Assembly (NCBI RefSeq): GCF_030848565.1
Contig: NZ_JAVDDV010000004.1
Coordinates: 62,001-126,000 of the forward strand
Reading direction: 5' to 3'
Length of the DNA: 64,000 nt
Source: Natronolimnohabitans sp. A-GB9
GTDB taxonomy: Archaea > Halobacteriota > Halobacteria > Halobacteriales > Natrialbaceae
Positions 1-64,000 of this stretch are shown here, in pieces. The first letter of the stretch is position 1. Every line of letters begins with the position of its first letter. The translations under genes and the position numbers were made by a program. The notes beneath the pieces are model-generated. The model saw only the letters and a program-made list of their open reading frames with translations, did no database searches and was not told the DNA's origin.

Positions 1-434
1 AGGACATGAGCGGTATCCGTGACGCTATCGAGTACGGGGCGTATATGAACCGCCGGTTGCACAAACTTCCGTTCCACAAGTTCGAGACGTTCGTCTCGTA
101 CAAGGCGATGTGGCGAGAGATTCCGACGGATGAAGTTGATGCCTACCACAACTCGAAGACGTGTTCGTGCTGTGGAGAACGCGGGTATCGACAAGGTCGG
201 CGGTTTCGGTGTACGAACGACGAGTGTGATGTGGGGCAAGACCACGCTGACCGGAATGCGTCGGTGAACATCGCGTGGCGTGAGAAGGCGAAACTTGACG
301 GTAACACGACGGATTACCGGACTCACAGAACCCAGCCGCAGGTTCGGTTGGTGCGTCTGTCCGGGTCGGGGCGTGTAAGCCGCCCAACCTCATCCCGCTC
401 GCTTGCCGAGCAGGGAGTGCTAGCGCAGGGCTGA
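1..434 (+). CDS. tnpB: TnpB (IS200/IS605 OrfB) C-terminal part, cut by window edge
   Basis: This is the C-terminal third of a TnpB RNA-guided nuclease of the IS200/IS605/IS1341 group. A four-Cys zinc ribbon is visible (CSCC near residue 53, then a CTNDEC pair), followed by the RuvC-III motif DHADRNAS, which supplies the last catalytic Asp. The reading frame is open to base 1. The codons just before the first Met read xAG-GAC, which fits the Glu-Asp of the RuvC-II block before SGIRD. The N-terminal two thirds, including the RuvC-I Asp, lie outside the window, so intactness cannot be judged. A tail of about 40 residues rich in Arg and Ser follows RuvC-III. No TnpA gene is visible. Confidence 0.85.
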   Translation, partial: DMSGIRDAIEYGAYMNRRLHKLPFHKFETFVSYKAMWREIPTDEVDAYHNSKTCSCCGERGYRQGRRFRCTNDECDVGQDHADRNASVNIAWREKAKLDGNTTDYRTHRTQPQVRLVRLSGSGRVSRPTSSRSLAEQGVLAQG

Positions 435-440
435 GGGAAT

Positions 441-470
441 TACAAAAGCCTCGGGCCACCGCGCCCGGGT
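441..470 (+). ncRNA. Candidate IS605 right end / omega-RNA 3' hairpin
   Basis: Immediately after the tnpB stop the sequence forms a GC-rich hairpin, CGGGC (452-456) pairing with GCCCG (463-467). In the IS200/IS605 family the guide RNA overlaps the 3' end of tnpB and ends at the transposon right end, and the flanking DNA supplies the guide. The position fits. The exact RNA ends and the element boundary cannot be seen, so this is an inference from position and the hairpin. Confidence 0.35.
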
Positions 471-487
471 TGTTTACGCGAACACGG

Positions 488-889
488 ATGAACGACTCGT
501 TCGACACGCTATACGGGGCGCTGAACCGACTCGACGAACTGACCGATCCGATCTATCTGGACGGAGCCGAGGAGAACCTCGGTGCGTGTCTGTACGCGCT
601 GGACAAGATGGCCGAGTCGGCCATGGAAACAGACGCCCTCGGCGAAGCACACCGCCATCGAAAACTCCGGACCGAGGTGGAAGCTGCCAGCGAGCGGGGT
701 GAAGTCGTTGCGATTCGCCGATCCGACGCGCTCCGACTGTCGGTAACGCTCCACCGGTACCGGGAGAAGCTTCGCGAGCGCGGCGACACGGCCGGGGCTG
801 CGGATATCGACCGGACGATTCGCGTTATCGACGGGCAACTCGAGGAGATGGCCGCCGAGACGGCACCGGGAGAGACGAACTGCTCGTAA
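488..889 (+). CDS. Hypothetical haloarchaeal protein, helical
   Basis: A 133-residue soluble acidic protein that I do not recognise. The ATG at 488 is preferred over a TTG 18 bases upstream that lies beside the transposon end. Charged and small residues in heptad-like patterns suggest a bundle of helices. No metal-binding or catalytic motif is visible; there are single Cys residues near positions 34 and 132. It stands alone between the tnpB remnant and the thioesterase gene. Codon use and acidity match the chromosome, so it looks like a host gene and not transposon cargo. Confidence 0.6.
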   Translation: MNDSFDTLYGALNRLDELTDPIYLDGAEENLGACLYALDKMAESAMETDALGEAHRHRKLRTEVEAASERGEVVAIRRSDALRLSVTLHRYREKLRERGDTAGAADIDRTIRVIDGQLEEMAAETAPGETNCS

Positions 890-979
890 CTGCCCCTTCG
901 ACGAGTCTTCCGAAACCGTTGCAGTAGACGCATGCGTTCAGTGAGTGTCTTCTTGACCCCCTCGTGCGAAGTGAGCCGT

Positions 980-1423
980 ATGCCGACGATCCTCGAGACG
1001 CACATCGAGAACCGATTTCGCGTCCAGCCAAACCACGCGAACAACAACGACACGCTCCACGGCGGGAACTTGATGAAGTGGCTCGACGAGGTCGCTGCGA
1101 TGTCGGCGATGCGATTCGCCGGCGAGACCTGTGTCACCGCACGCGTCAACGAACTCGACTTCGAGCGCCCGATCGGGATCGGCGATACGGCCGTCGTCGA
1201 GGCCTTCGTCTACGAGGCGGGCCGGACGAGCGTCCACGTCGGTCTTCGAGCCTGGCGCGAAGAACCCAGAAGCGGCGAGACCGAACGGACGACCGAGTCG
1301 TCGTTTACGTTCGTCGCGATCGACGACGACGGCACCGCGGTTCCCGTCCCGGAACTGTCAGTCGAGTCCGAGCGTGGACGGGAGCTTCGAGAGCGAATGC
1401 TCGAGGTCGACGAAAACCTGTAG
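980..1423 (+). CDS. Acyl-CoA thioesterase, hot-dog fold (YciA/BFIT type)
   Basis: A 147-residue single hot-dog domain that should hydrolyse acyl-CoA thioesters in the cytoplasm. The active-site helix shows the family pattern N-H-A-N...LHGG-x-LMKWLDE near residues 17-36, with the Asp of LDE as general base candidate. The core strand ELDFERPI and the segment GRTSVHVGL complete the fold. The ATG at 980 gives the usual length; an upstream in-frame start at 932 would add 16 residues without family similarity. It converges with the CorC-like gene, with only two bases between the stop codons. Confidence 0.85.
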   Translation: MPTILETHIENRFRVQPNHANNNDTLHGGNLMKWLDEVAAMSAMRFAGETCVTARVNELDFERPIGIGDTAVVEAFVYEAGRTSVHVGLRAWREEPRSGETERTTESSFTFVAIDDDGTAVPVPELSVESERGRELRERMLEVDENL

Positions 1424-1425
1424 GA

Positions 1426-2826
1426 TCAGTCCCTCGCCACCGACTCCTCGTCCGCCTCGACTTCCGTTTCGTCGGGCTCGGGCTCGGGTGGCTCCTCGAG
1501 TTTCCGCAGGCGAGCCTTCATGATCCGGGTGTTCTCGACGTTCTCGACGGTGATGCGGACGCCGTCGTAGGTGATCTCCTCGCCCTCCTCGACGAGCCGG
1601 CCCGCGCGGTTGAAGATGAAACCGGCGATGGTCTCGAACTCCTCGCCCTCGGGGAGGTCGATCTCGAGGGATTCGTTGACGTCCTCGATGTTGACCTCGC
1701 CGCGGACGATGACGGTCCGCTCGTCGAGGGACTCGATCGGCTCTTCCTCGCCGGATTTGAGGATCTCGCCGACGATCTCTTCGATCATGTCCTCGACGGT
1801 CACCAGCCCCTCGGTGGTGCCGAACTCGTCGATGACGATCGCCATGTGCATCCGGTTTTCGCGCATCTCGGTCAGCAGTTCGTCGACGTTTTTCGACTCG
1901 GGGACGTGTAACGTCGGCTGAATGAGATCCTCGAGTTCGAGGTCTTCGGCGTCGGTCTCGCCGTAGTTGAGATCACGGACGAGATCGCGGATGTGGACGA
2001 CGCCCTGGACGTTGTCGAGACTGCCTTCGTAAACTGGCACGCGGGCGTGGCCACTCTGAATACAGGTCTCGATCGCCTCGTCGATGTCGGCGTCTTTGGG
2101 GACGGCAGTCATGTCCAGCCGAGGCGTCATCACCTCCTTGACGATCGTATTGTTAAAGCGGAAGATCCGCTGGAGCATCTCGTGTTCTTCCTCCTCTAAG
2201 ACGCCCTCGCGTTCGCCGGACTCGATCATCTCCTGGATCTCGTCGCGGGTGACGTAGGGAGATTCGATGGCGCCCGTCGAACCCGTGAGTTTGTTGACCT
2301 GCCGCGTGAGGTAGTCGAAGAGGACGATCAGCGGGTAGAGCAGGTACTCCGTGGCCTTCAGCGGCTTCGAGATACGGATCGCCCACGACTCGGTGTTCTC
2401 GACCGCGTAGGATTTGGGGACGCTCTCACCGAACAGAAGGACGATGGCCGTGATTCCGAACGTCGCCAGCAGGACGGCCTCGAGCCCGCCGAAATAGAGT
2501 CCGAGCAGTGCCGTCGCGATCGAGGACATCGCGATGTTGACGATGTTGTTACCGACCAGAATCGTCACCAGCAGCCGGTGTGGGTCGTCCTTGAGCGCCT
2601 TGACTAGCGCCGCGCCCGGCACCTCGTCTTCGACCATCCCCTCGATGCGGTGTTTCGGGAGGTTGAACATCGCAATCTCCGAGGAGGAGAAGAAGCCGGA
2701 GAGCCCGATGAGGACGACGACGGCGAGGGCGCCGAGAATCGTCACCGTCGACTGCGCTAGCTCGAGTCCGACGACCGGGACTTCGTAGACGGCAAACACG
2801 ACCTCGAGGGGCGGAGAAAACGCCAT
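1426..2826 (-). CDS. CNNM/CorC-type membrane protein (DUF21, CBS pair, CorC_HlyC)
   Basis: A 466-residue membrane protein of the CNNM/CorC family, whose members are linked to Mg2+ and other divalent cation efflux. Order of domains: a DUF21 transmembrane module (about residues 20-190, with the family motif SGFFSSSEIAMFNL and the ESVPKSYA turn), a CBS pair that may bind adenosine nucleotide (about 210-335, beginning VMTPRLDMTAVP), and a C-terminal CorC_HlyC transporter-associated domain (about 350-435) followed by an acidic Glu-rich tail. Length is normal for the family. It is divergent from the glutaredoxin gene, with about 120 bases between them for both promoters. Confidence 0.9.
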   Translation of the reverse strand: MAFSPPLEVVFAVYEVPVVGLELAQSTVTILGALAVVVLIGLSGFFSSSEIAMFNLPKHRIEGMVEDEVPGAALVKALKDDPHRLLVTILVGNNIVNIAMSSIATALLGLYFGGLEAVLLATFGITAIVLLFGESVPKSYAVENTESWAIRISKPLKATEYLLYPLIVLFDYLTRQVNKLTGSTGAIESPYVTRDEIQEMIESGEREGVLEEEEHEMLQRIFRFNNTIVKEVMTPRLDMTAVPKDADIDEAIETCIQSGHARVPVYEGSLDNVQGVVHIRDLVRDLNYGETDAEDLELEDLIQPTLHVPESKNVDELLTEMRENRMHMAIVIDEFGTTEGLVTVEDMIEEIVGEILKSGEEEPIESLDERTVIVRGEVNIEDVNESLEIDLPEGEEFETIAGFIFNRAGRLVEEGEEITYDGVRITVENVENTRIMKARLRKLEEPPEPEPDETEVEADEESVARD

Positions 2827-2947
2827 TGATGTCGAGCATAACGGCCGGATCGGTTAACCGTTTACCATTTTCCCGTTTCGTGCCGGGTTCGAGGCCCAAC
2901 CCGCCGGCGACGACACGTTTACCCGCTCGTTTCTCGAACACCGTCGT

Positions 2948-3271
2948 ATGGGAGCATCCGCCAGCAACGCCGGTGGCGCACAGATCACGTTCTACCGGCT
3001 CCAGGGCTGTCCGTACTGCGAGCGCGTCACCCGACTGCTCGAGGCCTACGACCTCGCGTACCGATCGCGGTTCGTCGACGCGATGCACTCCGAGCGCGAC
3101 GTCGTCAAACGCGTCGCGGGCGTCCGATCGGTGCCCGTCATCGTCGACGCGGAGACCGGTGTCACGATGGCCGAGAGTGCGAACATCGTCGACTACCTCG
3201 AGTCGACCTACGGAGACGGAACGGCCGCGGAGACGGACGCAACCGCGGCTGAAACCGGGGGTGAGGACTGA
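2948..3271 (+). CDS. Glutaredoxin / GST-N-like thioredoxin-fold protein
   Basis: A 107-residue thioredoxin-fold protein. The active site is CPYC (near residues 23-26), the cis-Pro appears in RSVPVIV, and GVTMAESANIVDYLES is the usual thiol-binding end of glutaredoxins and GST N-terminal domains. It should act as a dithiol oxidoreductase in the cytoplasm; haloarchaea lack glutathione, so the physiological thiol may be gamma-glutamylcysteine or a protein (established for the group, not seen here). Its stop overlaps the next start (TGATG), so the two genes are translationally coupled. Confidence 0.85.
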   Translation: MGASASNAGGAQITFYRLQGCPYCERVTRLLEAYDLAYRSRFVDAMHSERDVVKRVAGVRSVPVIVDAETGVTMAESANIVDYLESTYGDGTAAETDATAAETGGED

Positions 3272-3786
3272 TGCCGGACTTCGACGTCATCGACTTCGAC
3301 GCCGCAGACTCCCCCGGACGGGGAGAGACGGCGCCCGACTTCACGCGACCGCTGGTCACCGACGAGTTCTGGGAGGACCGCAGCCTCTCCGACGTCGTCG
3401 CCGACGAGGGCCGGACGATCCTCGTGTTCACGTCGATGATCGGCGCCTACACCAGCAAGTACGTCTGGGACGAACTCGCCGAGCGCGACTGGTTCGACCG
3501 CGCCGACCGCATCGTCGGACTCTCGGCGGCGACGCCGTACGCCATCTCCGCGTTCCTCGACGACAACGACCACCCGTTCGCCGTCTTCGCCGACCCGGCG
3601 AACGACGTCGCCGGCGAGTACGGGATCGTTCACGACCTCGACGGAATGGAGGGGATCAGCGAACCACGCATGGCCGTTTTCGTCCTCGAGCCCGACCTGA
3701 CCGTCGCTGACGCGTGGGTCGCCGACGAGTGGCCCGAGTTCCCGCCCTACGACGACCTCGAGGAACGGTTCGGACTCGAGGCGTAG
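3271..3786 (+). CDS. Peroxiredoxin-fold protein lacking the peroxidatic Cys
   Basis: A 171-residue AhpC/TSA-like redoxin. The fold is readable: GETAPDF at the start, a strand TILVFTSMIGAYTSK where peroxiredoxins have P-G-x-F-T-x-x-C, then FAVFADPANDVAGEYGI and the late strand MAVFVLEPDLTVADAW. No cysteine occurs anywhere in the protein, so a thiol peroxidase reaction is not possible. It is coupled to the glutaredoxin by a one-base overlap. A structural or regulatory partner role, or a cofactor-independent activity, is only a guess. Confidence 0.75.
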   Translation: MPDFDVIDFDAADSPGRGETAPDFTRPLVTDEFWEDRSLSDVVADEGRTILVFTSMIGAYTSKYVWDELAERDWFDRADRIVGLSAATPYAISAFLDDNDHPFAVFADPANDVAGEYGIVHDLDGMEGISEPRMAVFVLEPDLTVADAWVADEWPEFPPYDDLEERFGLEA

Positions 3787-3854
3787 TCGCACGGCGTCGT
3801 CGCCCTCGGAGCAGACGATACATTTTTTGCCGCGATGAGCCGAGTTGGAGCCGA

Positions 3855-4439
3855 ATGAGCGAACTCGACCGTGCGGCGGCCGCGATCGAAGCGGGGGAAC
3901 TCGTCGTCTACCCCACCGAAACCGTCTACGGCCTCGCCGGGGCCGCGCTCGACGCCGACGCCGTCGAACGAGTGTTCGAGGTGAAGGGACGGGACCGATC
4001 GAAGCCGATCTCCGTTGCCGTCCCGTCGGTGCCGTCGGCGCTGCAACACGTCCGCGCGACCGAGCGAGAACGTCGGTTCATGGCGACGTTTCTCCCCGGT
4101 CCCGTGACGGTCCTCTGTCGTCGCCGCGAGGACGTTCCGGACGCGCTCACCGCGGGCAACGACCGGGTCGGCGTTCGCGTTCCGGACCACGACCTCGCGC
4201 TGGCGCTCTGTGAGCGGGCCGGGACGCCGATCACGTCGACGAGCGCCAACGTTAGCGGCCGAAAGAGCGTTCGCCGCCTCGAGGACCTCGATCCCGAAAT
4301 CCGCGACGCAGCCGCGGTCGTGCTGGACGGCGGTCGGACCGAGGGGACGGAGAGTACCGTCGTCGACGTCTCGACGGAGACGATCCACCGGCGCGGCGCA
4401 CTGGCCGACGAGATCGAACGCTGGTTCACGACGCGGTGA
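3855..4439 (+). CDS. sua5: L-threonylcarbamoyladenylate synthase (Sua5/YciO/YrdC)
   Basis: A 194-residue YrdC-domain protein. It makes threonylcarbamoyl-AMP from threonine, bicarbonate and ATP for the universal t6A37 modification of ANN-decoding tRNAs. Family motifs are visible: VVYPTETVYGLAGAAL near residue 20, KGRDRSKPISVAVPS, FLPGPVTVL, GVRVPDH and TSTSANVSG. It has the short single-domain form, without the Sua5 C-terminal domain. The ATG at 3855 is chosen because it starts directly before the first helix; the open frame upstream runs back into the redoxin gene. Confidence 0.9.
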   Translation: MSELDRAAAAIEAGELVVYPTETVYGLAGAALDADAVERVFEVKGRDRSKPISVAVPSVPSALQHVRATERERRFMATFLPGPVTVLCRRREDVPDALTAGNDRVGVRVPDHDLALALCERAGTPITSTSANVSGRKSVRRLEDLDPEIRDAAAVVLDGGRTEGTESTVVDVSTETIHRRGALADEIERWFTTR

Positions 4440-4510
4440 CGCCGCGTCTCTTCTTTTCGAGCGACTACCCTGACCCGCCGGTGACCCGCCCCGTACCGCT
4501 CGCGCGAAAG

Positions 4511-4870
4511 TCAGTCCGCCGCCTGGTCGTGATCCGCCGTTCCCTGTGGGTTGCCGCGAGCGCCGGACAGAAGATCGAGCGCCTGTCGCGGCAGCGATTC
4601 GACGAACCGAAGAATCGCTTTCGGACCGGTTACGGGTCCCGGTGCCCGGTAGAACGCGATCAGCGACCACATCGTCGCGACGCCGATGGAGCCCGCCGCA
4701 GAGAAGGTCATACCCATCGTCGCGTAGGTGAACGCGTAGATCGCCCCGATCGTCATCGACGGCACGCTCGAGCCGAGTGGCACACACGCACTCGAGTTTC
4801 GAGCCGTCGGTGCGAGGAACGCGATCGAGAGGACGCTACCAGCCAGGAAGATGAAGTCTTGCCACATCAT
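4511..4870 (-). CDS. Small membrane protein, unknown function
   Basis: A 119-residue protein with about three hydrophobic segments (near residues 5-22, 37-58 and 60-75), followed by a polar tail with basic residues. Two consecutive ATG codons allow a start at 4870 or 4867. A TATA-like stretch centred near 4899 lies about 29 bases upstream, which fits a leaderless message from 4870. I do not recognise the family. It converges with sua5 and its C-terminal tail is probably cytoplasmic by the positive-inside rule. Confidence 0.6.
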   Translation of the reverse strand: MMWQDFIFLAGSVLSIAFLAPTARNSSACVPLGSSVPSMTIGAIYAFTYATMGMTFSAAGSIGVATMWSLIAFYRAPGPVTGPKAILRFVESLPRQALDLLSGARGNPQGTADHDQAAD

Positions 4871-5017
4871 CGGTAAAACTCATTACTCGGACTCGAGTAA
4901 AAGTCTCTCGGTATCGGCTTGGCCTGACGATCGAAACGTCCGAATACGTTAGTTTCAGGCGCCATTAGCTGTGTTTTCCGTTCGCACGAATTTCCTCGAT
5001 CACGCTGGATCGCCCCG

Positions 5018-5704
5018 TCAGTCGAGTCTCAGCAGCGACCGAAGCGTCCGCGTCCGGACGCCACATTGGGCGGCGAACTCGCAGGCGTCGCACTTGGCCC
5101 GGTTATCGATTCTGGCTGGCGGGCCATCGAGTTCACGCACCGTCCGCAGCGTCCGGCGATACCGGGCTTTTCGACGGGTCGTCAGGTCGACCGAGCGGAT
5201 CTCGCCGTAGGCGGGATACTCGAGCCACGCCCGGGTGACCCGCTGTTGGTGTTCCCAGGCCAGCGCCTTCGCGGCCGCGACGGCGTGGACCGACTGCGCC
5301 TCCCAGACGCCTTCGTCGGGCGGTTCACCGGTCGAAATCAGGACGGGCTCGAGCGGATCCTCGAGGACCTTGTGAACGATCCCGCGACAGTGGCGACCGG
5401 TTGCGAGGACGCCTCTCGCTTCGGGCTCTCGGAACTGGTCCCACCGACCGCACTCGACGAGTCGATCGCGGGTCGCTCGCAGTCGGTCCCGGTACCGACC
5501 CGCGGCGACGGCGATCGGTTCGGACTCGAGGGCGCCAGCAGGCGACTCGAGCAATTCATCATATCGATACGCGAGCGCGCGTATCGACTCGACCGCCGGT
5601 GGCGGCTCCCGGTCGTACTCGTCGTCGGTTCGCTGGTAGTAACACTTCCGCGGGCAGTAGGCGGCCGTCCGCAGGTCGCTGAAAGGGACGCGAGCTCGAG
5701 ACAC
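5018..5704 (-). CDS. Stand-alone Cas4-like protein (DUF83) with degraded nuclease motifs
   Basis: A 228-residue protein of the RecB/Cas4 group. The four Fe-S cysteines are kept: one in TAAYCPRKCYYQ near residue 18 and three in a C-x2-C-x5-C group (AKCDACEFAAQCG) near residue 210. The nuclease centre is not. The usual GxxD is GIVH, the following (D/E)xK strand reads VLISTGE, and the Q-x-x-x-Y helix has Gln but no Tyr. The GTG start at 5704 is chosen because a TATA box (5727-5734) sits about 26 bases upstream, giving a leaderless message. There is no CRISPR array or other cas gene nearby. It likely binds DNA or acts structurally and does not cleave. Confidence 0.75.
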   Translation of the reverse strand: MSRARVPFSDLRTAAYCPRKCYYQRTDDEYDREPPPAVESIRALAYRYDELLESPAGALESEPIAVAAGRYRDRLRATRDRLVECGRWDQFREPEARGVLATGRHCRGIVHKVLEDPLEPVLISTGEPPDEGVWEAQSVHAVAAAKALAWEHQQRVTRAWLEYPAYGEIRSVDLTTRRKARYRRTLRTVRELDGPPARIDNRAKCDACEFAAQCGVRTRTLRSLLRLD

Positions 5705-5724
5705 GGACGGTCTGGCCGTCCCTT

Positions 5725-5736
5725 GGTATAAAAAGC
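5725..5736 (-). promoter_or_regulatory. TATA box for the Cas4-like gene
   Basis: Read on the minus strand, TTTTTATACC lies with its centre about 26 bases before the GTG at 5704. This spacing places the transcript start at the start codon itself and is the reason for preferring that start over the longer open frame that begins at 5845. Confidence 0.6.
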
Positions 5737-5903
5737 CTCGTCCAAAAACGGAGGACGCGTAGCTATCCGCGAGTTGAATATCTGTGCTGTATGCCGTAGA
5801 CGATTGTACCGAGCGCGAGCGAAGCGAGCGCTCGGCTTTTTTCATCGAAGTTTTTGCTCGAGCGGTCGGCCTTCGGCCGACCCGAGAGGAACAAGTTCGG
5901 TTC

Positions 5904-6497
5904 TTAGAACTCCACGTCCGTCTCCATGCCCTCCGTCGCGTCCTCGAGGCCGTCTTCGCGGACGTCGGTGGTCATGCGCTCGGAGAGTTCGGAGTCGGCG
6001 AGGACGCTGTCGAACTCGTCGCGGTAGCGGTCGTTTGCGGTCCGGGACTCGTCTTCGGCGGCGGCGATGCGGCGGTAGCGCCGAATCTGAGTTTCGTCGA
6101 CGTCGTACTCGTCGGCGAGGGTGGCGTCGTCCTCCTCGCGGTTGCGGATCGCCGCGAGGTCGACCTCGTCGGCGTCGTCCTCGTCGACGAGGTGCAACGC
6201 CATTCGGGCTTCGAAGACGGTTTCGGGCTCGACGCCGAGCGCGTCGGCGATCTCGGCGTCGCTGTCGCCTTCGTAGAAGGACTTCGCGACCGTGATGAGC
6301 TCGTCGTCCGACAGCGAGACGTCGTCGAACCCGTACCGTTCGCGCATCTGCTGGACGACGCTCTCGAGGCGCTCTTCGGTCGACCGCTCGTCGCGCTCGA
6401 GCGACCCGCGGGTGTCTTCTTGCGATTCGGTGACGGTCTCTTCGCCGTCGGTGACGTCGGTGAAGATATCTCGGAGTTCCTCGGTTTTGTCGTTCAT
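5904..6497 (-). CDS. Conserved haloarchaeal helical/HTH-like protein (conditioned medium-induced protein 4 type)
   Basis: A 197-residue, very acidic soluble protein. The middle part (about residues 65-150) contains two helix-turn-helix-like repeats, LITVAKSFYEGDSDAEIADA and DDATLADEYDVDETQIRRY, of the kind seen in resolvase-type HTH regions. The N-terminus (ELRDIFTDVTDGEETVTESQ) is conserved in haloarchaea, where I recall the name conditioned medium-induced protein 4; this is from memory. TTAAATAG (6521-6530, minus strand) lies about 29 bases upstream, so the message is probably leaderless. A DNA-binding or regulatory role is inferred. Confidence 0.7.
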   Translation of the reverse strand: MNDKTEELRDIFTDVTDGEETVTESQEDTRGSLERDERSTEERLESVVQQMRERYGFDDVSLSDDELITVAKSFYEGDSDAEIADALGVEPETVFEARMALHLVDEDDADEVDLAAIRNREEDDATLADEYDVDETQIRRYRRIAAAEDESRTANDRYRDEFDSVLADSELSERMTTDVREDGLEDATEGMETDVEF

Positions 6498-6794
6498 GAG
6501 TGGACACTCCCGACGGGCGGCTATTTAAGGCTGTTGCCGTGTAGCCTTGGTACGGATGCGGACACTATCGAGGTGTCACCGGGCTCGAAAACGCGCGAGA
6601 ATCGTAACCTGCGTTCGACGTCGTAAGCGTTGCCATAGCCGAAAATCCCTTCCACGGCTCAGTCGATCATTCGAGTTCGCCGGGACGGACTGGGGACGTC
6701 TACTCATTCTTGATCCGTACTACGACGACGGCGAACGTGATTGTTGCCCAGTTCAAAATTTTTATTTATGTAATATTCGGATTAATGTATACGA

Positions 6795-7379
6795 ATGGAC
6801 GAAGTGTTTGTCGCTGGGCTCGGCGCACAAATAGTGCTACTCGTCGGTATCGTCGGAACGGTGGTCAGCGACTCGTTTTCCTTTTGGCCGCCGGGCGACA
6901 GAGACTGGCGCTTCTGGACGTACTGGACGGCGAGTACGATCTTCACCGGATCGGTTCTGGTGCTCGCGGTTCTGAATAGCGGGACCCTCGCGATACCACT
7001 GTGGATCAGATACGCCGGCGGTGCCGTTCTCGCGTTCAGTGTGGTATTCACTGCGGTCTCGGCGTACTATATTCGAACCGCAACGCTCGGACTCGAGGGG
7101 CAGTTGTACACCGGCGGTGCGTACCGATACACGCGGAATCCACAGTACGTCGGGTTCATCGGGGTCGCAGTGGGACTGATAGCGACGGCGGCCGCGGAGC
7201 TACTCGTTCCGCTGTTGACGCTCTGTATTGCCTGGCTGTGGATCCACCCTCGTCCCGAGGAAACGTGGTTGGCAGAGCAGTACGGGGGCGAGTACGAGGA
7301 ATACTGCGAAAACGTTCCCCGATTCGTCGACAGTCGGACCTTCCGTCGGCTTCTCGAGGACGTGCAAGACCGGAGCTGA
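6795..7379 (+). CDS. Membrane methyltransferase of the ICMT/phospholipid methyltransferase family
   Basis: A 194-residue integral membrane protein with about five hydrophobic segments. The C-terminal half carries the isoprenylcysteine carboxyl methyltransferase/PEMT signature: GGAYRYTRNPQYVGFIG near residue 110, then HPRPEETWLAEQYGGEYEEYCENVPRF near 155-180, which forms the SAM site at the membrane face. Known members methylate prenyl-cysteine, phospholipid or other lipid-like acceptors; the acceptor here is unknown. A TATA-like TTTTTATTTATG (6759-6770) precedes it. It opens the AT-richer island with two UbiA genes, a P450 and a phosphoribosyltransferase. Confidence 0.8.
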   Translation: MDEVFVAGLGAQIVLLVGIVGTVVSDSFSFWPPGDRDWRFWTYWTASTIFTGSVLVLAVLNSGTLAIPLWIRYAGGAVLAFSVVFTAVSAYYIRTATLGLEGQLYTGGAYRYTRNPQYVGFIGVAVGLIATAAAELLVPLLTLCIAWLWIHPRPEETWLAEQYGGEYEEYCENVPRFVDSRTFRRLLEDVQDRS

Positions 7380-7404
7380 GCCGAACGGTGATCGAGCCAT
7401 CAAT

Positions 7405-7438
7405 AATCATTAATAATATAAATGATTGATTTATATCT
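7405..7438 (+). promoter_or_regulatory. Dyad overlapping the promoter of the first UbiA gene
   Basis: AATCATT (7405-7411) and AATGATT (7421-7427) form a perfect 7-base inverted repeat around AATAATATA. The AT-rich core is centred about 28 bases before the ATG at 7446, exactly where the TATA box of a leaderless gene should be. A protein binding the dyad would compete with TBP, so this looks like an operator. The assignment is from spacing and symmetry only. Confidence 0.45.
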
Positions 7439-7445
7439 ATAGCAC

Positions 7446-8366
7446 ATGGAAGGTATATCGAACCAAGCGGTCCTCAATGCAGCGTTCGTGCTACTCGTCG
7501 GGATTTACTTCGCCTGGTCGACTGAAACGGCATTCCTGACGGTGCGACGAATATCGAAAATGCTCCCGATCACGCTCGCGTGGGTTGCGTTGACCGGGGT
7601 TGGAATCGTGGTGGCGATGAAACCGATCGGTCCCGGGGGCATGGAATGGAGTAATCTCGTCGGAGTGATTATCGCGATGACGCTCGCACACTGGGGGCAA
7701 TGGTTCATAAACGATATCACCGACAAAGAGATCGATAAGGAGTCCAACGCCGACAGGGCCACCACACAGGGACTCATTTCGGAACGTGAAGCGATTGCCG
7801 TCGGAGTGACGTTGATGGGATTCGCCGTCGCATATGGCGCCACCGTCAACTACCTCGGATTCCTGAGCACACTGGCGTGGGTTCTCGCCGCGATGGTATA
7901 CACGGTCCCGCCGATTCGTCTAAAAAACGGAGCGATCTCGAGTCTCCTCTGTTTCGGTATCGGCGGATTCCTCTCCGTAATCCTCGGTAGTGCGGCCGTC
8001 GGAACCTCTCTATCGGCCGATGCGTGGCAAATAGCGACGGTGTTGGCGCTCGTAATTATCCTTACGATCTCGTACCAGGACCTCAAAGACGCAGAGCACG
8101 ATGCGAAAGCCGGTGTCGATAATCTCGTCGTTCGCTACGGGAAAGACCGCCTCACCAGAATACTGGTCGTCGCGTTGCCGTCTACGTTCGTTCTTACCCC
8201 AATACTGTTCGGCGTCTACTACGTCGTCCCGTTTTTCGCCGTTCTCGGCGGGTTCGGGTCGTATATTCTCTGGTCGTGGGACGGGGGAGAGGCTACGGAC
8301 CGCGCTGTCACGGTCATCAACGCAGTGTTTTTCGTTTCGTTTGCAGTCGCGTTCTATCTGTCGTAG
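7446..8366 (+). CDS. UbiA-family prenyltransferase
   Basis: A 306-residue polytopic membrane enzyme, about eight to nine segments, of the UbiA superfamily, which transfers prenyl groups from polyprenyl diphosphate to an aromatic or polar acceptor. Both Mg-diphosphate Asp motifs are intact: INDITDKEIDKESN near residue 85 and YQDLKDAEHDAKAG near residue 210. The loop after the first motif (ADRATTQGLIS) lacks the RPIPSG of digeranylgeranylglyceryl phosphate synthase, so the acceptor is probably different. It follows the membrane methyltransferase by 66 bases and has its own promoter. Substrate unknown. Confidence 0.85.
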   Translation: MEGISNQAVLNAAFVLLVGIYFAWSTETAFLTVRRISKMLPITLAWVALTGVGIVVAMKPIGPGGMEWSNLVGVIIAMTLAHWGQWFINDITDKEIDKESNADRATTQGLISEREAIAVGVTLMGFAVAYGATVNYLGFLSTLAWVLAAMVYTVPPIRLKNGAISSLLCFGIGGFLSVILGSAAVGTSLSADAWQIATVLALVIILTISYQDLKDAEHDAKAGVDNLVVRYGKDRLTRILVVALPSTFVLTPILFGVYYVVPFFAVLGGFGSYILWSWDGGEATDRAVTVINAVFFVSFAVAFYLS

Positions 8367-8380
8367 CTCCGTCGTACGCG

Positions 8381-8408
8381 CGATCTCTATCTATCGATCT
8401 CTATCTAT
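8381..8408 (+). repeat. Two tandem 14-bp repeats
   Basis: CGATCTCTATCTAT occurs twice head to tail (8381-8394 and 8395-8408) between the convergent UbiA and P450 genes. A short palindrome GCGCGTTAATGCGC follows at 8419-8432. No coding potential; it may be part of the shared 3' end region. Confidence 0.7.
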
Positions 8409-8439
8409 CGGTATTTTAGCGCGTTAATGCGCGAAACCG

Positions 8440-9837
8440 TTATCGGTCACGGACATGGACCCGAAGCTTGACCGGACCCGGATCGAGTGAAACCTTCCAC
8501 GTGGGGTCGATAGACTCAGTGACGGGTTCGAATTCCATTCGGCGGACCATTGTCGCGAGTACGAGTTGTAATTCGGTCATGGCAAATCGCATGCCAATAC
8601 AGTGACGCGGTCCACCTCCGAACGGGAAGTACGCGTACTCGGGCCTGTCACGGTTCCAATCGCCGTTCTGTTCCGCCTCCGGAAGCCACCGATCCGGACG
8701 GAACGATTCGGCATCGTGCCACCAGCGTTCGTCCAGATGAACAGAAGACAACGGTAACTGGAGGGTCGACTCCGGCGAAATTCGATATCCCCCGAGCGTG
8801 GTCGGTTCGTGGGGCTGACGGTGAATGAAGGGAAACGGTGGATACAGACGCATCGACTCGTTGATTACGGCTTCCGAGAGCGTCAGTGAACCGAGGTCGT
8901 CGATCGTCGGGTCGTGGTCTCCACAGACGGTATCGACTTCGCACGCGAGACGCCGCTGGGTCGCGGGATTATTGGCGATTAGCCAGCAGGAATACGTCAG
9001 TGCGGTTGCGCTCGTCTCGTGTCCGGCGACGAGAAACTGAACGAGTTGATCGGACACTGCGCTCGGCGAGAGCTTCGTGCCGTCGGGATACTCGGCCATC
9101 GCGAGCAGCGAAAGCAGATCGTCACTTTCCGTTTTCGACTCGCGATGGTCGTGGACGAGCGATTCAACGAGGGCGTCGAGGTCGGCCATCGCTCGATCGA
9201 ATTTCCTTTCCGGTTTGCTCGGCAGCCACGACGGGAGTGCTGCTCGGACGCCGAGCATCTCGGCGTCGACGTACTCGCCGAGGGCATGAACCATCCGAAC
9301 GACGACGTCCGCGCGCTCGTCGTCGAGATCGAGATCGAGCAGCGATCGGGTCAGCACACCCAGGGTGAGCATGGACAGTGCGTCTCGAACGTTCACGACC
9401 GTTCCGTCGGCCCACCCTTCGACTAGCCGGACCGTCTCATCGACCATGTCGGCCGCGTACGATTCGATCCGTTTCGGCGTGAACAGTGACTGCAGAAGAC
9501 GCCGCTGCCGCTGCCAGTCACTACCCTCGGCGTAGAACACGCCGTCTGGGGCGACGATATCACCGAACTCACTCTCGAACTCTCCTTTCCAGAACTCGTC
9601 GTCACGGGAAACGAGAACAGCCTCGACGAGTTCGGGATTCGAGACCGCCACGAACTCGCGACCGAATGCCTCGTAGCTCGCGACGTCTCCGTACTCACCG
9701 ATCGATCGGACGAAGTCGAGCGGATCACGGACGAACGATACCGTACTCCCGATGACCGGTAATCCGTCGGGACCGGGTGGTCGGTCAACAGCGTTTGCCG
9801 CAGGTTCCGTATTCTTCCTTGCGTGTGGTCTCGTCAT
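8440..9837 (-). CDS. Cytochrome P450
   Basis: A 465-residue soluble P450 monooxygenase. The heme-thiolate loop FPFGGGPRHCIGMRFAM is near residue 411, the oxygen-activating I-helix reads AGHETSATAL, and the K-helix ExxR is ESMR. The ATG at 9837 is preferred to the TTG two codons upstream. The sequence resembles CYP102/CYP4-like fatty-acid or terpene hydroxylases in the K-helix to heme region, but the substrate cannot be told. No ferredoxin or reductase gene is adjacent. It is divergent from the phosphoribosyltransferase and convergent with the first UbiA gene; the neighbourhood suggests an isoprenoid substrate. Confidence 0.92.
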   Translation of the reverse strand: MTRPHARKNTEPAANAVDRPPGPDGLPVIGSTVSFVRDPLDFVRSIGEYGDVASYEAFGREFVAVSNPELVEAVLVSRDDEFWKGEFESEFGDIVAPDGVFYAEGSDWQRQRRLLQSLFTPKRIESYAADMVDETVRLVEGWADGTVVNVRDALSMLTLGVLTRSLLDLDLDDERADVVVRMVHALGEYVDAEMLGVRAALPSWLPSKPERKFDRAMADLDALVESLVHDHRESKTESDDLLSLLAMAEYPDGTKLSPSAVSDQLVQFLVAGHETSATALTYSCWLIANNPATQRRLACEVDTVCGDHDPTIDDLGSLTLSEAVINESMRLYPPFPFIHRQPHEPTTLGGYRISPESTLQLPLSSVHLDERWWHDAESFRPDRWLPEAEQNGDWNRDRPEYAYFPFGGGPRHCIGMRFAMTELQLVLATMVRRMEFEPVTESIDPTWKVSLDPGPVKLRVHVRDR

Positions 9838-10116
9838 CGGCAATTAGTTCGTCCCAAACCGATTTCTACTAACTATATAGTTATTTTGAGTTTTATATTA
9901 CAGCATGGATGTATATGTTCCGGTGGGGCAATGCTGGCGTTCACTCCACGACGGAGCTGTGGGAGAGTCTACTCCGACCGTCGTCTCGCGACCCAGTTCA
10001 CGGATGGGAGTCGCTGGTTGCCAGCCCGCTTGTCCGGCCGACATATAAATCCATACTATATTATATTCAATTATAATAGAAAAATATTTAAACAAACATA
10101 TTATTCTTTGTGCGTA
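9838..10116. promoter_or_regulatory. AT-rich divergent promoter region between P450 and phosphoribosyltransferase
   Basis: This 279-base gap is far more AT-rich at both ends than its surroundings. ACTATATAGT (about 9872-9881) serves the P450 on the minus strand. ATATTTAAAC (10084-10093) lies about 28 bases before the ATG at 10117 and should give a leaderless phosphoribosyltransferase message. Between them is a GC-rich core without a convincing reading frame. Further A/T runs (10041-10083) may bind regulators. Confidence 0.5.
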
Positions 10117-10725
10117 ATGTCGGTGAAACACACCGAGTTGGATTTAGAAGCAGCTACGGAACAAATTACCGCGGTCTACGAGAGCGCTGACGTAACCCAT
10201 TCGGGTGAGCACGCGACGACGGTCAATCAGTTAACCGACCAGCTTCCGGCACTGCAGCCCCGGACACTCGAGGCGGCGAGAGCGTTGCTTTCGGCGTCGG
10301 GCTCGTTCAACGTCGACAAACTCGCAGTCGAAGAGGACAAGGGACTTCCGTTCGGAGTACTGATCGCACGGGAGTATTCGCTGCCACTCGCGGTCGCTCG
10401 CTGGTATACGTACGAGATAAATGCCGACCGTCAGTCAGCGGTCGACATCGATTCCGAGTACTTTTCGGGTGACCTCTACCTGAATGGCATCGAACCGGGC
10501 GACGCGGTCGCGATCGTCGACGACACGATTAGTACCGGTGGGACGATGATCGCGATGATCAAGGCCATCGAGAAGGCTGGTGCAACGGTTGAGGAAGCCC
10601 ACTGCATCGTCGAAAAGACGCGAAAAAACGGCGTCGATCGCGTCGCGGAGGAGACCGGGATCGAGGTAACGACATCGATCGCTATCGAGATCGAGGGGAA
10701 CAATGTCAACGTCGTCGACGAGTGA
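10117..10725 (+). CDS. Phosphoribosyltransferase, adenine/orotate PRT-like
   Basis: A 202-residue type I phosphoribosyltransferase. The PRPP loop VAIVDDTISTGGTM is intact near residues 130-143. The flexible-loop region and the N-terminal hood differ from housekeeping Apt, so the acceptor is uncertain; GfcR-like regulatory PRTases are an alternative. The ATG at 10117 follows a TATA box at leaderless spacing, and the longer frame upstream crosses that promoter. The last 23 bases overlap the start of a UbiA gene, so the two are co-translated. This pairing suggests a role with prenylated substrates and not just purine salvage. Confidence 0.8.
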   Translation: MSVKHTELDLEAATEQITAVYESADVTHSGEHATTVNQLTDQLPALQPRTLEAARALLSASGSFNVDKLAVEEDKGLPFGVLIAREYSLPLAVARWYTYEINADRQSAVDIDSEYFSGDLYLNGIEPGDAVAIVDDTISTGGTMIAMIKAIEKAGATVEEAHCIVEKTRKNGVDRVAEETGIEVTTSIAIEIEGNNVNVVDE

Positions 10726-11575
10726 CGCGTTCCGCGCGTTCGTGACGTTCAATCGGGTGACACCGATCCGCTACTTCGCGATCGACGTGGTCCTGTTCGG
10801 GTTGCCCCTGGCGATTACCGTCCAGGACGGCGGACTCGACCTCACTGCAGGGATCGCGTTCGCGAGTATGCTCCTCGTCCGTGGTAGCATCCTCACTCAC
10901 GACGACTATTTCGACGCTGAATCCGACGCGATCGAGAAACCGTACCGTCCGATCCCGTCGGGGCTGGTCACCAAAACGCAGGCGTTCTGGATGGGGGCTG
11001 CGATGCTCGCCGGCGGACTGGGACTGGCGGCGCTCGTCGGGCAATCGTTTCTTGCGGCCGCGACGCTCCTGTACGTGATCTTGATCGCGGACCCGCTCGT
11101 CTTCAACCATCTGGACGTCACCGGCATCTCGACGCTCGTGACGGTGACTAGTATTTCGATGTTCAGCGTGATGGGTTGGACCGTCTACGGCGGACTCACG
11201 GCCGGATTGGTGGCGATCTTCGCTGCGACATGGCTGTGGGACATCTGTCACGATACGATCGGTGCGTATCTCGACAGCGACGGTGACCGACGCGCTGGCA
11301 TAGCCTCGCTCGGGCGCGATTTCTCACGGGCCGCAGTCGCGGGGACGATCGCTGTAAGTCTCACCGTCTCGATGGCGATTCTGCTCGGCTTCTTTCATCA
11401 GGGACTCCCGTCGATCGTTCTCCCGGTGGTGCTGCTCGCCGGGACGCTGGTCGCGACGTTCTCCTTCGGGAGAAATCGTGTTGGTCCGACGACGGTCCGG
11501 CATGCCGTCGAGTGGTACGTCGTCGGAAGCTATGCGTGGCTCGGACTGTTTTACCTCGTCGACGTCCCGCTGTGA
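10703..11575 (+). CDS. UbiA-family prenyltransferase, second copy
   Basis: A 290-residue membrane protein with about eight segments and both UbiA motifs: HDDYFDAESDAIEKPYRPIPSG near residue 70, with His replacing the usual Asn, and DTIGAYLDSDGDRRAGIAS near residue 180. The RPIPSG loop is like that of geranylgeranylglyceryl-phosphate, homogentisate and chlorophyll synthase-type enzymes. The ATG lies 23 bases inside the phosphoribosyltransferase gene. Decaprenylphosphoryl phosphoribose synthase belongs to this superfamily and uses PRPP, so a PRPP link is possible but not shown. Not the same type as the UbiA gene at 7446. Confidence 0.85.
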   Translation: MSTSSTSDAFRAFVTFNRVTPIRYFAIDVVLFGLPLAITVQDGGLDLTAGIAFASMLLVRGSILTHDDYFDAESDAIEKPYRPIPSGLVTKTQAFWMGAAMLAGGLGLAALVGQSFLAAATLLYVILIADPLVFNHLDVTGISTLVTVTSISMFSVMGWTVYGGLTAGLVAIFAATWLWDICHDTIGAYLDSDGDRRAGIASLGRDFSRAAVAGTIAVSLTVSMAILLGFFHQGLPSIVLPVVLLAGTLVATFSFGRNRVGPTTVRHAVEWYVVGSYAWLGLFYLVDVPL

Positions 11576-11763
11576 GTACGACTCTCGACCGAGTCCATTT
11601 CACCGACGACGTATTGGTTTATATTTAACAGTACTATTCTGAACGTCTGAGTGTCTATCCATTATGAACTAAGAATAGATGGAACGTTTTCGATAGACGG
11701 CGTCGGATCGAGAATTGGTTCGGTGTAACAAGAATTAAGTCACAGCACACCACGTCATTGTAC

Positions 11764-13977
11764 ATGAACGTCATAGCACAGTCGGATGTGGGGAGAGAAA
11801 CCTATCTGGGTATAAGCAGCGTCGGCTACGCGCTGTTTTATCTCCTCGTTGTAATTACGCTTTCCGTCCTCGCGTACGGCATTTACCGGCGTTTCAGCCG
11901 GTACGCTCAGGGGGACGACGATCCGTTCACGCGGCTTGACGATCTACCAGGTCGTATCGTTGGCGCAGCAAGGACCGTCATCACTAACGAGAAGAATTTC
12001 AACAGAGACCTCTACGGCGGTCTGATGCACTCATTTATTCTCTGGGGATTTCTGACGTTGTTCATCGCAACGTTGATTATCGGATTCCAGTTGTACGCGA
12101 CGGATAATTTCTTCGACTATCAGTTCTGGCAGGGCGACTTCTACCTCTCCTACCAGTTTATCGTCGACGCGATGGGCCTGCTCTTTGTTGTCGGGATCGG
12201 GATGGCGATCTACCGGCGCTACTGGGTCCGTAATCACCGCCTCTGGGGTCGTCACACCTCCAACGAGGACGACATCTTCATCTGGACGCTGTTCGGTCTC
12301 GGCGTCGGTGGCTTCCTCCTCGAGGGCGCCCGTATCTACGCGACGGGCATGCCCGACCACGAGGTCGTCAGTTTCGTCGGCTATGGAATCGCGATGGTGT
12401 TCCATGCGATCGACGTGCCGACGACCGGTGCCGCGGTCGAGGCGACGCTCAACGGCGCCGACTACAGTGCGGTGAGCGACCTCGGTTACAACGCCGAAAC
12501 GATTCACTGGCTGTTCTGGTGGTCTCACTCGCTGCTGGCGCTGTTTTTCATCGCGTGGATCCCCTACGCCAAGCCGTTCCACATGATCTCATCGTTCGCC
12601 AACGTCGTCACGGCCGACGAGAAGGCGGGCAAGCGCCTGCCGAACGTCCCGTCGGACCTCGACGCGACGAACGCCGAGTCCATCGAGGACTTCACCTGGA
12701 AGGAAATTCTCGATCAGGACGCCTGTACGAAGTGCGGTCGCTGTTCGTCGGTCTGTCCCGCGAAGGCTTCCGACCGACCGCTCGATCCACGAAACGTCAT
12801 CCTCGATCTGAAGAAATACCGTGAGGACCTCGACGCCGGCGGCGAGGAGAAGCCGATCATCGCCGACGGCGGCACGTCCGTGATCAACACCGAGACGATG
12901 GAGTCCTGTATGGCCTGTATGGCCTGTATGGACGCCTGTCCGGTCGACATCGAGCACCTGCAGTCCTTCACTCGACTCAACCGCCAGATGACCGACCAGG
13001 GCGACGTCGCCCCCAGCATGCAGGACGTCTTCCAGAACGTCATGCAAAACGGCAACACGTTCGGAGACTCCCCACGCAACCGGGGCGACTGGAGCGACGA
13101 CCTCGAGTTCGACGTTCCCGACGCCCGCGAGGAGGAAGTCGACTACCTCTGGTACGTCGGCGACTTCCCGAGCTACGACGAGCGCAACAAACAGGTCGCC
13201 CGCTCGCTGGCGACGATCCTCAAGGAAGCCGACGTCAGCTTCGGGATCCTCTTCGACGACGAGAAGTACGACGGCAACGACATCCGCCGCGTCGGCGAAG
13301 AGTTGCTGTACGTCGAACTCGCCGGCCACCACGTCGAGACCTGGGAGGACTGTGAGTTCGACACAATCGTCTGTACGGACCCCCACTCCTACAACACCTT
13401 CAAAAACGAGTATCCGGAGCTCAACTTCGACGAGTTCGCCGATGATCCGATGATGCCCTTCGAGTACGACGAGCAGTGGAACGAAGACGGCGAGATCGAG
13501 GTCTACCACTGGACCCAGGCCGTCGAAGAGTTAGTCCAGGAGGGCAAACTCGAGCTGTCGGGCACCGAACTCGACTACACGGTCACCTACCACGATCCGT
13601 GTCATCTGGGCCGGTACAACGACGAGTACGAGGCCCCGCGCGAACTCATCCGCGCGACGGGCTGTGAACTCGACGAGATGCCCCGCAACCGCGACAACTC
13701 CTTCTGTTGTGGCGGTGGCGGTGGCGGCCTCTGGATGGACTTCGAAGAGGACCCCAAACCGAGCGAAGAGCGGCTCCGGGAGGCCCTAGAGGACACCGAC
13801 AACGGCCCCGACGTCGAGAAGTTCGTCGTCGCCTGTCCGATGTGTATGACGATGTACGAAGACGGCCGCAAGACCGGCGGCTACGAGGACGAAATCGAGA
13901 TCGTCGACGTCGCCGAACTCATCGTCGAGGCCATCGGCGCCGAGGAGGAAGCCGACCTCGAGGTCGCGGCCGACTAA
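11764..13977 (+). CDS. HdrD/GlpC-like membrane Fe-S oxidoreductase with NarI-like cytochrome domain
   Basis: A 737-residue fusion. The N-terminal part (about residues 15-280) has five to six membrane segments of the NarI/HdrE cytochrome b type. Then come two 4Fe-4S motifs, CTKCGRCSSVCP near residue 321 and CMACMACMDACP near 380, and two CCG domains of heterodisulfide-reductase type, the second ending DNSFCCGGGGGG near 648. Such proteins move electrons between a soluble dehydrogenase or ETF and the quinone pool. The ATG at 11764 is chosen over a TTG two codons upstream; AATTAAG about 27 bases upstream fits a TATA box. It is a single gene, and its partner dehydrogenase is not adjacent. Confidence 0.88.
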   Translation: MNVIAQSDVGRETYLGISSVGYALFYLLVVITLSVLAYGIYRRFSRYAQGDDDPFTRLDDLPGRIVGAARTVITNEKNFNRDLYGGLMHSFILWGFLTLFIATLIIGFQLYATDNFFDYQFWQGDFYLSYQFIVDAMGLLFVVGIGMAIYRRYWVRNHRLWGRHTSNEDDIFIWTLFGLGVGGFLLEGARIYATGMPDHEVVSFVGYGIAMVFHAIDVPTTGAAVEATLNGADYSAVSDLGYNAETIHWLFWWSHSLLALFFIAWIPYAKPFHMISSFANVVTADEKAGKRLPNVPSDLDATNAESIEDFTWKEILDQDACTKCGRCSSVCPAKASDRPLDPRNVILDLKKYREDLDAGGEEKPIIADGGTSVINTETMESCMACMACMDACPVDIEHLQSFTRLNRQMTDQGDVAPSMQDVFQNVMQNGNTFGDSPRNRGDWSDDLEFDVPDAREEEVDYLWYVGDFPSYDERNKQVARSLATILKEADVSFGILFDDEKYDGNDIRRVGEELLYVELAGHHVETWEDCEFDTIVCTDPHSYNTFKNEYPELNFDEFADDPMMPFEYDEQWNEDGEIEVYHWTQAVEELVQEGKLELSGTELDYTVTYHDPCHLGRYNDEYEAPRELIRATGCELDEMPRNRDNSFCCGGGGGGLWMDFEEDPKPSEERLREALEDTDNGPDVEKFVVACPMCMTMYEDGRKTGGYEDEIEIVDVAELIVEAIGAEEEADLEVAAD

Positions 13978-13989
13978 CCACGACGCTGC

Positions 13990-14033
13990 AGTGATACGGT
14001 CTACTGTCGTCAATTACCGCCGATCGCCGACCC
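13990..14033. repeat. Half copy of the CTGAGACGG palindromic element (B5)
   Basis: The stretch ACGGTCTACTGTCGTC...CGATCGCCGACC matches the left half of the elements at 27120 and 50517. The right half is missing, and the vapC remnant begins where the similarity stops. It therefore marks the deletion or insertion that removed the rest of the toxin gene. Confidence 0.6.
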
Positions 14034-14100
14034 CGTGCTGACGTTCGTCTCGCTCGTTTTGTACGGCAACGAAAACGCCCGTGTCGATGAGAACGCTCAT
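14014..14100 (-). pseudogene. vapC: VapC (PIN-domain toxin) N-terminal remnant
   Basis: Twenty-eight codons starting at an ATG that overlaps the antitoxin stop by four bases (ATGA). The first 22 residues, MSVLIDTGVFVAVQNERDER then QH, have the PIN-domain start with the first catalytic Asp in LIDTG. The remaining codons (GVGDRR then TAA) come from the palindromic element B5. A complete VapC has about 130-150 residues and four acidic positions, so this is a dead toxin. It is too short to appear as an ordinary gene and was found by reading on from the antitoxin stop. Confidence 0.75.
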
Positions 14101-14375
14101 TCGCCGTACAGAACCTCGTCGATCTCGTCGTCGGTCGTTTCAGTGCCCCAATCCGAACTTCCGGACAACCACTGTTCGATTTCGTCATCGGAGAGTGGTT
14201 CGAAATCGTCGCGGAAGTCGTCAATGAGGTCGTCTTTCGACTCGTAGGGCTCGGTGACCATCCGCTCGAGCAGTTCCTGCTGAGTTACCTTCGTACCCGT
14301 CTCGAGGCGAATTTCGGCCTGTAACTCCTCGAGACGTGCTTTCGTCCGATCAGTGACTTTGACCGAGGTACTCAT
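14097..14375 (-). CDS. vapB: VapB-type antitoxin
   Basis: A 92-residue acidic protein whose N-terminus (TSVKVTDRTKARLEELQAEI) has the ribbon-helix-helix or AbrB-like pattern of haloarchaeal VapB antitoxins, followed by KVTQQELLERMV and a long acidic C-terminal arm that would wrap the toxin. The four-base overlap with the vapC remnant confirms the family by context. With no toxin left, it is an orphan that may still bind its own promoter; a dyad TTCCACTGGAA at 14391-14401 just upstream is a candidate operator. Confidence 0.7.
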   Translation of the reverse strand: MSTSVKVTDRTKARLEELQAEIRLETGTKVTQQELLERMVTEPYESKDDLIDDFRDDFEPLSDDEIEQWLSGSSDWGTETTDDEIDEVLYGE

Positions 14376-14507
14376 ACGGACTAGTAGTAGATTCCACTGG
14401 AAATACGTTTCTTCGGAACAGGCGATCGAGCGGAGCCCAGCTGTCGGACGGACGGTAGCTGTAGCTACGACGGAGACACCAAAAACGAACGAAAACGACT
14501 CGAGGGG

Positions 14508-15245
14508 TTAGTCCGAACAGCCAAGCGACGCCGACGCGTCGTTGCCTACCTCGGCGGAGACGTCGACCGCGCTCACGTCGCGGACGAACTCGAGGAAGTT
14601 GTCGAAGACGAGTTTCGCCTCGCAGGCCTGGCGATAGTTCTCCCGGGTAATTTCGTCGAGGATGGACTCGAGGCGTTCGTCGGAGAGTTCCTTGCGGTGG
14701 ACGAGTTCGCGGGCGGTTTTCGTGTCGTACTCGGGGTGGAACTGGACGCCGAAGACCCGGTCCTTTCGGAAGCCGTGGTTGGAGTACTCGTTCTCGGCGA
14801 GTGGTGTCGCACCGGGTGGCAGCTCCGTGACCTCGTCGGAGTGGCTGGTAAACGCGAGGAACTCCTCGCTGATGCCGTCGAACAGCCGCGAGTCACCGAG
14901 ACGCTCGATCTCGCTGTAGCCGACCTCGTAAGCACCCATGTCCGTGACGGTCCCGCCGAGGACGTCCGCGAGCAGCTGGTGGCCCCAACAGACGCCGAGA
15001 AACGGGATATCGTGGTCGATCGCTTCGTCGACCCATCCCTTGACGGGCTGCATCCAGTCGTCGTCCCAGTACACCGACGATCGAGAGCCGGTGACGACTG
15101 CACCGTCGTAGTCGTAGTCGTTGGGCACCTCGCCGTCGGTCGCGTCGAACTCCGAGAGCGAGGCGTCGAGTTCGCGTCGGAAGTTCCGCGTCGTGTTCTC
15201 GTCCTGGTGGGCTGCGTTCAGGACGGCAATCCGGAGCTGACTCAT
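14508..15245 (-). CDS. Class I glutamine amidotransferase (GMP-synthase-like)
   Basis: A 245-residue single-domain class I glutaminase. The nucleophile elbow VCWGHQLLADVLGG carries the catalytic Cys, and the His/Glu of the triad appear in FGVQFHPEYD. The ATG at 15245 gives the normal start at the first beta-strand (LRIAVLNAA); the open frame upstream has no family similarity. As a stand-alone protein of this type it could act like PuuD/YvdE-type gamma-glutamyl hydrolases or serve an unknown synthetase. The C-terminal extension of about 50 residues (ITRENYRQACEAKLVFDNFLEF) is usual for haloarchaeal homologues. Confidence 0.85.
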   Translation of the reverse strand: MSQLRIAVLNAAHQDENTTRNFRRELDASLSEFDATDGEVPNDYDYDGAVVTGSRSSVYWDDDWMQPVKGWVDEAIDHDIPFLGVCWGHQLLADVLGGTVTDMGAYEVGYSEIERLGDSRLFDGISEEFLAFTSHSDEVTELPPGATPLAENEYSNHGFRKDRVFGVQFHPEYDTKTARELVHRKELSDERLESILDEITRENYRQACEAKLVFDNFLEFVRDVSAVDVSAEVGNDASASLGCSD

Positions 15246-15385
15246 GATCCCGTATTGGCGACTCGGGAAGCATATACCTTCTGTCCAGCCCAGGGGTTGC
15301 CGCAACCATGGACAGCTAGACGACCTGCCACGAGCACGGCTGCTATCACCGGCTTTCGAGTCCGACGGCCGGATCTCCGGCCCTG

Positions 15386-16654
15386 TTACTGCGGCCGATA
15401 GCGGCCATCCGCGTCGCGGCTGAAGCGCTCGTCCGTCTCGAGCCAGCCGTCCGCGAACCGGCCGCGGTCCGTGTCCGTCTCGTCGTCGGTGCGTTGTTCG
15501 TCGGCCGACCGATACCAGGTCCGATCGTCGGTACCGGCAACATGTACGTAACCGTCGGCCACGACCGGCCCCGAAAGATGGAGATCGCCCTCCGCCTCAC
15601 CCTCGAGAACGTCTCCGTCGGGACCGACCAACCGCGCCCGACAGTCGGGAACCGGAAGACCGACGTGGGAACCAGTCGCCGTCTCGTCGCCCGTTTCTCC
15701 AGCGGTCTCGTCGCTTGCCGAACCGGGCGACTGACTGAACGCGGTCGGACACTCGAGACGGCCGTACGCTCGCAGAATCGACGCGTCGCGTTCGCGATAC
15801 GCGGCGCGGACCTCGTCGTCGGCCGCTCCGTCGAGGACGACGCGCTCGAGGGAGTCGATCGCCGCGTCGAAGCCCGATTCGGCCGCGAGGGCCGCGATCT
15901 GTGTCTCGCGGCCGGCGAGGAACGTGGCGGCGTTCTCGTCGATTGCGGTCAGCGTGTCGCCGGGGTCGAACGCCCGGTCGAGCAAGACGGTGCCACCGAC
16001 GTACAACAACGGCAGGGCAGCGCGGACGAGGCCGTCGTAACTCGAGAGCGGCGTCGTCAACGGAGCGACGTCGTCGCTCGAGAGGGCCCAGGAAACCAGC
16101 GCCGAGAGACAGTTCCACTCGAGCGTGTCCGCGGTGTATCCCGCGACGGGCCGACCGTCATCACCGTGGAGGAACAAGAGCGGGACGTCGGTGTCGCGGT
16201 CGCGGTCCTCGGTGTCGGGCACGTCCTCGCGGTCTGCGTCGACGAGTTCCGAGAGGGTGACGGAGCGGTCGAACGGGATCGATCGCACGAGGTCTCGCTG
16301 GGCGGACTCTGAGACGACGAGATCGGGATCGATCGCCTCGAAGGGCCGCGTTACGGTCGCAGGTGTCAGCCAGTGTGAGATCGGCGCAAAGACGGCACCG
16401 AGCCGGCGACAGGCGAAGAGAACGACGAGCGAGGCGACGCGGTTGCGCGTGACGAGACAGACGACGTCGCCGGCCGCGACGCCGAGCGCCGAGAGGTGTT
16501 CGGCCGTCCGCGTCGCCATCGCCGAGAGCTCGCCGTAGGAGACGCGACTCTCGTGGATCGTCTCCGCGGGCGCGTAGAGTCGTTCCTCGGAGACGTCGAC
16601 GACCGCCGTTCGGTCCGGAAAGCGTTCGGCTCGACGTGCCAGCGAGAGCGTCAC
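15386..16654 (-). CDS. Divergent AMP-dependent synthetase/ligase, probably non-catalytic
   Basis: A 422-residue protein related to acyl-CoA synthetases: LSLARRAERFPDRTAVV at the start, a LGVAAGDVVCLVTRN turn, FACRRLGAVFAPIS, and a late AEGDLHLSGPVVADGY segment. The adenylation P-loop, normally TSGTTGxPKG, reads LHGDDGRPVAGYT. The A5 Tyr-Gly-x-Thr-Glu motif is AYGRLECP. The C-terminal domain with the catalytic Lys is absent, and the protein ends soon after the position of the A7 motif. The GTG at 16654 fits the family start; an ATG at 16708 is possible. Likely a pseudoenzyme or decaying gene. Confidence 0.7.
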   Translation of the reverse strand: MTLSLARRAERFPDRTAVVDVSEERLYAPAETIHESRVSYGELSAMATRTAEHLSALGVAAGDVVCLVTRNRVASLVVLFACRRLGAVFAPISHWLTPATVTRPFEAIDPDLVVSESAQRDLVRSIPFDRSVTLSELVDADREDVPDTEDRDRDTDVPLLFLHGDDGRPVAGYTADTLEWNCLSALVSWALSSDDVAPLTTPLSSYDGLVRAALPLLYVGGTVLLDRAFDPGDTLTAIDENAATFLAGRETQIAALAAESGFDAAIDSLERVVLDGAADDEVRAAYRERDASILRAYGRLECPTAFSQSPGSASDETAGETGDETATGSHVGLPVPDCRARLVGPDGDVLEGEAEGDLHLSGPVVADGYVHVAGTDDRTWYRSADEQRTDDETDTDRGRFADGWLETDERFSRDADGRYRPQ

Positions 16655-16757
16655 GACTGTGTGTCGGACTCCAGTACCCGTCAAAGCTGGGGGGTCGAGC
16701 GCAAGCACGACGTCGATAGCGGAGTGTCACACTCGAGTCCGGCCCGGTGGACGGGAA

Positions 16758-17540
16758 TCACTCGTCGTCGGTCTCTGCCTCGAGAAAGCCGAGCAGTCGA
16801 TCGTTGACTGTCCGGGACTGTTCGACGAAACAGAGGTGGCCGGCGCCCTCGAGTTCGACGAACTCGCCGCGGGGAAGCCCAGTCGCCAGCTCCCGACCCG
16901 CCGAGACCGAAACCAGGTCGTCCTCGCTGCCGTGGACCACCTGCGTCGGCTGGGTTACCTCGACCAGCCAGTCGGTCGCGTCGAAGCCCTCGAGTGCCGC
17001 CGTCTGTGCCTGCCAGCTCTCGCGGTCGGCGTCCCCGTCGGCCCGCCAGTCGACGATGCCCTCGCGGACGTCTGGCTGTGACTCGAGAAACGCCGCGGAG
17101 AATCCGGCGGCGAGCGACACACGGAGCGCGTCGCGGTCGTCCGGTGGCGCGTAGAGAGGCTCGAGGTCGAACGCCTCGCCCTGCGCAGCGGTCCCGAACA
17201 GGGTCAGCGTTGCGACCCGACTCGACTCTCGAGCGGCTCGGAGGGCGATCGCTCCGCCGAGGCCACACCCCACGAGGTGTGCCTTACGAAAGCCACAGTC
17301 GGCGAGGACGGCCTCGAGGTCGTCGACGAGCGTCTCGAGGGTGTAGGGGCCGTCGGGGGCGTCCGATCGACCGGTCCCTCGAAGATCCCAGACGACGGCC
17401 TCGTAGGGGCCGGCGACGGCGGCGTGTTGCCAGCCCCACAGCCAGCCGCCGAGGCCGGCTTCGGTGACGAAGACGACGGGTTCGCCCTCGCCCGCACGAT
17501 CGTAGTACAGCGAGACGGCACCGTTCGTTGCAGTGGGCAT
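16758..17540 (-). CDS. Alpha/beta hydrolase with Cys at the nucleophile elbow
   Basis: A 260-residue alpha/beta-hydrolase. The oxyanion region and cap are normal (TEAGLGGWLWGW, WDLRGTGRSDAPDG), and the acid and His of the triad are in VVHGSEDDLV and EGAGHLCFVE. The nucleophile elbow reads GCGLGG, so Cys takes the place of the usual Ser, as in dienelactone hydrolase. Substrate unknown. It lies next to the divergent AMP-ligase on the same strand, with about 100 bases between them, which may mean shared transcription. Confidence 0.85.
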   Translation of the reverse strand: MPTATNGAVSLYYDRAGEGEPVVFVTEAGLGGWLWGWQHAAVAGPYEAVVWDLRGTGRSDAPDGPYTLETLVDDLEAVLADCGFRKAHLVGCGLGGAIALRAARESSRVATLTLFGTAAQGEAFDLEPLYAPPDDRDALRVSLAAGFSAAFLESQPDVREGIVDWRADGDADRESWQAQTAALEGFDATDWLVEVTQPTQVVHGSEDDLVSVSAGRELATGLPRGEFVELEGAGHLCFVEQSRTVNDRLLGFLEAETDDE

Positions 17541-17603
17541 AGCTGACTCGAGGGCGTCGAGAGAAAGAAAAACGACGGTTCGGAACCGACAGAGCGGTCC
17601 GTC

Positions 17604-20381
17604 TTAGGCGTCCTGGACCTGCCGCAAGACGTCGGGTGCGTCCTCGAGCGCCGCGTCTAGATCCTCGACGTTCGGGCCGCCACCCTGTGCGAAGTCCGGC
17701 GGGCCGCCACCGCCGCCACCGACTCTCGAGGCGAGTTCGCCGACGACTTCACCGGCGTTAACGCCCGCATCCTCTGGGACGGAAACGACGAACTGAGCAC
17801 TGTTCTGGCCGCTCCCAAGGACGGCGATCTTGCCCTCGTCGCTGATGGCGTTTGCCGTTGCACGGAGTTCGTCGACGTCGGCGTCGATGCGGTCGACGAC
17901 CGCGGTCGTCTCGCCGACGTCGACCTCCTCCGTGTCACTGCCGCCGCCCGCTCGAGCCGCGGCGAGCTGTTCGGTCAGGTCCTCGATCTCCTTGCCGCGG
18001 GCCTTCCACTCCTCGAAGAACCGCTCGGCGGTCTCGGGAACCTCCTCGGGCGAAACGTCGAGCACCTCGGCGGCCTCGTAAAGGGCGTCTTCTTTCTCCT
18101 GGGTGGCCTCGAGGGCGGCCTCGCCGGCAGCGAAGGTGATTCGCTCGACGCCGTCCTGGACGCGCTCGGTGTTGAGCACTTTGATGGTCCCGATTTCGCC
18201 GGTCCGGGCGACGTGGGTCCCACCGCAGGCCTGGACGTCCTCGTCGACGTGGATCAGTCGGATCTGTTCGCCCGGCGGGATACCGCCCTGATAGAGGTCG
18301 AAGCCGTGTTCGGCCTCGGCGTCGTGGCGGTCGGGCCACTCCTGGGTGACCTGGCCGTTGTCCATGACGATCTCGTTGGCGACGCGTTCGATCTCCTTGA
18401 CGTCCTCGCGGGAGATACGGTCGTAGTGGCGGACGTCGATCCGCGAGGAGTCGACGCCCTTCTGGGCGCCGGCCTGTCGAATGTGTTCGCCAAGTACCTG
18501 CCGTGCGGCGTGGATGACGATGTGAGTCGCCGTGTGATGGCGCATCAACTGCCGTCGGCGGGTGCCGTCGATCTGGCCCTTGACGAACTCGCCTTTCCCG
18601 GGGCTCTCGTCGGTCCGGTGGAGGATGACGCCGTCCTCGATCTGGACGTCCTCGACCTCGACGGTCGTGTCGTCGGTCGAGAGCGTCCCTGTATCGGCGG
18701 GTTGGCCACCGCCTTCGGGGTAGAACATCGTCTGATCTAACACGACGTCGTACCCCTCCTCGCGCTCGAAGACGTCCAACACGACGGCCTCGAACTGCGT
18801 GCGCTGCTGGTCGTCGTAGTAGAGTTTCTCCGTTTCGGGGAGGTCCGCGAACCGTTCGTCCTCGTCTTCGTCCGTCTCTTCGGCGCCGTCAGGCGTGTCG
18901 TGGCGCTCGGCGACGAGGCTGTAGAAGTCGTCGGGGACGTCGACGTCGGCACCCGCCTCCTCGGCGATCTCGGCGACCATGTCGGGCTGGATGCCGTGGG
19001 AGTCGTAGAGTTCGATCAGCTCGTCGGTCGGGATCGGCTCGCCTTTCTCGGCGTACTCCTCGGCGAGGCTCTCGACGCGACGACCGCCCCGTTCTAGGGT
19101 CTCGCGGTACTTCTCGACCTCGGTGCGGACGATGTCGCGGATGGTGTCGCGGTTCTCGTACTCGAGGCGCTCGGCCTGCATGTCGACGAGTTCGTCGAGT
19201 GGTGCGTCGACGCCGACCGTATCACAGAGTCGCTTCGTGCGTCGGAGGACCATCCGGGCGAGATAACCGGTGCCGACGTTCGAGGGGACGATGCCGTCGC
19301 CGAGCATGTAGGCGAGCGTCCGGCAGTGGTCGGCGATGGCGTAGATGTTCTCGAGGGGCTCCATGAGCTCCTCGAGGTCGGCCGCGTCGACGCCGAGTTC
19401 GTCGGCGATCTCGCCGCGGGCGGTCTCCATATCCTCGGCCTCGTCGATGTCCATGTGGCCGGCGAGTTTGGCCACGCGATGGACGAGCTCCTCCTCCTCG
19501 TCGGTGTGCTCGAGTCCCGCGTTGTCCTTGAGGAACGCGATCATGTCGGGGTAGACCGCTTCGTAGACGGTCGGGGTGCCCTGAGAGACCCACGTCCAGC
19601 GCTCTAACCCGTAGCCCGTGTCGACGATGTAGGTGTCCATCGGGCTGTAGCGGTTCCCGTCTTTCATCTCGTACTCGCCGTCGGGGTCTTGCTCCATAGA
19701 CATGAAGACGAGCGTCGCGAGTTCGACCCCGCGGAAGATGACCTCCATGGCGGGGCCGGCGTTGCCGCCACCGACCCACGGGTCCTCGATGTAGATGACT
19801 TCGTCGAGATCGACGCCGAGTGACTCGAAGAAGCCGTCACAGAGTTCGACGGTGCGGTCCTTCCAGTAGACCTCGCCGTGGTAGGCGTACTCGTCTTCGT
19901 CGACGTCCTCGCGCGTGTTGAACGCGTGGTGGGCCATCATCTCGAAGGCCATCGTGTGCCGGCCCGTCTTGCCGACGTTGTCGATGTCCTGCATCCGAAT
20001 ACAGGGCTGGGAGACACACAGCGGGTTCGCCGGCGGCGGCGTCTCGCCGCTGGTCACGAGCGGCTGGAAGTCGTAAATCGACGCCTGGGTCAGCAGGACG
20101 TCCTCGCGCCAGCGGTTTGCGGCGACGGGATAGGGGTCGATCCGGTCGTGGTCGTGATCCTCGAAGTACGAGAGGAAGGCCTCCCGCATCTCCTCGAGGC
20201 TGTACTCGTCGTCGAACCCGGAGTTCTCGATGAAGCCGTACTCCTCACAGGGTGGCTCACCGCAGGTCTCCCGGTCGTGATCGCGGGTCCAGAAGTGTGC
20301 GCCACAGGACGGACACTCCTTGCGCTCGAATCCTTCCTCCTCGAAGTACTCGAGGCGGTACGCTTCCGCCAGTTCGCTCAT
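17604..20381 (-). CDS. alaS: Alanyl-tRNA synthetase, archaeal type
   Basis: A 925-residue class II synthetase that charges tRNA-Ala. An archaeal zinc-binding N-terminal segment ([10 protein letters not shown]...CGEPPC) precedes the catalytic core (about residues 60-450). The editing domain has its zinc motifs [10 protein letters not shown] near residue 620 and [13 protein letters not shown] near 720. A C-Ala domain with a Gly-rich stretch ([17 protein letters not shown]) ends the protein. The ATG at 20381 is chosen because homologues start [13 protein letters not shown]; the open frame continues 14 codons upstream. Monocistronic, divergent from the sensor gene. Confidence 0.95.
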
Positions 20382-20542
20382 TACGTATGTGTTGACCAGC
20401 CAGCGCCTAAAACAGTTCCGCAACGTTCAGTCCGCCGGAATCGCACGCATGGGCGGTTCAACACGTCGACGACCGCGGCGGGTTCGGTACGCACCGAGCA
20501 GTTTTAGTGGTCGGTCACTCTCGAACTGAGACACCGCTTCCC

Positions 20543-22714
20543 ATGTCTGCTCCGTCGCGGTCACGACCACGGACAGTGTGCTATCTCGCGGCGACCCCCG
20601 CCGCGGCTCGCGAGGGTGCGACCGCCCTCGAGGACGCCCCTTCGGGACCGAAGCTGGCAGTCCAGCCGCTGTCGATCGACGCAGTCGACGACCATCGTGA
20701 CTGGCTCGCTACGCCGGACTGTGTCGTCTTCGCGGCGACGCCGACGACCGCCGCGGGCGCGCGTCTGCTCGAGGTCGTCGACGCCTGCGAGGCGACGCCA
20801 CTGGTGCTCTTTTCCGCCGCCAGCTATCCGCCGCGAGCCGCACGCTCGACCGACGGCATCGACGGCTACGTCCGGCGGGACACCGACGATGCCGTTGCCC
20901 ACCTCGCAGACGAGATCGAGTGGGTCTGTGCCCGCGATGAGAGCAGAAACGAGAGCGAGCCCGGGCCGGCGATCCCGGGCGGATCCGGGCTGGAACCCGA
21001 CGAGACAGTGACCGAGGCCGAACAGCCATCGGCGACCGAGGCCGGACGACCGTCCGACGCGATCGAGACGAGCGGTTCGACGACGTCCGTCGATCCACGA
21101 TCGGCCGCGTTGCTCGAGACCGTTCCCGACCTGTTCGCCTGCGACGGTCGAGACGAGCTCGCCGAGCGACTGGTCACGGCCGCGGCCGACGCTCTCGAGA
21201 CCGACTACTGCTGGCTGTCGCGACACAGCAACGGGAAGTCGACACTACTGGCAGCGACCGACGCCGTCTCGGACACCGATCTCGTGGCAGTCGGCGGAGT
21301 GATCGACGAGGTCTGCCGAACGGGCGAACCGCTGTGGATCGACGGTCGATCCGACGATCGGCTGACGACCTCGCTCGGGGGATTGCAGTCGCTTTGTTGT
21401 GTCCCGATCGGCGACGGCGGACACCTCTGTGTCGCAAGCGAGGCGCCGGCGGCGTTCGACGATCGCGACCGCGAGTCGCTCGTGGCGTGGGGACGGGTCG
21501 GTGACGCTACACTCGAGCGACTCGAGACCGAACCGACGCGTCCCGACGACCACGGTCGCCACGCAGCCGAACGCGACCGCATGCAGGTGCCGTCTGCAGT
21601 GCCCGAGCCCGCGTTGTGCTACGAACTCGTCGACGGCGAACCGGTCGTTCGGGACGTCAACGATACCTTCGCGACGACCTTCGGCACTGAACCCGACGCC
21701 GTCGTCGGCGAGTCCGTCCGCGAGCGGACCGGACCGCCGGGGCTCGAGGGCCGGCAGGGAACGCTGTGTGAGACGCTGCAAACCCGCAAGCGCCGCCAGT
21801 TCGTCACTCGACGCGGGACTATCTCGGGCGTCCGTGAGTTCCGGCTCACGGTGACACCCCTCGAAGCGAGTAGCGATACCGACGAGCGAGCACACGCCAG
21901 ATGGGGAGTGGTGCGCTACAGCGACGTCACCGAGACCAGACGACAGGCCCGCGAGGCGGCCGCCGCCCAAAAGCGACTCGAGACGATCGCCGACACGCTC
22001 GAGGACGACGTCCGTCGGTCGCTGAACGTCGCCCGCGGCTACCTCGAGCTCACGGCGGCGACCGGCGACATAGACCACCTCTCGGTCGTCGAGACGACAC
22101 AGCACGATCTCTGCGAGCGCGTCGACGAACTGGTCGCGATCGCCCGCCGCGAGATCAACGGACCCGAACCGGTCGCCGCCCACGACGTCGCGCGCCGGGC
22201 CTGGGTCGCCGTCGACACCGGCGACGCGCGGCTCGAGACGGGAGCGAACGTCGTCCTCGAGGCCGACAAAACCCGGCTACGGACGCTGTTCGAACACCTG
22301 CTCGGAGCGATCGTCGAGCGTCTCTCGACCGGCGAGGGGAACCGACCTGAAACCGGTGATCCGACTATCACAGTGGAGGCGACCGACGATGGATTCGTCG
22401 TCAGCGGGCGTCCGACAGGCGACGATGGGCCGTGGGCCCGGCGTGAACCGAGCACCGAACCCGATCCCGACCGGGTGTCCGTCGCCGACGGTTCCGACGT
22501 CGGTCCCCGACTCGAGGCAGTCGATCGGATCGCCGAGGCCCACGGCTGGGACGTCCGCCTCGAAGAGACAGATGGGCCGACCGTCGTCGTTTCCGGTGTC
22601 GAACCGATCGACGTCGGTCGTGATTCGGAGGTCGAGTCGATCGGCTCGGTCGACCCGGGGACCGATCGTCGGATACTGCTGTCCGACAGGAAAAAACGGA
22701 TCAGGGACGGCTAG
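20543..22714 (+). CDS. Sensor histidine-kinase-like protein with degenerate kinase core
   Basis: A 723-residue cytoplasmic protein. Order: receiver-like N-terminal domain (about residues 10-130), low-complexity acidic linker, GAF domain (about 185-325), PAS domain (about 345-470, EPALCYELVDGEPVVRDVND), then HisKA-like and HATPase-like regions. The phosphoacceptor box, usually S-H-D-L-R-N-P-L in haloarchaea, reads EDDVRRSL with Asp at the His position. The N-box and Gly-rich ATP lid are not recognisable. It is likely a signalling scaffold or pseudokinase. The ATG at 20543 matches the start of the first domain. No membrane segment is seen. Confidence 0.75.
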   Translation: MSAPSRSRPRTVCYLAATPAAAREGATALEDAPSGPKLAVQPLSIDAVDDHRDWLATPDCVVFAATPTTAAGARLLEVVDACEATPLVLFSAASYPPRAARSTDGIDGYVRRDTDDAVAHLADEIEWVCARDESRNESEPGPAIPGGSGLEPDETVTEAEQPSATEAGRPSDAIETSGSTTSVDPRSAALLETVPDLFACDGRDELAERLVTAAADALETDYCWLSRHSNGKSTLLAATDAVSDTDLVAVGGVIDEVCRTGEPLWIDGRSDDRLTTSLGGLQSLCCVPIGDGGHLCVASEAPAAFDDRDRESLVAWGRVGDATLERLETEPTRPDDHGRHAAERDRMQVPSAVPEPALCYELVDGEPVVRDVNDTFATTFGTEPDAVVGESVRERTGPPGLEGRQGTLCETLQTRKRRQFVTRRGTISGVREFRLTVTPLEASSDTDERAHARWGVVRYSDVTETRRQAREAAAAQKRLETIADTLEDDVRRSLNVARGYLELTAATGDIDHLSVVETTQHDLCERVDELVAIARREINGPEPVAAHDVARRAWVAVDTGDARLETGANVVLEADKTRLRTLFEHLLGAIVERLSTGEGNRPETGDPTITVEATDDGFVVSGRPTGDDGPWARREPSTEPDPDRVSVADGSDVGPRLEAVDRIAEAHGWDVRLEETDGPTVVVSGVEPIDVGRDSEVESIGSVDPGTDRRILLSDRKKRIRDG

Positions 22715-22734
22715 AAGCGCTCGGGAAAGCGCGG

Positions 22735-23727
22735 TCAGGCCGCTTCTTCGAGCGCCAGCGATGCCAGCAGCGCCTCCAGTTGCAGCCGTTCGTTTGCCCC
22801 CTCCGTAATTCGATAGTCGACTTCGCCCAGTTGCTCGAGCAGTCGAACGGTCGCCTGTTCGGGGATGTCGAACTCCCAGGCCGAACGGTGGAGCTGGTCG
22901 ATGACGTCGCCGCCGGCGAGGCCACGCTCGGTCAGCAGGTCTTCCAGGGCGGCGCGGGCAGCGGTGAAGTCGCCGTCGATGGCGTGGTCGACCATCGCCT
23001 CGACCTCCTCGGGGCGGGCCGTCGAGGTGATCGCAAAGACCGTCTCCTCGTCGACGGTCTCGCCCATCACGGCGGCGGCCTGCAACCCGTTGATCGCCTT
23101 GCGCATGTCGCCGTCGGCAGCGTAGACCAGGGCGTCGACGCCGTCGTCGGTGACCTCGATACCCTCGTTGGCGGCGATTTCACGGACCTGGGCCTCGACC
23201 GCCTCGTCGGAGAGTTCGGTAAAGCGAAAGACGGCACACCGCGATTGAATGGGGTCGATGATCTGACTCGAGTAGTTACACGAGAGAATAAAGCGGGTGT
23301 TGTTCGAGAACTGTTCCATGGTGCGACGGAGCGCCGACTGGGCGTCGGATGTCAGTGCGTCGGCCTCGTCTAAGAAGATGATGCGGTAGTTGTAGCCGCC
23401 GAACGACGACCGCGCGAAGTCCTTGATCCGGTCGCGGACGACGTCGATGCCGCGCTGGTCGGAGGCGTTGAGTTCGAGGAAGTTCTCGCGCCAGTCGTCG
23501 CCGTAGACTTCGCGGGCGATAGCTTGTGCACTGGCGGTTTTGCCGACGCCAGCCGGCCCCGAAAACATGAGGTGTGGGAGGTCGTCCTGCTCGACGTAGC
23601 GTTGCAGCCGCGGGACGATGTTCTCGTGGCCCTTGATCTCGTCGAGCCGTTCCGGCCGGTACTTCTCGATCCAGACTTCGGTCCTGCCGGGTGTCGGCTC
23701 CGCCGCCTCGGCGTCGGCCTCGCTCAT
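22735..23727 (-). CDS. rfcS: Replication factor C small subunit
   Basis: A 330-residue AAA+ clamp-loader ATPase that loads PCNA at primer ends. Walker [11 protein letters not shown] is near residue 45, Walker B FLDEAD near 110, sensor I is [10 protein letters not shown], and the arginine-finger motif SRC follows in QSRCAVFRF. Helical lid and collar domains complete the usual length; no intein is present. The ATG at 23727 is used; a TTG eight codons upstream is in frame. Convergent with the sensor gene, 20 bases apart. Confidence 0.95.
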
Positions 23728-23911
23728 ACCGCTCGCAAGGAGCGGGCGCAAGATAAAACGACCGAACCACGGCGTCGGTCTCGATCTCGAGTCTCGCGTG
23801 CGGGCTGTCGGACAGCGATCCGTACGACTCCGAGCAGGGCGGGCACTCGAGCCGTGACGACAACGCGACGATGACTGTACGCAGGTCTGAAACTACGGTT
23901 ACACTTTTTTC

Positions 23912-25018
23912 ATGTCAGTCGTCGAAGAAGCCGTCATGCGCTTCGGAACCACCGCGCTGGCAGTGCTTGTCGTCTCGTTCGTCGTCCTCGCCGGCGTCGT
24001 CCCGGCGACGGTCGTCGCCCAGTCCGACTCCGAGACGAGCGGGACGGTCGTCGTCGAGGAAGGCGAGACAGTCGAGGACGTGGAGGCGTTTGCGGGTACC
24101 GTCGTCATCGAGGGAACCGTCACGAACGACGTCGAAGTCGTAGGCGGCGACGTCCGAATCGACGGCGAGGTCGGTGGGGACGTCGAAAGCGTCGGCGGCA
24201 GCGTCACGATCGCCGGAACTGTCGACGGTGATCTCGAAAGTGCTGGCGGCAGCGTTACGATCGCCGAGGGAGCGACCGTCGGCGGGAACGTCGGGATCGG
24301 CGCTGGTAGCGTCACGGTCGACGGCACGATCGAGGGCGACGCCGAAATCGGAGCCGACACGATCCAGCTCGGTGATGACGCGGCTATCGAGGGCGATCTG
24401 CGCTACGGTGGTGACCTCGAGGGCAACACCGATGCCGTCGCGGGCGAGATCGAAGAAGATCCCTCGATCGGCGTCGACGTTGCCCCGTCGATTCCGCCGA
24501 TCGCCTCGTGGCTGTTCTCGGCGTACGCACTCGTGTTGAACCTGCTGCTCGGTGCCGCGTTGCTCGCCCTGTTCCCGCGGTTCTCAGATGGGATCGCCGA
24601 CCGCGTCGGACGCAGTCCCGTCCGCTCCGGGCTGGCGGGACTCGGTGTCCTCGTCGGCGTCCCAATCTTGCTGCTCGCGATGGCGATTACGGTGATCGGC
24701 ATTCCGTTTACGATCATCGGCGCGTTCGCGTTCGCCTTCGTCGTCTGGATCGGAATCGTCTACGGCCGCTTTGCCGTCGCGGCGTGGCTGCTCTCGCTCG
24801 TCGACGTCGAGCACCGCTGGCTCGCACTGGTAGTCGGGATGGTCGGCGGCGCCCTCCTCGCGCAGGTGCCGTACGTCGGTAGTCCGATCAACTTCGTCGT
24901 CTTCCTGCTCGGGCTCGGTGCGCTCGCTGCCGGACTGTACAGCCACTGGCGAGCGGGGCGACAGCGAGACCAGGAGCCACGCGGCGAGATCGACGCCGGC
25001 GGTCCGGCCAGCGACTGA
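23912..25018 (+). CDS. Exported bactofilin-like repeat protein with C-terminal membrane domain
   Basis: A 368-residue protein. A signal peptide (about residues 10-37, ending PATVVAQ) is followed by a right-handed beta-helix of about 140 residues made of short repeats of the GTVxGDVExVGGxVTI type, as in bactofilins/polymer-forming proteins. Then come about five membrane segments (residues 200-345) and a charged tail. An ATG at 23936 (MRFGTTALAV) is an equally good start and would place the signal peptide at the very N-terminus. The repeat domain should lie outside the cell. A role in surface organisation is inferred. Its TGA abuts palindromic element A1. Confidence 0.75.
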   Translation: MSVVEEAVMRFGTTALAVLVVSFVVLAGVVPATVVAQSDSETSGTVVVEEGETVEDVEAFAGTVVIEGTVTNDVEVVGGDVRIDGEVGGDVESVGGSVTIAGTVDGDLESAGGSVTIAEGATVGGNVGIGAGSVTVDGTIEGDAEIGADTIQLGDDAAIEGDLRYGGDLEGNTDAVAGEIEEDPSIGVDVAPSIPPIASWLFSAYALVLNLLLGAALLALFPRFSDGIADRVGRSPVRSGLAGLGVLVGVPILLLAMAITVIGIPFTIIGAFAFAFVVWIGIVYGRFAVAAWLLSLVDVEHRWLALVVGMVGGALLAQVPYVGSPINFVVFLLGLGALAAGLYSHWRAGRQRDQEPRGEIDAGGPASD

Positions 25019-25126
25019 TACTGTTGGACAGCACGATTCGACGATCGGTCGCGCGACTGCGGCCGTCCCGACGGTGGCGGCCGCGATTTCGCGACCGACG
25101 GCTCACTGACTGCTGTCCGACAGTAT
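25018..25126. repeat. Palindromic element A1 (ATACTG ends)
   Basis: The ends ATACTGTTGGACAGCA and TGCTGTCCGACAGTAT are inverted copies. Inside, CGGTCGCG and CGCGACCG pair as well, so the whole 109 bases can fold into one long hairpin. The stop codon of the bactofilin-like gene shares its last base with the element (TGATACTG). The interior is homologous to element A2 at 26544. Confidence 0.8.
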
Positions 25127-25213
25127 GAGACGGATCCCTGGAACGATTTCCCGGCGCAATCGCAGCCCGGATCGCGGTTGCGCCGGCACTGACGTACAGT
25201 AGTCCGTATGAGA
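25127..25213. repeat. Palindromic element B1 (GAGACGGA ends)
   Basis: It directly follows A1. The ends GAGACGGAT and AGTCCGTATGAG are imperfect inverted repeats; the interior CCGGCGCAAT (25151-25160) pairs with GTTGCGCCGG (25177-25186). It resembles element B3 at 28687. No gene is encoded. The SAMP2 promoter must lie within or just after its right end. Confidence 0.7.
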
Positions 25214-25256
25214 TAGAGAGCGACGCGCTCAAGTCCGCGCTCGCGTAAGCGTGGAT

Positions 25257-25493
25257 ATGCGCGTGACCGTCGACGTCAAGGGCGAAACCACCCACGAGAT
25301 CGACCTCGAGAACGCCGGATCCGACTCGAGTACCGGCGTCGACGACGCGGCGCCGACCTATCGGGACCTGCTCGGCGAGATCGATCTCAGCCCCCACGAG
25401 GTGAGCGTGCTGGTCGACGGTCGTCCCGTCCCCGAGGACCAGCCGGTCGAGAGCGACCACGTGACGGTGTTGCGTCTGATCAAGGGCGGGTAG
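25257..25493 (+). CDS. samp2: Ubiquitin-like small archaeal modifier protein SAMP2
   Basis: A 78-residue beta-grasp protein ending in Gly-Gly. The C-terminal half, SPHEVSVLVDGRPVPEDQPV followed by LRLIKGG, is almost the same as Haloferax SAMP2, which is conjugated to lysines and also carries sulfur for tRNA thiolation after activation by UbaA. A longer N-terminal loop (ENAGSDSSTGVDDAAPT) is the main difference from the 66-residue Haloferax protein. The ATG at 25257 is preferred; a GTG two codons earlier is in frame. Next gene: a peroxiredoxin-like protein. Confidence 0.92.
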   Translation: MRVTVDVKGETTHEIDLENAGSDSSTGVDDAAPTYRDLLGEIDLSPHEVSVLVDGRPVPEDQPVESDHVTVLRLIKGG

Positions 25494-25587
25494 CGAGGAT
25501 CGCCACGCAGTCCGTATGACGGAACGTGACGACAGGAGCCCGTATGAAAGCCCGATCGTTTTGAGGGGGCCCGTCGTACGCCGACCC

Positions 25588-26124
25588 ATGTCTGGTGACG
25601 CCCTCGAGGTGACCCTTCCGAACGTCGGTCCGGGGCCGGACCCACTCACGCTCACCGACCTGACCGAGCCGGTCGCACCGGCGGATCCAACGACGACCGA
25701 CGATACCGAGTCGGCCCACGACGCGGTCCTCCTGTTGCTTCACCGGGATCACCACGCCGGCCAGTGTCGCCGCCAGGTTCGGGCCGTCGCCGACCGCTAC
25801 GACGAGTTCCGCGAGCGCAGCTGTCAGGTCGTCTCGGTCGTTCCCGAACCGCGAGAGCGCGTCCAGGAGTGGCAAGAGCGCTACGACCTCCCCTACCCAC
25901 TCTGTGCCGATCCGGAGGCAACCGCCGGCGAGGCCTTCGACCAGCCGGTTCGGCTCGGCCCGCTCGGTCGACACTTCGATCTCATCGGCCGGATGCCCGC
26001 CGCGGTCGTCCTCGACGTCGACGAGAACGGCGACCTCTCCGTCGTCGACACGCATCGTGGCCGAACGAACATGGACCGGCCCGAAATCGACGACCTGTTG
26101 ACGGCTGTCGACCAACATACCTGA
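25588..26124 (+). CDS. Peroxiredoxin-like redoxin with one Cys in the active-site region
   Basis: A 178-residue thioredoxin-fold protein. After an N-terminal extension, DAVLLLLHRDHHAGQCRRQVRAVADRY takes the place of the peroxiredoxin active-site helix, with Cys near residue 65, and RYDLPYPLCADPEATAGEAF has the usual late segment. The pattern is that of haloarchaeal AhpC/TSA-like proteins whose peroxidase activity is unproven. The ATG at 25588 is preferred to one at 25516, because the intervening 24 codons look like leader. The acetyltransferase gene starts three bases after its stop. Confidence 0.75.
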   Translation: MSGDALEVTLPNVGPGPDPLTLTDLTEPVAPADPTTTDDTESAHDAVLLLLHRDHHAGQCRRQVRAVADRYDEFRERSCQVVSVVPEPRERVQEWQERYDLPYPLCADPEATAGEAFDQPVRLGPLGRHFDLIGRMPAAVVLDVDENGDLSVVDTHRGRTNMDRPEIDDLLTAVDQHT

Positions 26125-26127
26125 GCG

Positions 26128-26544
26128 ATGGACGGCTACGTTCGCCTCGCAGTCGACGACGACGCCCTCGAGGTCCGCCGGATCCTCGATGCGGCTATGC
26201 TCGAGCCCGGCGACGTCGAGGGCCGGATCGCCGAAGGCAACGTCCTCGTCGCCGGCGATCGTCGCGGCGGGACGAGCGCCGACACGGAACGGATCCTCGG
26301 GACGGTCGTCCTCGAGGGCCGCGAGGAGCCCGGCGCTCACGTCGCAGCGATCGGCGTCCGCCGGCGCCACCGTGGCCAGGGGATCGGCTCGGCGCTGATC
26401 GAGCACGCCCTCGAGCGGGAAGGCCGGTTGACGGCGCGGTTCGACGACGACGTCCGTCCGTTCTACGAGCGCCTCGAGTTCGCGATCGAACCGATCGACG
26501 AACGCCGGAACCGGGGCGTCGTCTCCACGCTCGAGCGCGCGTAA
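26128..26544 (+). CDS. GNAT-family N-acetyltransferase
   Basis: A 138-residue GNAT domain. The acetyl-CoA binding loop is GVRRRHRGQGIGSALIEHAL near residues 75-95 (the R-x-x-G-x-G/A signature), and the final strand FYERLEFAIEPI is typical. The acceptor is unknown. The gene starts three bases after the redoxin stop, so the two form one transcription unit. Its TAA stop shares its last base with palindromic element A2. Confidence 0.85.
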   Translation: MDGYVRLAVDDDALEVRRILDAAMLEPGDVEGRIAEGNVLVAGDRRGGTSADTERILGTVVLEGREEPGAHVAAIGVRRRHRGQGIGSALIEHALEREGRLTARFDDDVRPFYERLEFAIEPIDERRNRGVVSTLERA

Positions 26545-26648
26545 TACTGTCGACACTATTCACCGTCGGTTACACGACTGCGGCCATCGCCGACGGTGAC
26601 GGCCGCGAGTTCGCGACCGACGTGGTACTGACTGCTGTCCGGCAGTAT
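26544..26648. repeat. Palindromic element A2 (ATACTG ends)
   Basis: The left end ATACTGTCGACA and right end TGCTGTCCGGCAGTAT flank an interior (CGACTGCGGCC...CGGCCGCGAGTTCGCGACCG) that is clearly homologous to A1. The element begins on the last base of the acetyltransferase stop (TAATACTG). Confidence 0.8.
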
Positions 26649-26733
26649 AGGCGACGGTCGACGCCGGTCTAGCCGCTCGTGCCGGCGTATTCCGGCGGAA
26701 GTTTATCCCGTGGAACGTGGTACGTCGCGGCGC

Positions 26734-27093
26734 ATGGCACTCAGAGGGTTACTCAGCGGCGATCCGTCGCGCAACTCCAAACTCTACCTCGCGATCGGTG
26801 CTGTCTCGCTCGTCAAGGCGATCGCAGTCCGGAACGATCGGGAGCGGTTCCGCCGCGAACTGGTCGACGCCGGCCTCTTCATCGGCGTCGGGCTCGCGTT
26901 ACGGCAGTACAGCCAACTCAGAGACGAAAAGCGTGCGGAGATCGAGGAGACGGTCCCCGACTGGGCGATTCAGATGGCGACCTCCGAACCGGCGAGACGA
27001 GGCGTTCGCAACCTCGCCAGACAACAGTTCGGGAGCGAGCCAGAGCCCGAGCCGACGCTGCGCGATCGGGCCCGACACGTCCTCTCGAGCTAG
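26734..27093 (+). CDS. Haloarchaeal membrane-associated protein, unknown function
   Basis: A 119-residue basic/acidic mixed protein. One or two weakly hydrophobic helices (LYLAIGAVSLVKAIAV near residue 18 and LFIGVGLALRQYSQL near 48) suggest membrane association; the rest is helical and charged. I do not recognise the family. The ATG at 26734 is chosen; an upstream GTG at 26710 is in frame. It is followed by element B2. Confidence 0.6.
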   Translation: MALRGLLSGDPSRNSKLYLAIGAVSLVKAIAVRNDRERFRRELVDAGLFIGVGLALRQYSQLRDEKRAEIEETVPDWAIQMATSEPARRGVRNLARQQFGSEPEPEPTLRDRARHVLSS

Positions 27094-27119
27094 TCCCGAG
27101 AGCGGTCGCACCGATCCAT

Positions 27120-27203
27120 ATGCGGTCTGCTGTCGTCACGTCCCGCCGGTCGCCGACCCCGCCCTGGCGGTCGACGGGAACTCGGTACAGCAGTCCGTCT
27201 CAG
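27120..27203. repeat. Palindromic element B2 (GTCTCAG end)
   Basis: The left part GCGGTCTGCTGTCGTCACG and right part ACAGCAGTCCGTCTCAG are inverted. The interior CGCCGGTCGCCGACC...GGCGGTCGACGGG pairs too. The right end contains the TCA that is the tryptophanase stop (TGA) on the minus strand. Closest relative in the window: B4 at 50517. Confidence 0.8.
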
Positions 27204-28546
27204 GACGACAGCGGTTCGAGCGACGCCGTAAAGTGGCGCAGCTCCGGCATCGACGGATCGGAGACGACCTCGAGACCGTCGATCGACTCGGGGTTCTCGA
27301 GGACGGTCGCGGCGGTCTCGGCGACGTGTTCGAAGTGCTCGGCGTGGTACGTTCGACGGGGAACCGCGAGACGAACGAGTTCCGGCCGGTCGGTGTCGGG
27401 AAAGGCGAAGCTCCCGAGTTCGACCCCGCGGACGCCACCCTCGCGGTAGAGTTCACAGACCAGCGCCTGGCCGGGGAACTCCGCGGGCTCGAGGTGGGGG
27501 AGTGCGGCCCCCGCGTCGATGTAGACGGCGTGGCCGCCCGGCGGCGTATAGACCGGAACGCCGGCGTCGGAAAGCAGCGTGGCGAACTTGCGGACCTCCT
27601 CGAGGCGATCGGTGACGTACGCTTCCGTGACGGCCTCGCGGAGGCCGACGGCCATCGCGGCGACGTCGCGGCCGGCCATCCCGCCGTAGGTGGGAAACCC
27701 TTCATAGAGGATCGCTCGCTGCTTGCATCGCTCGAAGAGGTCGTCGTCGTCGGTCGTGACGAAGCCGCCGGCGTTGACCAACCCATCTTTTTTCCCGCTC
27801 ATGACGACGGCGTCGGCGTAGCCGAGTTGCTCGCGGGCGATCTCGGCGATCTCGTATCCCTCGAACTCTCCCTCGCGGCGGCGAACGAAGCCGGCGTTCT
27901 CGGCGAACCGGCAGGCGTCGATCACGAACGTCGCGTCGATCTCGTCGGCGAACTCCCGAACGCGGCGCGTGTTTTCGACGCTGACCGGCTGGCCGGCCGC
28001 GGAGTTGTTCGTGATCGTCTGGATCACGAGCGGCACGCGCTCGGCGCCGACGTCGTCGACGACCGCGCGGGCACGCTCGAGCGAGACGTTCCCCTTGAAC
28101 GGCCCGTCGGCCGTCGGATCGCGCGCACCCTCGACCGGACAGTCGACCGGCTCGGCGCCCTGGTTCGCGACGTGGGCACGGGTCGTATCGAAGTGCGTGT
28201 TGTTGGGAACGACGTCGCCCTCGGAGAGGAGCGCGCCGTAGAGGACGTTCTCCGCGCCACGACCCTGGTGGGTCGGAACGACTCGAGAGAACCCCATTAC
28301 CTCCCGGACCGCCGACTCGAGTCGCTCGAAGCTCCGCGAGCCGGCGTAGGACTCGTCGCCGCGCATCAACGCAGCCCACTGGGCGTCGCTCATCGCACCG
28401 GTCCCGCTGTCGGTCAACAGATCGATAAAGACGTCCTCGGACGCGAGCTCGAAGACGTTGTATCCGGCCTCCGCGAGCGCCCGCTCGCGGCGCTCTCGGG
28501 AGGGTAACTCGATTCGCTCGACGACCTTGGACTTGTAGGCGACCAT
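27200..28546 (-). CDS. tnaA: Tryptophanase (beta-eliminating lyase)
   Basis: A 448-residue PLP enzyme of the tryptophanase/tyrosine phenol-lyase family, which splits L-tryptophan to indole, pyruvate and ammonia. The PLP lysine is in VVMSGKKDGLVNAGGF near residue 260. Family segments FIDLLTDSGTGAMSDAQWAAL, YAGSRSFERLE, PTHQGRGAENVL and ITNNSAAGQPVS are intact. Tyrosine phenol-lyase cannot be excluded, but haloarchaeal members are taken as tryptophanases. No Trp permease gene is adjacent. A 13-base dyad lies upstream. Confidence 0.9.
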   Translation of the reverse strand: MVAYKSKVVERIELPSRERRERALAEAGYNVFELASEDVFIDLLTDSGTGAMSDAQWAALMRGDESYAGSRSFERLESAVREVMGFSRVVPTHQGRGAENVLYGALLSEGDVVPNNTHFDTTRAHVANQGAEPVDCPVEGARDPTADGPFKGNVSLERARAVVDDVGAERVPLVIQTITNNSAAGQPVSVENTRRVREFADEIDATFVIDACRFAENAGFVRRREGEFEGYEIAEIAREQLGYADAVVMSGKKDGLVNAGGFVTTDDDDLFERCKQRAILYEGFPTYGGMAGRDVAAMAVGLREAVTEAYVTDRLEEVRKFATLLSDAGVPVYTPPGGHAVYIDAGAALPHLEPAEFPGQALVCELYREGGVRGVELGSFAFPDTDRPELVRLAVPRRTYHAEHFEHVAETAATVLENPESIDGLEVVSDPSMPELRHFTASLEPLSS

Positions 28547-28612
28547 ACCCCTTCGACGGCGTCGCGCGTGTTCAGTCTAGCTGGAATCTCGTGTCCGCTG
28601 GCGGCTCGAGGC

Positions 28613-28646
28613 GTCCGCTGACGGACGAATCGATCCGTCAGTGGAC
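28613..28646. promoter_or_regulatory. 13-bp dyad upstream of tryptophanase
   Basis: GTCCGCTGACGGA (28613-28625) is inversely repeated as TCCGTCAGTGGAC (28634-28646), with one mismatch. It lies about 70-100 bases before the tnaA start and after the aspartate kinase end. It could be a regulatory site or a terminator stem for the upstream gene. It is not one of the A or B elements, although the sequence is related in style. Confidence 0.4.
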
Positions 28647-28686
28647 GGAACCGGCGAACGTCGAGAAATCGATCCCTAACACGCTC

Positions 28687-28761
28687 GTCCGGAACTGCCG
28701 TGGCGCTTTCCGGCGCAACCGGGGTCACGGTCGTGCCGGAACTGCTTAGCAGTCCGTCTCA
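28687..28761. repeat. Palindromic element B3 (GTCTCAG end)
   Basis: The right end TAGCAGTCCGTCTCAG contains the stop codon of aspartate kinase (TCA, read on the minus strand). The interior TTTCCGGCGCAACC resembles B1. The left end GTCCGGAACTGC is a weaker inverted match, so the copy is somewhat degraded. Confidence 0.65.
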
Positions 28762-29937
28762 GAAGAGGTCCTGCGTGAGTTCGAGGGTCTTCTCGCGGTC
28801 GTCCCAGTCGACGAAAAGAGCGACGCTGGTCGCGCTCGTGATGATGTCGTTTAGATGGATCCGTGCCTCGGCAAGCGGGTTGACGATCTCGCTGATGATC
28901 CCCGGCTGGTTGGGGAGTTCGCCGCCGGTGACGCGGACGACGGCGACCGGCGAGTCGACGGTGACACTCGAGAGTTCGTCTCGAGCGATGACCTCGCGGT
29001 GGAGGATGTTCTCGGCCCGTTCGGCCTCGTCCTCGTCGATGTAGAAGGTCACGGTGTCCATACCGCTGGCGACGGCGTCGATGTTGATGTCGCTCTCGGC
29101 GAGGGCCTCGGAGAGGTGGTTGAAGATTCCCGGCTGGTTGCGGATCGCGCGCCCAGCGACGGTCAGGCAAGCAAGCGGTCGCTCACGTAAGTCGACGAGG
29201 TTCTTGAACTCGCCTTCGATGCTGGTTCCGCCAGACAGCAGGTCCCCGTGTTGGTAGTGGACGACGCGGACGTCCAGCTCGCTGTCCTTGTAGGAAAGCG
29301 CGGAGGGGGCAACGACCTCGGCACCGCGGAACGAGAGGTTCCGCAGTTCGTCGACGGAAATCTCGCCGACGTTGCGGGCGCCCTCGACGACGTGGGGGTC
29401 ACCGGTCATGACGCCTTCGACGTCGGTAACGATGACGACCTCGTCGGCCTCCATGTATTTGCCCATCATCACAGCCGTGGTGTCACTGCCACCGCGACCG
29501 AGCGTCGTGATCGAGCCGTCGGGCCCTTCCGCGAGGAAGCCGGTGATGACCGGAACCGTCGCGTCGAGGTCGTCGGCGACCTCGAGGGCGCGTTCCTTGG
29601 TCTCCTCGACGTCGACTTCGCCGTATTCGTCGGTGACGACGGGCCAATCGTCTTTGCCGGGCTCTAAGAACGTGGCGTCGATGCCCCGTGCGGAGAGGGC
29701 GGCTTTGAGCATACGGACCGACGTTCGCTCGCCCATACTGACGATCTGGGCGCGGTCTTCCTCGTCGGTCTCGAACGTGATCTCCTCGAGCAGGTCGTCC
29801 GTCGTCGACCCCATCGCGCTGGCGACGACGGCGATCTCGTGGCCGTCCTCGACGGCGGCGGCGATCGAATCGGCAGCGCGGTTGATTCGGTCCCCGCTCC
29901 CGAGACTCGTACCGCCGAACTTGGCTACTACACGCAT
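28759..29937 (-). CDS. lysC: Aspartate kinase
   Basis: A 392-residue aspartokinase: kinase domain (about residues 1-235, starting MRVVAKFGGTSLGSGDR, with TTLGRGGSDTTA) and two C-terminal ACT domains (about 250-390, VTVAGRAIRNQPGIF and VRVTGGELPNQPGI) that bind regulatory amino acids. It phosphorylates aspartate for the Met, Thr and Lys branch. The ATG at 29937 starts at the first strand; the upstream ATG at 29988 adds 17 residues without family similarity. Feedback by threonine or lysine is usual for the family. Confidence 0.93.
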   Translation of the reverse strand: MRVVAKFGGTSLGSGDRINRAADSIAAAVEDGHEIAVVASAMGSTTDDLLEEITFETDEEDRAQIVSMGERTSVRMLKAALSARGIDATFLEPGKDDWPVVTDEYGEVDVEETKERALEVADDLDATVPVITGFLAEGPDGSITTLGRGGSDTTAVMMGKYMEADEVVIVTDVEGVMTGDPHVVEGARNVGEISVDELRNLSFRGAEVVAPSALSYKDSELDVRVVHYQHGDLLSGGTSIEGEFKNLVDLRERPLACLTVAGRAIRNQPGIFNHLSEALAESDINIDAVASGMDTVTFYIDEDEAERAENILHREVIARDELSSVTVDSPVAVVRVTGGELPNQPGIISEIVNPLAEARIHLNDIITSATSVALFVDWDDREKTLELTQDLF

Positions 29938-30154
29938 GCTGCCACCTCGTCCGCAACTGGGCTGAAGATAGCTACGCTCATATGGCACACCGTTACCAGA
30001 GCGGGCAGATAACTGTGTCCCATCGGCCGCGCTTTTACGGAGACGGCGATCCTATCGATAGACGTGACAGTCACGACTACGAGACACAGACGGGCCGTCG
30101 CTCGGCCGAACGCGGAACGGGATTTATGTTCGTGCGTAGCATTACCACACGCTA

Positions 30155-30592
30155 ATGAACGTACGTGACGCTCTCGAGGCCGACGCGGACGCGCTGGCGT
30201 CGATCGCCGATTCGCCGACCGACGTGATGCGAAACCTGGTCCACGACCGGACGGTCCGGGTCGCCGAAGACGGGACTCACGATCCGAACGCGGACGTCTC
30301 CGGATCGCAGTACGACGGCTCGGATCCGGAGGACCTGCTGGGGTTTATCAGCTTCGACGCCCGCGAGGACACGGTTCACGTAACCCAACTCGACGGCACC
30401 AGCAAAGCCTGTAAGCGGCTGCTGGCCGAACCAGTTCGCTTCGCCGAACGGGAGTCGATGGCCGTCGAAGTGCTCGCTCCCCACGAGACCGACACCATCG
30501 GGGACGCCGCGGAGGAACTCGGGTTCGAACGCCGGGGCCGAGGGCCGCGATTCGACGGCTCACCGACGGTTCGGTTCCGACTCGAGCCGTAA
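30155..30592 (+). CDS. GNAT-like haloarchaeal protein
   Basis: A 145-residue protein with the general outline of a GNAT domain: MNVRDALEADADALASIADSP at the start, LLGFISFDAREDTVHVTQLDG in the middle and ELGFERRGRGPRFDG near the end. The acetyl-CoA loop (RxxGxG/A) is not recognisable in its usual position, so catalysis is doubtful. A TATA-like GGATTTATG about 34 bases upstream precedes the ATG. Monocistronic; element A3 follows its stop. Confidence 0.6.
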   Translation: MNVRDALEADADALASIADSPTDVMRNLVHDRTVRVAEDGTHDPNADVSGSQYDGSDPEDLLGFISFDAREDTVHVTQLDGTSKACKRLLAEPVRFAERESMAVEVLAPHETDTIGDAAEELGFERRGRGPRFDGSPTVRFRLEP

Positions 30593-30605
30593 GCCACGCC
30601 ACCGT

Positions 30606-30723
30606 ATACTGTCGGATCACGCATCGATCGCACGCGACGGGTGATACTGCCGGACAGAACGATTGTGAGAATTCGCCGCTTCTATCCGGCGAATTCTCTT
30701 CATTGACTTCTGTCCGGTAGTAT
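30606..30723. repeat. Palindromic element A3 (ATACTG ends, compound)
   Basis: Two ATACTG-type left ends (30606 and 30644) and one right end CTGTCCGGTAGTAT (30710-30723) are present, as if a copy had inserted into or recombined with another. Inside the inner copy is a perfect 12-base inverted repeat GAGAATTCGCCG/CGGCGAATTCTC (30667-30698). The inner copy resembles A5 in the origin. Confidence 0.75.
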
Positions 30724-30894
30724 GAAGACTCGTTCGTTCGTCGTGACCGACGAGCGGATCGGCTGCCCCGGAGACACAAATATTATGATCTGGGTATCTA
30801 GTAATAGAATACTAGCACGAACGTATCGTGAACACACGGCAAACGTGAGCCGTCACCGGACGTCAAATCGACGCCGATCATCGTACTCGAGGGT

Positions 30895-31377
30895 ATGTCA
30901 AATCAGTATATCACTGCCGAAGAACACCTCCCGGATACCGAGGAGACGGAAACGGTGTTGCAGGTACGCGACGCCGAGACGAAAGAGATCTTCCACTCAC
31001 GGGCGCGTATCGCGAAAGATCCCACACAGCTCGAGCAGCCGAAGTCGCTCTCGGTCGTCAAGGGACCCCACGAGACCACACAAGAGCAGTGGTACATCGA
31101 GTTCGTCGACGAGACGACGACCACCGAGGAGCGCCTCGAGCAGCTGCTCGAGGAGCAGGCCGACCGATCGAACGTCATCAACACGCGATCGAGCGATCTG
31201 AACGTGTTGCTCCGGTATCTCGTCGAGACCGGCCAGTACGAGTCGACGGCCGACGCGACACGAGAGCTGCTGTTCGAACAGCTCGCCGAGGAACACCCAT
31301 CGCTGCTCGAGACCTACGTGGATCTCAAGACTGAGTACGAGTCCGATCCGCTCCAAGCGGTCCTCGAGGACGGATAG
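30895..31377 (+). CDS. Small acidic protein with RHH-like C-terminus, coupled to UbiD
   Basis: A 160-residue acidic protein I do not recognise. The C-terminal 60 residues (LLRYLVETGQYESTADATRE then LLFEQLAEEHPSLLETYVDL) look like the helix pair of haloarchaeal ribbon-helix-helix proteins. The N-terminal half is a beta-rich region (VLQVRDAETKEIFHSRARI, WYIEFVDETTTTEERL). Its stop codon is followed directly by the UbiD ATG, with zero spacing, so it is co-translated. It may regulate the operon or be an accessory subunit of the decarboxylase; the sequence cannot decide. Confidence 0.65.
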   Translation: MSNQYITAEEHLPDTEETETVLQVRDAETKEIFHSRARIAKDPTQLEQPKSLSVVKGPHETTQEQWYIEFVDETTTTEERLEQLLEEQADRSNVINTRSSDLNVLLRYLVETGQYESTADATRELLFEQLAEEHPSLLETYVDLKTEYESDPLQAVLEDG

Positions 31378-32886
31378 ATGTCGGTCGACTCGTTTCGGAC
31401 GTTTCTGGACGTCCTCGAGCGTGGCGACGCGATCACGCGGATCACCGACGACGTCTCCTGGGACCTCGAGGCGAGTGCGATCACGATGCTGGCAAACGAG
31501 ACGGACGACCGGATCCCCGTTTTCGAGTCGGTCCGGAACCAGCGATCGGACACGAACGCTCGGCTCGTCGGCGACCCCTATCGCGGTCCCCAGCAGTGTC
31601 CCTGGAAGTGGTTCGGGCACGCGTTCGACCTCCCGGTCGACTCCGGGCCGGCCTACTACGAGGGGATGATCGATCGGCTCCACGAACCGCTCGAGCCACG
31701 GATGGTCTCTGCGGCCGCGGCTCCCTGCAAGGAGGTCGTCCGAACGGGTGACGACGCGAGTCTGCTCGAGTTCCCCTGGCCGTATATCCATCAGGGCGAC
31801 GGCGGTCGGTACGCGACGCTTGCGACGCTGGTCGCGCCGGATCCCAACAGCGAGTGGGGAAGCTGGTCGCGCCACCGAACGATGATTCACGATTCTTCGC
31901 AGGCGAGTGTGCTCTTGCTGGCGGGCGAACAGGTACCCAACCGCTACTACTTCGAGTACGAACGCGACGACGAACCGATGCCCGTCGCACTGACGATCGG
32001 CGCCGGCCCGGCCGTCGAGTCCACCGCGGAGATGTGGATCCCCGTCGGGCGAAGCGAGGTCTCCTTCGCCGGTGGACTCCGCGGGTCGCCGGTCGAACTC
32101 GTCGAGTGTGAGACGAACGACCTCGCCGTTCCGGCCACCGCCGAGATCGTCATCGAGGGACGAGTGATGCCGAACGAGCGCCTCGACGAGGGACCGTTCG
32201 GCGACTACTTCGGGTACATGAACGGTCCTCGCCGATCGATGCCGGTCCTCGAGGTCGACGCGATCACTCATCGCCGCGAGCCGTACGTCCCCTTCTGTGT
32301 CGAGGGAAGCGGCGTCGGGTACGGTGAGAACTCCTCGAGTACGCTTGCGATCGCCGCAGGTGGGCCGGACGCCACGCTCGGGCTGCGAATCGCCGGCTTC
32401 GACGTCGAACTGGCCGCCCCGTGGCCGTTTACCTCCCGGACGGTCTGGGTCATCGCGGTCGATCGAGCCTACCCCGGCGCCCTCCACGAACTCGCCAACT
32501 TCATCTTCACGACCTGGGGGATGCTCCACATCGACTTCTTCGTCTTCGTCGACAGCGACGTCAATCCGCTGTCGCCTCGTGCGGTGATCGAAGCGATCGC
32601 CCTCCATGCCGATCCCGCGACGGACTTCCACCAGTTCGGCGTCGAACGTATGCCGAAAGTACCGCTCAACATCTACCAGACGCCCGACGAGAAGGGAAGC
32701 GCGACGGTCGGCACCTCACGGACGAAGACGTCGAAAGCCTACATCGACGCCTGTGCCGACGGCGATCGGCCGGCACAGGGGATCGGTGATCGCGACGCAC
32801 GCGAGCGGGCCCGCGAACTGCTCGTCGAGGCGGGCGTTCCCGAAACGGCGTTCGAACCAGCGCACACGACCGGGGCGGAACGATGA
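31378..32886 (+). CDS. ubiD: UbiD-family (de)carboxylase, prenylated-FMN type
   Basis: A 502-residue UbiD enzyme. The catalytic segment EIVIEGRVMPNERLDEGPFGDYFGY near residue 258 has both acidic residues of the R-E-E/D centre, and GSWSRHRTMIHDSSQASV near 160 matches the prFMN/metal-binding region. The C-terminal domain (ERMPKVPLNIYQ) is also typical. These enzymes decarboxylate or carboxylate aromatic or alpha,beta-unsaturated acids and need prFMN from UbiX; no ubiX gene is in this window. It overlaps the next gene by four bases. The substrate is unknown. Confidence 0.88.
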   Translation: MSVDSFRTFLDVLERGDAITRITDDVSWDLEASAITMLANETDDRIPVFESVRNQRSDTNARLVGDPYRGPQQCPWKWFGHAFDLPVDSGPAYYEGMIDRLHEPLEPRMVSAAAAPCKEVVRTGDDASLLEFPWPYIHQGDGGRYATLATLVAPDPNSEWGSWSRHRTMIHDSSQASVLLLAGEQVPNRYYFEYERDDEPMPVALTIGAGPAVESTAEMWIPVGRSEVSFAGGLRGSPVELVECETNDLAVPATAEIVIEGRVMPNERLDEGPFGDYFGYMNGPRRSMPVLEVDAITHRREPYVPFCVEGSGVGYGENSSSTLAIAAGGPDATLGLRIAGFDVELAAPWPFTSRTVWVIAVDRAYPGALHELANFIFTTWGMLHIDFFVFVDSDVNPLSPRAVIEAIALHADPATDFHQFGVERMPKVPLNIYQTPDEKGSATVGTSRTKTSKAYIDACADGDRPAQGIGDRDARERARELLVEAGVPETAFEPAHTTGAER

Positions 32887-34271
32887 CGGCGTTTCGAAGT
32901 CACCTCGAGTTTCTCCGGAAGACCGACGACTGTTGCTGGCTCGAACGACCCGACTCGCCGTCGCCCCAGGTTATCGCCAGCGAGGCGCTTCGGGCGGACG
33001 GGCCGGTGTTGCGGTGTACGACGAACGACGCTCGTGTCGACCTCGTAGCGGGGGTCTACGGCGGCGTCGATGGGTTGAGTCGAGGGAATCGGTTCCCGTG
33101 GAGCCGTCTCGGAATCGGCCTCGGCGTCGACCAGGAACCCGAGTACGTCGACGTCCTCGAGGCGATCACCGACCTCGGCGACCGACTCGACGAACACGAC
33201 GTCACGTACGTCGAACGCGCGGCGACCGCCACCGACCCGAGCGTCCGGGAACTCGGGTTTCCGACGCCGCCGGATGGAACCTGGCCCCGACTAACGCTTG
33301 GGCTCCTTTCGGTCGGGACCGACGACGGCTCCTACTGGACGCCGATCCACGGCACGGTTCTCGATGATAACACGATTCGCGCCCGCGTCCCCGACGCGAT
33401 CACCGATCGGTTCGCCCGCGGTGACGTCGTCAGCGTCGCGCTCGGGGTCCCGGCCGAAGCGCTCACTGCGACGTACCTCCTGACGGTCACAGACCGCCTC
33501 TCGACGCCGATCGAGGAGCGGCGCGTCGGCTCGACGGTGCCGGTGATCCCGACCGGCGGCGGGCTCGTCCCCAGCTCTTCGGAGGTCGTCCTCGAGGCCG
33601 AAATCGCGGACCAACAGCCCGAGACGCGCTCGGAGAAACGGGAGTTCTGGGAACGGATCGTCGACGGCACGACGCTGACGCTTGACGTGACCAGTGTGTT
33701 CACCCGCGACGACGCCGTCGTTCCGTTTACGCCGCTTGACGTTCCACTCGCTGATGACCTCCAGCTCGTCGCGTTGACTCTGGCGGCACAGCTGTACGAT
33801 CGAGCAAACAGCTACTGGGGCATCGCACCGGTCGAGTGGCTTCTGCTTCCGGCGAGCGGACGGCTCGGGGTCTGTGTAGTCTCGACGGAGATGCTGTACG
33901 CCGGCTTCGAGTGGCAGCTCTCGAACTTCCTGTTTTCCTTCTCGAACTGTTATGACACCGTCGTCGTCGTCGACGACGAAGCCAGTCCGCGCGACCTCGG
34001 ACAGGTCCTCGCGGACATCTGGGTCAAGGCCCATCCGTCTCGAGACTGGCTGTTCAGCGAGTCCGACGCTCCCGTCGCCCGGCTGCCGACGTACAGCCGG
34101 GACGGGACCGGGGCCCGACTCTACGTCGACGCAACGTGGGATCCCCGGTGGGACGAGGAGTACATCGCGCCGCGTGTCTCGCTTACCGAGTCGTACCCGC
34201 CTAACCTCCGAGCGGCTATCCGTGGCTCGTGGTCCGAGTTCGGTTTCGACACCGATCCGGAGGAGCTGTAA
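32883..34271 (+). CDS. UbiD paralogue lacking the catalytic motif
   Basis: A 462-residue protein with the UbiD fold: HLEFLRKTDDCCWLER at the start matches the N-terminal domain, GVYGGVDGLSRGNRFPWSRL the next part, and SSEVVLEAEIADQQPETRSE aligns with EIVIEG-x-x-x-P of active enzymes. The following EGPFGD block is missing, and the prFMN-binding region (LGLLSVGTDDGSYWTPIHGT) is altered. It starts four bases inside the ubiD gene (ATGA), so the two are likely made in fixed ratio. A structural subunit of a heteromeric decarboxylase is the simplest reading. Confidence 0.72.
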   Translation: MTAFRSHLEFLRKTDDCCWLERPDSPSPQVIASEALRADGPVLRCTTNDARVDLVAGVYGGVDGLSRGNRFPWSRLGIGLGVDQEPEYVDVLEAITDLGDRLDEHDVTYVERAATATDPSVRELGFPTPPDGTWPRLTLGLLSVGTDDGSYWTPIHGTVLDDNTIRARVPDAITDRFARGDVVSVALGVPAEALTATYLLTVTDRLSTPIEERRVGSTVPVIPTGGGLVPSSSEVVLEAEIADQQPETRSEKREFWERIVDGTTLTLDVTSVFTRDDAVVPFTPLDVPLADDLQLVALTLAAQLYDRANSYWGIAPVEWLLLPASGRLGVCVVSTEMLYAGFEWQLSNFLFSFSNCYDTVVVVDDEASPRDLGQVLADIWVKAHPSRDWLFSESDAPVARLPTYSRDGTGARLYVDATWDPRWDEEYIAPRVSLTESYPPNLRAAIRGSWSEFGFDTDPEEL

Positions 34272-34636
34272 CAGCGTCCCCTCGCCCGTACGAAAGCACC
34301 GCCGGCTTTCCGTATGGGAGTCACCAGGTCCTGCGTGTTCGTTCAAAAGTCCCTCTCAGTTCCCCGACAAAAGGACGCTAGAGAGTTCAATTCACCGGAT
34401 TTTTGATTGTATCAACCAGTAGTCAGACACTCGTTTTCCGACAGCGGTGTATCGTTTTCGCGACTTTGTGTCACACAGTAGCACTCTATTCGATCCATCG
34501 GCGTTTTCGAAAGTGTTTACGCAAGACGGCGTCGGGCTCCGAATAACAGTATACTACCATCAGATATTATATTTCCATTTAGTAGTGTGAAAACATCCAG
34601 TGCAGTTATTACGGAGAACGGAACCAGCGGAGGTGT
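34272..34636 (+). promoter_or_regulatory. 365-base promoter region of the acyl-CoA operon
   Basis: No gene is seen here. The right third is AT-rich with a TATA candidate ATTATATTT (34566-34574). The predicted transcript start is near 34595, leaving a leader of about 40 bases with a strong Shine-Dalgarno site GGAGGTG (34629-34635) right before the ATG, unlike the leaderless genes elsewhere in the window. AGACGGCGTCGG (34524-34535) also occurs upstream of the HdrD-like gene (11695-11706), and CGTTTTCGA precedes it in both. Confidence 0.5.
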
Positions 34637-36331
<1,695 letters not shown>

Positions 36332-36471
36332 TCGGCCCGGCGCCGTGATTTCGGCCCGACGCGTACCGTCTCGACACCGGACGACGACGACGTCGAACCG
36401 ACCTGAGAACGAGTACCGGTCCGGGATGTCCCGGACCGAACGTTGCACCACGACACTACGAAACTGCGATC

Positions 36472-37638
36472 ATGAACTTCGAAGACACGCAAGAACGATC
36501 GATGATCCGCCAGACGGCGGCGGAGATTGCCGACCAGTACGGACCCGAACACTGGCGCGAAAAGGAAGAGAACGGCGAGTTCTCCAGTGAGTTCTGGAAC
36601 GAACTCGGCGACGCCGGCTTCCACGGCCTGCTCGTCCCCGAGGAGTACGCCGGTGCCGGAATGGGGATGCAAGAGATGGGACTGGCCATGGAGACGCTCT
36701 GTGCCGAGGGCTGTGGCATGGCCGGCACGTGGTACCTGGTGTTGACCGCCGGGATGGCCGCCGTCGGCATCCGTGAACACGGCACCGACGACCAGAAGGA
36801 ACGCTACCTACCCGACATCGCGACCGGCGAGCGGAACTTCTCGATCGGGATCACCGAGCCCGAGGCGGGAACGAACACGTTGAACGTCGCCACTCGAGCC
36901 GAGAAAGACGGCGACGAGTACGTCTTAAACGGCAAGAAGGCATGGATCACGTTCGCCGACCGAGCCGACAACATGATCCTCGTCACGCGGACGACCCCCC
37001 GCGAGGAGGTCGACCGCGGCACCGACGGCATCAGCCTGTTCGTCGTCGACATGGACGATCCAAACATCGACGTCTCGCCGATCCCCAAACACGCGATGAA
37101 CTACTCGAAGTCCTGTGAGGTCTTCTTAGAGGACGTCCGCGTGCCCGAGGAGAACCTGCTGGGCGAGGTCGACGACGGCTGGTGGGTGCTCGTCGACATG
37201 CTCAACCCCGAACGGATCGGCTTCGCGGCTGCCGGTACTGGGATCGGCAAACTCGCCTCGGAGACGGCCATCGAGTACGCGAACGATCGCGAGATCTTCG
37301 GGGCGCCGATCGGCACCCACCAGGCGGTTTCGTTCCCCATCACGGAGGCTTACGCGAAGATGGAGACGGCCACGCTCATGCGCGAAAAGGCCGCGTGGCT
37401 CTACGACCAGGACGAGGAGTGTGGCTACGAGACCAACGTCGCGAAAGCGACGGCCGTTGAGGCCGGCATCGAGGCGGTCAAACACTCGATGCAGGCCTTC
37501 GGTGGCTGGGGCTACGCCAAGGAGTACGACGTCGAACGCTGGTGGCGTGAGATCAACCTCACCCGGCTCGCTCCGGTCAGCCAGCAGATGGCGTACAACC
37601 ACATCGGCCAACAGCTTGGCTTCCCCAAATCCTACTGA
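36472..37638 (+). CDS. Acyl-CoA dehydrogenase
   Basis: A 388-residue FAD flavoenzyme of the acyl-CoA dehydrogenase family. FAD- and substrate-binding segments are present ([14 protein letters not shown] near residue 122, [14 protein letters not shown] near 157) and the C-terminal helical domain has [20 protein letters not shown] near 343. It introduces the alpha,beta double bond and passes electrons to ETF. In the operon it sits between the ligase and the biotin carboxylase, which fits isovaleryl- or another branched acyl-CoA dehydrogenase. The start ATG is 140 bases after the ligase stop. Confidence 0.92.
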
Positions 37639-37640
37639 CC

Positions 37641-39440
37641 ATGTTCGAAAAACTACTAGTCGCAAACCGCGGCGAAATCGCCGTTCGCGTCATGCAAGCC
37701 TGTGAGGAGCTCGGTATCGAGACGGTCGCCGTCTACAGCGACGCCGACCGAAACGCTGGCCACGTCGCCTACGCCGACGAAGCGTACAACATCGGTCCCG
37801 CGCCCGCGAGTCAGTCCTACCTCGACGGAGACGCCATCATCGAGGTCGCCGACCGAGCAGGGGCCGACGCGATCCACCCCGGCTACGGCTTCCTCGCGGA
37901 GAACGCCGAGTTCGCAAGCGACGTCGAAGACGCCGAGGGGATCACCTGGGTCGGGCCAAGCAGCGACGCCATGACGGCACTCGGCGAGAAGACGAACGCG
38001 CGTCGCATCATGCAGGCGGCCGACGTACCCGTCGTTCCAGGGACGACCGAACCCGTCGAGTCGGCCGAGGAAGTGCGAGAACTCGGCGCCGAGTTTGGCT
38101 ACCCAGTCGCAATCAAGGCCGAAGGCGGCGGTGGCGGCCGCGGGATGAAGATCGTTCGCGGTGACGACGAGGCCGAAGACGCCCTAGAGAGTGCCAAACG
38201 CGAGGGTGAAGCGTACTTCGACAACGACTCGGTCTACGTCGAGAAGTTCCTCGAGAGTCCGAAACACGTCGAGGTACAGATCCTCGCGGACGAACACGGC
38301 ACGGCGCTCCATCTCGGTGAACGGGACTGTTCGCTCCAGCGTCGCCACCAGAAGGTCATCGAGGAGGCACCGAGCCCGGCACTGGACGCCGACCTTCGGG
38401 AGGCGATCGGTGACGCGGCCCGTCGGGGCGTTCGGGAAGCCGGCTACACGAACGCCGGCACCGTCGAATTCCTCGTGGAAAACGAGGAGTTCTACTTCAT
38501 GGAGGTCAACACCCGGATCCAGGTCGAACACACCGTCAGCGAGGAGGTGACGGGAATCGACATCGTCCGCGAGCAGCTCCGCATCGCGGCCGGCGAAAAA
38601 CTCCCCTACAGCCAGGACGACGTCGAGATCGACGGCCACGCGATGGAGTTCCGGATCAACGCCGAGAACCCGGCCGACGGGTTCGCGCCGACGCCGGGGA
38701 CGCTCACCACGTACGATCCGCCGAGTGGCCTCGGCGTCCGGATCGACGACGCGATCTCTCAGGGCGACGAGATCGCCGGCGACTACGACTCGATGATCGC
38801 GAAGCTGATCGTTCGCGCACCGACGCGGGAACGCTGTCTCGAGCGCTCGAATCGAGCACTCGCCCACTTCGACGTCGGCGTCGAGACGACGGTCCCGTTC
38901 CACCGGCTGATGCTCGAAGACGAGACGTTCCGCGCGGGCGAACACACGACGAACTACCTCGACGAGACGGTCAGCGACGACGACCTCGCGGACGCCGTCG
39001 ACCGCTGGAGTACGGCGGTCGACGACGAGGGCGACCCGGCTGGAGACGCCGAGACGAACGACCTCGTCGTCGAAGTCGACGGGCAGCGGTTCGACGTCGC
39101 CGTCACGGGCGGGCTCTCCCAGGTCGCGAGCAGCGACGGCGGAGCCGACGCCGGCGGGGGCACTGCCGGCACGTCGTCGACAGCCTCGAGCACTGGCGGC
39201 GGTGCCGGAACTGGACAGGTCACCGCGGGCGACACGATCACGGCCGAGATGCAGGGCACCGTGCTCTCGGTGAACGTCTCTCCCGGCGACGACGTCGCCG
39301 AAGGCGACGTGGTCTGTGTCCTCGAGGCGATGAAGATGGAAAACGACGTGGTGGCACCGGCGGCCGGGACCGTCGCGGATATCCCCGTGACTGACGGTGA
39401 ATCGGTCGATATGGGCGACCCGCTCGTGGTGCTCGAATAA
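37641..39440 (+). CDS. Acyl-CoA carboxylase, biotin carboxylase plus BCCP subunit
   Basis: A 599-residue fusion. The biotin carboxylase domain (residues 1-445) has the ATP-grasp Gly-rich loop [12 protein letters not shown] near 155 and the catalytic region [16 protein letters not shown] near 285. After a Gly/Ser/Thr linker (about 500-530) comes the biotinyl domain with [11 protein letters not shown] near 560, where the Lys carries biotin. It carboxylates biotin with bicarbonate and ATP. It starts two bases after the dehydrogenase stop and two bases before the carboxyltransferase gene. Confidence 0.94.
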
Positions 39441-39442
39441 CC

Positions 39443-41245
39443 ATGGAAGTGACAGTCAACGACACGACGACGGATCGAGAGGCACAGGCGATCGCGAAGG
39501 CCCTCGCGTCCCACTTCGGGGACGACGTAGAGCTGTACGCCGAGACGGGCGAAGAGCTCCTCGCAAGCGCGTCACCGGAGCGAAACGGAAGTTCCGCCGA
39601 CGAGACCACGACCGGGACGGCCACCGCCACCGGCGATGGCGGTGCCGATACCGCAGCCGACGACCTCGAGCCGACCGAGCGAGAGGAGGCCTTGCTCGAC
39701 GAGATCGAGGACATCCTCGAGGGCGGTCCCGAGAAGTACCGCGAACGCCTCTCCGATCAGGGGAAGCTGTTCGTCCGCGATCGGCTCGACCTCTGGTTCG
39801 GCGAGGACGGCCTGACGTTCGAGGACGGCAAGTTCGCCAACTTCGACGAGTGGCATCCGAGCGGACAGGACGGCGAGGCCGACTCCGGAAACCGACTGCC
39901 TGCCGACGGGCTCATCACCGGCGCCGCCGAGTTCGAAGGCCGTGATATCCACTTCATGGCCAACGACTTCACCGTCAAGGCGGGGTCGATGGCCGAGAAG
40001 GGCGTCGAGAAGTTCCTCCGGATGCAACAGCGTGCGCTGAAGACCGGCCGACCGGTGTTGTATCTGATGGACTCCTCGGGCGGTCGGATCGACCAGCAGA
40101 CCGGCTTCTTCGCCAACCGTGAGGGGATCGGGAAGTACTACTACAATCACTCGATGCTGTCGGGACGGGTCCCACAGATCTGCGTGCTGTACGGTCCCTG
40201 TATCGCGGGTGCGGCGTACACGCCCGTCTTCGCGGACTTTACGATCATGGTCCGGGACATGTCCGCGATGGCCATCGCCTCCCCACGGATGGTCGAGATG
40301 GTCACCGGCGAGGAGATCGACCTCGGGGACCTGGGTGGACCGGACGTCCACGCCCGGCACTCGGGTAGCGCGGACCTGATCGCTGAAGACGAGGAACACG
40401 CCCGCGAACTCGTCGCGAAGCTGCTGAGCTACCTCCCCGACAACAGCGACGAGGAGCCGCCACAAACCGAGGGAGCCGCACCCGAACTGTCGCCCGAGGG
40501 GATCGACTCGATCGTCCCCCAGGAGCCAAACCGCGGCTACGACATGTTCGACGTCATCGACCGGGTCGTCGACGCTGGCTCGACGCTCGAGCTCCGGCCG
40601 GAGTACGGCCCCGAGATCATCACGGCCTTTGCCCGTATCGACGGCCGTCCGGTCGGGATCGTCGCCAACCAGCCTGCCCAGCGAGCCGGGGCGATCTTCC
40701 CCGACGCCGCCGAGAAGGCCGCGGAGTTCATCTGGACCTGTGACGCCTACGACATTCCGCTGTTGTACCTGTGTGACACGCCCGGCTTCATGGCCGGTTC
40801 GCAGGTCGAGAAAGACGGCATCTTAGAGCAGGGCAAGAAGATGATCTACGCGACCTCTTCTGCGACGGTGCCCAAACAGTCCGTGGTCGTCCGCAAGGCC
40901 TACGGCGCCGGCATCTACGCGATGTCCGGGCCGGCCTACGACCCCGAGAGCGTCATTGGACTTCCCAGCGGCGAGATCGCGATCATGGGCCCCGAGGCGG
41001 CGATCAACGCCGTCTACGCGAACAAACTGGCCGCGATCGACGATCCGGACGAACGCGCAAAGCGAGAACAGGAGCTGCGCGAGGAGTACCGGGAGGACAT
41101 CAACGTCCACCGGATGGCAAGCGAGGTCGTCATCGACGAGATCGTGCCGCCGAGCTCGCTCCGGGACGAACTCGAGGCCCGGTTCGAGTTCTACGAGACC
41201 GTCGAGAAGGACCTTCCGGACAAGAAACACGGGACGATCCTCTGA
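39443..41245 (+). CDS. Acyl-CoA carboxylase carboxyltransferase subunit with N-terminal extension
   Basis: A 600-residue carboxyltransferase that moves CO2 from biotin to an acyl-CoA. Two crotonase-like halves are seen, with oxyanion loops SSGGRIDQQ near 212 and GPCIAGAAYTP near 252 in the N-half and CDTPGFMAGSQVE near 443 in the C-half. The REGIGKYYYNHS stretch is closer to methylcrotonyl/geranyl-CoA carboxylases than to propionyl-CoA carboxylase. The first 35 residues (MEVTVNDTTTDREAQAIAKA...) followed by a Gly/Thr linker are extra; they resemble the small epsilon/PccX subunit, which would make this a fusion (inference). Confidence 0.9.
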   Translation: MEVTVNDTTTDREAQAIAKALASHFGDDVELYAETGEELLASASPERNGSSADETTTGTATATGDGGADTAADDLEPTEREEALLDEIEDILEGGPEKYRERLSDQGKLFVRDRLDLWFGEDGLTFEDGKFANFDEWHPSGQDGEADSGNRLPADGLITGAAEFEGRDIHFMANDFTVKAGSMAEKGVEKFLRMQQRALKTGRPVLYLMDSSGGRIDQQTGFFANREGIGKYYYNHSMLSGRVPQICVLYGPCIAGAAYTPVFADFTIMVRDMSAMAIASPRMVEMVTGEEIDLGDLGGPDVHARHSGSADLIAEDEEHARELVAKLLSYLPDNSDEEPPQTEGAAPELSPEGIDSIVPQEPNRGYDMFDVIDRVVDAGSTLELRPEYGPEIITAFARIDGRPVGIVANQPAQRAGAIFPDAAEKAAEFIWTCDAYDIPLLYLCDTPGFMAGSQVEKDGILEQGKKMIYATSSATVPKQSVVVRKAYGAGIYAMSGPAYDPESVIGLPSGEIAIMGPEAAINAVYANKLAAIDDPDERAKREQELREEYREDINVHRMASEVVIDEIVPPSSLRDELEARFEFYETVEKDLPDKKHGTIL

Positions 41246-41281
41246 ACACCCACCGACAGACATCTCACAGGTGACACACAT

Positions 41282-41764
41282 ATGACCGGACTGTACTACG
41301 AGGAGTTCGAAGTCGGCGAGACGATCGAACACGAGCGGCGTCGGACGATCAGCGAGAGTGACAACCAGCAGTTCTGCGATATGACGATGAACCAGCAGCC
41401 GCTGCATCTCGACGCTGCGTTCGCCGAGGAGACGGCGTTCGGAGAACGGCTGGTCAACGGGCTCTACACGATGAGCCTCGCAGTCGGCATTACCATTCCG
41501 GAGACCACCGACGGAACCATCGTCGCCAACCTCTCGTACGACAACGTCGAGCACCCCGAGCCGGTGTTTCACGGCGACACGATCCGGGTGCAGTCGACCG
41601 TCACGGACAAACGGGAGACCAGCGACGGCGAGCGCGGTATCGTCACCATGCACGTCGAGGTCTTCAGGGTCAACGACCGTCCCACTGACGAGGCCGACGA
41701 AACGCTCGTCTGTGAGTTCGACCGAACCGTCCTCTCGCTGCGAGGTGATCGTCCAGACACGTAG
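41282..41764 (+). CDS. MaoC-like enoyl-CoA hydratase
   Basis: A 160-residue hot-dog hydratase. The catalytic Asp/His region is MTMNQQPLHLDAAFAEET near residue 36, followed by GERLVNGLYTMSLAVGI. This form is close to mesaconyl-/methylglutaconyl-CoA type hydratases of the MaoC family. In the operon it follows the carboxylase, so it may hydrate the carboxylated enoyl-CoA, for example 3-methylglutaconyl-CoA to HMG-CoA. That pathway step is an inference from order. Confidence 0.88.
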   Translation: MTGLYYEEFEVGETIEHERRRTISESDNQQFCDMTMNQQPLHLDAAFAEETAFGERLVNGLYTMSLAVGITIPETTDGTIVANLSYDNVEHPEPVFHGDTIRVQSTVTDKRETSDGERGIVTMHVEVFRVNDRPTDEADETLVCEFDRTVLSLRGDRPDT

Positions 41765-41897
41765 ACGGTAACGGGCCGACGACGACAGTTTCGACGGGGT
41801 TCGACCGATCGAACCCCGGCACGGGTGACTGGGGTGAACCGTTATTCGACGACACTGATCGGTGTGGGGATTGCCGTCCTCGACCGATATGCGAGAT

Positions 41898-43250
41898 ATG
41901 AACACACAACTGATGAACGAAAACAATTCACACGTCTCACGGCGGAACTTCCTGAAGGGGTCCGCCGCGGTAACGACAGTCGGATCGCTTGCAGGCTGTG
42001 TCCTCCTCGAGGGGGACTTCGGCACGGAGGAGATCGACGGCATTCCGGACGAACCGTTCCGGATCGTCCAACTCCTCTTCGAGTCCGGCCCGCCGGCGTT
42101 CTACGGCGAGGAAGCGAGAAACGCGAGCGAGATGCTCGTCGAGCAGATCAACGACGACGGCGGCCTCATCGGCGAACGCGAGATCGAGGTCGTCGACCGA
42201 CTCGACGAGGATGCCGGACCGGATTCGCTGATCAGCGACGTCCAGGCGATGGCACAGGAGGGCGAGGTCGACATGATCATGGGTATCGTCTCGAGTGCCC
42301 ACTCGCTTGCGGTGGCACCAGCAGCGGACGACCAACAGTTGCCGTTCCTGGTGACGATGCCCGGAACCTACCAGCTGTTCGAGGAGAACCCGGAGATGGA
42401 CCACGTCGTCCGGACGGCTGGGACGAACGCTGCCGGTGCGGTCGGTGCCGTCCGGATGGTCGAGCAGATGGACGACGTCGAAACGGTGATCACGGTCGAT
42501 CCCGACTACGCCTGGGGACACGACCACCAGGAGATGTTTACGGCCGGCCTCGACGCCGTCGGTGCAGACGTCGAGGTCGTCGAGTCGCGCTACCCGGAGC
42601 TGGGTGAGACCGACTACAGCGCTCACGTCTCCGCGATCGCCGACGAGTCGCCGGACCTCCTGTTCTCGAGTCTGTGGGGCGGAGACATTTCGACGTTCGT
42701 CTCACAGGGCGTCGCCGGTGGGCTGTTCGAAGCGGTTGACGAGGCGCTGTTGATCGGCGACACCGGTGCACCCTTGCTCGACTCTCTCGGCGCCGATATG
42801 CCAGAGAACGTCTGGCTCGGCGGTCGCGGTGGCTACCAACCCAACTACCGGTACGACGAGGACGAAGCCCACCGGGAGTTCGTCGACGAATACTACGAGC
42901 GCTACGACCAGCTCCCGGGGTGGGGTGCCTACCACGAGTGGATGGGTTTCGAGGCGCTCCAGGAGGGCGTCGAACGGGCCGTCCAGATCATCGGCGACTG
43001 GCCGACCGGCGAACAGCTCATGGCGTCGATGAACAACATCGCGTTCGAGGCACCGCACGGCCAGCATACGATGCACGGCCCACAGGCAGTCGCACCGGCC
43101 GTCTTCGGACGTCCGACCGACGACCACGATCTTCCGGTCGATCACCCGCTTCTCGGTGAGTTCGAGTTCATCGAGGCCGCAGAGGTCAACCCGCCGGAGG
43201 GCGTCCTGACGATGGACTGGGTCGACGAAATCGAACCGATGACGGGGTGA
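41898..43250 (+). CDS. livJ: Branched-chain amino acid-type ABC transporter, substrate-binding lipoprotein
   Basis: About 450 residues. The N-terminus has a Tat motif SRRNFLKGSA and a lipobox LAGC, so the mature protein is exported folded and lipid-anchored. The rest is a type I periplasmic-binding (Leu/Ile/Val) fold: EPFRIVQLLFESGP, INDDGGLIGEREIEVV, and a C-terminal lobe. Starts at 41889, 41898 and 41913 are all possible; all keep the signal. First gene of a complete Liv cassette. Ligands of this family include amino acids, urea, amides and short carboxylates; the catabolic neighbours favour a carboxylate. Confidence 0.9.
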   Translation: MNTQLMNENNSHVSRRNFLKGSAAVTTVGSLAGCVLLEGDFGTEEIDGIPDEPFRIVQLLFESGPPAFYGEEARNASEMLVEQINDDGGLIGEREIEVVDRLDEDAGPDSLISDVQAMAQEGEVDMIMGIVSSAHSLAVAPAADDQQLPFLVTMPGTYQLFEENPEMDHVVRTAGTNAAGAVGAVRMVEQMDDVETVITVDPDYAWGHDHQEMFTAGLDAVGADVEVVESRYPELGETDYSAHVSAIADESPDLLFSSLWGGDISTFVSQGVAGGLFEAVDEALLIGDTGAPLLDSLGADMPENVWLGGRGGYQPNYRYDEDEAHREFVDEYYERYDQLPGWGAYHEWMGFEALQEGVERAVQIIGDWPTGEQLMASMNNIAFEAPHGQHTMHGPQAVAPAVFGRPTDDHDLPVDHPLLGEFEFIEAAEVNPPEGVLTMDWVDEIEPMTG

Positions 43251-43256
43251 GAACGG

Positions 43257-44165
43257 ATGCCGATCGAATCCCTCATGGTAAACACGTTCAACGGGCTCTA
43301 CTTCGCAGCCCTGCTGTTTTTCGCATCGGTTGGGCTGACGCTCGTGTTCGGTATCCTCAACCTGCTGAACATGGCTCACGCCGCGTTCTACGGTCTCGGC
43401 GCCTACGTGGCCGTCTGGACGCTGAACAACATGGGCGATATCACGACGTCGACGGTCGTCCTCTTGGCGGTACTCGTCCTCGTGATACCGCTGGTCGTGT
43501 TCGTCCTTTCGGCAGTGTTAGACAAGACGGTCTTCGCCCCGCTGTACGAGATCGAGCCCGTCTATCAGCTGCTGGCGACGTTCGGTGTGATCCTCATGCT
43601 CGACGACGTGATCAAGTTCATCTGGGGTGCGTCCCCGATCACGGTCGACGGCGCCGTCGATCCGTCCCGACAGCTGGGAACGCTCGACCTGCTCGGCATC
43701 TCGGTGTCGGCCTACCGGTCGGTCGTCATCCTGATCGCCATCGCCTGTGCCGTCGGGCTCTATCTCATGTTCGTGAAGACGAAACTCGGGAAGATCTCCC
43801 AGGCGATGTCGGAGGACTACGAGATGGTCCAGATGCTCGGGATCAACGTCAACCGCGTTCGCATCATGATCTTTAGCATCTCGGTCGCCATCGCGGCCCT
43901 CGGCGGCGCGCTGTTCGTCCCCTTCGCGACGGCGACGCCGGCGGTGACCCTCGAGTACGTCCTGCTCTCGTTCGCCGTGATCGTTATCGGCGGTCTCGGG
44001 AGCCTCAAAGGCGTCGTCGTCGCCGCGCTGGTCATCGGTATGGTTCGGAGTTTCGGGATCGCGTACTACCCGGCACTCGAGTTAGCGATCGTCTTCGGGC
44101 TGATGGCAGTGGTCATCATCTTCAAGCCAGAAGGGCTGTTCGGCGACGAGGGGGTGGTCGAATGA
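43257..44165 (+). CDS. livH: LivH-type ABC permease
   Basis: A 302-residue permease with about eight membrane segments of the branched-chain amino acid transporter group. FGILNLLNMAHAAFYGLGAYVAVW near residue 24 and GGLGSLKGVVVAALVIGMVRSFG near 245 are the family signatures. It follows the binding protein by six bases and overlaps livM by four, so it is part of one operon. Confidence 0.92.
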   Translation: MPIESLMVNTFNGLYFAALLFFASVGLTLVFGILNLLNMAHAAFYGLGAYVAVWTLNNMGDITTSTVVLLAVLVLVIPLVVFVLSAVLDKTVFAPLYEIEPVYQLLATFGVILMLDDVIKFIWGASPITVDGAVDPSRQLGTLDLLGISVSAYRSVVILIAIACAVGLYLMFVKTKLGKISQAMSEDYEMVQMLGINVNRVRIMIFSISVAIAALGGALFVPFATATPAVTLEYVLLSFAVIVIGGLGSLKGVVVAALVIGMVRSFGIAYYPALELAIVFGLMAVVIIFKPEGLFGDEGVVE

Positions 44166-45195
44166 GCACCCGCTTGCCGACGTTCGGCGACGTGAAAGCC
44201 GGGGAGATAAAGGGGGTGCTTCTCGACAAGCGCCTGCTCGCGGGCAGCGCCCTGTTCGTCTTCCTCGCGTTGTACCCCGCGTTGACGATGAACGCCTATC
44301 ACACGCGTCTGCTGGCGTGGATCATGTGTTTCGCCATCGCTGCCCTCGGGTTCAACATCGTCCTCGGCTACACGGGGCTGCTGTCGTTCGGCCACGCCGC
44401 GTTCTTCGGGGCCGGGATGTACACCGTCGTGATCGCGATGGAACGGGCCGGGATCACCGATCTCGTCGTCCTGCTGGTACTGGCGATGATCGTCGCCGGC
44501 GTCGTCGGGGCGATCATCGGCGCGCTCTCGGTCAAGACACACGAGATCTACTTCGCGCTGTTGACGCTTGCGCTTGCCCAGCTGCTGTTCGTGCTCGCGA
44601 CCCGGGACGTCGGCGGACTTACCCGCGGGACCGACGGGATCGGGCTCACCCGCCCCGACTTCCTGGGACTCCCCGTCAGCGAAGTGCCGGCCCAGTTCTA
44701 TCTGATGGGCTTTTACTACCACGTGATCCTCGTCTGTCTGACCGCGACGATCCTGTTGCTGTGGGTCGTGTTGCGCTCGCCGTTCGGCCTCACGCTGAAG
44801 ATGATCCGCGAAAACGAGACGCGAGCGGAGATGAGCGGCGTCCCCATCCTCCGGTACCGGCTGTACTCGATGATCCTCTCGGCGATGATCGTCGGACTCG
44901 GCGGCGCGCTCTACGCCGTCGTCGTCGGCCACATCACGCCGGAGTATCTCGACTGGACGATGTCCGGCGAGATCGTCTTCATGGCGTTGCTTGGCGGTAT
45001 CGGCACCTTCCTCGGACCGGTCGTCGGCGCCGGCGGCTTCATCCTGTTGCAGGAACTGGCACTCAGCGTCACCACTTACTGGCACTTCACGATGGGACTC
45101 GTGTTGTTCGTGGTCGTGTTGACGCTGCGAGAGAAGGGTATCTGGGGCGGTGCGAAAGAACTGCTCGAGCGACTCGACGAACGGAGAGACAACTC

Positions 45196-45199
<4 letters not shown>
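44162..45199 (+). CDS. livM: LivM-type ABC permease
   Basis: A 345-residue permease with about nine to ten membrane segments. Signatures: GFNIVLGYTGLLSFGHAAFF near residue 62, RSPFGLTLKMIRENETRAEM near 205 (the loop that contacts the ATPase) and LGGIGTFLGPVVGAG near 278. It overlaps livH and livG by four bases each. Confidence 0.93.
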
Positions 45200-45999
<800 letters not shown>

Positions 46000-46001
46000 C
46001 G

Positions 46002-46745
46002 ATGGGTGGACAACAGCAACACCAGCAGCCGCTTCTCGAGGTCGAAGACGTCACCGTCAGCATCGACAGAGCGACGGTCCTCGAGGAGGTCTCGCTGGCG
46101 GTCCAACCGGGCGAGACCGTCGCGTTGATCGGACGCAACGGAGCGGGGAAGACGACGACCTTCCGGTCGGTGATGGGCCAGACGTCGATTCGAAACGGGA
46201 CGATCCGCGTCGACGGAACCGACCTCACGGATCGTCCGTCACGAGAACGGATCCAACACGGTATCGGCTTCGCACCCGAAGACCGACGGCTGTTTACGAC
46301 CCTCACCGTCGAGGACAACCTACGAATGTCGGCGTGGGGGAAAGGCGACGTCGACGATGACGGATTCGAAGCGCGCCTCGAGCGCGTCCTCGATATCTAT
46401 CCGGAGATGGAGGAGTTCCTCGATCGGCCGGCCGGCCAGTTGAGCGGCGGTCAACAGAAGATGGTTACCGTCGGCCGGGCGCTGACCTCGGATCCCGACA
46501 TCGTGTTGCTCGACGAGCCGTTCGAGGGACTCGCCCCCTCGGTGCGCGAACAGTTCCGCGAGGGTGTCGAACGGATCAAAGACCTCGGAATCTCGATCGT
46601 CGTCGCGGAGTCGAACGTCCGCCACGCTGGAGAGATCGCCGATCACGGATACGTCATCGAGCGTGGCGAGATCGTCACCGACATCGGCCGCGACGAGCCG
46701 ATCGTAGACAACGACGAGATCAAACGGATCTTCGAAGGCGGCTAG
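46002..46745 (+). CDS. livF: LivF-type ABC ATPase
   Basis: A 247-residue ATPase. Walker A GRNGAGKTTT is near residue 45, signature QLSGGQQKMVTVGRAL near 147, and Walker B IVLLDEPFEGLAP near 167. Length and the absence of a long insertion mark it as LivF. It starts two bases after livG and ends one base before the hot-dog gene, so the transporter and the catabolic gene are transcribed together. Confidence 0.93.
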   Translation: MGGQQQHQQPLLEVEDVTVSIDRATVLEEVSLAVQPGETVALIGRNGAGKTTTFRSVMGQTSIRNGTIRVDGTDLTDRPSRERIQHGIGFAPEDRRLFTTLTVEDNLRMSAWGKGDVDDDGFEARLERVLDIYPEMEEFLDRPAGQLSGGQQKMVTVGRALTSDPDIVLLDEPFEGLAPSVREQFREGVERIKDLGISIVVAESNVRHAGEIADHGYVIERGEIVTDIGRDEPIVDNDEIKRIFEGG

Positions 46746-46746
46746 C

Positions 46747-47142
46747 ATGTACCGACCGACAGAAGGCGAGACGCACACGTTCGAGCGGACGTTCACGACC
46801 GACGAGGTCGAGCAGTTCGCCGAGCTCTCGAAGGACAAACAGGAGAAACACACCGTTCCGAACGACGGCCGACTGCTGGTCCACGGACTGTTGACCGCGA
46901 CGCTGCCGACGAAGATCGGCGGCGACCTCGAGGTGTTGGCGACGGCGATGAATTTCGAGTTCGTCCGCCCCGTCTACACCGGCCAGCGGATCGGCTGTAC
47001 GTGGACGTTTACGGACGTAATCGAGCGAGACGACCGGTTCGAGATCGACGTCGACGTTCGCTGTGAGAACGACGACGGCGAGACGGTACTGACGGGCACG
47101 ATCGAGGGCCTGATCTGGAACGACGAGGACAGCAGTCCGTAA
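46747..47142 (+). CDS. Hot-dog (MaoC/FAS1-like) protein
   Basis: A 131-residue hot-dog domain: TFTTDEVEQFAELSKDKQEK, LLVHGLLTATLPTKIGG and NFEFVRPVYTGQRIGCTWTF. The usual D-x-x-P-x-H catalytic region reads SKDKQEKHTVPNDGR, so the Asp/His pair is not in its standard place. It may bind or protect an acyl-CoA rather than hydrate it. Last gene of the Liv operon, one base after livF. Confidence 0.75.
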   Translation: MYRPTEGETHTFERTFTTDEVEQFAELSKDKQEKHTVPNDGRLLVHGLLTATLPTKIGGDLEVLATAMNFEFVRPVYTGQRIGCTWTFTDVIERDDRFEIDVDVRCENDDGETVLTGTIEGLIWNDEDSSP

Positions 47143-47183
47143 AAGCGACAGACTCATTCTCCGTCCCGCCGCCGGCGTAGACG

Positions 47184-47792
47184 ATGACGGACGAACTCGA
47201 TTCACTGCTCGAGTTACTCGAGTTAAAAGACGAGCGCCGGACGGGCTGGGAGCTGCGAAACGTCGACTCGCCGGAGTCGGTCGCGGCCCATACCTGGGGG
47301 ACGGCAACGCTCTGTCTGCTGTATGCCGAACGGGCCGGCGTCGACCGATCGCGGGCCGCGTCGATGGCGGTCGTCCACGACCTCGCGGAGGCCCGGACCG
47401 GGGATATCCCGACTCGAGCGGGCGACGATGGCAGAACCGTCACCGACGCCGAGAAGGAGGCGGCCGAACGCGAGGCGATGGCGGCCCTGCTCGAGCCGTT
47501 CGGGGACGACGAACTGCTGGCGCTCTGGGAGGAGTACGAGACGCGAGAGACGGAGACCGCGCGGTTCGTCAAGGATATGGATCTGATCGATAACTGCCTG
47601 CAGGCGCTCAAATACGAGCGTGAGGACCGCTACGACGAGACCGAGGACAACGACGCGTTCGACGAGTTCGAGAATTTAGACGAGTTCTTCGCGACGGCTG
47701 CCCCGCGGATTCGGACGGCGGTCGGCGAAGACCTGTTCGAGCGGATCAAATCGGCGTACGAACGGGAGATCGGCCGCTCGTGTCAGCTCTGA
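47184..47792 (+). CDS. HD-domain phosphohydrolase (YfbR/HDDC2-like)
   Basis: A 202-residue HD-superfamily metal hydrolase. The metal ligands appear as VAAHTWGTATL (His), VVHDLAEARTGDIP (His-Asp) and VKDMDLIDN (Asp). This is the pattern of 5'-deoxynucleotidases such as YfbR and of human HDDC2. It would dephosphorylate deoxynucleoside monophosphates. It stands 41 bases after the Liv operon and converges with the DNA polymerase gene. Confidence 0.88.
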   Translation: MTDELDSLLELLELKDERRTGWELRNVDSPESVAAHTWGTATLCLLYAERAGVDRSRAASMAVVHDLAEARTGDIPTRAGDDGRTVTDAEKEAAEREAMAALLEPFGDDELLALWEEYETRETETARFVKDMDLIDNCLQALKYEREDRYDETEDNDAFDEFENLDEFFATAAPRIRTAVGEDLFERIKSAYEREIGRSCQL

Positions 47793-47805
47793 TCGCGGAC
47801 GACGG

Positions 47806-49395
47806 TCAACTGAACTTCTGGACGGTCACGTCGAGCGTGTCCAGATCGACGATCGGCGCGTAGCCGGCGTCGGGATCGATGTTGACGCTCTTCTGGAAAT
47901 CCGTCTGGGCCTGCCAGCAGCCGGAGTTGATCGCGAGGACGTTGTGGTACTTCCCGAAGCCGAGTTTGTGGACGTGGCCGGTGTGGAAGATGTCAGGTAC
48001 GTCCTCCATCACGAGGTAGTCCTGCTCTTCGGGCGCCAGTCGGGTGTGACCGCCGAACTGCGGTGCAACGTGGCGTTTCTTGAGTAGCTGGTACATCGCC
48101 TTGTGTGGCTCGTCGTAGTTGGCCTTCTCCTCGGGGAGTTCGGCGATGACCTCGTCCAGTGAGACCCCGTGATACATCAACACCGAGACGCCTTCGATCG
48201 TCACCGTCGAGGGGTTGCTCACGATCCGTGGATCGTGAGCGGACATGATCTCCCGGAGTTCCTCGTCGAAGCCCGGCTGTGGCTCGGCGAGACGAACCGC
48301 GTCGTGGTTGCCCGGGATCATCACGATCTCGAGGTCACCGGGAACCTGCTTCAGACGCTCGTTGAACGCCTCGTACTGCTCGTAGATGTCGACGATATCG
48401 AGTTCCTCGTCCTGGTCTGGGTAGACGCCGACGCCCTCGACCATGTCGCCAGCGATCAGCAGATACTCGACGTGTTGGGCCTGTTTCGTGTGGAGCCAGT
48501 CCGTAAATCGGTTCCAGGCCTCGGCCATGAACTCCTGGCTGCCGACGTGGACGTCGCTGATCAGCGCCGCCTGGACGTGGCGGTCGGCCGTCGACGGCTC
48601 GTGGGTCCGTGGGACGTCCGGGAAGTACATCGAGTCGACGAACGCGATCCCCGAGTCGTCGGCGAGGGTTCCTTGCATCGCCAGCACCTCGTCACAGAGC
48701 AGCTGGTCGACCAGATCGACGTACTCCCGGTCTTTCATGACGAGCCACGGGAAGGTTCCGGTCGCGTCCTCGAGTTCGATCAGCCAGTGGCCGCTGGCCG
48801 TCGATCGGATGTCGTTGACCAGGCCGACCATCGCGACCTCGCTCCCGCCGGCCATGTTCTCGATCGCCGACGCCGGTCGGTGATTGACCCGCCCCCGAAG
48901 CTTCGAGCCGAGTCGCTCGAGTCGATCGCGGAACACGGAGACGAAGTCCTCGTACTCACCGGTTCCCGTGCTCTCGCCGGTCATGTCGCCGTCGATCTCC
49001 AGCGATCGCAACTCGGGATCAACCGACCGCTCGATACTCTCGACCCCCTTCGTTTCGACTGGATCAGTCCCATCAGCCGCGGGGGAGCCGGCGGTTTCGC
49101 CTCCAGTCGAAACGAAGGTGTTCGAGCCGTCGGCTGGGGCAGATTCTCGCTCATCGACCGCAGGGTGTGACGGCGATCCGTTGGGTACGTCGGTCCCCGA
49201 TTCGATCGCCTCGAGGGCCGATTCGACGTGTTCGGTCCGGACGACCAGTGCGTCATCCGGGAGCTCCTCGACGACGCGCTCGAGGGTCGCCTGTGGATTG
49301 TTGGCCGACGCGAGCCGGGTCACGGCCTCGCGTTCGGCGTTGTAGCCACGACTGGTGAGTTCGCTGACGATCCGGGCGGGCGCCTCGAGTGGCAC
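47806..49395 (-). CDS. polD1: DNA polymerase D small subunit (DP1)
   Basis: The 529-residue small subunit of PolD, a 3'-5' exonuclease and scaffold for the large subunit DP2. The calcineurin-type phosphoesterase motifs are DVHVGSQEF near 280, GDMVEGVG near 318 and GNHDAVR near 362, followed by HAC/GH motifs (MYHGVSLDEV, GHVHKLGFGKY). An N-terminal domain and an acidic linker (about residues 66-150) precede the OB fold. The GTG at 49395 fits haloarchaeal starts; the open frame runs 36 codons further. Two ORB-like boxes lie inside the linker. Confidence 0.93.
   Translation of the reverse strand: MPLEAPARIVSELTSRGYNAEREAVTRLASANNPQATLERVVEELPDDALVVRTEHVESALEAIESGTDVPNGSPSHPAVDERESAPADGSNTFVSTGGETAGSPAADGTDPVETKGVESIERSVDPELRSLEIDGDMTGESTGTGEYEDFVSVFRDRLERLGSKLRGRVNHRPASAIENMAGGSEVAMVGLVNDIRSTASGHWLIELEDATGTFPWLVMKDREYVDLVDQLLCDEVLAMQGTLADDSGIAFVDSMYFPDVPRTHEPSTADRHVQAALISDVHVGSQEFMAEAWNRFTDWLHTKQAQHVEYLLIAGDMVEGVGVYPDQDEELDIVDIYEQYEAFNERLKQVPGDLEIVMIPGNHDAVRLAEPQPGFDEELREIMSAHDPRIVSNPSTVTIEGVSVLMYHGVSLDEVIAELPEEKANYDEPHKAMYQLLKKRHVAPQFGGHTRLAPEEQDYLVMEDVPDIFHTGHVHKLGFGKYHNVLAINSGCWQAQTDFQKSVNIDPDAGYAPIVDLDTLDVTVQKFS
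49043..49120. other. Inverted pair of ORB-like boxes inside polD1
   Basis: Read on the minus strand, GATCCAGTCGAAACGAAGGG (49066 downward) and, read on the plus strand, CTCCAGTCGAAACGAAGGTG (49101-49120) share the core TCCAGTCGAAACGAAGG with the origin boxes at 53556 and 53887. They are in opposite orientation, about 35 bases apart, in the variable linker of DP1, where they encode DPVETKG and FVSTGGE. Confidence 0.6.
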
Positions 49396-49584
49396 ACGAC
49401 TCGCATTCGTGAGCGAAGAGAAAAGGGTACCGTATCGACGCCCGCAGGGGAGCATCGCGGTTCGCACTGCGAGTTCGCCACCGGTCGTCTCGCAACCGAT
49501 CACGAGCCGGTCACTGATCGTCTCGGAACCGGTGGGGCCACCGGAGCAGAAGGTTGATTGGACATCCCAGCAAAACGGGTGACG

Positions 49585-50520
49585 ATGAGCGGATCTACCC
49601 CCGGTGATCCACCGGACGATCCCGACGACGGTCGGGATCGATGGGATCGAGACGACGTCGACGACCGGAGTTCAGCCGGGGAGCCGTCGAAAGGGCCCAA
49701 CGGTGACGGACGAACCGACGCCGTCACGATCGAGGACGACGGCGTCTTCCGCTGGTTTCTGAAATCCGACGCGGAAAACGTCGTCTTCGTACGCGACGTC
49801 GTCAGCAGTATCGCTATCGTCGTCGTCATCGGCCTGATCCTGTTTGGCGTCAGCGGCGTCTGGCCCCCGCTGGTCGCCGTCGAGAGCGGCAGTATGGAGC
49901 CGAACATGGAACGGGGCGATCTGATATTCGTCGTCGACGACGAGCGGTTCGTCGGTGACGATCCCGTCGACGGGACCGGCGTCGTTCCACTCGAGAACGG
50001 TCAGGACAGCGGTCACGAAAAGTTCGGCAACGAGGGCGACGTCATCGTCTTCCGGCCGAACGGGGATCCAAACGCCGTCCCCATCATCCATCGCGCTCAC
50101 TACTGGGTCGAAGAGGACGAAAACTGGATCGAGACCAAAGCTGACGACGCAATCGTCGGCGACGCGACCTGTGACGACGTGATGACGTGTCCGGCACCCC
50201 ACGATGGCTTCATCACTAAAGGCGACGCGAACGCCGGCTACGACCAGTTCGGCCAGCGGGGTCAGATCCAGTCAGATATCGTCAGACCCGAGTGGGTCAC
50301 CGGCAAGGCGACGTTCCGCGTGCCGTGGCTCGGCCACGTCCGACTGGCGTTCGACGAGATCATCGGCGGCATGCTCGCACCGTCCCCGACGATCGACACC
50401 ACGCCGGTTCCGATAGACGACCTCGACGACCCAGCTATCCAGGCCGGCCTCACCGGTTCCGTCGGCGTCGCAACTGCCGGCGCCGGTGTCGCAATGGCGA
50501 TCGGTCGTCGTCAGCACTGA
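49585..50520 (+). CDS. Signal peptidase I (archaeal Sec11 type)
   Basis: A 311-residue membrane serine protease that removes Sec signal peptides. After an acidic N-terminus, one membrane segment (about residues 75-97) leads into VESGSMEPNMERGDLIF with the catalytic Ser. PIIHRAHYW gives the His that replaces the bacterial Lys, and GFITKGDANAGYDQ supplies the Asp. A second hydrophobic segment is at the C-terminus. The ATG at 49585 is preferred to the one nine codons upstream. Its TGA stop lies in element B4. Adjacent and divergent to polD1. Confidence 0.92.
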   Translation: MSGSTPGDPPDDPDDGRDRWDRDDVDDRSSAGEPSKGPNGDGRTDAVTIEDDGVFRWFLKSDAENVVFVRDVVSSIAIVVVIGLILFGVSGVWPPLVAVESGSMEPNMERGDLIFVVDDERFVGDDPVDGTGVVPLENGQDSGHEKFGNEGDVIVFRPNGDPNAVPIIHRAHYWVEEDENWIETKADDAIVGDATCDDVMTCPAPHDGFITKGDANAGYDQFGQRGQIQSDIVRPEWVTGKATFRVPWLGHVRLAFDEIIGGMLAPSPTIDTTPVPIDDLDDPAIQAGLTGSVGVATAGAGVAMAIGRRQH

Positions 50521-50600
50521 GACGGTCTCCTGTCGTCACGTCCTGCTGATCGCCGGCCCGTTGGCGGTCGGCGAGACAGCGGTACAGCAGTCCGTCTCAG
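50517..50600. repeat. Palindromic element B4 spanning two convergent stops
   Basis: CTGAGACGGTCTCCTGT at the left and ACAGCAGTCCGTCTCAG at the right are inverted copies. The left TGA is the stop of the signal peptidase and the right TCA is the stop of the lipoprotein gene on the other strand, so the whole intergenic space between two convergent genes is this one element. Interior CGCCGGCCCGTTGGCGGTCGGCG pairs too. Confidence 0.85.
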
Positions 50601-51067
50601 GCGTCGGGTTCGACTTCGGTTTCGATCTCGAGTCGAAGCGCGTCTCCGTCCTGGATCTCGTGGGCTGTCGGATCGACGCGGTTGTCGTCGACGAAAAACG
50701 TCAGCTCTGTTCCTGATTCCCGGCCGTCGTACTCGGTTCCGTCGATCGTGACGACGTGTTCGTCGTCCTCGGCGGCGTATACAAAGTGTGGGAGAAGATC
50801 GATCCCTTCGGCGACGGTGATCCGTTCACCGCTTTCGGGATAATCGTTGTACCAGTAGTCGTCGCCCTCGTGAAGGTGAAAGTGCATCGAGTAGTTGTCG
50901 GCGTGTTCGGCCTGGAACCGATCCGCCGAGAGGTCGAACGCCTCGCCGTCGATGACGACGTCGAGTTCACCGCGTTCGAACTCGTGGTCGGGGCCGCTGT
51001 CGTCGAAGATACAGCCGGCCAACGCGGCCAGCCCTGCCGTCGAACCGAGAACTGCCCGTCGGTTCAT
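50597..51067 (-). CDS. Small Tat/lipobox-type secreted protein
   Basis: A 156-residue exported protein. MNRRAVLGSTAGLAALAGC is a twin-Arg signal ending in a lipobox, so the mature protein is lipid-anchored outside the cell. The mature part (about 135 residues) is acidic and beta-rich, with a His cluster SMHFHLHEGDD that may bind metal; the rest is of a haloarchaeal family of unknown function. The ATG at 51067 is right before the signal. Confidence 0.75.
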   Translation of the reverse strand: MNRRAVLGSTAGLAALAGCIFDDSGPDHEFERGELDVVIDGEAFDLSADRFQAEHADNYSMHFHLHEGDDYWYNDYPESGERITVAEGIDLLPHFVYAAEDDEHVVTIDGTEYDGRESGTELTFFVDDNRVDPTAHEIQDGDALRLEIETEVEPDA

Positions 51068-51135
51068 GTCGAATCGAACTCCCTCGAGGTACATCAGGTC
51101 GTCGGCTATAGTACCAACTGAGACGATTCACTGAC

Positions 51136-51151
51136 TGCTGTCCGACAGTAT
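51136..51151. repeat. Palindromic element A4 right end (degenerate copy)
   Basis: TGCTGTCCGACAGTAT is identical to the right end of A1, and the preceding CACTGAC matches as well. The left end has degenerated (ATAGTACCAACTGAG). The last T of the element is the first base of the orc1 stop (TTA on the plus strand). Confidence 0.65.
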
Positions 51152-52887
51152 TAGTTCTCGAACCGGGCCTGGACGAACGGCTGGACGTCGTCGATGTTGC
51201 TCAGTCGGGAGTCTGACAGCAAGACGGCCTCCGTCTCCTCGAGTGGGACCGAGAGGCTAATCTCCTTAGTACGGCCGTACCGACCCTTCGAGACGACGAC
51301 GGCGTTGACGATCCCGAGCATGTCGAGTTCGCTGATGAGGTCCGTGACGCGACGCTGGGTCAGGACATCGGCGTCGATCTCCTCACAGAGGCGCTTGTAG
51401 ATGTTGAACACCTCGCCGGTGTTGATGCTGTGGACGCCGTTTTTCTCCAGCAGAATGATCGCAAAGAGGACGAGCTTGCTCTGTGTCGGGAGGGTGCGGA
51501 CGACCTCGACGACCCGATCGAGTTCGATCTTGTCCTGGGCCTGCCGGACGTGTTTCTCGACGATCGTCTCCGACTGGGAGCGTTCGGCCAGTTCTCCCGC
51601 CGTCCGGAGGAGATCCAGTGCGCGTCGCGCGTCCCCGTGTTCCTGGGCCGCGAAGGCCGCACACAGGGGGATGACGTCGTCCGACAGCGCGCCGTCTTTG
51701 AACGCGACCTCCGAACGGTGTTTCAGGATATCCCGCAACTGGTTGGCGTCGTAGGGCGGGAAGACGATCTCCTCTTCGCCCAGCGAGGATTTCACCCGGG
51801 GATCAAGGAAATCGGTGAACTTCAGGTCGTTCGAGATGCCGATGATCGAGACCCGCGAGTTCTCGAGTTCGGAGTTCATCCGCGAGAGATTATAGAGCGT
51901 GTCGTCGCCGCTTTTCTCGACGAGTTTGTCGATCTCGTCTAGCATGATGACGACGACCCGCTCGTCGTAATCGACGGCGTCGAAGAAGACGCTGTAGACC
52001 CGGTCGGTTGGCCACCCGGTCATCGGGACTTCCTCGAAGGACTCCCGATCGTCCTCGAGGTCCTCGATGCGGGCCCGGATCTCCTCACGAGAGTCAAACG
52101 GCGTCGACTCGAGGGGATGGGCTGGCGAGCGATCGTCGCCCGTATCCGTGGATTCGGCGGCAGCGATATCAGCAGGCTCGGTGTCGGCAGCTTCGAAATC
52201 GGGATCGTCTCCCGACGACCCCCCCGTTTCAACTGGAGACCCGGTTCCAGACCCGCGACGGTTCGTTCCAGACGAAACGTCCTCAGTCGCTTCCGACGCG
52301 TCGGTCGTGTCGATCCCATCGAAGAGGTCGGACTGGTCGCCGTCGGTCGGTGACTCGCTGTCGATCCTCGACTCGTACTCTTCGAGGGCCGAAAGCAGCC
52401 CTTCGAGATCCTCGACTCGCTCGTCGATGCGGGCCTTGTTCTTCTCGATGAACTTGTTTGCCAGCTGTGCGAGGACGCGATACTGGGTGTCCGTGACCTC
52501 GCAGTTGATGTATTCGACGTCACACGGGACGCTGTACTTCTTCGAGGTACTCTCGAGTTCCTTGCTGACGAACTTCGCACTGGCGGTCTTTCCCGTACCG
52601 GTCTTCCCGTAGATCAAGATGTTCGACGGCGTCTCGCCCCGAAGTGCCGCGACGAGAATGGTCGCCATCTTGTTGATCTGGTCGCTTCGGTGTGGGAGTT
52701 CGTGTGGCGTATAGGACGGCCGCAGGACCTCCTTGTTCTCGAAGATCGGTTCACCACTGAGCAAGTCGTCGAACAACCCTTGACTCGACTCCTCGTCGGC
52801 GAGGTCGGAGCTATCGAAGTTCGAGAACCCGTCCGTGTCGATATCGGGTTCCCCTGCGTTCGTGATCTCTGAATCGTCGTCTGACAT
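51151..52887 (-). CDS. orc1: Orc1/Cdc6 replication initiator with long acidic insert
   Basis: A 578-residue AAA+ initiator that binds ORBs and recruits MCM. Walker A GKTGTGKT is at about 94-101 and Walker B VVIMLDEIDKLV at about 311-322; sensor 1, a lid domain and a C-terminal winged helix (about 500-578) follow. Between Walker A and B there is an acidic, Ser/Gly/Asp-rich insert of about 90 residues (176-268) not found in ordinary Orc1 of about 400 residues. The ATG at 52887 is chosen because homologues start MSDDDS; the frame stays open 42 codons upstream. Two ORB-like boxes are within the insert. Confidence 0.93.
   Translation of the reverse strand: MSDDDSEITNAGEPDIDTDGFSNFDSSDLADEESSQGLFDDLLSGEPIFENKEVLRPSYTPHELPHRSDQINKMATILVAALRGETPSNILIYGKTGTGKTASAKFVSKELESTSKKYSVPCDVEYINCEVTDTQYRVLAQLANKFIEKNKARIDERVEDLEGLLSALEEYESRIDSESPTDGDQSDLFDGIDTTDASEATEDVSSGTNRRGSGTGSPVETGGSSGDDPDFEAADTEPADIAAAESTDTGDDRSPAHPLESTPFDSREEIRARIEDLEDDRESFEEVPMTGWPTDRVYSVFFDAVDYDERVVVIMLDEIDKLVEKSGDDTLYNLSRMNSELENSRVSIIGISNDLKFTDFLDPRVKSSLGEEEIVFPPYDANQLRDILKHRSEVAFKDGALSDDVIPLCAAFAAQEHGDARRALDLLRTAGELAERSQSETIVEKHVRQAQDKIELDRVVEVVRTLPTQSKLVLFAIILLEKNGVHSINTGEVFNIYKRLCEEIDADVLTQRRVTDLISELDMLGIVNAVVVSKGRYGRTKEISLSVPLEETEAVLLSDSRLSNIDDVQPFVQARFEN
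52219..52280. other. ORB-like boxes inside the orc1 insert
   Basis: On the minus strand GTCTCCAGTTGAAACGGGGG (52240 downward) has the same core and G-string as the main origin boxes. A second partial box GTTCCAGACGAAACG (plus strand, 52265-52279) faces it. Both lie in the acidic insert of Orc1, where the first encodes SPVETGGSS. Confidence 0.6.
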
Positions 52888-52900
52888 CCGTCGTACACAT

Positions 52901-52923
52901 ACCCCCTCGTTTCGGGTGGAGTC
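52901..52923 (-). other. ORB next to the orc1 start
   Basis: Read on the minus strand, GACTCCACCCGAAACGAGGG, followed by GGT, lies 14 bases upstream of the orc1 ATG. It has the dyad-like core TCCA...GAAACGA and a G-string. Its position suggests that Orc1 can repress its own gene. Confidence 0.55.
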
Positions 52924-53361
52924 GCGGGCCAGAAACCAGGAATATGGTGGCGAATCGCCCTGTATCGCATAATATCCTCTTTCCGACCCCTGGCCCGGGT
53001 CCAGTTGATGCAAACGAAACAGAGGAAAAGCACGATATTAAATTCTTTCCTTCAATCTATGATAGTCGATACGATCGGGTGATATCGACCGTCTGACGAC
53101 CTAAACAGGACGAGTAGAAGATCGCGGATAGTATCGATCTTTTGAATGGTAGGGAGACGTTCGTTTCGGGTCCATCGGTGACCAAGACGTTTTGCGGTTG
53201 GAGTGGCCTGACGGCTCGGGTTCGCAGTCGGACTGACGATCGGTGTGGGAGTGTCAGGTAATAGTCATCTGTGATCAGGTAGTTAGCTACTACACAGTCC
53301 GGCTCCCGATCGCGATCCGCTGTTCGTCGTGACCTCGAGGCTCGTCCTCGCCTCGAGAGGT

Positions 53362-53413
53362 ATACTGTCGGACGGAAGCGGCAAATTCTCATAATAGTTC
53401 TGTCCGACAGTAT
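53362..53413. repeat. Palindromic element A5 inside the origin
   Basis: ATACTGTCGGAC and GTCCGACAGTAT are perfect 12-base inverted ends around 28 bases of AT-rich interior. It is the shortest complete member of the A family in the window and is not next to a gene end. Confidence 0.8.
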
Positions 53414-53555
53414 ATGAGAGATATTCCGATCGAGAGGAGAACGTAGAGAGGGGGAAGTGTATTCCGAATATGTATAGTGCTCTCAATGCCCAAGGCCATC
53501 GTGGACAATGAACACGATCATCATGGGTACGTATACAGAATCGTCGGGGAGTATT

Positions 53556-53586
53556 CCCCCCCCACCCCTTCGTTTCAACTGGAGAC
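53556..53586 (-). other. Origin recognition box ORB1
   Basis: Read on the minus strand: TCCAGTTGAAACGAAGGGG, then TGGGGGGGG. Core dyad TCCA-GTT-GAAA, the following CGAA and the G-string all fit haloarchaeal ORBs. It is in inverted orientation to ORB2 at 53887. A G-rich run on the plus strand (53595-53614) lies right beside it. Confidence 0.8.
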
Positions 53587-53629
53587 TGTCAGAGAGGGGG
53601 TGGGGGAGGGGGGGTCTCTAGATCAGAAA

Positions 53630-53800
53630 TCTTTATGTTGATAGGACAGAAACACGGTCCGTAGCACTAGCAAATCTCAGTTCTTGCTAGGATATTCTTC
53701 TAATTACTAGTTATTACTAGAAAACAGCCTTTTGAGCGGATCGAGTTACTAGTATAGTTTTCATAGTTGTATTAGTGTAGATATCCTCCTTAGGACCTCT
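53630..53800. other. AT-rich putative duplex-unwinding element
   Basis: This stretch is the most AT-rich in the origin. It carries repeated CTAG/ACTAG motifs and a stem CTAGCAA/TTGCTAG (53668-53690), and TTACTAGTTATTACTAG near 53703-53719. Lying between two facing ORBs, it is the likely melting site. Confidence 0.65.
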
Positions 53801-53886
53801 ACAGCGAGTATAGATCCGAATCACCGTCCGCTACTACAATCGCCAATCCACTCTCGGCCGATTTACCCACCCCCTTTCCCGTCATG

Positions 53887-53918
53887 TTCCACTTGAAACG
53901 AAGGGGTGGGGGTGGTGG
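53887..53918 (+). other. Origin recognition box ORB2
   Basis: TTCCACTTGAAACGAAGGGG followed by TGGGGGTGGTGG on the plus strand. It differs from ORB1 by one base over the core of about 20 bases and faces it across about 300 bases. Confidence 0.8.
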
Positions 53919-54249
53919 AGAACTGCTTTCTCCGCTACCTATCATCGGTAATAACGTAATTATATACCTTGGTTCATGATGACAAGCCACTCGCTTAGGT
54001 CTCCCCCTACACTTGATAGAGGATTTCTCCCAGTCGGAATCCAAAACCGGTGTGGTTCCTGGTTGGCGGCTATCCGCGCGGGACGTGATAATACCGCTTC
54101 AACATCGTCTGTAGCTACTCTTTTCAATCGATACTCTCTGAACAATATATTTCTCTACTATTGTATTTTCAACACGTCTGACGTAGGCTTAAGTGGATTC
54201 AGTTTGTAGTACGCGCAGATGCACCCCGCGGTGCTGGAGGGCCCCAACG

Positions 54250-54888
54250 ATGGGACTGTATTCACAACTCAAAGATAGTATCTCTCGGGTTACGGACCGC
54301 CTGTTTTCCGAACAGGAACCCAAACGAATCGGTATCTACGGTCCACCGAACGCTGGAAAAACGACGCTTGCAAACCGAATCGCGCGTGATTGGACCGGTG
54401 ACGCAGTCGGTGCGGAGAGTCACATTCCACACGAAACGAGACGTGCACGCAGGAAAGAGAACGTCGAGATCGAGCGCAACGGCAACTCGGTGACGATCGA
54501 TATCGTCGACACGCCCGGTGTGACGACGAAAGTCGACTACGAGGAGTTCACCGACGAGATGGAGAAAGACGACGCGATCCGTCGCTCCCGCGAGGCGACC
54601 GAAGGCGTCGCCGAGGCGATGCACTGGCTGCGCGAAGACGTCGACGGTGTCATCTACGTCCTCGATAGCGCCGAGGATCCGATCACACAGGTCAACACCA
54701 TGCTGATCGGGATCATCGAATCCCGCGATCTTCCCGTTCTCATCTTCGCGAACAAGATCGACCTCGACGATGCGAGTGTCAAACGGATCGAGGACGCGTT
54801 CCCACAGCACAAGACCATCCCCCTCTCCGCGAAGGAAGGCGACAACATGGACGAAGTGTACGACAACATCGCGGAGTACTTCGGGTGA
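54250..54888 (+). CDS. arvA: Era-like small GTPase ArvA (OapA)
   Basis: A 212-residue Ras/Era-like GTPase. G1 is GPPNAGKTTLA near residue 36, G3 DTPGVTTK near 94, and G4 NKIDLDD near 170. The gene order GTPase - DUF2073 - zinc ribbon next to the orc1 origin is that of oapABC, now called arvABC. In Haloferax this GTPase drives extracellular vesicle formation (established knowledge, recalled). The ATG at 54250 follows GGAGGGC as a possible ribosome site. The next gene follows after six bases. Confidence 0.9.
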   Translation: MGLYSQLKDSISRVTDRLFSEQEPKRIGIYGPPNAGKTTLANRIARDWTGDAVGAESHIPHETRRARRKENVEIERNGNSVTIDIVDTPGVTTKVDYEEFTDEMEKDDAIRRSREATEGVAEAMHWLREDVDGVIYVLDSAEDPITQVNTMLIGIIESRDLPVLIFANKIDLDDASVKRIEDAFPQHKTIPLSAKEGDNMDEVYDNIAEYFG

Positions 54889-54894
54889 TCATCG

Positions 54895-55296
54895 ATGCCA
54901 AAAGCAACTAACGCCGACGATTCCGACGGCTCCGATGGCGTCCAGATCGACCTCATCAGTGGCGAGCGGATGGAAAACATGGCCACGATGGAGAAGATCC
55001 GGATGATTCTGGACGGCGTCCACGACGGCAACATCGTCATCCTCGAGGAAGGGCTGACGCCCGACGAGGAGAGTCGACTCATCGAGGTGACGATGTCCGA
55101 GATCAGCCCCGACGAGTTCAACGGGATCGAGATCGAGACCTATCCCAAGTCCAAAGCGAACGACTCCTCGCTGCTCGGTCGGATCATGGGTGGGGACGAC
55201 TCGACGGCGAAGCTGACGGTCATCGGGCCGGCAAACCAGATCGAAACGCTACACAAGGACGAAACGCTCATCAGTGCACTCGTGTCCCGAGACTAA
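54895..55296 (+). CDS. arvB: OapB/ArvB family protein (DUF2073)
   Basis: A 133-residue protein of the DUF2073 family: VQIDLISGERMENMATMEKI, DGVHDGNIVILEEGLTPDEE, SRLIEVTMSEISPDEFNGIE. It has no known enzymatic motif. Its operon partner ArvA is a GTPase, so it may be an effector or regulator. The arvC ATG overlaps its stop by one base (TAATG). Confidence 0.9.
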   Translation: MPKATNADDSDGSDGVQIDLISGERMENMATMEKIRMILDGVHDGNIVILEEGLTPDEESRLIEVTMSEISPDEFNGIEIETYPKSKANDSSLLGRIMGGDDSTAKLTVIGPANQIETLHKDETLISALVSRD

Positions 55297-56363
55297 TGCC
55301 ACACGAATGTACGACCTGCGGCCGGACGTTTCCCGACGGCTCCAAGGAGATGCTGTCGGGCTGTCCGGACTGTGGCGGGAACAAGTTCCAGTTTGCACCC
55401 GCCGGCCAGGTGTCAGCGGATACGGCTGAGACCGCCGAGTCGGCCGACGTCGCCGAGTCGGCGGATTCGACCAGCAGATCCGGGTCGACTGACACCGCTG
55501 GCACCGTCGAACGTGCTGCGAAGACTGTTCGCGGGTGGGTTTCGTCGAACTCCGGGCAAGCTTCGGATTCACAGACGACCGACGATCCGCAGTCAGCCGT
55601 CGATACGACGCCGCCAGCCGCCAACGGTCGCTCGGAGAGCAGCGAGATTGCACCTGCCGGACGCGAGGAGACTCCACGCGAAAGCGACCGTCCGGACGAT
55701 GATCGGTCCTGGCCCTCGAGCGACGAGTCTGCTGAGCCGGAATCGACCGCCGAAACGGCGGCGTTCGACGAGTGGCCCGAAACCGCTCGTCGACCCGAGG
55801 ATCGGTCGGACGCGGCGGCGAACGATCCGACGCCGACGGACGGTCCGACGCCGGGGGCTGGTTCCACTCGAACCGAAGGCGACAGCGATGGTGGCGCCGC
55901 GCCGGCACAGTCGGCGTCCCGCCCACGATCTCGCTCTGACTCCCCGACACCGTCTCAGTCCGACGGCACCGACTCGAGTGAGGGCGGTGACGGATCGATC
56001 ATGGCCGACAGCGAAGACGCGGCCCAGGCTGACGCCCGGAGTGCGATCGTTCAGACGGACGATCTACCCGACGAGACGGACGCACACGATCGAACCGCAA
56101 CGAGTACGGACGAGACCGACGTCCCGCCGTCGGAACGCGGCCGCGTCGTCAGCGAACCGTCGGGAGAACAGCCCTCGATCGAGGAACTGCGTGCAGAACT
56201 CAACGAGCAGTTCGAGAGCATCAAGATCGTCAGCCCCGGCCAGTACGAACTCAACCTGATGGAGCTGTACAACCGCGAGGAGTACATCATCTCGCTCCAG
56301 GAAGACGGTCGGTACGTGATCGACGTCCCGGATTCGTGGCATGCGGAAGACGACGAGGAGTGA
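55296..56363 (+). CDS. arvC: OapC/ArvC family zinc-ribbon protein
   Basis: A 355-residue protein. An N-terminal zinc ribbon (CTTCGRTF, then CPDCGGNKF, residues 4-29) is joined by a low-complexity acidic linker of about 230 residues to a conserved C-terminal domain (about 290-350: PSIEELRAELNEQFESIKIV, then YNREEYIISLQEDGRYVIDV). Third gene of arvABC. The linker is much longer than needed and very Asp/Glu/Ser/Thr-rich; an ORB-like sequence (55862-55880) lies within it. Confidence 0.88.
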   Translation: MPHECTTCGRTFPDGSKEMLSGCPDCGGNKFQFAPAGQVSADTAETAESADVAESADSTSRSGSTDTAGTVERAAKTVRGWVSSNSGQASDSQTTDDPQSAVDTTPPAANGRSESSEIAPAGREETPRESDRPDDDRSWPSSDESAEPESTAETAAFDEWPETARRPEDRSDAAANDPTPTDGPTPGAGSTRTEGDSDGGAAPAQSASRPRSRSDSPTPSQSDGTDSSEGGDGSIMADSEDAAQADARSAIVQTDDLPDETDAHDRTATSTDETDVPPSERGRVVSEPSGEQPSIEELRAELNEQFESIKIVSPGQYELNLMELYNREEYIISLQEDGRYVIDVPDSWHAEDDEE

Positions 56364-56389
56364 CCGGCCGTCGGACACCGCCTGACTCT

Positions 56390-56475
56390 CCCACCCCCTC
56401 ATTTCGACTGCAAATCGCCACCGAACCTATCTTACGGGTCGAACCGGTAGCCATTCGTTTCCATGTGAAACAGTC
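56390..56475. other. ORB-like boxes downstream of arvC
   Basis: On the minus strand TTGCAGTCGAAATGAGGGGG, then TGGG (56413 down to 56390) has the core and G-string with a few mismatches. TTTCCATGTGAAAC (56458-56471) is a second core without a G-string. They are 2.5 kb from the main origin, between arvC and the next gene. Confidence 0.4.
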
Positions 56476-56656
56476 CTATGGCAATCTCTCGTAACCGATC
56501 GAGTATCGCTCGAGCCGCTACGGATGGAATCCCGTTGAGGTGGAGACGATACTCGAGGTGTACTCGGCGGCTCTCTCGCGTGCTCGAGTGTCGTACTCAG
56601 TCCTCGTTTCGGGAGAGAAAGATGGATTTAAGCGATATGCCTGATTGTCCACACGT

Positions 56657-56746
56657 ATGAGCACCCCAACCAAGGTCGTTCTCGTCACGATCGTCGTATC
56701 AGTGCTGCTGTCGCTGCTGGCCGTCGCACAGAACGTCCTCGTCTGA
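56657..56746 (+). CDS. 29-residue membrane peptide
   Basis: A short frame encoding MSTPTKVVLVTIVVSVLLSL then LAVAQNVLV. It is almost wholly one hydrophobic helix with a short positively charged N-terminus. Its TGA overlaps the ATG of the next gene (TGATG), which supports real translation. Too short for routine gene calling. It may be a small membrane subunit or a leader for the downstream gene. Confidence 0.55.
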   Translation: MSTPTKVVLVTIVVSVLLSLLAVAQNVLV

Positions 56747-57528
56747 TGTTCGAGGCGCGCGAGCTCTCGGGTCCGGTCACAGCGATCCAGGAGGAACACG
56801 CACCCGACGCGCAGGTGTACGACTGTGATCGTGATTTCGAGACGCTACCGCCGGCACAGGCGGAGGACCTCGGACTCGTCGTCGACGCTCTCGAGCCCGC
56901 GAGCTACCCTGCCGACTGGCTGCCAGCGGACGCGCCACAGCTGTTGGCTCGGTACGCGAGTTCGGATCTGACGATCGGGATGCCCGGCGACGGCAGCGTC
57001 GCCTGGACGCGCCAGACCGAACCGCCGGTCGTCCTCGTGAAACCGCGCGTCGAGGGCTCGCCCGAACCTTTCGTCGACTTCCTGCTCGCCGAGGCACTCG
57101 TCGAAGTGGGTCTCGAGGTGCCCGAACACTTCCTCGGATTCTTCGAAGACAGCTACCTCGACCTCGATCGGGCCGTTGCGCTCGATTCCAACGGCACCTA
57201 CCAGGTCGCCGCGGCGCTGTACGACGGCTGGGTCGGACTACAGACGCGCGAGGTCTTCGCCGACTGGCACGGCGACCACCCCGAACTCGCCGACGCCTGG
57301 CAGGACGCGGGTACTCGACTCGAAGACCGGGTCTCGGGACTGCCTCGAGCGGTCGCCCGTGGTGAGACGGACTTTGCCGACGCGACGGAACTGGCGTGTG
57401 CGGCGATCAAACACGCGATCGAACTCCCGGCACCGTTTGCGGCACTCGATACCGAGGCCTACCGGGACCACGGCCCCGACTACGCAGTTCGCTGGGCGGA
57501 GAAGACGTTCGAATCGCTTACGGACTGA
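56746..57528 (+). CDS. Haloarchaeal protein of unknown function (DUF7089-like)
   Basis: A 260-residue acidic soluble protein: MFEARELSGPVTAIQEEHAP at the start, and PPVVLVKPRVEGSPEPFVDF, VEVGLEVPEHFLGFFEDSYL in the middle, with a helical C-terminal part. I connect it with a conserved haloarchaeal DUF but cannot name a function. No metal or nucleotide site is visible. It is translationally coupled to the 29-residue membrane peptide. Confidence 0.7.
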   Translation: MFEARELSGPVTAIQEEHAPDAQVYDCDRDFETLPPAQAEDLGLVVDALEPASYPADWLPADAPQLLARYASSDLTIGMPGDGSVAWTRQTEPPVVLVKPRVEGSPEPFVDFLLAEALVEVGLEVPEHFLGFFEDSYLDLDRAVALDSNGTYQVAAALYDGWVGLQTREVFADWHGDHPELADAWQDAGTRLEDRVSGLPRAVARGETDFADATELACAAIKHAIELPAPFAALDTEAYRDHGPDYAVRWAEKTFESLTD

Positions 57529-57644
57529 TACGGACTGGCGTCAGTACCGACACACCCGCGATCTGACTATGGGTGTGTCGGACGGTCGGGATAGGAGACC
57601 GACGAGTAGAACCGTTCTCGATCGGCGCGAAAAAATCGAACCAG

Positions 57645-58223
57645 CTAGAACTCGGTGTCGATGCTCCCGTCCTCGTCGAGGTCGACGATCCCGTTGAACA
57701 GTTCGCGGAACCGGTCGACGACGTCCTCGCTGTGGGGCTCTTCGGAGACGTGGAAGAGGCCGACGGCGTCGTACTCCTCGAGCAACTCGAGGATGCGTTC
57801 GACCGCCTCGATGGCCTCCTCGTCACCGGCGTAGTAAGCGAGCTCGGTAACGGAGTCGAAACTCAGTCGGAGCTTGCCGTCGTGACTGTCGAGAAAGCCG
57901 TCGATGTGCTCGACGATGCCGTCGACGTCGTCGGGCGCGGCGACGTAGTGGACGGTGTCGCTCTGACGGCGGGAGTAGCCCCGTTCGATGCTCAACGTAT
58001 CAAGGATTTCGGCACAGTCCTCGTCGACGTCGTAGTGCTCGAGTTTCTGTCTGACTTCGCGGGCCGTCGTTCGAGTGGAGACGACGAGGAAGTTGTCGGT
58101 GTCGGCTTTGAGAAAGTCGGTGTCGATGCGATCGGTTTCTCCCGTGCTCGGGTGCAACAGCAACACGCCAGTCCCGCCCGGTACCGTCTCCGGTGTCCCG
58201 TCGATTTCGAGCGAATACTCCAT
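57645..58223 (-). CDS. RecA/KaiC-fold protein without a P-loop
   Basis: A 192-residue protein with the outline of haloarchaeal KaiC/RecA-like domains: VPGGTGVLLLHPSTGETDRI near residue 13 takes the Walker A position but the G-x-x-x-x-G-K-T is lost (HPSTGETD). KLRLSFDSVTELAYYAG has the Walker B-like hhhhDS pattern, and the last part (AVGLFHVSEEPHSEDVV) fits the end of the fold. ATP hydrolysis is unlikely. The ATG at 58223 is used. Function unknown; regulatory roles are usual in related haloarchaeal families. Confidence 0.6.
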   Translation of the reverse strand: MEYSLEIDGTPETVPGGTGVLLLHPSTGETDRIDTDFLKADTDNFLVVSTRTTAREVRQKLEHYDVDEDCAEILDTLSIERGYSRRQSDTVHYVAAPDDVDGIVEHIDGFLDSHDGKLRLSFDSVTELAYYAGDEEAIEAVERILELLEEYDAVGLFHVSEEPHSEDVVDRFRELFNGIVDLDEDGSIDTEF

Positions 58224-58304
58224 ACTGACCTGAACAACTTTCGGCACCGACTTAATAGTCCCGTCTGCGGTTATCACGGACGAAACCAATAGCAAGGGCT
58301 GCGA

Positions 58305-59909
58305 TCAGGCGTTTTCCTGTCGCAGTATAATCATCATCGAGAGCCCCGAGACGAGCAGGATAACGAACGCAGGAACGGCGGCGTGACTCATGTAGGCCGC
58401 CTCTTCGGCGCGCCAGATGTGTGTAACGAGCGTATCGAACCCGGTCGGCCGGAGCAACAGTGTCGCTGGTAGTTCCTTCATCGTCGTCAGGAAAACCAGT
58501 GCTGCTCCAGCGACGATTCCCGGCGCGATCAGCGGTAGTGTTACCTTTCGGAACGTTTCGACATTACTCTTACCGAGGGTTCGGGAGGCCTCCGTGAGTT
58601 TCGGGTTGACCTGTAAAATTGCGGTTCTGGTCGAGCCGACTGCCTGTGGCATGAATCGAACGACGTAGGCGAAGATCAACAGCGGAAGTGTCTGGTAGAG
58701 AAATCCAGCGTAGTTGGCGCCGAAGAATACGAGCGCGAGACCGATGACGATACCGGGAACGGCGTAGCCGACGTAGGTCGCCCGTTCGAACACTTCGCTG
58801 AGACGCGTCTTGTAGCGGGCGGCGAGGTACGCCACCGGCAGGGCAGCCAGTGCGGCGACGATAGCCGCTGCGGTGGAGACGGCTGCCGAGTTGAACGCGT
58901 ACTTCCACTGGAACTGGAGGGCCTGGACGCCGCTTGTCGCCCCACCGAAAAACCACGACGTGAAGACAACTACGGGAAGGACGATCGTCGCAGCGAACAC
59001 GAGGACACACGCGGCCAACGCCGGCCAGCGCCAGACTCCCAGTTCGACCGTAAACCCTTGGCTGCCACTCGAGTCAGTGTAGACCTTCTCCTGGCCGCGA
59101 ACTTTCGACTCGAGCGCGAGAATGAAGACGGTGAGGACGATCAACTGGATCGAGAGCATAGCGGCGTAATCGTAGTTGCCGCCGCGCTCTTCGACGTAGA
59201 TCTGCCGGGTGAACACGTCGAGTTGCATGAAGGCAGGTGTCCCGAAGTCCGAGACGGCATACAGCGCAACGAGCAACGCACCGGCGGTGATCGCCGGCCA
59301 GATTTGGGGGAGCGTCACGCGGCGGAACGTCTCTCGATAATCGTGTTCGAGCGTCCGTGCTGCGTCGACCAGTCTCGTATCGAATGTTTTCAACGCAGCT
59401 CGCGTCGTCAGATAGACGTACGGATAGGTATAGAGCGTAATCGCGAGGATTGCACCGTGAATCCCGTAGATTTCGGGGAGTTGTTCGACGCCGAAGGGCT
59501 CGAGTAACGACTGTAACTCTCCGCGGGGACCGAACGCGGAGATGTACGCGAGCGCGCCGAGATAGCTGGGTATCGCCAGTGGGAGCGCGATAACGACGGT
59601 CCAGAACCGTCTAAACGGCAGATCGGTGCGAACGGTGAGCCAGGCCAGTGGGACGCCGATGAGAACCGAAAACACCGTCACGCCGACCATTAGCAGAACG
59701 CTATTGAGGACGATCTCGAGCGAACGGGGCCGAAGAAGGATGTCAGTCGCACGGCCGAAGTCGACACCGAACGCTCGCAAAAAGATCCAGGAGAGCGGAA
59801 AGACCATCAACGCGGCGACGGCGCCGCTGAGGAGTGTGAGTCCGAGCGCGTGGTCTCTTCGATCGAAAATCGACGAAGAGTTCTCGGACGTTGAGACGGA
59901 GTCGCTCAC
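58305..59909 (-). CDS. Iron(III)-type ABC transporter permease (FbpB/ThiP family)
   Basis: A 534-residue permease with about 12 membrane segments, formed by two fused BPD_transp_1 halves. Each half has the EAA loop (AARTLEHDYRETFRRVTLPQ near residue 183 and EASRTLGKSNVETFRKVTLP near 440). It pairs with the iron-binding protein encoded upstream, 83 bases away on the same strand. The ATPase gene is not in this window. Family: AfuB/FbpB/SfuB, possibly thiamine. Confidence 0.9.
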   Translation of the reverse strand: MSDSVSTSENSSSIFDRRDHALGLTLLSGAVAALMVFPLSWIFLRAFGVDFGRATDILLRPRSLEIVLNSVLLMVGVTVFSVLIGVPLAWLTVRTDLPFRRFWTVVIALPLAIPSYLGALAYISAFGPRGELQSLLEPFGVEQLPEIYGIHGAILAITLYTYPYVYLTTRAALKTFDTRLVDAARTLEHDYRETFRRVTLPQIWPAITAGALLVALYAVSDFGTPAFMQLDVFTRQIYVEERGGNYDYAAMLSIQLIVLTVFILALESKVRGQEKVYTDSSGSQGFTVELGVWRWPALAACVLVFAATIVLPVVVFTSWFFGGATSGVQALQFQWKYAFNSAAVSTAAAIVAALAALPVAYLAARYKTRLSEVFERATYVGYAVPGIVIGLALVFFGANYAGFLYQTLPLLIFAYVVRFMPQAVGSTRTAILQVNPKLTEASRTLGKSNVETFRKVTLPLIAPGIVAGAALVFLTTMKELPATLLLRPTGFDTLVTHIWRAEEAAYMSHAAVPAFVILLVSGLSMMIILRQENA

Positions 59910-59992
59910 GGAGGATCGTTACCAGTGGACTGATTTATGGCTTCCTAACTCGCCGGTATGGCTGGCCGTACCGATTTGACTGGTAGCAGTCA

Positions 59993-61036
59993 TTAGAGAA
60001 CGCCGACGTCCCGAAGCAGGTCCTGTGCGGGCTCGACGTCTGCAAGCTCGTTCAAGTCGAACGACGGCGGGTTAAGTTCGTCCAGTTGGGGCATGTCGCC
60101 GACGTACTCGACGTCGTCGATGACGGGATATTCGGCGTTGAGATCGACGAACTCCTCCTGTATTTCCGGCGAGATGACTGTCTCGACGAACTCCTGTGCG
60201 AGGTCCATCTCGTCGGTCCCGTCGACGATGGCAACACCGGAAACGTTGAACAGGGAGCCGACGTCGCCGTCGGTGTAGGTCACGTTGATCGGGGCGTCCT
60301 CGTCGTCCTCGAGGTGGCGACCGACGTAGTAGTGGTTGACGAATCCGACGCTGATCTCGCCGTCGGCGATAGCCTGTGGTGTCGCCATCCCGCCTTCGTA
60401 GCCGGTGATTCCGAGGTCCTGTAATCCCTCGATCCACGCTTCCGTGTCGTCCTCGCCGTACTCGATCATCATCGCTCGAATGAACGAGAGAAACGAACCG
60501 GAGTCGATCCGCCAGCCCAGTTCGTCCTCGAATCGCTCGTCGTCGTCGAACGCAAGGATGTCGTCGGGAATGTCGTCGGCGTCCCACTCGTCCGTATTGT
60601 AGGCGATCGACCGCGTTCGTCCGGAGACGCCGGTCCAGGTTTCGTCAGGGTCGCGGTACTCCTCGGGAACGGTCTCGACGACGTCGTCGGTCAGTTCGGC
60701 CGTCAGTCCCTCGGCTTTGAGCTGGCCGAGAGTTCCCGAATCCTGCGTGTAAAACAGATCGGGGCGCTGATCCTCGCTTTCTTCGACGATCTGTCCGACC
60801 ATTCCGGCGGAGTCCCCGTATCGGTCGGCGATGGTAATTCCCATCTCTTCTTCGATCTTGCGGAAAATCGGTGAGATCTGCTCCTCAGATCGACCTGAGT
60901 AGATCGTGAGATCGCCGTCATCACCCAGACAGCCAGCGAGTCCGGTGAGCCCGGCCACGGAGACGCCCGTGGCGGCGAGAAACGGTCGGCGGCCGATCGT
61001 CGATCGCTGCGTCGAATCGCTGTCGCGCTGTTGCAT
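59993..61036 (-). CDS. Iron(III)-binding lipoprotein of ABC transporter (FbpA/AfuA type)
   Basis: A 347-residue substrate-binding protein. A Tat motif GRRPFLAATG and lipobox LAGC precede a type II periplasmic-binding fold: LTIYSGRSEEQISPIF, YGDSAGMVGQIV, FYTQDSGTLGQL, SGRTRSIAYNTDEW. These match the FbpA/AfuA group, which binds ferric iron. The DtxR-type operator over the promoter supports an iron role. The ATG at 61036 is six bases from the operator. Confidence 0.9.
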   Translation of the reverse strand: MQQRDSDSTQRSTIGRRPFLAATGVSVAGLTGLAGCLGDDGDLTIYSGRSEEQISPIFRKIEEEMGITIADRYGDSAGMVGQIVEESEDQRPDLFYTQDSGTLGQLKAEGLTAELTDDVVETVPEEYRDPDETWTGVSGRTRSIAYNTDEWDADDIPDDILAFDDDERFEDELGWRIDSGSFLSFIRAMMIEYGEDDTEAWIEGLQDLGITGYEGGMATPQAIADGEISVGFVNHYYVGRHLEDDEDAPINVTYTDGDVGSLFNVSGVAIVDGTDEMDLAQEFVETVISPEIQEEFVDLNAEYPVIDDVEYVGDMPQLDELNPPSFDLNELADVEPAQDLLRDVGVL

Positions 61037-61042
61037 ATCTAG

Positions 61043-61060
61043 TTTTAGGCTGACCTAAAA
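61043..61060. promoter_or_regulatory. DtxR/SirR-type iron-repressor operator at the iron ABC promoter
   Basis: TTTTAGGCTGACCTAAAA is a perfect 7-base dyad around CTGA. It has the TTAGG...CCTAA form of DtxR/IdeR/SirR sites. A TATA-like GGTATATG on the minus strand lies at 61063-61070, so the site covers the transcript start. Iron-loaded repressor would block transcription. Confidence 0.7.
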
Positions 61061-61183
61061 CACATATACCTTGCGATTATTTTTGGTTCTGCGTATGAAA
61101 AATGGACAACAGGAGCTGTTCGTTCGGCCTCTGCCCGATGCCCACGGGATTTCGGCCAACCTAAACCTCTCCAGATACATCTT

Positions 61184-61199
61184 TTTAGGCCATCCTAAA
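61184..61199. promoter_or_regulatory. Second DtxR-type operator
   Basis: TTTAGGCCATCCTAAA is a 6-base dyad of the same type as the site at 61043. A half-site CCTAAA is also present at 61160-61165. It lies about 85 bases before the methyltransferase ATG, so it may control that gene or the divergent iron transporter. Confidence 0.55.
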
Positions 61200-61282
61200 G
61201 AGTCTGTCGGTGGTACTGACGAGCCCGGTGTCACGTGTCTCGAGTCGAACTCGTTTTGCCCCCCGAGGGCGAGGACTCGAAT

Positions 61283-61963
61283 ATGAGCGTACGCGAGGAG
61301 TTCGATGAGTGGGCCGCGAGCGGTCGAGACAGAGGGATGGAGGAACGGCACTGGCACACCGCCAAACACGTACTGGCGCGGATGCCGGTCGAATCAGGCG
61401 AGACGATCCTCGATCTCGGCTGTGGGAGCGGCTACGCCGGGCGCGCGCTTCGGGACAACAAAGACGCCGGTCGCGTCTACGGGCTCGACGGCTCGCCCGA
61501 GATGGCACGCAACGCCGCGAGTTACACCGACGATCCGGCCGTCGGCTACGTCGTCGGTGACTTCGACGAGTTACCCTTCGCCGACGACTCGATCGACCAC
61601 GTCTTCTCGATGGAGGCGTTCTACTACGCCGTCGATCCAGTCCACACGCTCGAGGAGATCGAACGGATTCTCCGACCCGGCGGCACGTTCTACTGTGCTG
61701 TCAACTACTACGAGGAGAACGTCTACTCCCACGAGTGGCAAGAGAACATCTCGATCGAGATGACTCGCTGGGACCGCGATCAGTACCGCGAGGCTTTCCG
61801 CGAGGCGGGGCTCTACGTCGCCGAACAGGACAACGTCCCCGATCGCGAGATCACGATTCCAAGCGAAGCCCAGTTCCCGACCGAGGAGTGGGACAGCCGC
61901 GAGGAGATGGTCGAACGCTACCGTGAGCTCGGCACGCTGTTGACCGTCGGTGTGGCTCCCTGA
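61283..61963 (+). CDS. Class I SAM-dependent methyltransferase
   Basis: A 226-residue Rossmann methyltransferase. Motif I is ILDLGCGSGYAGRAL near residue 45, motif II VYGLDGSPEMARNA, and the later region GDFDELPFADDSIDHVFSME and RILRPGGTFYCAV are typical of the UbiE/Methyltransf_11 group. The acceptor is unknown. The ATG at 61283 is chosen. The DtxR-type site upstream suggests iron control and perhaps a role in siderophore or metal-related chemistry (inference). Confidence 0.85.
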   Translation: MSVREEFDEWAASGRDRGMEERHWHTAKHVLARMPVESGETILDLGCGSGYAGRALRDNKDAGRVYGLDGSPEMARNAASYTDDPAVGYVVGDFDELPFADDSIDHVFSMEAFYYAVDPVHTLEEIERILRPGGTFYCAVNYYEENVYSHEWQENISIEMTRWDRDQYREAFREAGLYVAEQDNVPDREITIPSEAQFPTEEWDSREEMVERYRELGTLLTVGVAP

Positions 61964-62008
61964 TACGAACGCTTTCGCTCGAGCAGACCGGTTTCGTCGG
62001 TCATGGGT

Positions 62009-62165
62009 ATACTTCCGGACGCCAGTATAGTAGCCACTGCAAGTCATTGCACACCTGATCGCCAGACGGATCGGTGATCAGTGTGTAAACCGTTGCAGTT
62101 GTTACTATAGGACACACCCGATCGCACCTCGAGTACGATCGGAGTGTGGTGTTGTTCGGCAGTAT
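62009..62165. repeat. Palindromic element A6 (compound) downstream of the methyltransferases
   Basis: The left end ATACTTCCGGAC and right end GTTCGGCAGTAT are degenerate A-type ends. Between them are two nested inverted repeats: GTAGCCACTGCAAG...TTGCAGTTGTTAC with CACACCTGATCGCC/GGTGATCAGTGTG inside, and CACACCCGATCG/CGATCGGAGTGTG. The right end shares its T with the stop (TTA) of the next minus-strand gene. Confidence 0.65.
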
Positions 62166-62935
62166 TAGTGTTTGCGAGCACCCAGGGAGATGCTCTTTAC
62201 GCCGTACGTCTGACACGCGTTCGCAGCCCGGCCGGAGATGAACTCGTACTCGGTGTTCTCCCGAACCTCCACGAGGTCGAAGCCGGCGCTTTCGATGAGT
62301 GACGTGTAGCTATCGACGTGTTCGGCCCCACCAATACAGGCAGCCCAGAGATCCGCATCGGCTTTGATGCTCTCGGGCAGTTGTCGTTCGCTGATGATGT
62401 CCGACAATGCGAGCCGTCCGCCTGGCCGCAACACCCGGTGAGCTTCTTCGAACACCCGGTCTTTCTCCGCCGAGAGATTGATCACGCCGTTCGAGATCAC
62501 GGCGTCGAACGAACCGTCCTCGAAGGGCACGTCCTCGATATATCCCCGGCGGAAGTCGACGTTGTGGAAGCCGTTTGCTGTGGCGAGAGCGTTGGCCTTC
62601 TCGACCTGCTCGAGCGTCATGTCGATACCCGTGACCGACCCGGTTTCGGTGACGGCCATCGCGGCATAGAAGGCGTCCATCCCGGAGCCGCTGCCGAGAT
62701 CGAGCACGCCCTCGCGTGGTTCGAGATCCGCGAACTCGAAGCAGTGTCCGACACCTGCAAACGAGTCGATCGCCTCGTCGGGAACGTCGGTGAGGATACC
62801 CGGATCGTATCCGAGGCGTTCAGCGAGGTCACGGCCCGTCTCGAAGTGAAACTCCGCGTCGGCCGACTTCGCGACGGTCCGGTACATCGACTTCACCTCG
62901 CGCTCGAGTTTGTCAGTATCGAGTGATTCATTCAT
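62165..62935 (-). CDS. arsM: Arsenite methyltransferase-like SAM enzyme
   Basis: A 256-residue methyltransferase close to ArsM. SAM motif VLDLGSGSGMDAFYAAMAV is near 78 and GIDMTLEQVEKANALA follows; VISNGVINLSAEKDRVFEEA and LRPGGRLALSDI are typical for ArsM. Cys occurs near residue 65 (GVGHCFEF) and in AACIGGAEHV; a third is in ANACQTYGV. ArsM needs three for As(III) binding, and the placement here is only partly canonical. OsmC follows the same direction upstream by 13 bases. Arsenite resistance is the likely role; other metalloid or thiol acceptors are possible. Confidence 0.65.
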   Translation of the reverse strand: MNESLDTDKLEREVKSMYRTVAKSADAEFHFETGRDLAERLGYDPGILTDVPDEAIDSFAGVGHCFEFADLEPREGVLDLGSGSGMDAFYAAMAVTETGSVTGIDMTLEQVEKANALATANGFHNVDFRRGYIEDVPFEDGSFDAVISNGVINLSAEKDRVFEEAHRVLRPGGRLALSDIISERQLPESIKADADLWAACIGGAEHVDSYTSLIESAGFDLVEVRENTEYEFISGRAANACQTYGVKSISLGARKH

Positions 62936-62948
62936 CGCTGGTCACCGG

Positions 62949-63551
62949 TTAGTCGTCGCCCGCCACCTCGGCAGGTGTATTGATGGTCATATCGACGTCC
63001 TGAGTGAGCGAGACGAGCGTGTAGACGGGTGCCCGTCGGGCCCATTCGTCGATCAGGTCCCGATCGAGATTTTCGCCGTCGATCTCGACCTCGGCGGTGA
63101 GGTTCTCGAACACCGAGTCGGCCTCTTTGAGTTCCTCGAGGCTGAAGAGAACTGCTGGGTCGAAATCGGTCCGGACGCGTGTCTCGAGGTGGTCGATGTC
63201 GATACCGTTGGCGACGGCGTTGATGGTGATACCGACGTTGATACAGGCGGCCAGTGCCGACAGCGCCGCTTCTACCGGTTCGAGTCGGTCGGTCCCGCCG
63301 ACCCACCCACCAGCATCCAATACCTCCTTCCAGGCACCGTAGGGAAGCGTGTATTCACGCGTTTCACGAGCGATCGTCTCACCCCCGAGCTCGTAGCTAT
63401 CGACTTTCGCCAGGCTGTGTGCGGCCGTCCCCTCGTAGGTCGCGGCGGCCGCGAGGCCGAGTTGGACTTCGTCGGGATGGTCTGCCGCGTGGTCGACGAA
63501 CCCGCCGAGTGTTTCGAGGTCTATCCCGTGGATGACTTGTTCAGTTGTCAT
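62949..63551 (-). CDS. OsmC-family protein with one catalytic Cys missing
   Basis: A 200-residue OsmC/Ohr-fold protein. The first Cys is in ALAACINVGITINA near residue 117. The second, usually in the K-C-P-V-H/S helix, is replaced: RRAPVYTLVSL. Peroxide reduction by a Cys pair would not be possible in the standard way. It precedes the ArsM-like gene (13 bases) and lies next to a FilR1-type regulator, so redox or metalloid stress is the likely context. Confidence 0.82.
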   Translation of the reverse strand: MTTEQVIHGIDLETLGGFVDHAADHPDEVQLGLAAAATYEGTAAHSLAKVDSYELGGETIARETREYTLPYGAWKEVLDAGGWVGGTDRLEPVEAALSALAACINVGITINAVANGIDIDHLETRVRTDFDPAVLFSLEELKEADSVFENLTAEVEIDGENLDRDLIDEWARRAPVYTLVSLTQDVDMTINTPAEVAGDD

Positions 63552-63715
63552 GGTGTTTCACGACACCCCTGCCAGAGATAGTACGAAGCGGAGGCTGTTG
63601 TAGCTACTTCGTGCTATTTCGGCAGGTACAGCCATGTTTTGCAGCTGTTGAAGAAACGTCAATAGCTGCCATTTGGAAACGAGTATGATGGGGAACAGAT
63701 AGCTTAAATAAATCG

Positions 63716-64000
63716 TCATTCAATGAGCTGTTGATACTCGAGTGGTCGAGCCTCGGCTTTGTATGTCGCATAGACTGCTTCTGCCCACTTGCGTGCCGCC
63801 GGTGTGTCGGTGTCGATTAACACCTCCACACCTGCTCCGTCGGGATCGTAGTCGTTGACCGCGATTCGAGCGTCAAAGAAACTGAGCCCATAGGCTGGCA
63901 CATCGTCGTGGACGAGGGGCTTCAGATTGCCGCTTTCGAGGATCTCAGAACAGAGTTCGGGATACGTCGCGAGAATGTATCTCGCAGCGTTTGGGGGGTT
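63716..64000 (-). CDS. FilR1/DUF1724-domain transcriptional regulator, 5' part outside window
   Basis: The C-terminal 94 codons of a gene that runs off the right edge (no start in the window; the frame is open to base 64000). ARYILATYPELCSEILESGN, GLSFFDARIAVNDYD, VEVLIDTDTPAARKWAEAVY match the C-terminal ligand-binding domain (FilR1/DUF1724) of haloarchaeal winged-helix regulators. The N-terminal DNA-binding domain should be beyond the edge. It may control osmC and arsM, which follow on the same strand. Confidence 0.8.
   Translation of the reverse strand, partial: NPPNAARYILATYPELCSEILESGNLKPLVHDDVPAYGLSFFDARIAVNDYDPDGAGVEVLIDTDTPAARKWAEAVYATYKAEARPLEYQQLIE

Follow-up and report, generated by a model that had tools for sequence, protein, structure and literature searches.

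The gene trio and its surroundings

The window, by which we mean the whole analysed stretch of 64,000 nucleotides, carries three forward-strand genes for a small protein (P0003) and two UbiD-like proteins, alpha (P0001) and beta (P0002). The features of the locus, in window coordinates, are as follows.

30798..30815, no strand: candidate operator (weak lead), CTAGTA-N6-TACTAG, a perfect palindrome lying 79 bp 5' of P0003
30895..31377, + strand: P0003, small two-domain protein of 160 aa (open reading frame list; relatives' matches)
30895..31119, + strand: beta-rich N-terminal domain of P0003, approximately residues 1-75, with a possible relationship to phenylphosphate carboxylase gamma (model, hhalign)
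31168..31344, + strand: P0003 C-terminal ribbon-helix-helix (RHH)-like domain, about residues 92-150 (VIA-align)
31378..32886, + strand: P0001, UbiD alpha, 502 aa, proposed catalytic subunit with R167, E227, E271 and D276 (Pfam, motif)
32883..34271, + strand: P0002, UbiD-like beta, 462 aa, proposed non-catalytic partner (UbiD_C only above cut-off; predicted fold; motif lost)
34637..36331, + strand: AMP-forming acyl/aryl-CoA ligase, context A
36472..37638, + strand: acyl-CoA dehydrogenase, context A
37641..39440, + strand: biotin carboxylase and biotin carrier, context A
39443..41245, + strand: acyl-CoA carboxyltransferase, context A, whose closest solved relative is the propionyl-CoA carboxylase beta subunit
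41246..41761, + strand: MaoC-type hydratase, start codon not fixed; present in 8 of 15 other context-A loci
41862..46742, + strand: branched-chain amino acid type ABC transporter (binding protein, two permeases, two ATPases)

As the preliminary description had stated, the three genes are coupled: P0001 begins at the base directly after the P0003 stop codon (0-base spacing), and the P0001/P0002 junction is an ATGA overlap. Alpha lies directly 5' of beta in all 60 representative beta loci, and in 51 of them the gap is exactly -4 (ATGA), although such gaps are approximate because the relatives' start codons were placed at the nearest Met. Since alpha always adjoins beta and the overlap recurs so often, this coupling is not a matter of chance.

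The neighbours of the trio are CoA-linked catabolic genes that form two kinds of context (the context count includes locus L134). Genes related to the ABC transporter also stand beside the trio at L128 and L138. Among 43 neighbour proteins, an enoyl-CoA hydratase was the only one common to both main contexts at 50% identity, and it occurs in 1 of the 15 context-A loci. The strong difference between the two contexts makes any assignment of a substrate tentative, a point against our explanation. A tryptophanase/tyrosine phenol-lyase-type neighbour was considered as a phenol source and dismissed, being found at L062-L064 alone of 57 loci.

The alpha and beta proteins

Among the order's 392 genomes, which include the window's own, the same 81 carry strong orthologues of both alpha and beta. 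In this count, alpha matches weaker than 1e-150 were taken as ordinary UbiD (29 genomes), and of the 87 genomes with a beta match, 6 were left out because that match was weaker than 1e-70. The alpha protein search scored up to three candidates per genome, and the family search covered the window's genome alone, so trio genomes may also carry ordinary UbiDs. The small gene travels with the pair, since a match to P0003 (E<=1e-15) is present at 55 of 57 large loci, with several genomes reached twice, and the small gene and the pair occur in the same 17 haloarchaeal plasmid records. Both misses belong to one genome with two trios, where the small gene is decayed in one and was not found in the other. 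The preliminary description had proposed looking for the same trio elsewhere and had named separation of the two UbiD proteins in relatives as evidence against its reading; the trio does recur, and among these genomes and loci the two proteins were not found apart. Titles and abstract openings of the open-licence PMC literature yielded no paper on the haloarchaeal pair.

P0001 matches the Pfam families UbiD (E 2.4e-65), UbiD_C and UbiD_N, its UbiD domain (PF01977) reaching 220 bits against a curated cut-off of 23.3. The motifs EIVIEG and EGPFGD, already read in the first UbiD protein at the outset, lie at positions 256 and 271. The UbiD catalytic motif RXnEX4(E/D), as defined in the available part of PMC10176493, is kept in alpha (R167, E271 and D276 of P0001): all 58 representatives have the R173-, E233- and E277-equivalents, with Asp at the E282-equivalent. 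These 58 rows leave aside partial alphas (bit score 200-560), such as the split alpha at L094. At the N168-equivalent, haloarchaeal alphas have D, R, S, H, N or T, with N in just 1 of 58; by comparison, 16 of 18 ordinary haloarchaeal UbiDs have N there, as do both alphas from outside the haloarchaea. Alpha thus combines an intact motif with variation at this position, so a cofactor-side change is not limited to beta. The H191-equivalent is Gln in all 58 alphas within a gap-prone stretch; we rejected it as a marker of prFMN loss, because both non-haloarchaeal alphas, which come from UbiX-bearing genomes, have Gln there too.

The nearest solved relatives of alpha by phmmer are HudA/PA0254 and Fdc1, prFMN-dependent UbiDs with structures, which share RXnEX4(E/D) but are single gene products, used with UbiX, and have either S or N as their N168 residue. 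A Streptomyces UbiD was recovered with a non-haloarchaeal alpha as the query, and no second UbiD is annotated within 7 kb of it.

Beta presents a different picture. Only UbiD_C exceeds the Pfam cut-off in P0002 (E 1.6e-11; PF20696, 44.8 bits against 24.2), the match to the UbiD domain being weak (0.08). VPSSSEVVLEA is present and EGPFGD is absent. The single-chain model of P0002, poor at residues 378-432, nevertheless resembles the UbiD fold (Foldseek against HudA 4ip2_C: E 4.8e-22, TM 0.67 by query, rmsd 12.9), in line with the earlier view of a second UbiD that retains the fold and has lost EGPFGD. RXnEX4(E/D) is lost in beta, where the motif stretch is gap-prone: none of the 60 representatives has the E233- or the E282-equivalent, and the E277-equivalent is found in 6 of 60 (gap in 18), with R in 31 of 60. 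An intact active site in the second protein, which would have spoken against the initial reading, was thus not seen in any of these 60 representatives. Alpha would hold the active site, and beta may be a catalytically dead sister copy whose well-preserved UbiD_C domain lets it serve as a partner, either structural or allosteric.

In our tree (12 alpha rows of 58 and 12 beta rows of 60), the alpha clade has support of 99/97 and the beta clade 98/97, and each is joined by copies from two non-haloarchaeal genomes. Beta sits on a long branch (1.38) and has strongly conserved residues of its own, mostly in the C-terminal half (28 rows). Such features would suit a scenario of co-transcription alone, each of the two being an enzyme or homomer in its own right and beta functioning outside UbiD chemistry. 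However, the two were not found apart in 81 genomes, their genes overlap by four bases in most loci, and UbiD heteromers are reported in the available parts of PMC7500099 and PMC12016498, so we consider this scenario quite improbable.

According to the same partial sources, phenylphosphate carboxylase has alpha and beta subunits, both UbiD-like, and a gamma subunit. The enzyme of Thauera and Azoarcus (PpcA/B/G/D) resembles the trio in having two UbiD-like subunits and one small subunit in a single operon, and in aromatic (de)carboxylation feeding CoA pathways, as we propose for the trio. This shared list of parts, together with a weak gamma match (see below), makes it conceivable that the trio is a haloarchaeal phenylphosphate carboxylase or a close relative. 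Against this, alpha scores 145.9 with NCBIfam PpcA (cut-off 564.6) and beta 21.9 with PpcB (cut-off 468.95), while PpcA and PpcB are each placed elsewhere in the tree, apart from alpha and beta. We therefore rejected orthology, regard the idea as very improbable, and conclude from the tree that the alpha/beta pairing arose separately. UbiX is also encoded in the Azoarcus operon, along with a delta subunit and one more UbiD, whereas UbiX was not found for the trio, whose small protein has an RHH-like domain; neither a delta (HAD) subunit nor phenylphosphate synthase is annotated near ten plasmid trios. The naphthalene carboxylase of culture N47 is likewise proposed to have several UbiD-like subunits, encoded in one cluster, but it is anaerobic, with four UbiD-like genes and prFMN as the proposed cofactor (PMC12016498, available part). 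The preliminary description called the arrangement uncommon, which is fair, but the available parts of PMC7500099 and PMC12016498 supply precedents in phenylphosphate carboxylase and in the proposed subunits of naphthalene carboxylase.

The small protein P0003

P0003 matches no Pfam or NCBIfam family above cut-off, including RHH families in Pfam and gamma families in either collection, and no LpdD/BsdD/VdcD small-subunit match is listed in NCBIfam or Pfam. In its single-chain model (pLDDT 79), the strands of the N-terminal domain fall within residues 5-70. The C-terminal domain aligns in VIA-align with SegB (Z 6.5, rmsd 3.3, 75 aligned) and with the ParD RHH (Z 6.0, rmsd 4.6, 52 aligned), both below the tool's mark of Z 8. 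The RHH-like character first ascribed to the whole protein would therefore fit, at moderate Z, the C-terminal half and not the remainder. Foldseek gave nothing at E<=0.001 among 1008 matches, with SegB at rank 7 (E 0.13); its top rows, mostly kinases, had low TM and were set aside as not meaningful.

When hhalign compared the N-terminal domain with a profile of four small proteins from UbiD operons, the match reached prob 89 (P 2.3e-6); it fell to prob 25 without PpcG, and single sequences matched weakly (6.9 for PpcG, then 1.6 and 30.8). The domain is possibly related to the gamma subunit, a statistically weak relationship. It also carries GPHE and W66, invariant in 27 rows. We suppose that P0003 is a dedicated accessory protein, whose N-terminal domain probably docks on the enzyme like a gamma subunit and whose RHH-like domain is a probable DNA-binding module through which the operon would regulate itself. 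LpdD, a prFMNH2-binding chaperone described in the available part of PMC10865409, is likewise a small protein paired with a UbiD; it binds the product of UbiX and is set beside P0003 by description.

It is tempting to ask whether P0003 is a transcription factor only, an RHH autoregulator of the operon and no part of the enzyme. The RHH-like domain and the palindrome, which has no other exact occurrence in the window (with up to 2 mismatches allowed, 0.23 matches would be expected), would fit such a role. Yet the half-site occurs in a few close relatives only, and even the most widely shared 8-base words reach at most 11 of the 56 upstream regions, which led us to reject an operator common to trio loci. 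Moreover, half of P0003 is the separate domain with invariant GPHE and W66, and the alpha/beta operons of the two non-haloarchaeal genomes encode shorter small proteins (93-129 aa frames), although one of these has a weak match to the DNA-binding family TraM (E 0.081). A purely regulatory role is a real possibility, but one that we hold to be somewhat unlikely.

UbiX, the cofactor and the proposed enzyme

UbiX makes prFMN, the cofactor normally needed by UbiD enzymes. A profile search of the 392 genomes found UbiX above cut-off in 34 (37 at E<=0.001) and in none of the 81 trio genomes. It is present in 28 of the 29 ordinary-UbiD genomes, the sole exception (G185) being 72% complete, and in six further UbiX genomes the search with P0001 found no UbiD. 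The preliminary description noted no ubiX close by, which understated the matter, as none was found in the window's whole genome. PF02441 gave exactly one match in each of 31 sampled trio genomes, in a long open frame like that of CoaBC; in the window's genome it gave CoaBC alone, so we dismissed a UbiX hidden among other flavoproteins. Both non-haloarchaeal genomes with alpha and beta carry UbiX, which suggests that the ancestor may have used prFMN.

We infer that the trio enzyme works without UbiX, hence without prFMN from the established route, and that unmodified FMN is the likeliest replacement. A precedent is the phenylphosphoamidate carboxylase of Desulfatiglans anilini, a two-UbiD enzyme reported in the available part of PMC7500099 to be active with plain FMN rather than prFMN. 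Like the trio it has two UbiD-like subunits, there needed together; unlike the trio, both chains are of Ppc beta types, 52% identical and encoded in separate clusters, gamma and delta subunits are absent, and the organism has a ubiX-like gene (same source).

The intact catalytic motif of alpha is what would be expected of a prFMN enzyme, an observation that runs against our explanation. Indeed, the trio might be a normal prFMN enzyme supplied by an unrecognised flavin prenyltransferase or by a UbiX too diverged to see. Retention of RXnEX4(E/D) and the E233-equivalent in all 58 representative alphas is compatible with this, as is the description of the UbiD family as prFMN-dependent in the parts of the literature available. 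However, the sampled trio genomes lack a second PF02441 protein, the 43 neighbour proteins point to no trio-linked substitute gene, since at 50% identity the hydratase alone is common to the two contexts, and the N168-equivalent varies in haloarchaeal alphas while being mostly N in ordinary UbiDs. We find such a supply somewhat unlikely.

Overall, co-inheritance, gene coupling, motif state and the failure to detect UbiX, together with the predicted folds, incline us slightly towards the view that the trio is a heteromeric, UbiX-free UbiD-type (de)carboxylase with a catalytic alpha, a dead beta and P0003 as the accessory protein, forming a putative physical complex. Its substrate would be an aromatic or conjugated unsaturated acid, from which CO2 is removed or to which it is added, and the neighbouring genes would handle that acid as CoA thioesters. 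A bolder and distinctly less probable version is that this haloarchaeal UbiD branch gave up prFMN altogether, with alpha and beta using FMN or another cofactor and the small subunit acting both as an enzyme component and as a DNA-binding sensor that reads assembly or substrate load onto the promoter.

Where a widespread UbiD branch goes with no detectable UbiX in the genome, the lineage would either be free of prFMN or point to a second route to it. As a separately evolved pair of an intact and a decayed UbiD, alpha and beta help in asking what purpose a dead subunit serves, and the trio may open up the handling of aromatic acids in salt-loving archaea.

The three-gene unit

The window, a haloarchaeal contig judging from its relatives, carries a trio of the following genes:

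30895-31377, + strand: small gene (P0003, 160 aa); no Pfam or NCBIfam family exceeded its cut-off
31378-32886, + strand: alpha (P0001), a full-length UbiD; PF01977 at 220 bits, with UbiD_N and UbiD_C also over cut-off
32883-34271, + strand: beta (P0002), UbiD-like; only UbiD_C exceeds its cut-off

These coordinates bore out the three coupled genes of the preliminary description. Across the order (392 genomes, including that of the window), P0002 matched 87 and P0001 110 at E<=0.001, while the lists restricted to strong orthologues, with E-values below 1e-70 for beta and below 1e-150 for alpha, were identical, comprising 81 genomes. Alpha was immediately upstream of beta in 60/60 representative loci, 51 of which show a -4 gap, and the small gene was found 5' of alpha with the same gap in 27 of 56. 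All 57 large loci (L062-L098 and L124-L143, with several genomes represented twice) contained alpha and beta, and 55 contained the small gene (E<=1e-15). The two exceptions, L138 and L139, are trios carried by a single genome: in one the small gene has decayed, and in the other none was found, by profile search also. This pair of divergent trios offers a natural experiment on the need for the small gene. An identical set of 17 haloarchaeal plasmid records was matched by the small gene and by beta, the latter giving two further weak bacterial matches. Two of the plasmid records label the small gene 'ubiD operon protein'; therefore, the linkage had already been noticed by annotators. Overall, the trio is a fixed unit. 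At L094:10457-11983 (Haloarcula sp. JP-L23), alpha appears as two distinct, unannotated open frames adjoining an intact beta, reflecting either real decay or a sequencing error.

Active-site residues and origin of the pair

Alpha and beta representatives were aligned (MAFFT) with 18 ordinary UbiDs from haloarchaea and two of solved structure, using A. niger Fdc1 numbering. R173-, E233- and E277-equivalents were kept in 58/58 alphas, and the E282-equivalent was Asp in all of them; the UbiD catalytic motif has been given as RXnEX4(E/D) (PMC10176493). The H191-equivalent was Gln in 58/58 alphas. The N168-equivalent varied (D 31, R 13, S 9, H 3, N 1, T 1), being N in 16/18 ordinary UbiDs. Of 60 betas, 31 had the R, none E233 or E282, and six E277 (gap in 18). 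The first UbiD thus retains the motif that the second has lost, in line with the initial description of a catalytically altered second copy.

A beta profile search across 246 genomes of the phylum revealed G609 and G581, two genomes not belonging to the order (hereafter outside genomes), where alpha adjoins beta (interrupted by a contig end in G581) and small proteins occupy frames of 93-129 aa. Both possess UbiX. No further strong alpha/beta case appeared in G609's family (55 genomes) or G581's order (57, nearly the same set). Since both outside alphas have N at the N168 position, and outside beta keeps EGP with the final acid gone, beta decay seems to have been stepwise and one cofactor-side position seems relaxed in haloarchaeal alpha. 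In a 52-row tree that included 12 rows each of alpha and beta, haloarchaeal alpha grouped with outside alpha (support 99/97) and haloarchaeal beta with outside beta (98/97). In contrast, the phenylphosphate carboxylase (Ppc) chains were placed apart from both: PpcA joined HudA/Fdc, while PpcB fell next to another outside UbiD and, beyond it, the ordinary ones. In one outside genome, a HAD-type hydrolase (L154:13367-14107, - strand) lies close to alpha and beta; the delta subunit of D. anilini-type and Thauera Ppc systems is HAD-like.

The small protein and the gene neighbourhood

The AlphaFold2 model of P0003 (27 rows; pLDDT 79, pTM 0.51) predicts five strands inside residues 5-70 and helices inside 77-158. 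VIA-align matched residues 74-151 to SegB (Z 6.5) and 92-145 to RHH ParD (Z 6.0); Foldseek alone gave no significant match of the model to structures. Compared by hhalign with the outside-operon small proteins and Azoarcus PpcG (the gamma subunit), all four pooled, the N-domain reached a probability of 89 (P 2.3e-6), falling to 25 without PpcG; three of the four, compared singly, gave 6.9 (PpcG), 1.6 and 30.8. Shuffled controls equalled or exceeded the real score in 2, 3, 15 and 148 of 500. We consider this likeness suggestive only.

In 15 of the 57 loci, acyl-CoA dehydrogenase accompanies counterparts of the window's biotin carboxylase and carboxyltransferase (MaoC also in 8 of these), whereas 40 loci have an aromatic-type set instead: acyl-CoA dehydrogenase, enoyl-CoA hydratase and/or MBL hydrolase. 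Of these 40, 36 also carry PaaA/B/C-like genes. Neither set is present in L128 and L138, where the neighbours are a CoA ligase plus an ABC transporter. The putative aromatic assignment is one of homology only; one PaaA-like protein scored 140 against a cut-off of 280, and a ligase 376 against the 375.25 of the benzoate-CoA ligase family. The solved structure nearest to the window's carboxyltransferase is propionyl-CoA carboxylase. Judging by these neighbours, the shared theme is CoA-linked breakdown of organic acids, compatible with more than one substrate.

Three further observations concern these surroundings. Haloarchaea share a conserved PaaA/PaaD/PaaB/PaaC-like set with a 2Fe-2S protein (L089:14571-18010 and 35 other loci); in the cases scanned it scores well below the cut-offs for PaaA and PaaC, and it may encode an epoxidase acting on a different aryl-CoA. 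A tryptophanase/tyrosine phenol-lyase-type PLP enzyme (27200-28546, - strand), 2.3 kb upstream of the window's trio, is otherwise nearby only in L062-L064. Intergenic nested inverted repeats at 30644-30723 (outer arms 16 nt, 94% complementary; inner 12 nt, 100%) resemble a small mobile element or a terminator.

Absence of UbiX and the proposed enzyme

TIGR00421 (UbiX) exceeded its cut-off in 34 of the 392 genomes (37 at E<=0.001) and matched in none of the 81 that carry the trio (Fisher p 5e-4, treating genomes as independent, which they are not). UbiX was present in 28 of 29 genomes having ordinary UbiD. In the window's genome (99.95% complete), P0001 is the single PF01977 protein, TIGR00421 is unmatched, and the sole PF02441 protein is CoaBC (340 bits against a cut-off of 219.7); the earlier remark that no ubiX is close by extends to the entire genome, in which none was found. 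All 31 trio genomes of a 101-genome family sample have one PF02441 match each. Of 14 named control genomes, TIGR00421 was positive in 11 (9 over cut-off) and PF02441 in 14. The UbiX search would miss a UbiX that has diverged strongly, and likewise any unrelated prenyltransferase.

The simplest reading is that alpha would be the catalytic chain and beta the dead chain of one heteromer, with P0003 as its accessory protein. The CO2 step of T. aromatica phenylphosphate carboxylase involves alpha, beta and gamma, and the D. anilini enzyme requires two UbiD-like chains together, with activity reported with Mn, K and FMN (PMC7500099). These precedents make a UbiX-free alpha/beta enzyme credible, albeit unproven; the main doubt is that the catalytic residues of alpha match those of prFMN enzymes. 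Overall, the initial observation is confirmed, and its interpretation as a heteromeric UbiD with one inactive subunit and a dedicated small protein is partly supported: the trio is fixed and beta has lost its catalytic motif, while the complex stays a proposal. The point that a UbiD specialist would want tested is that UbiX is missing from 81/81 trio genomes examined.
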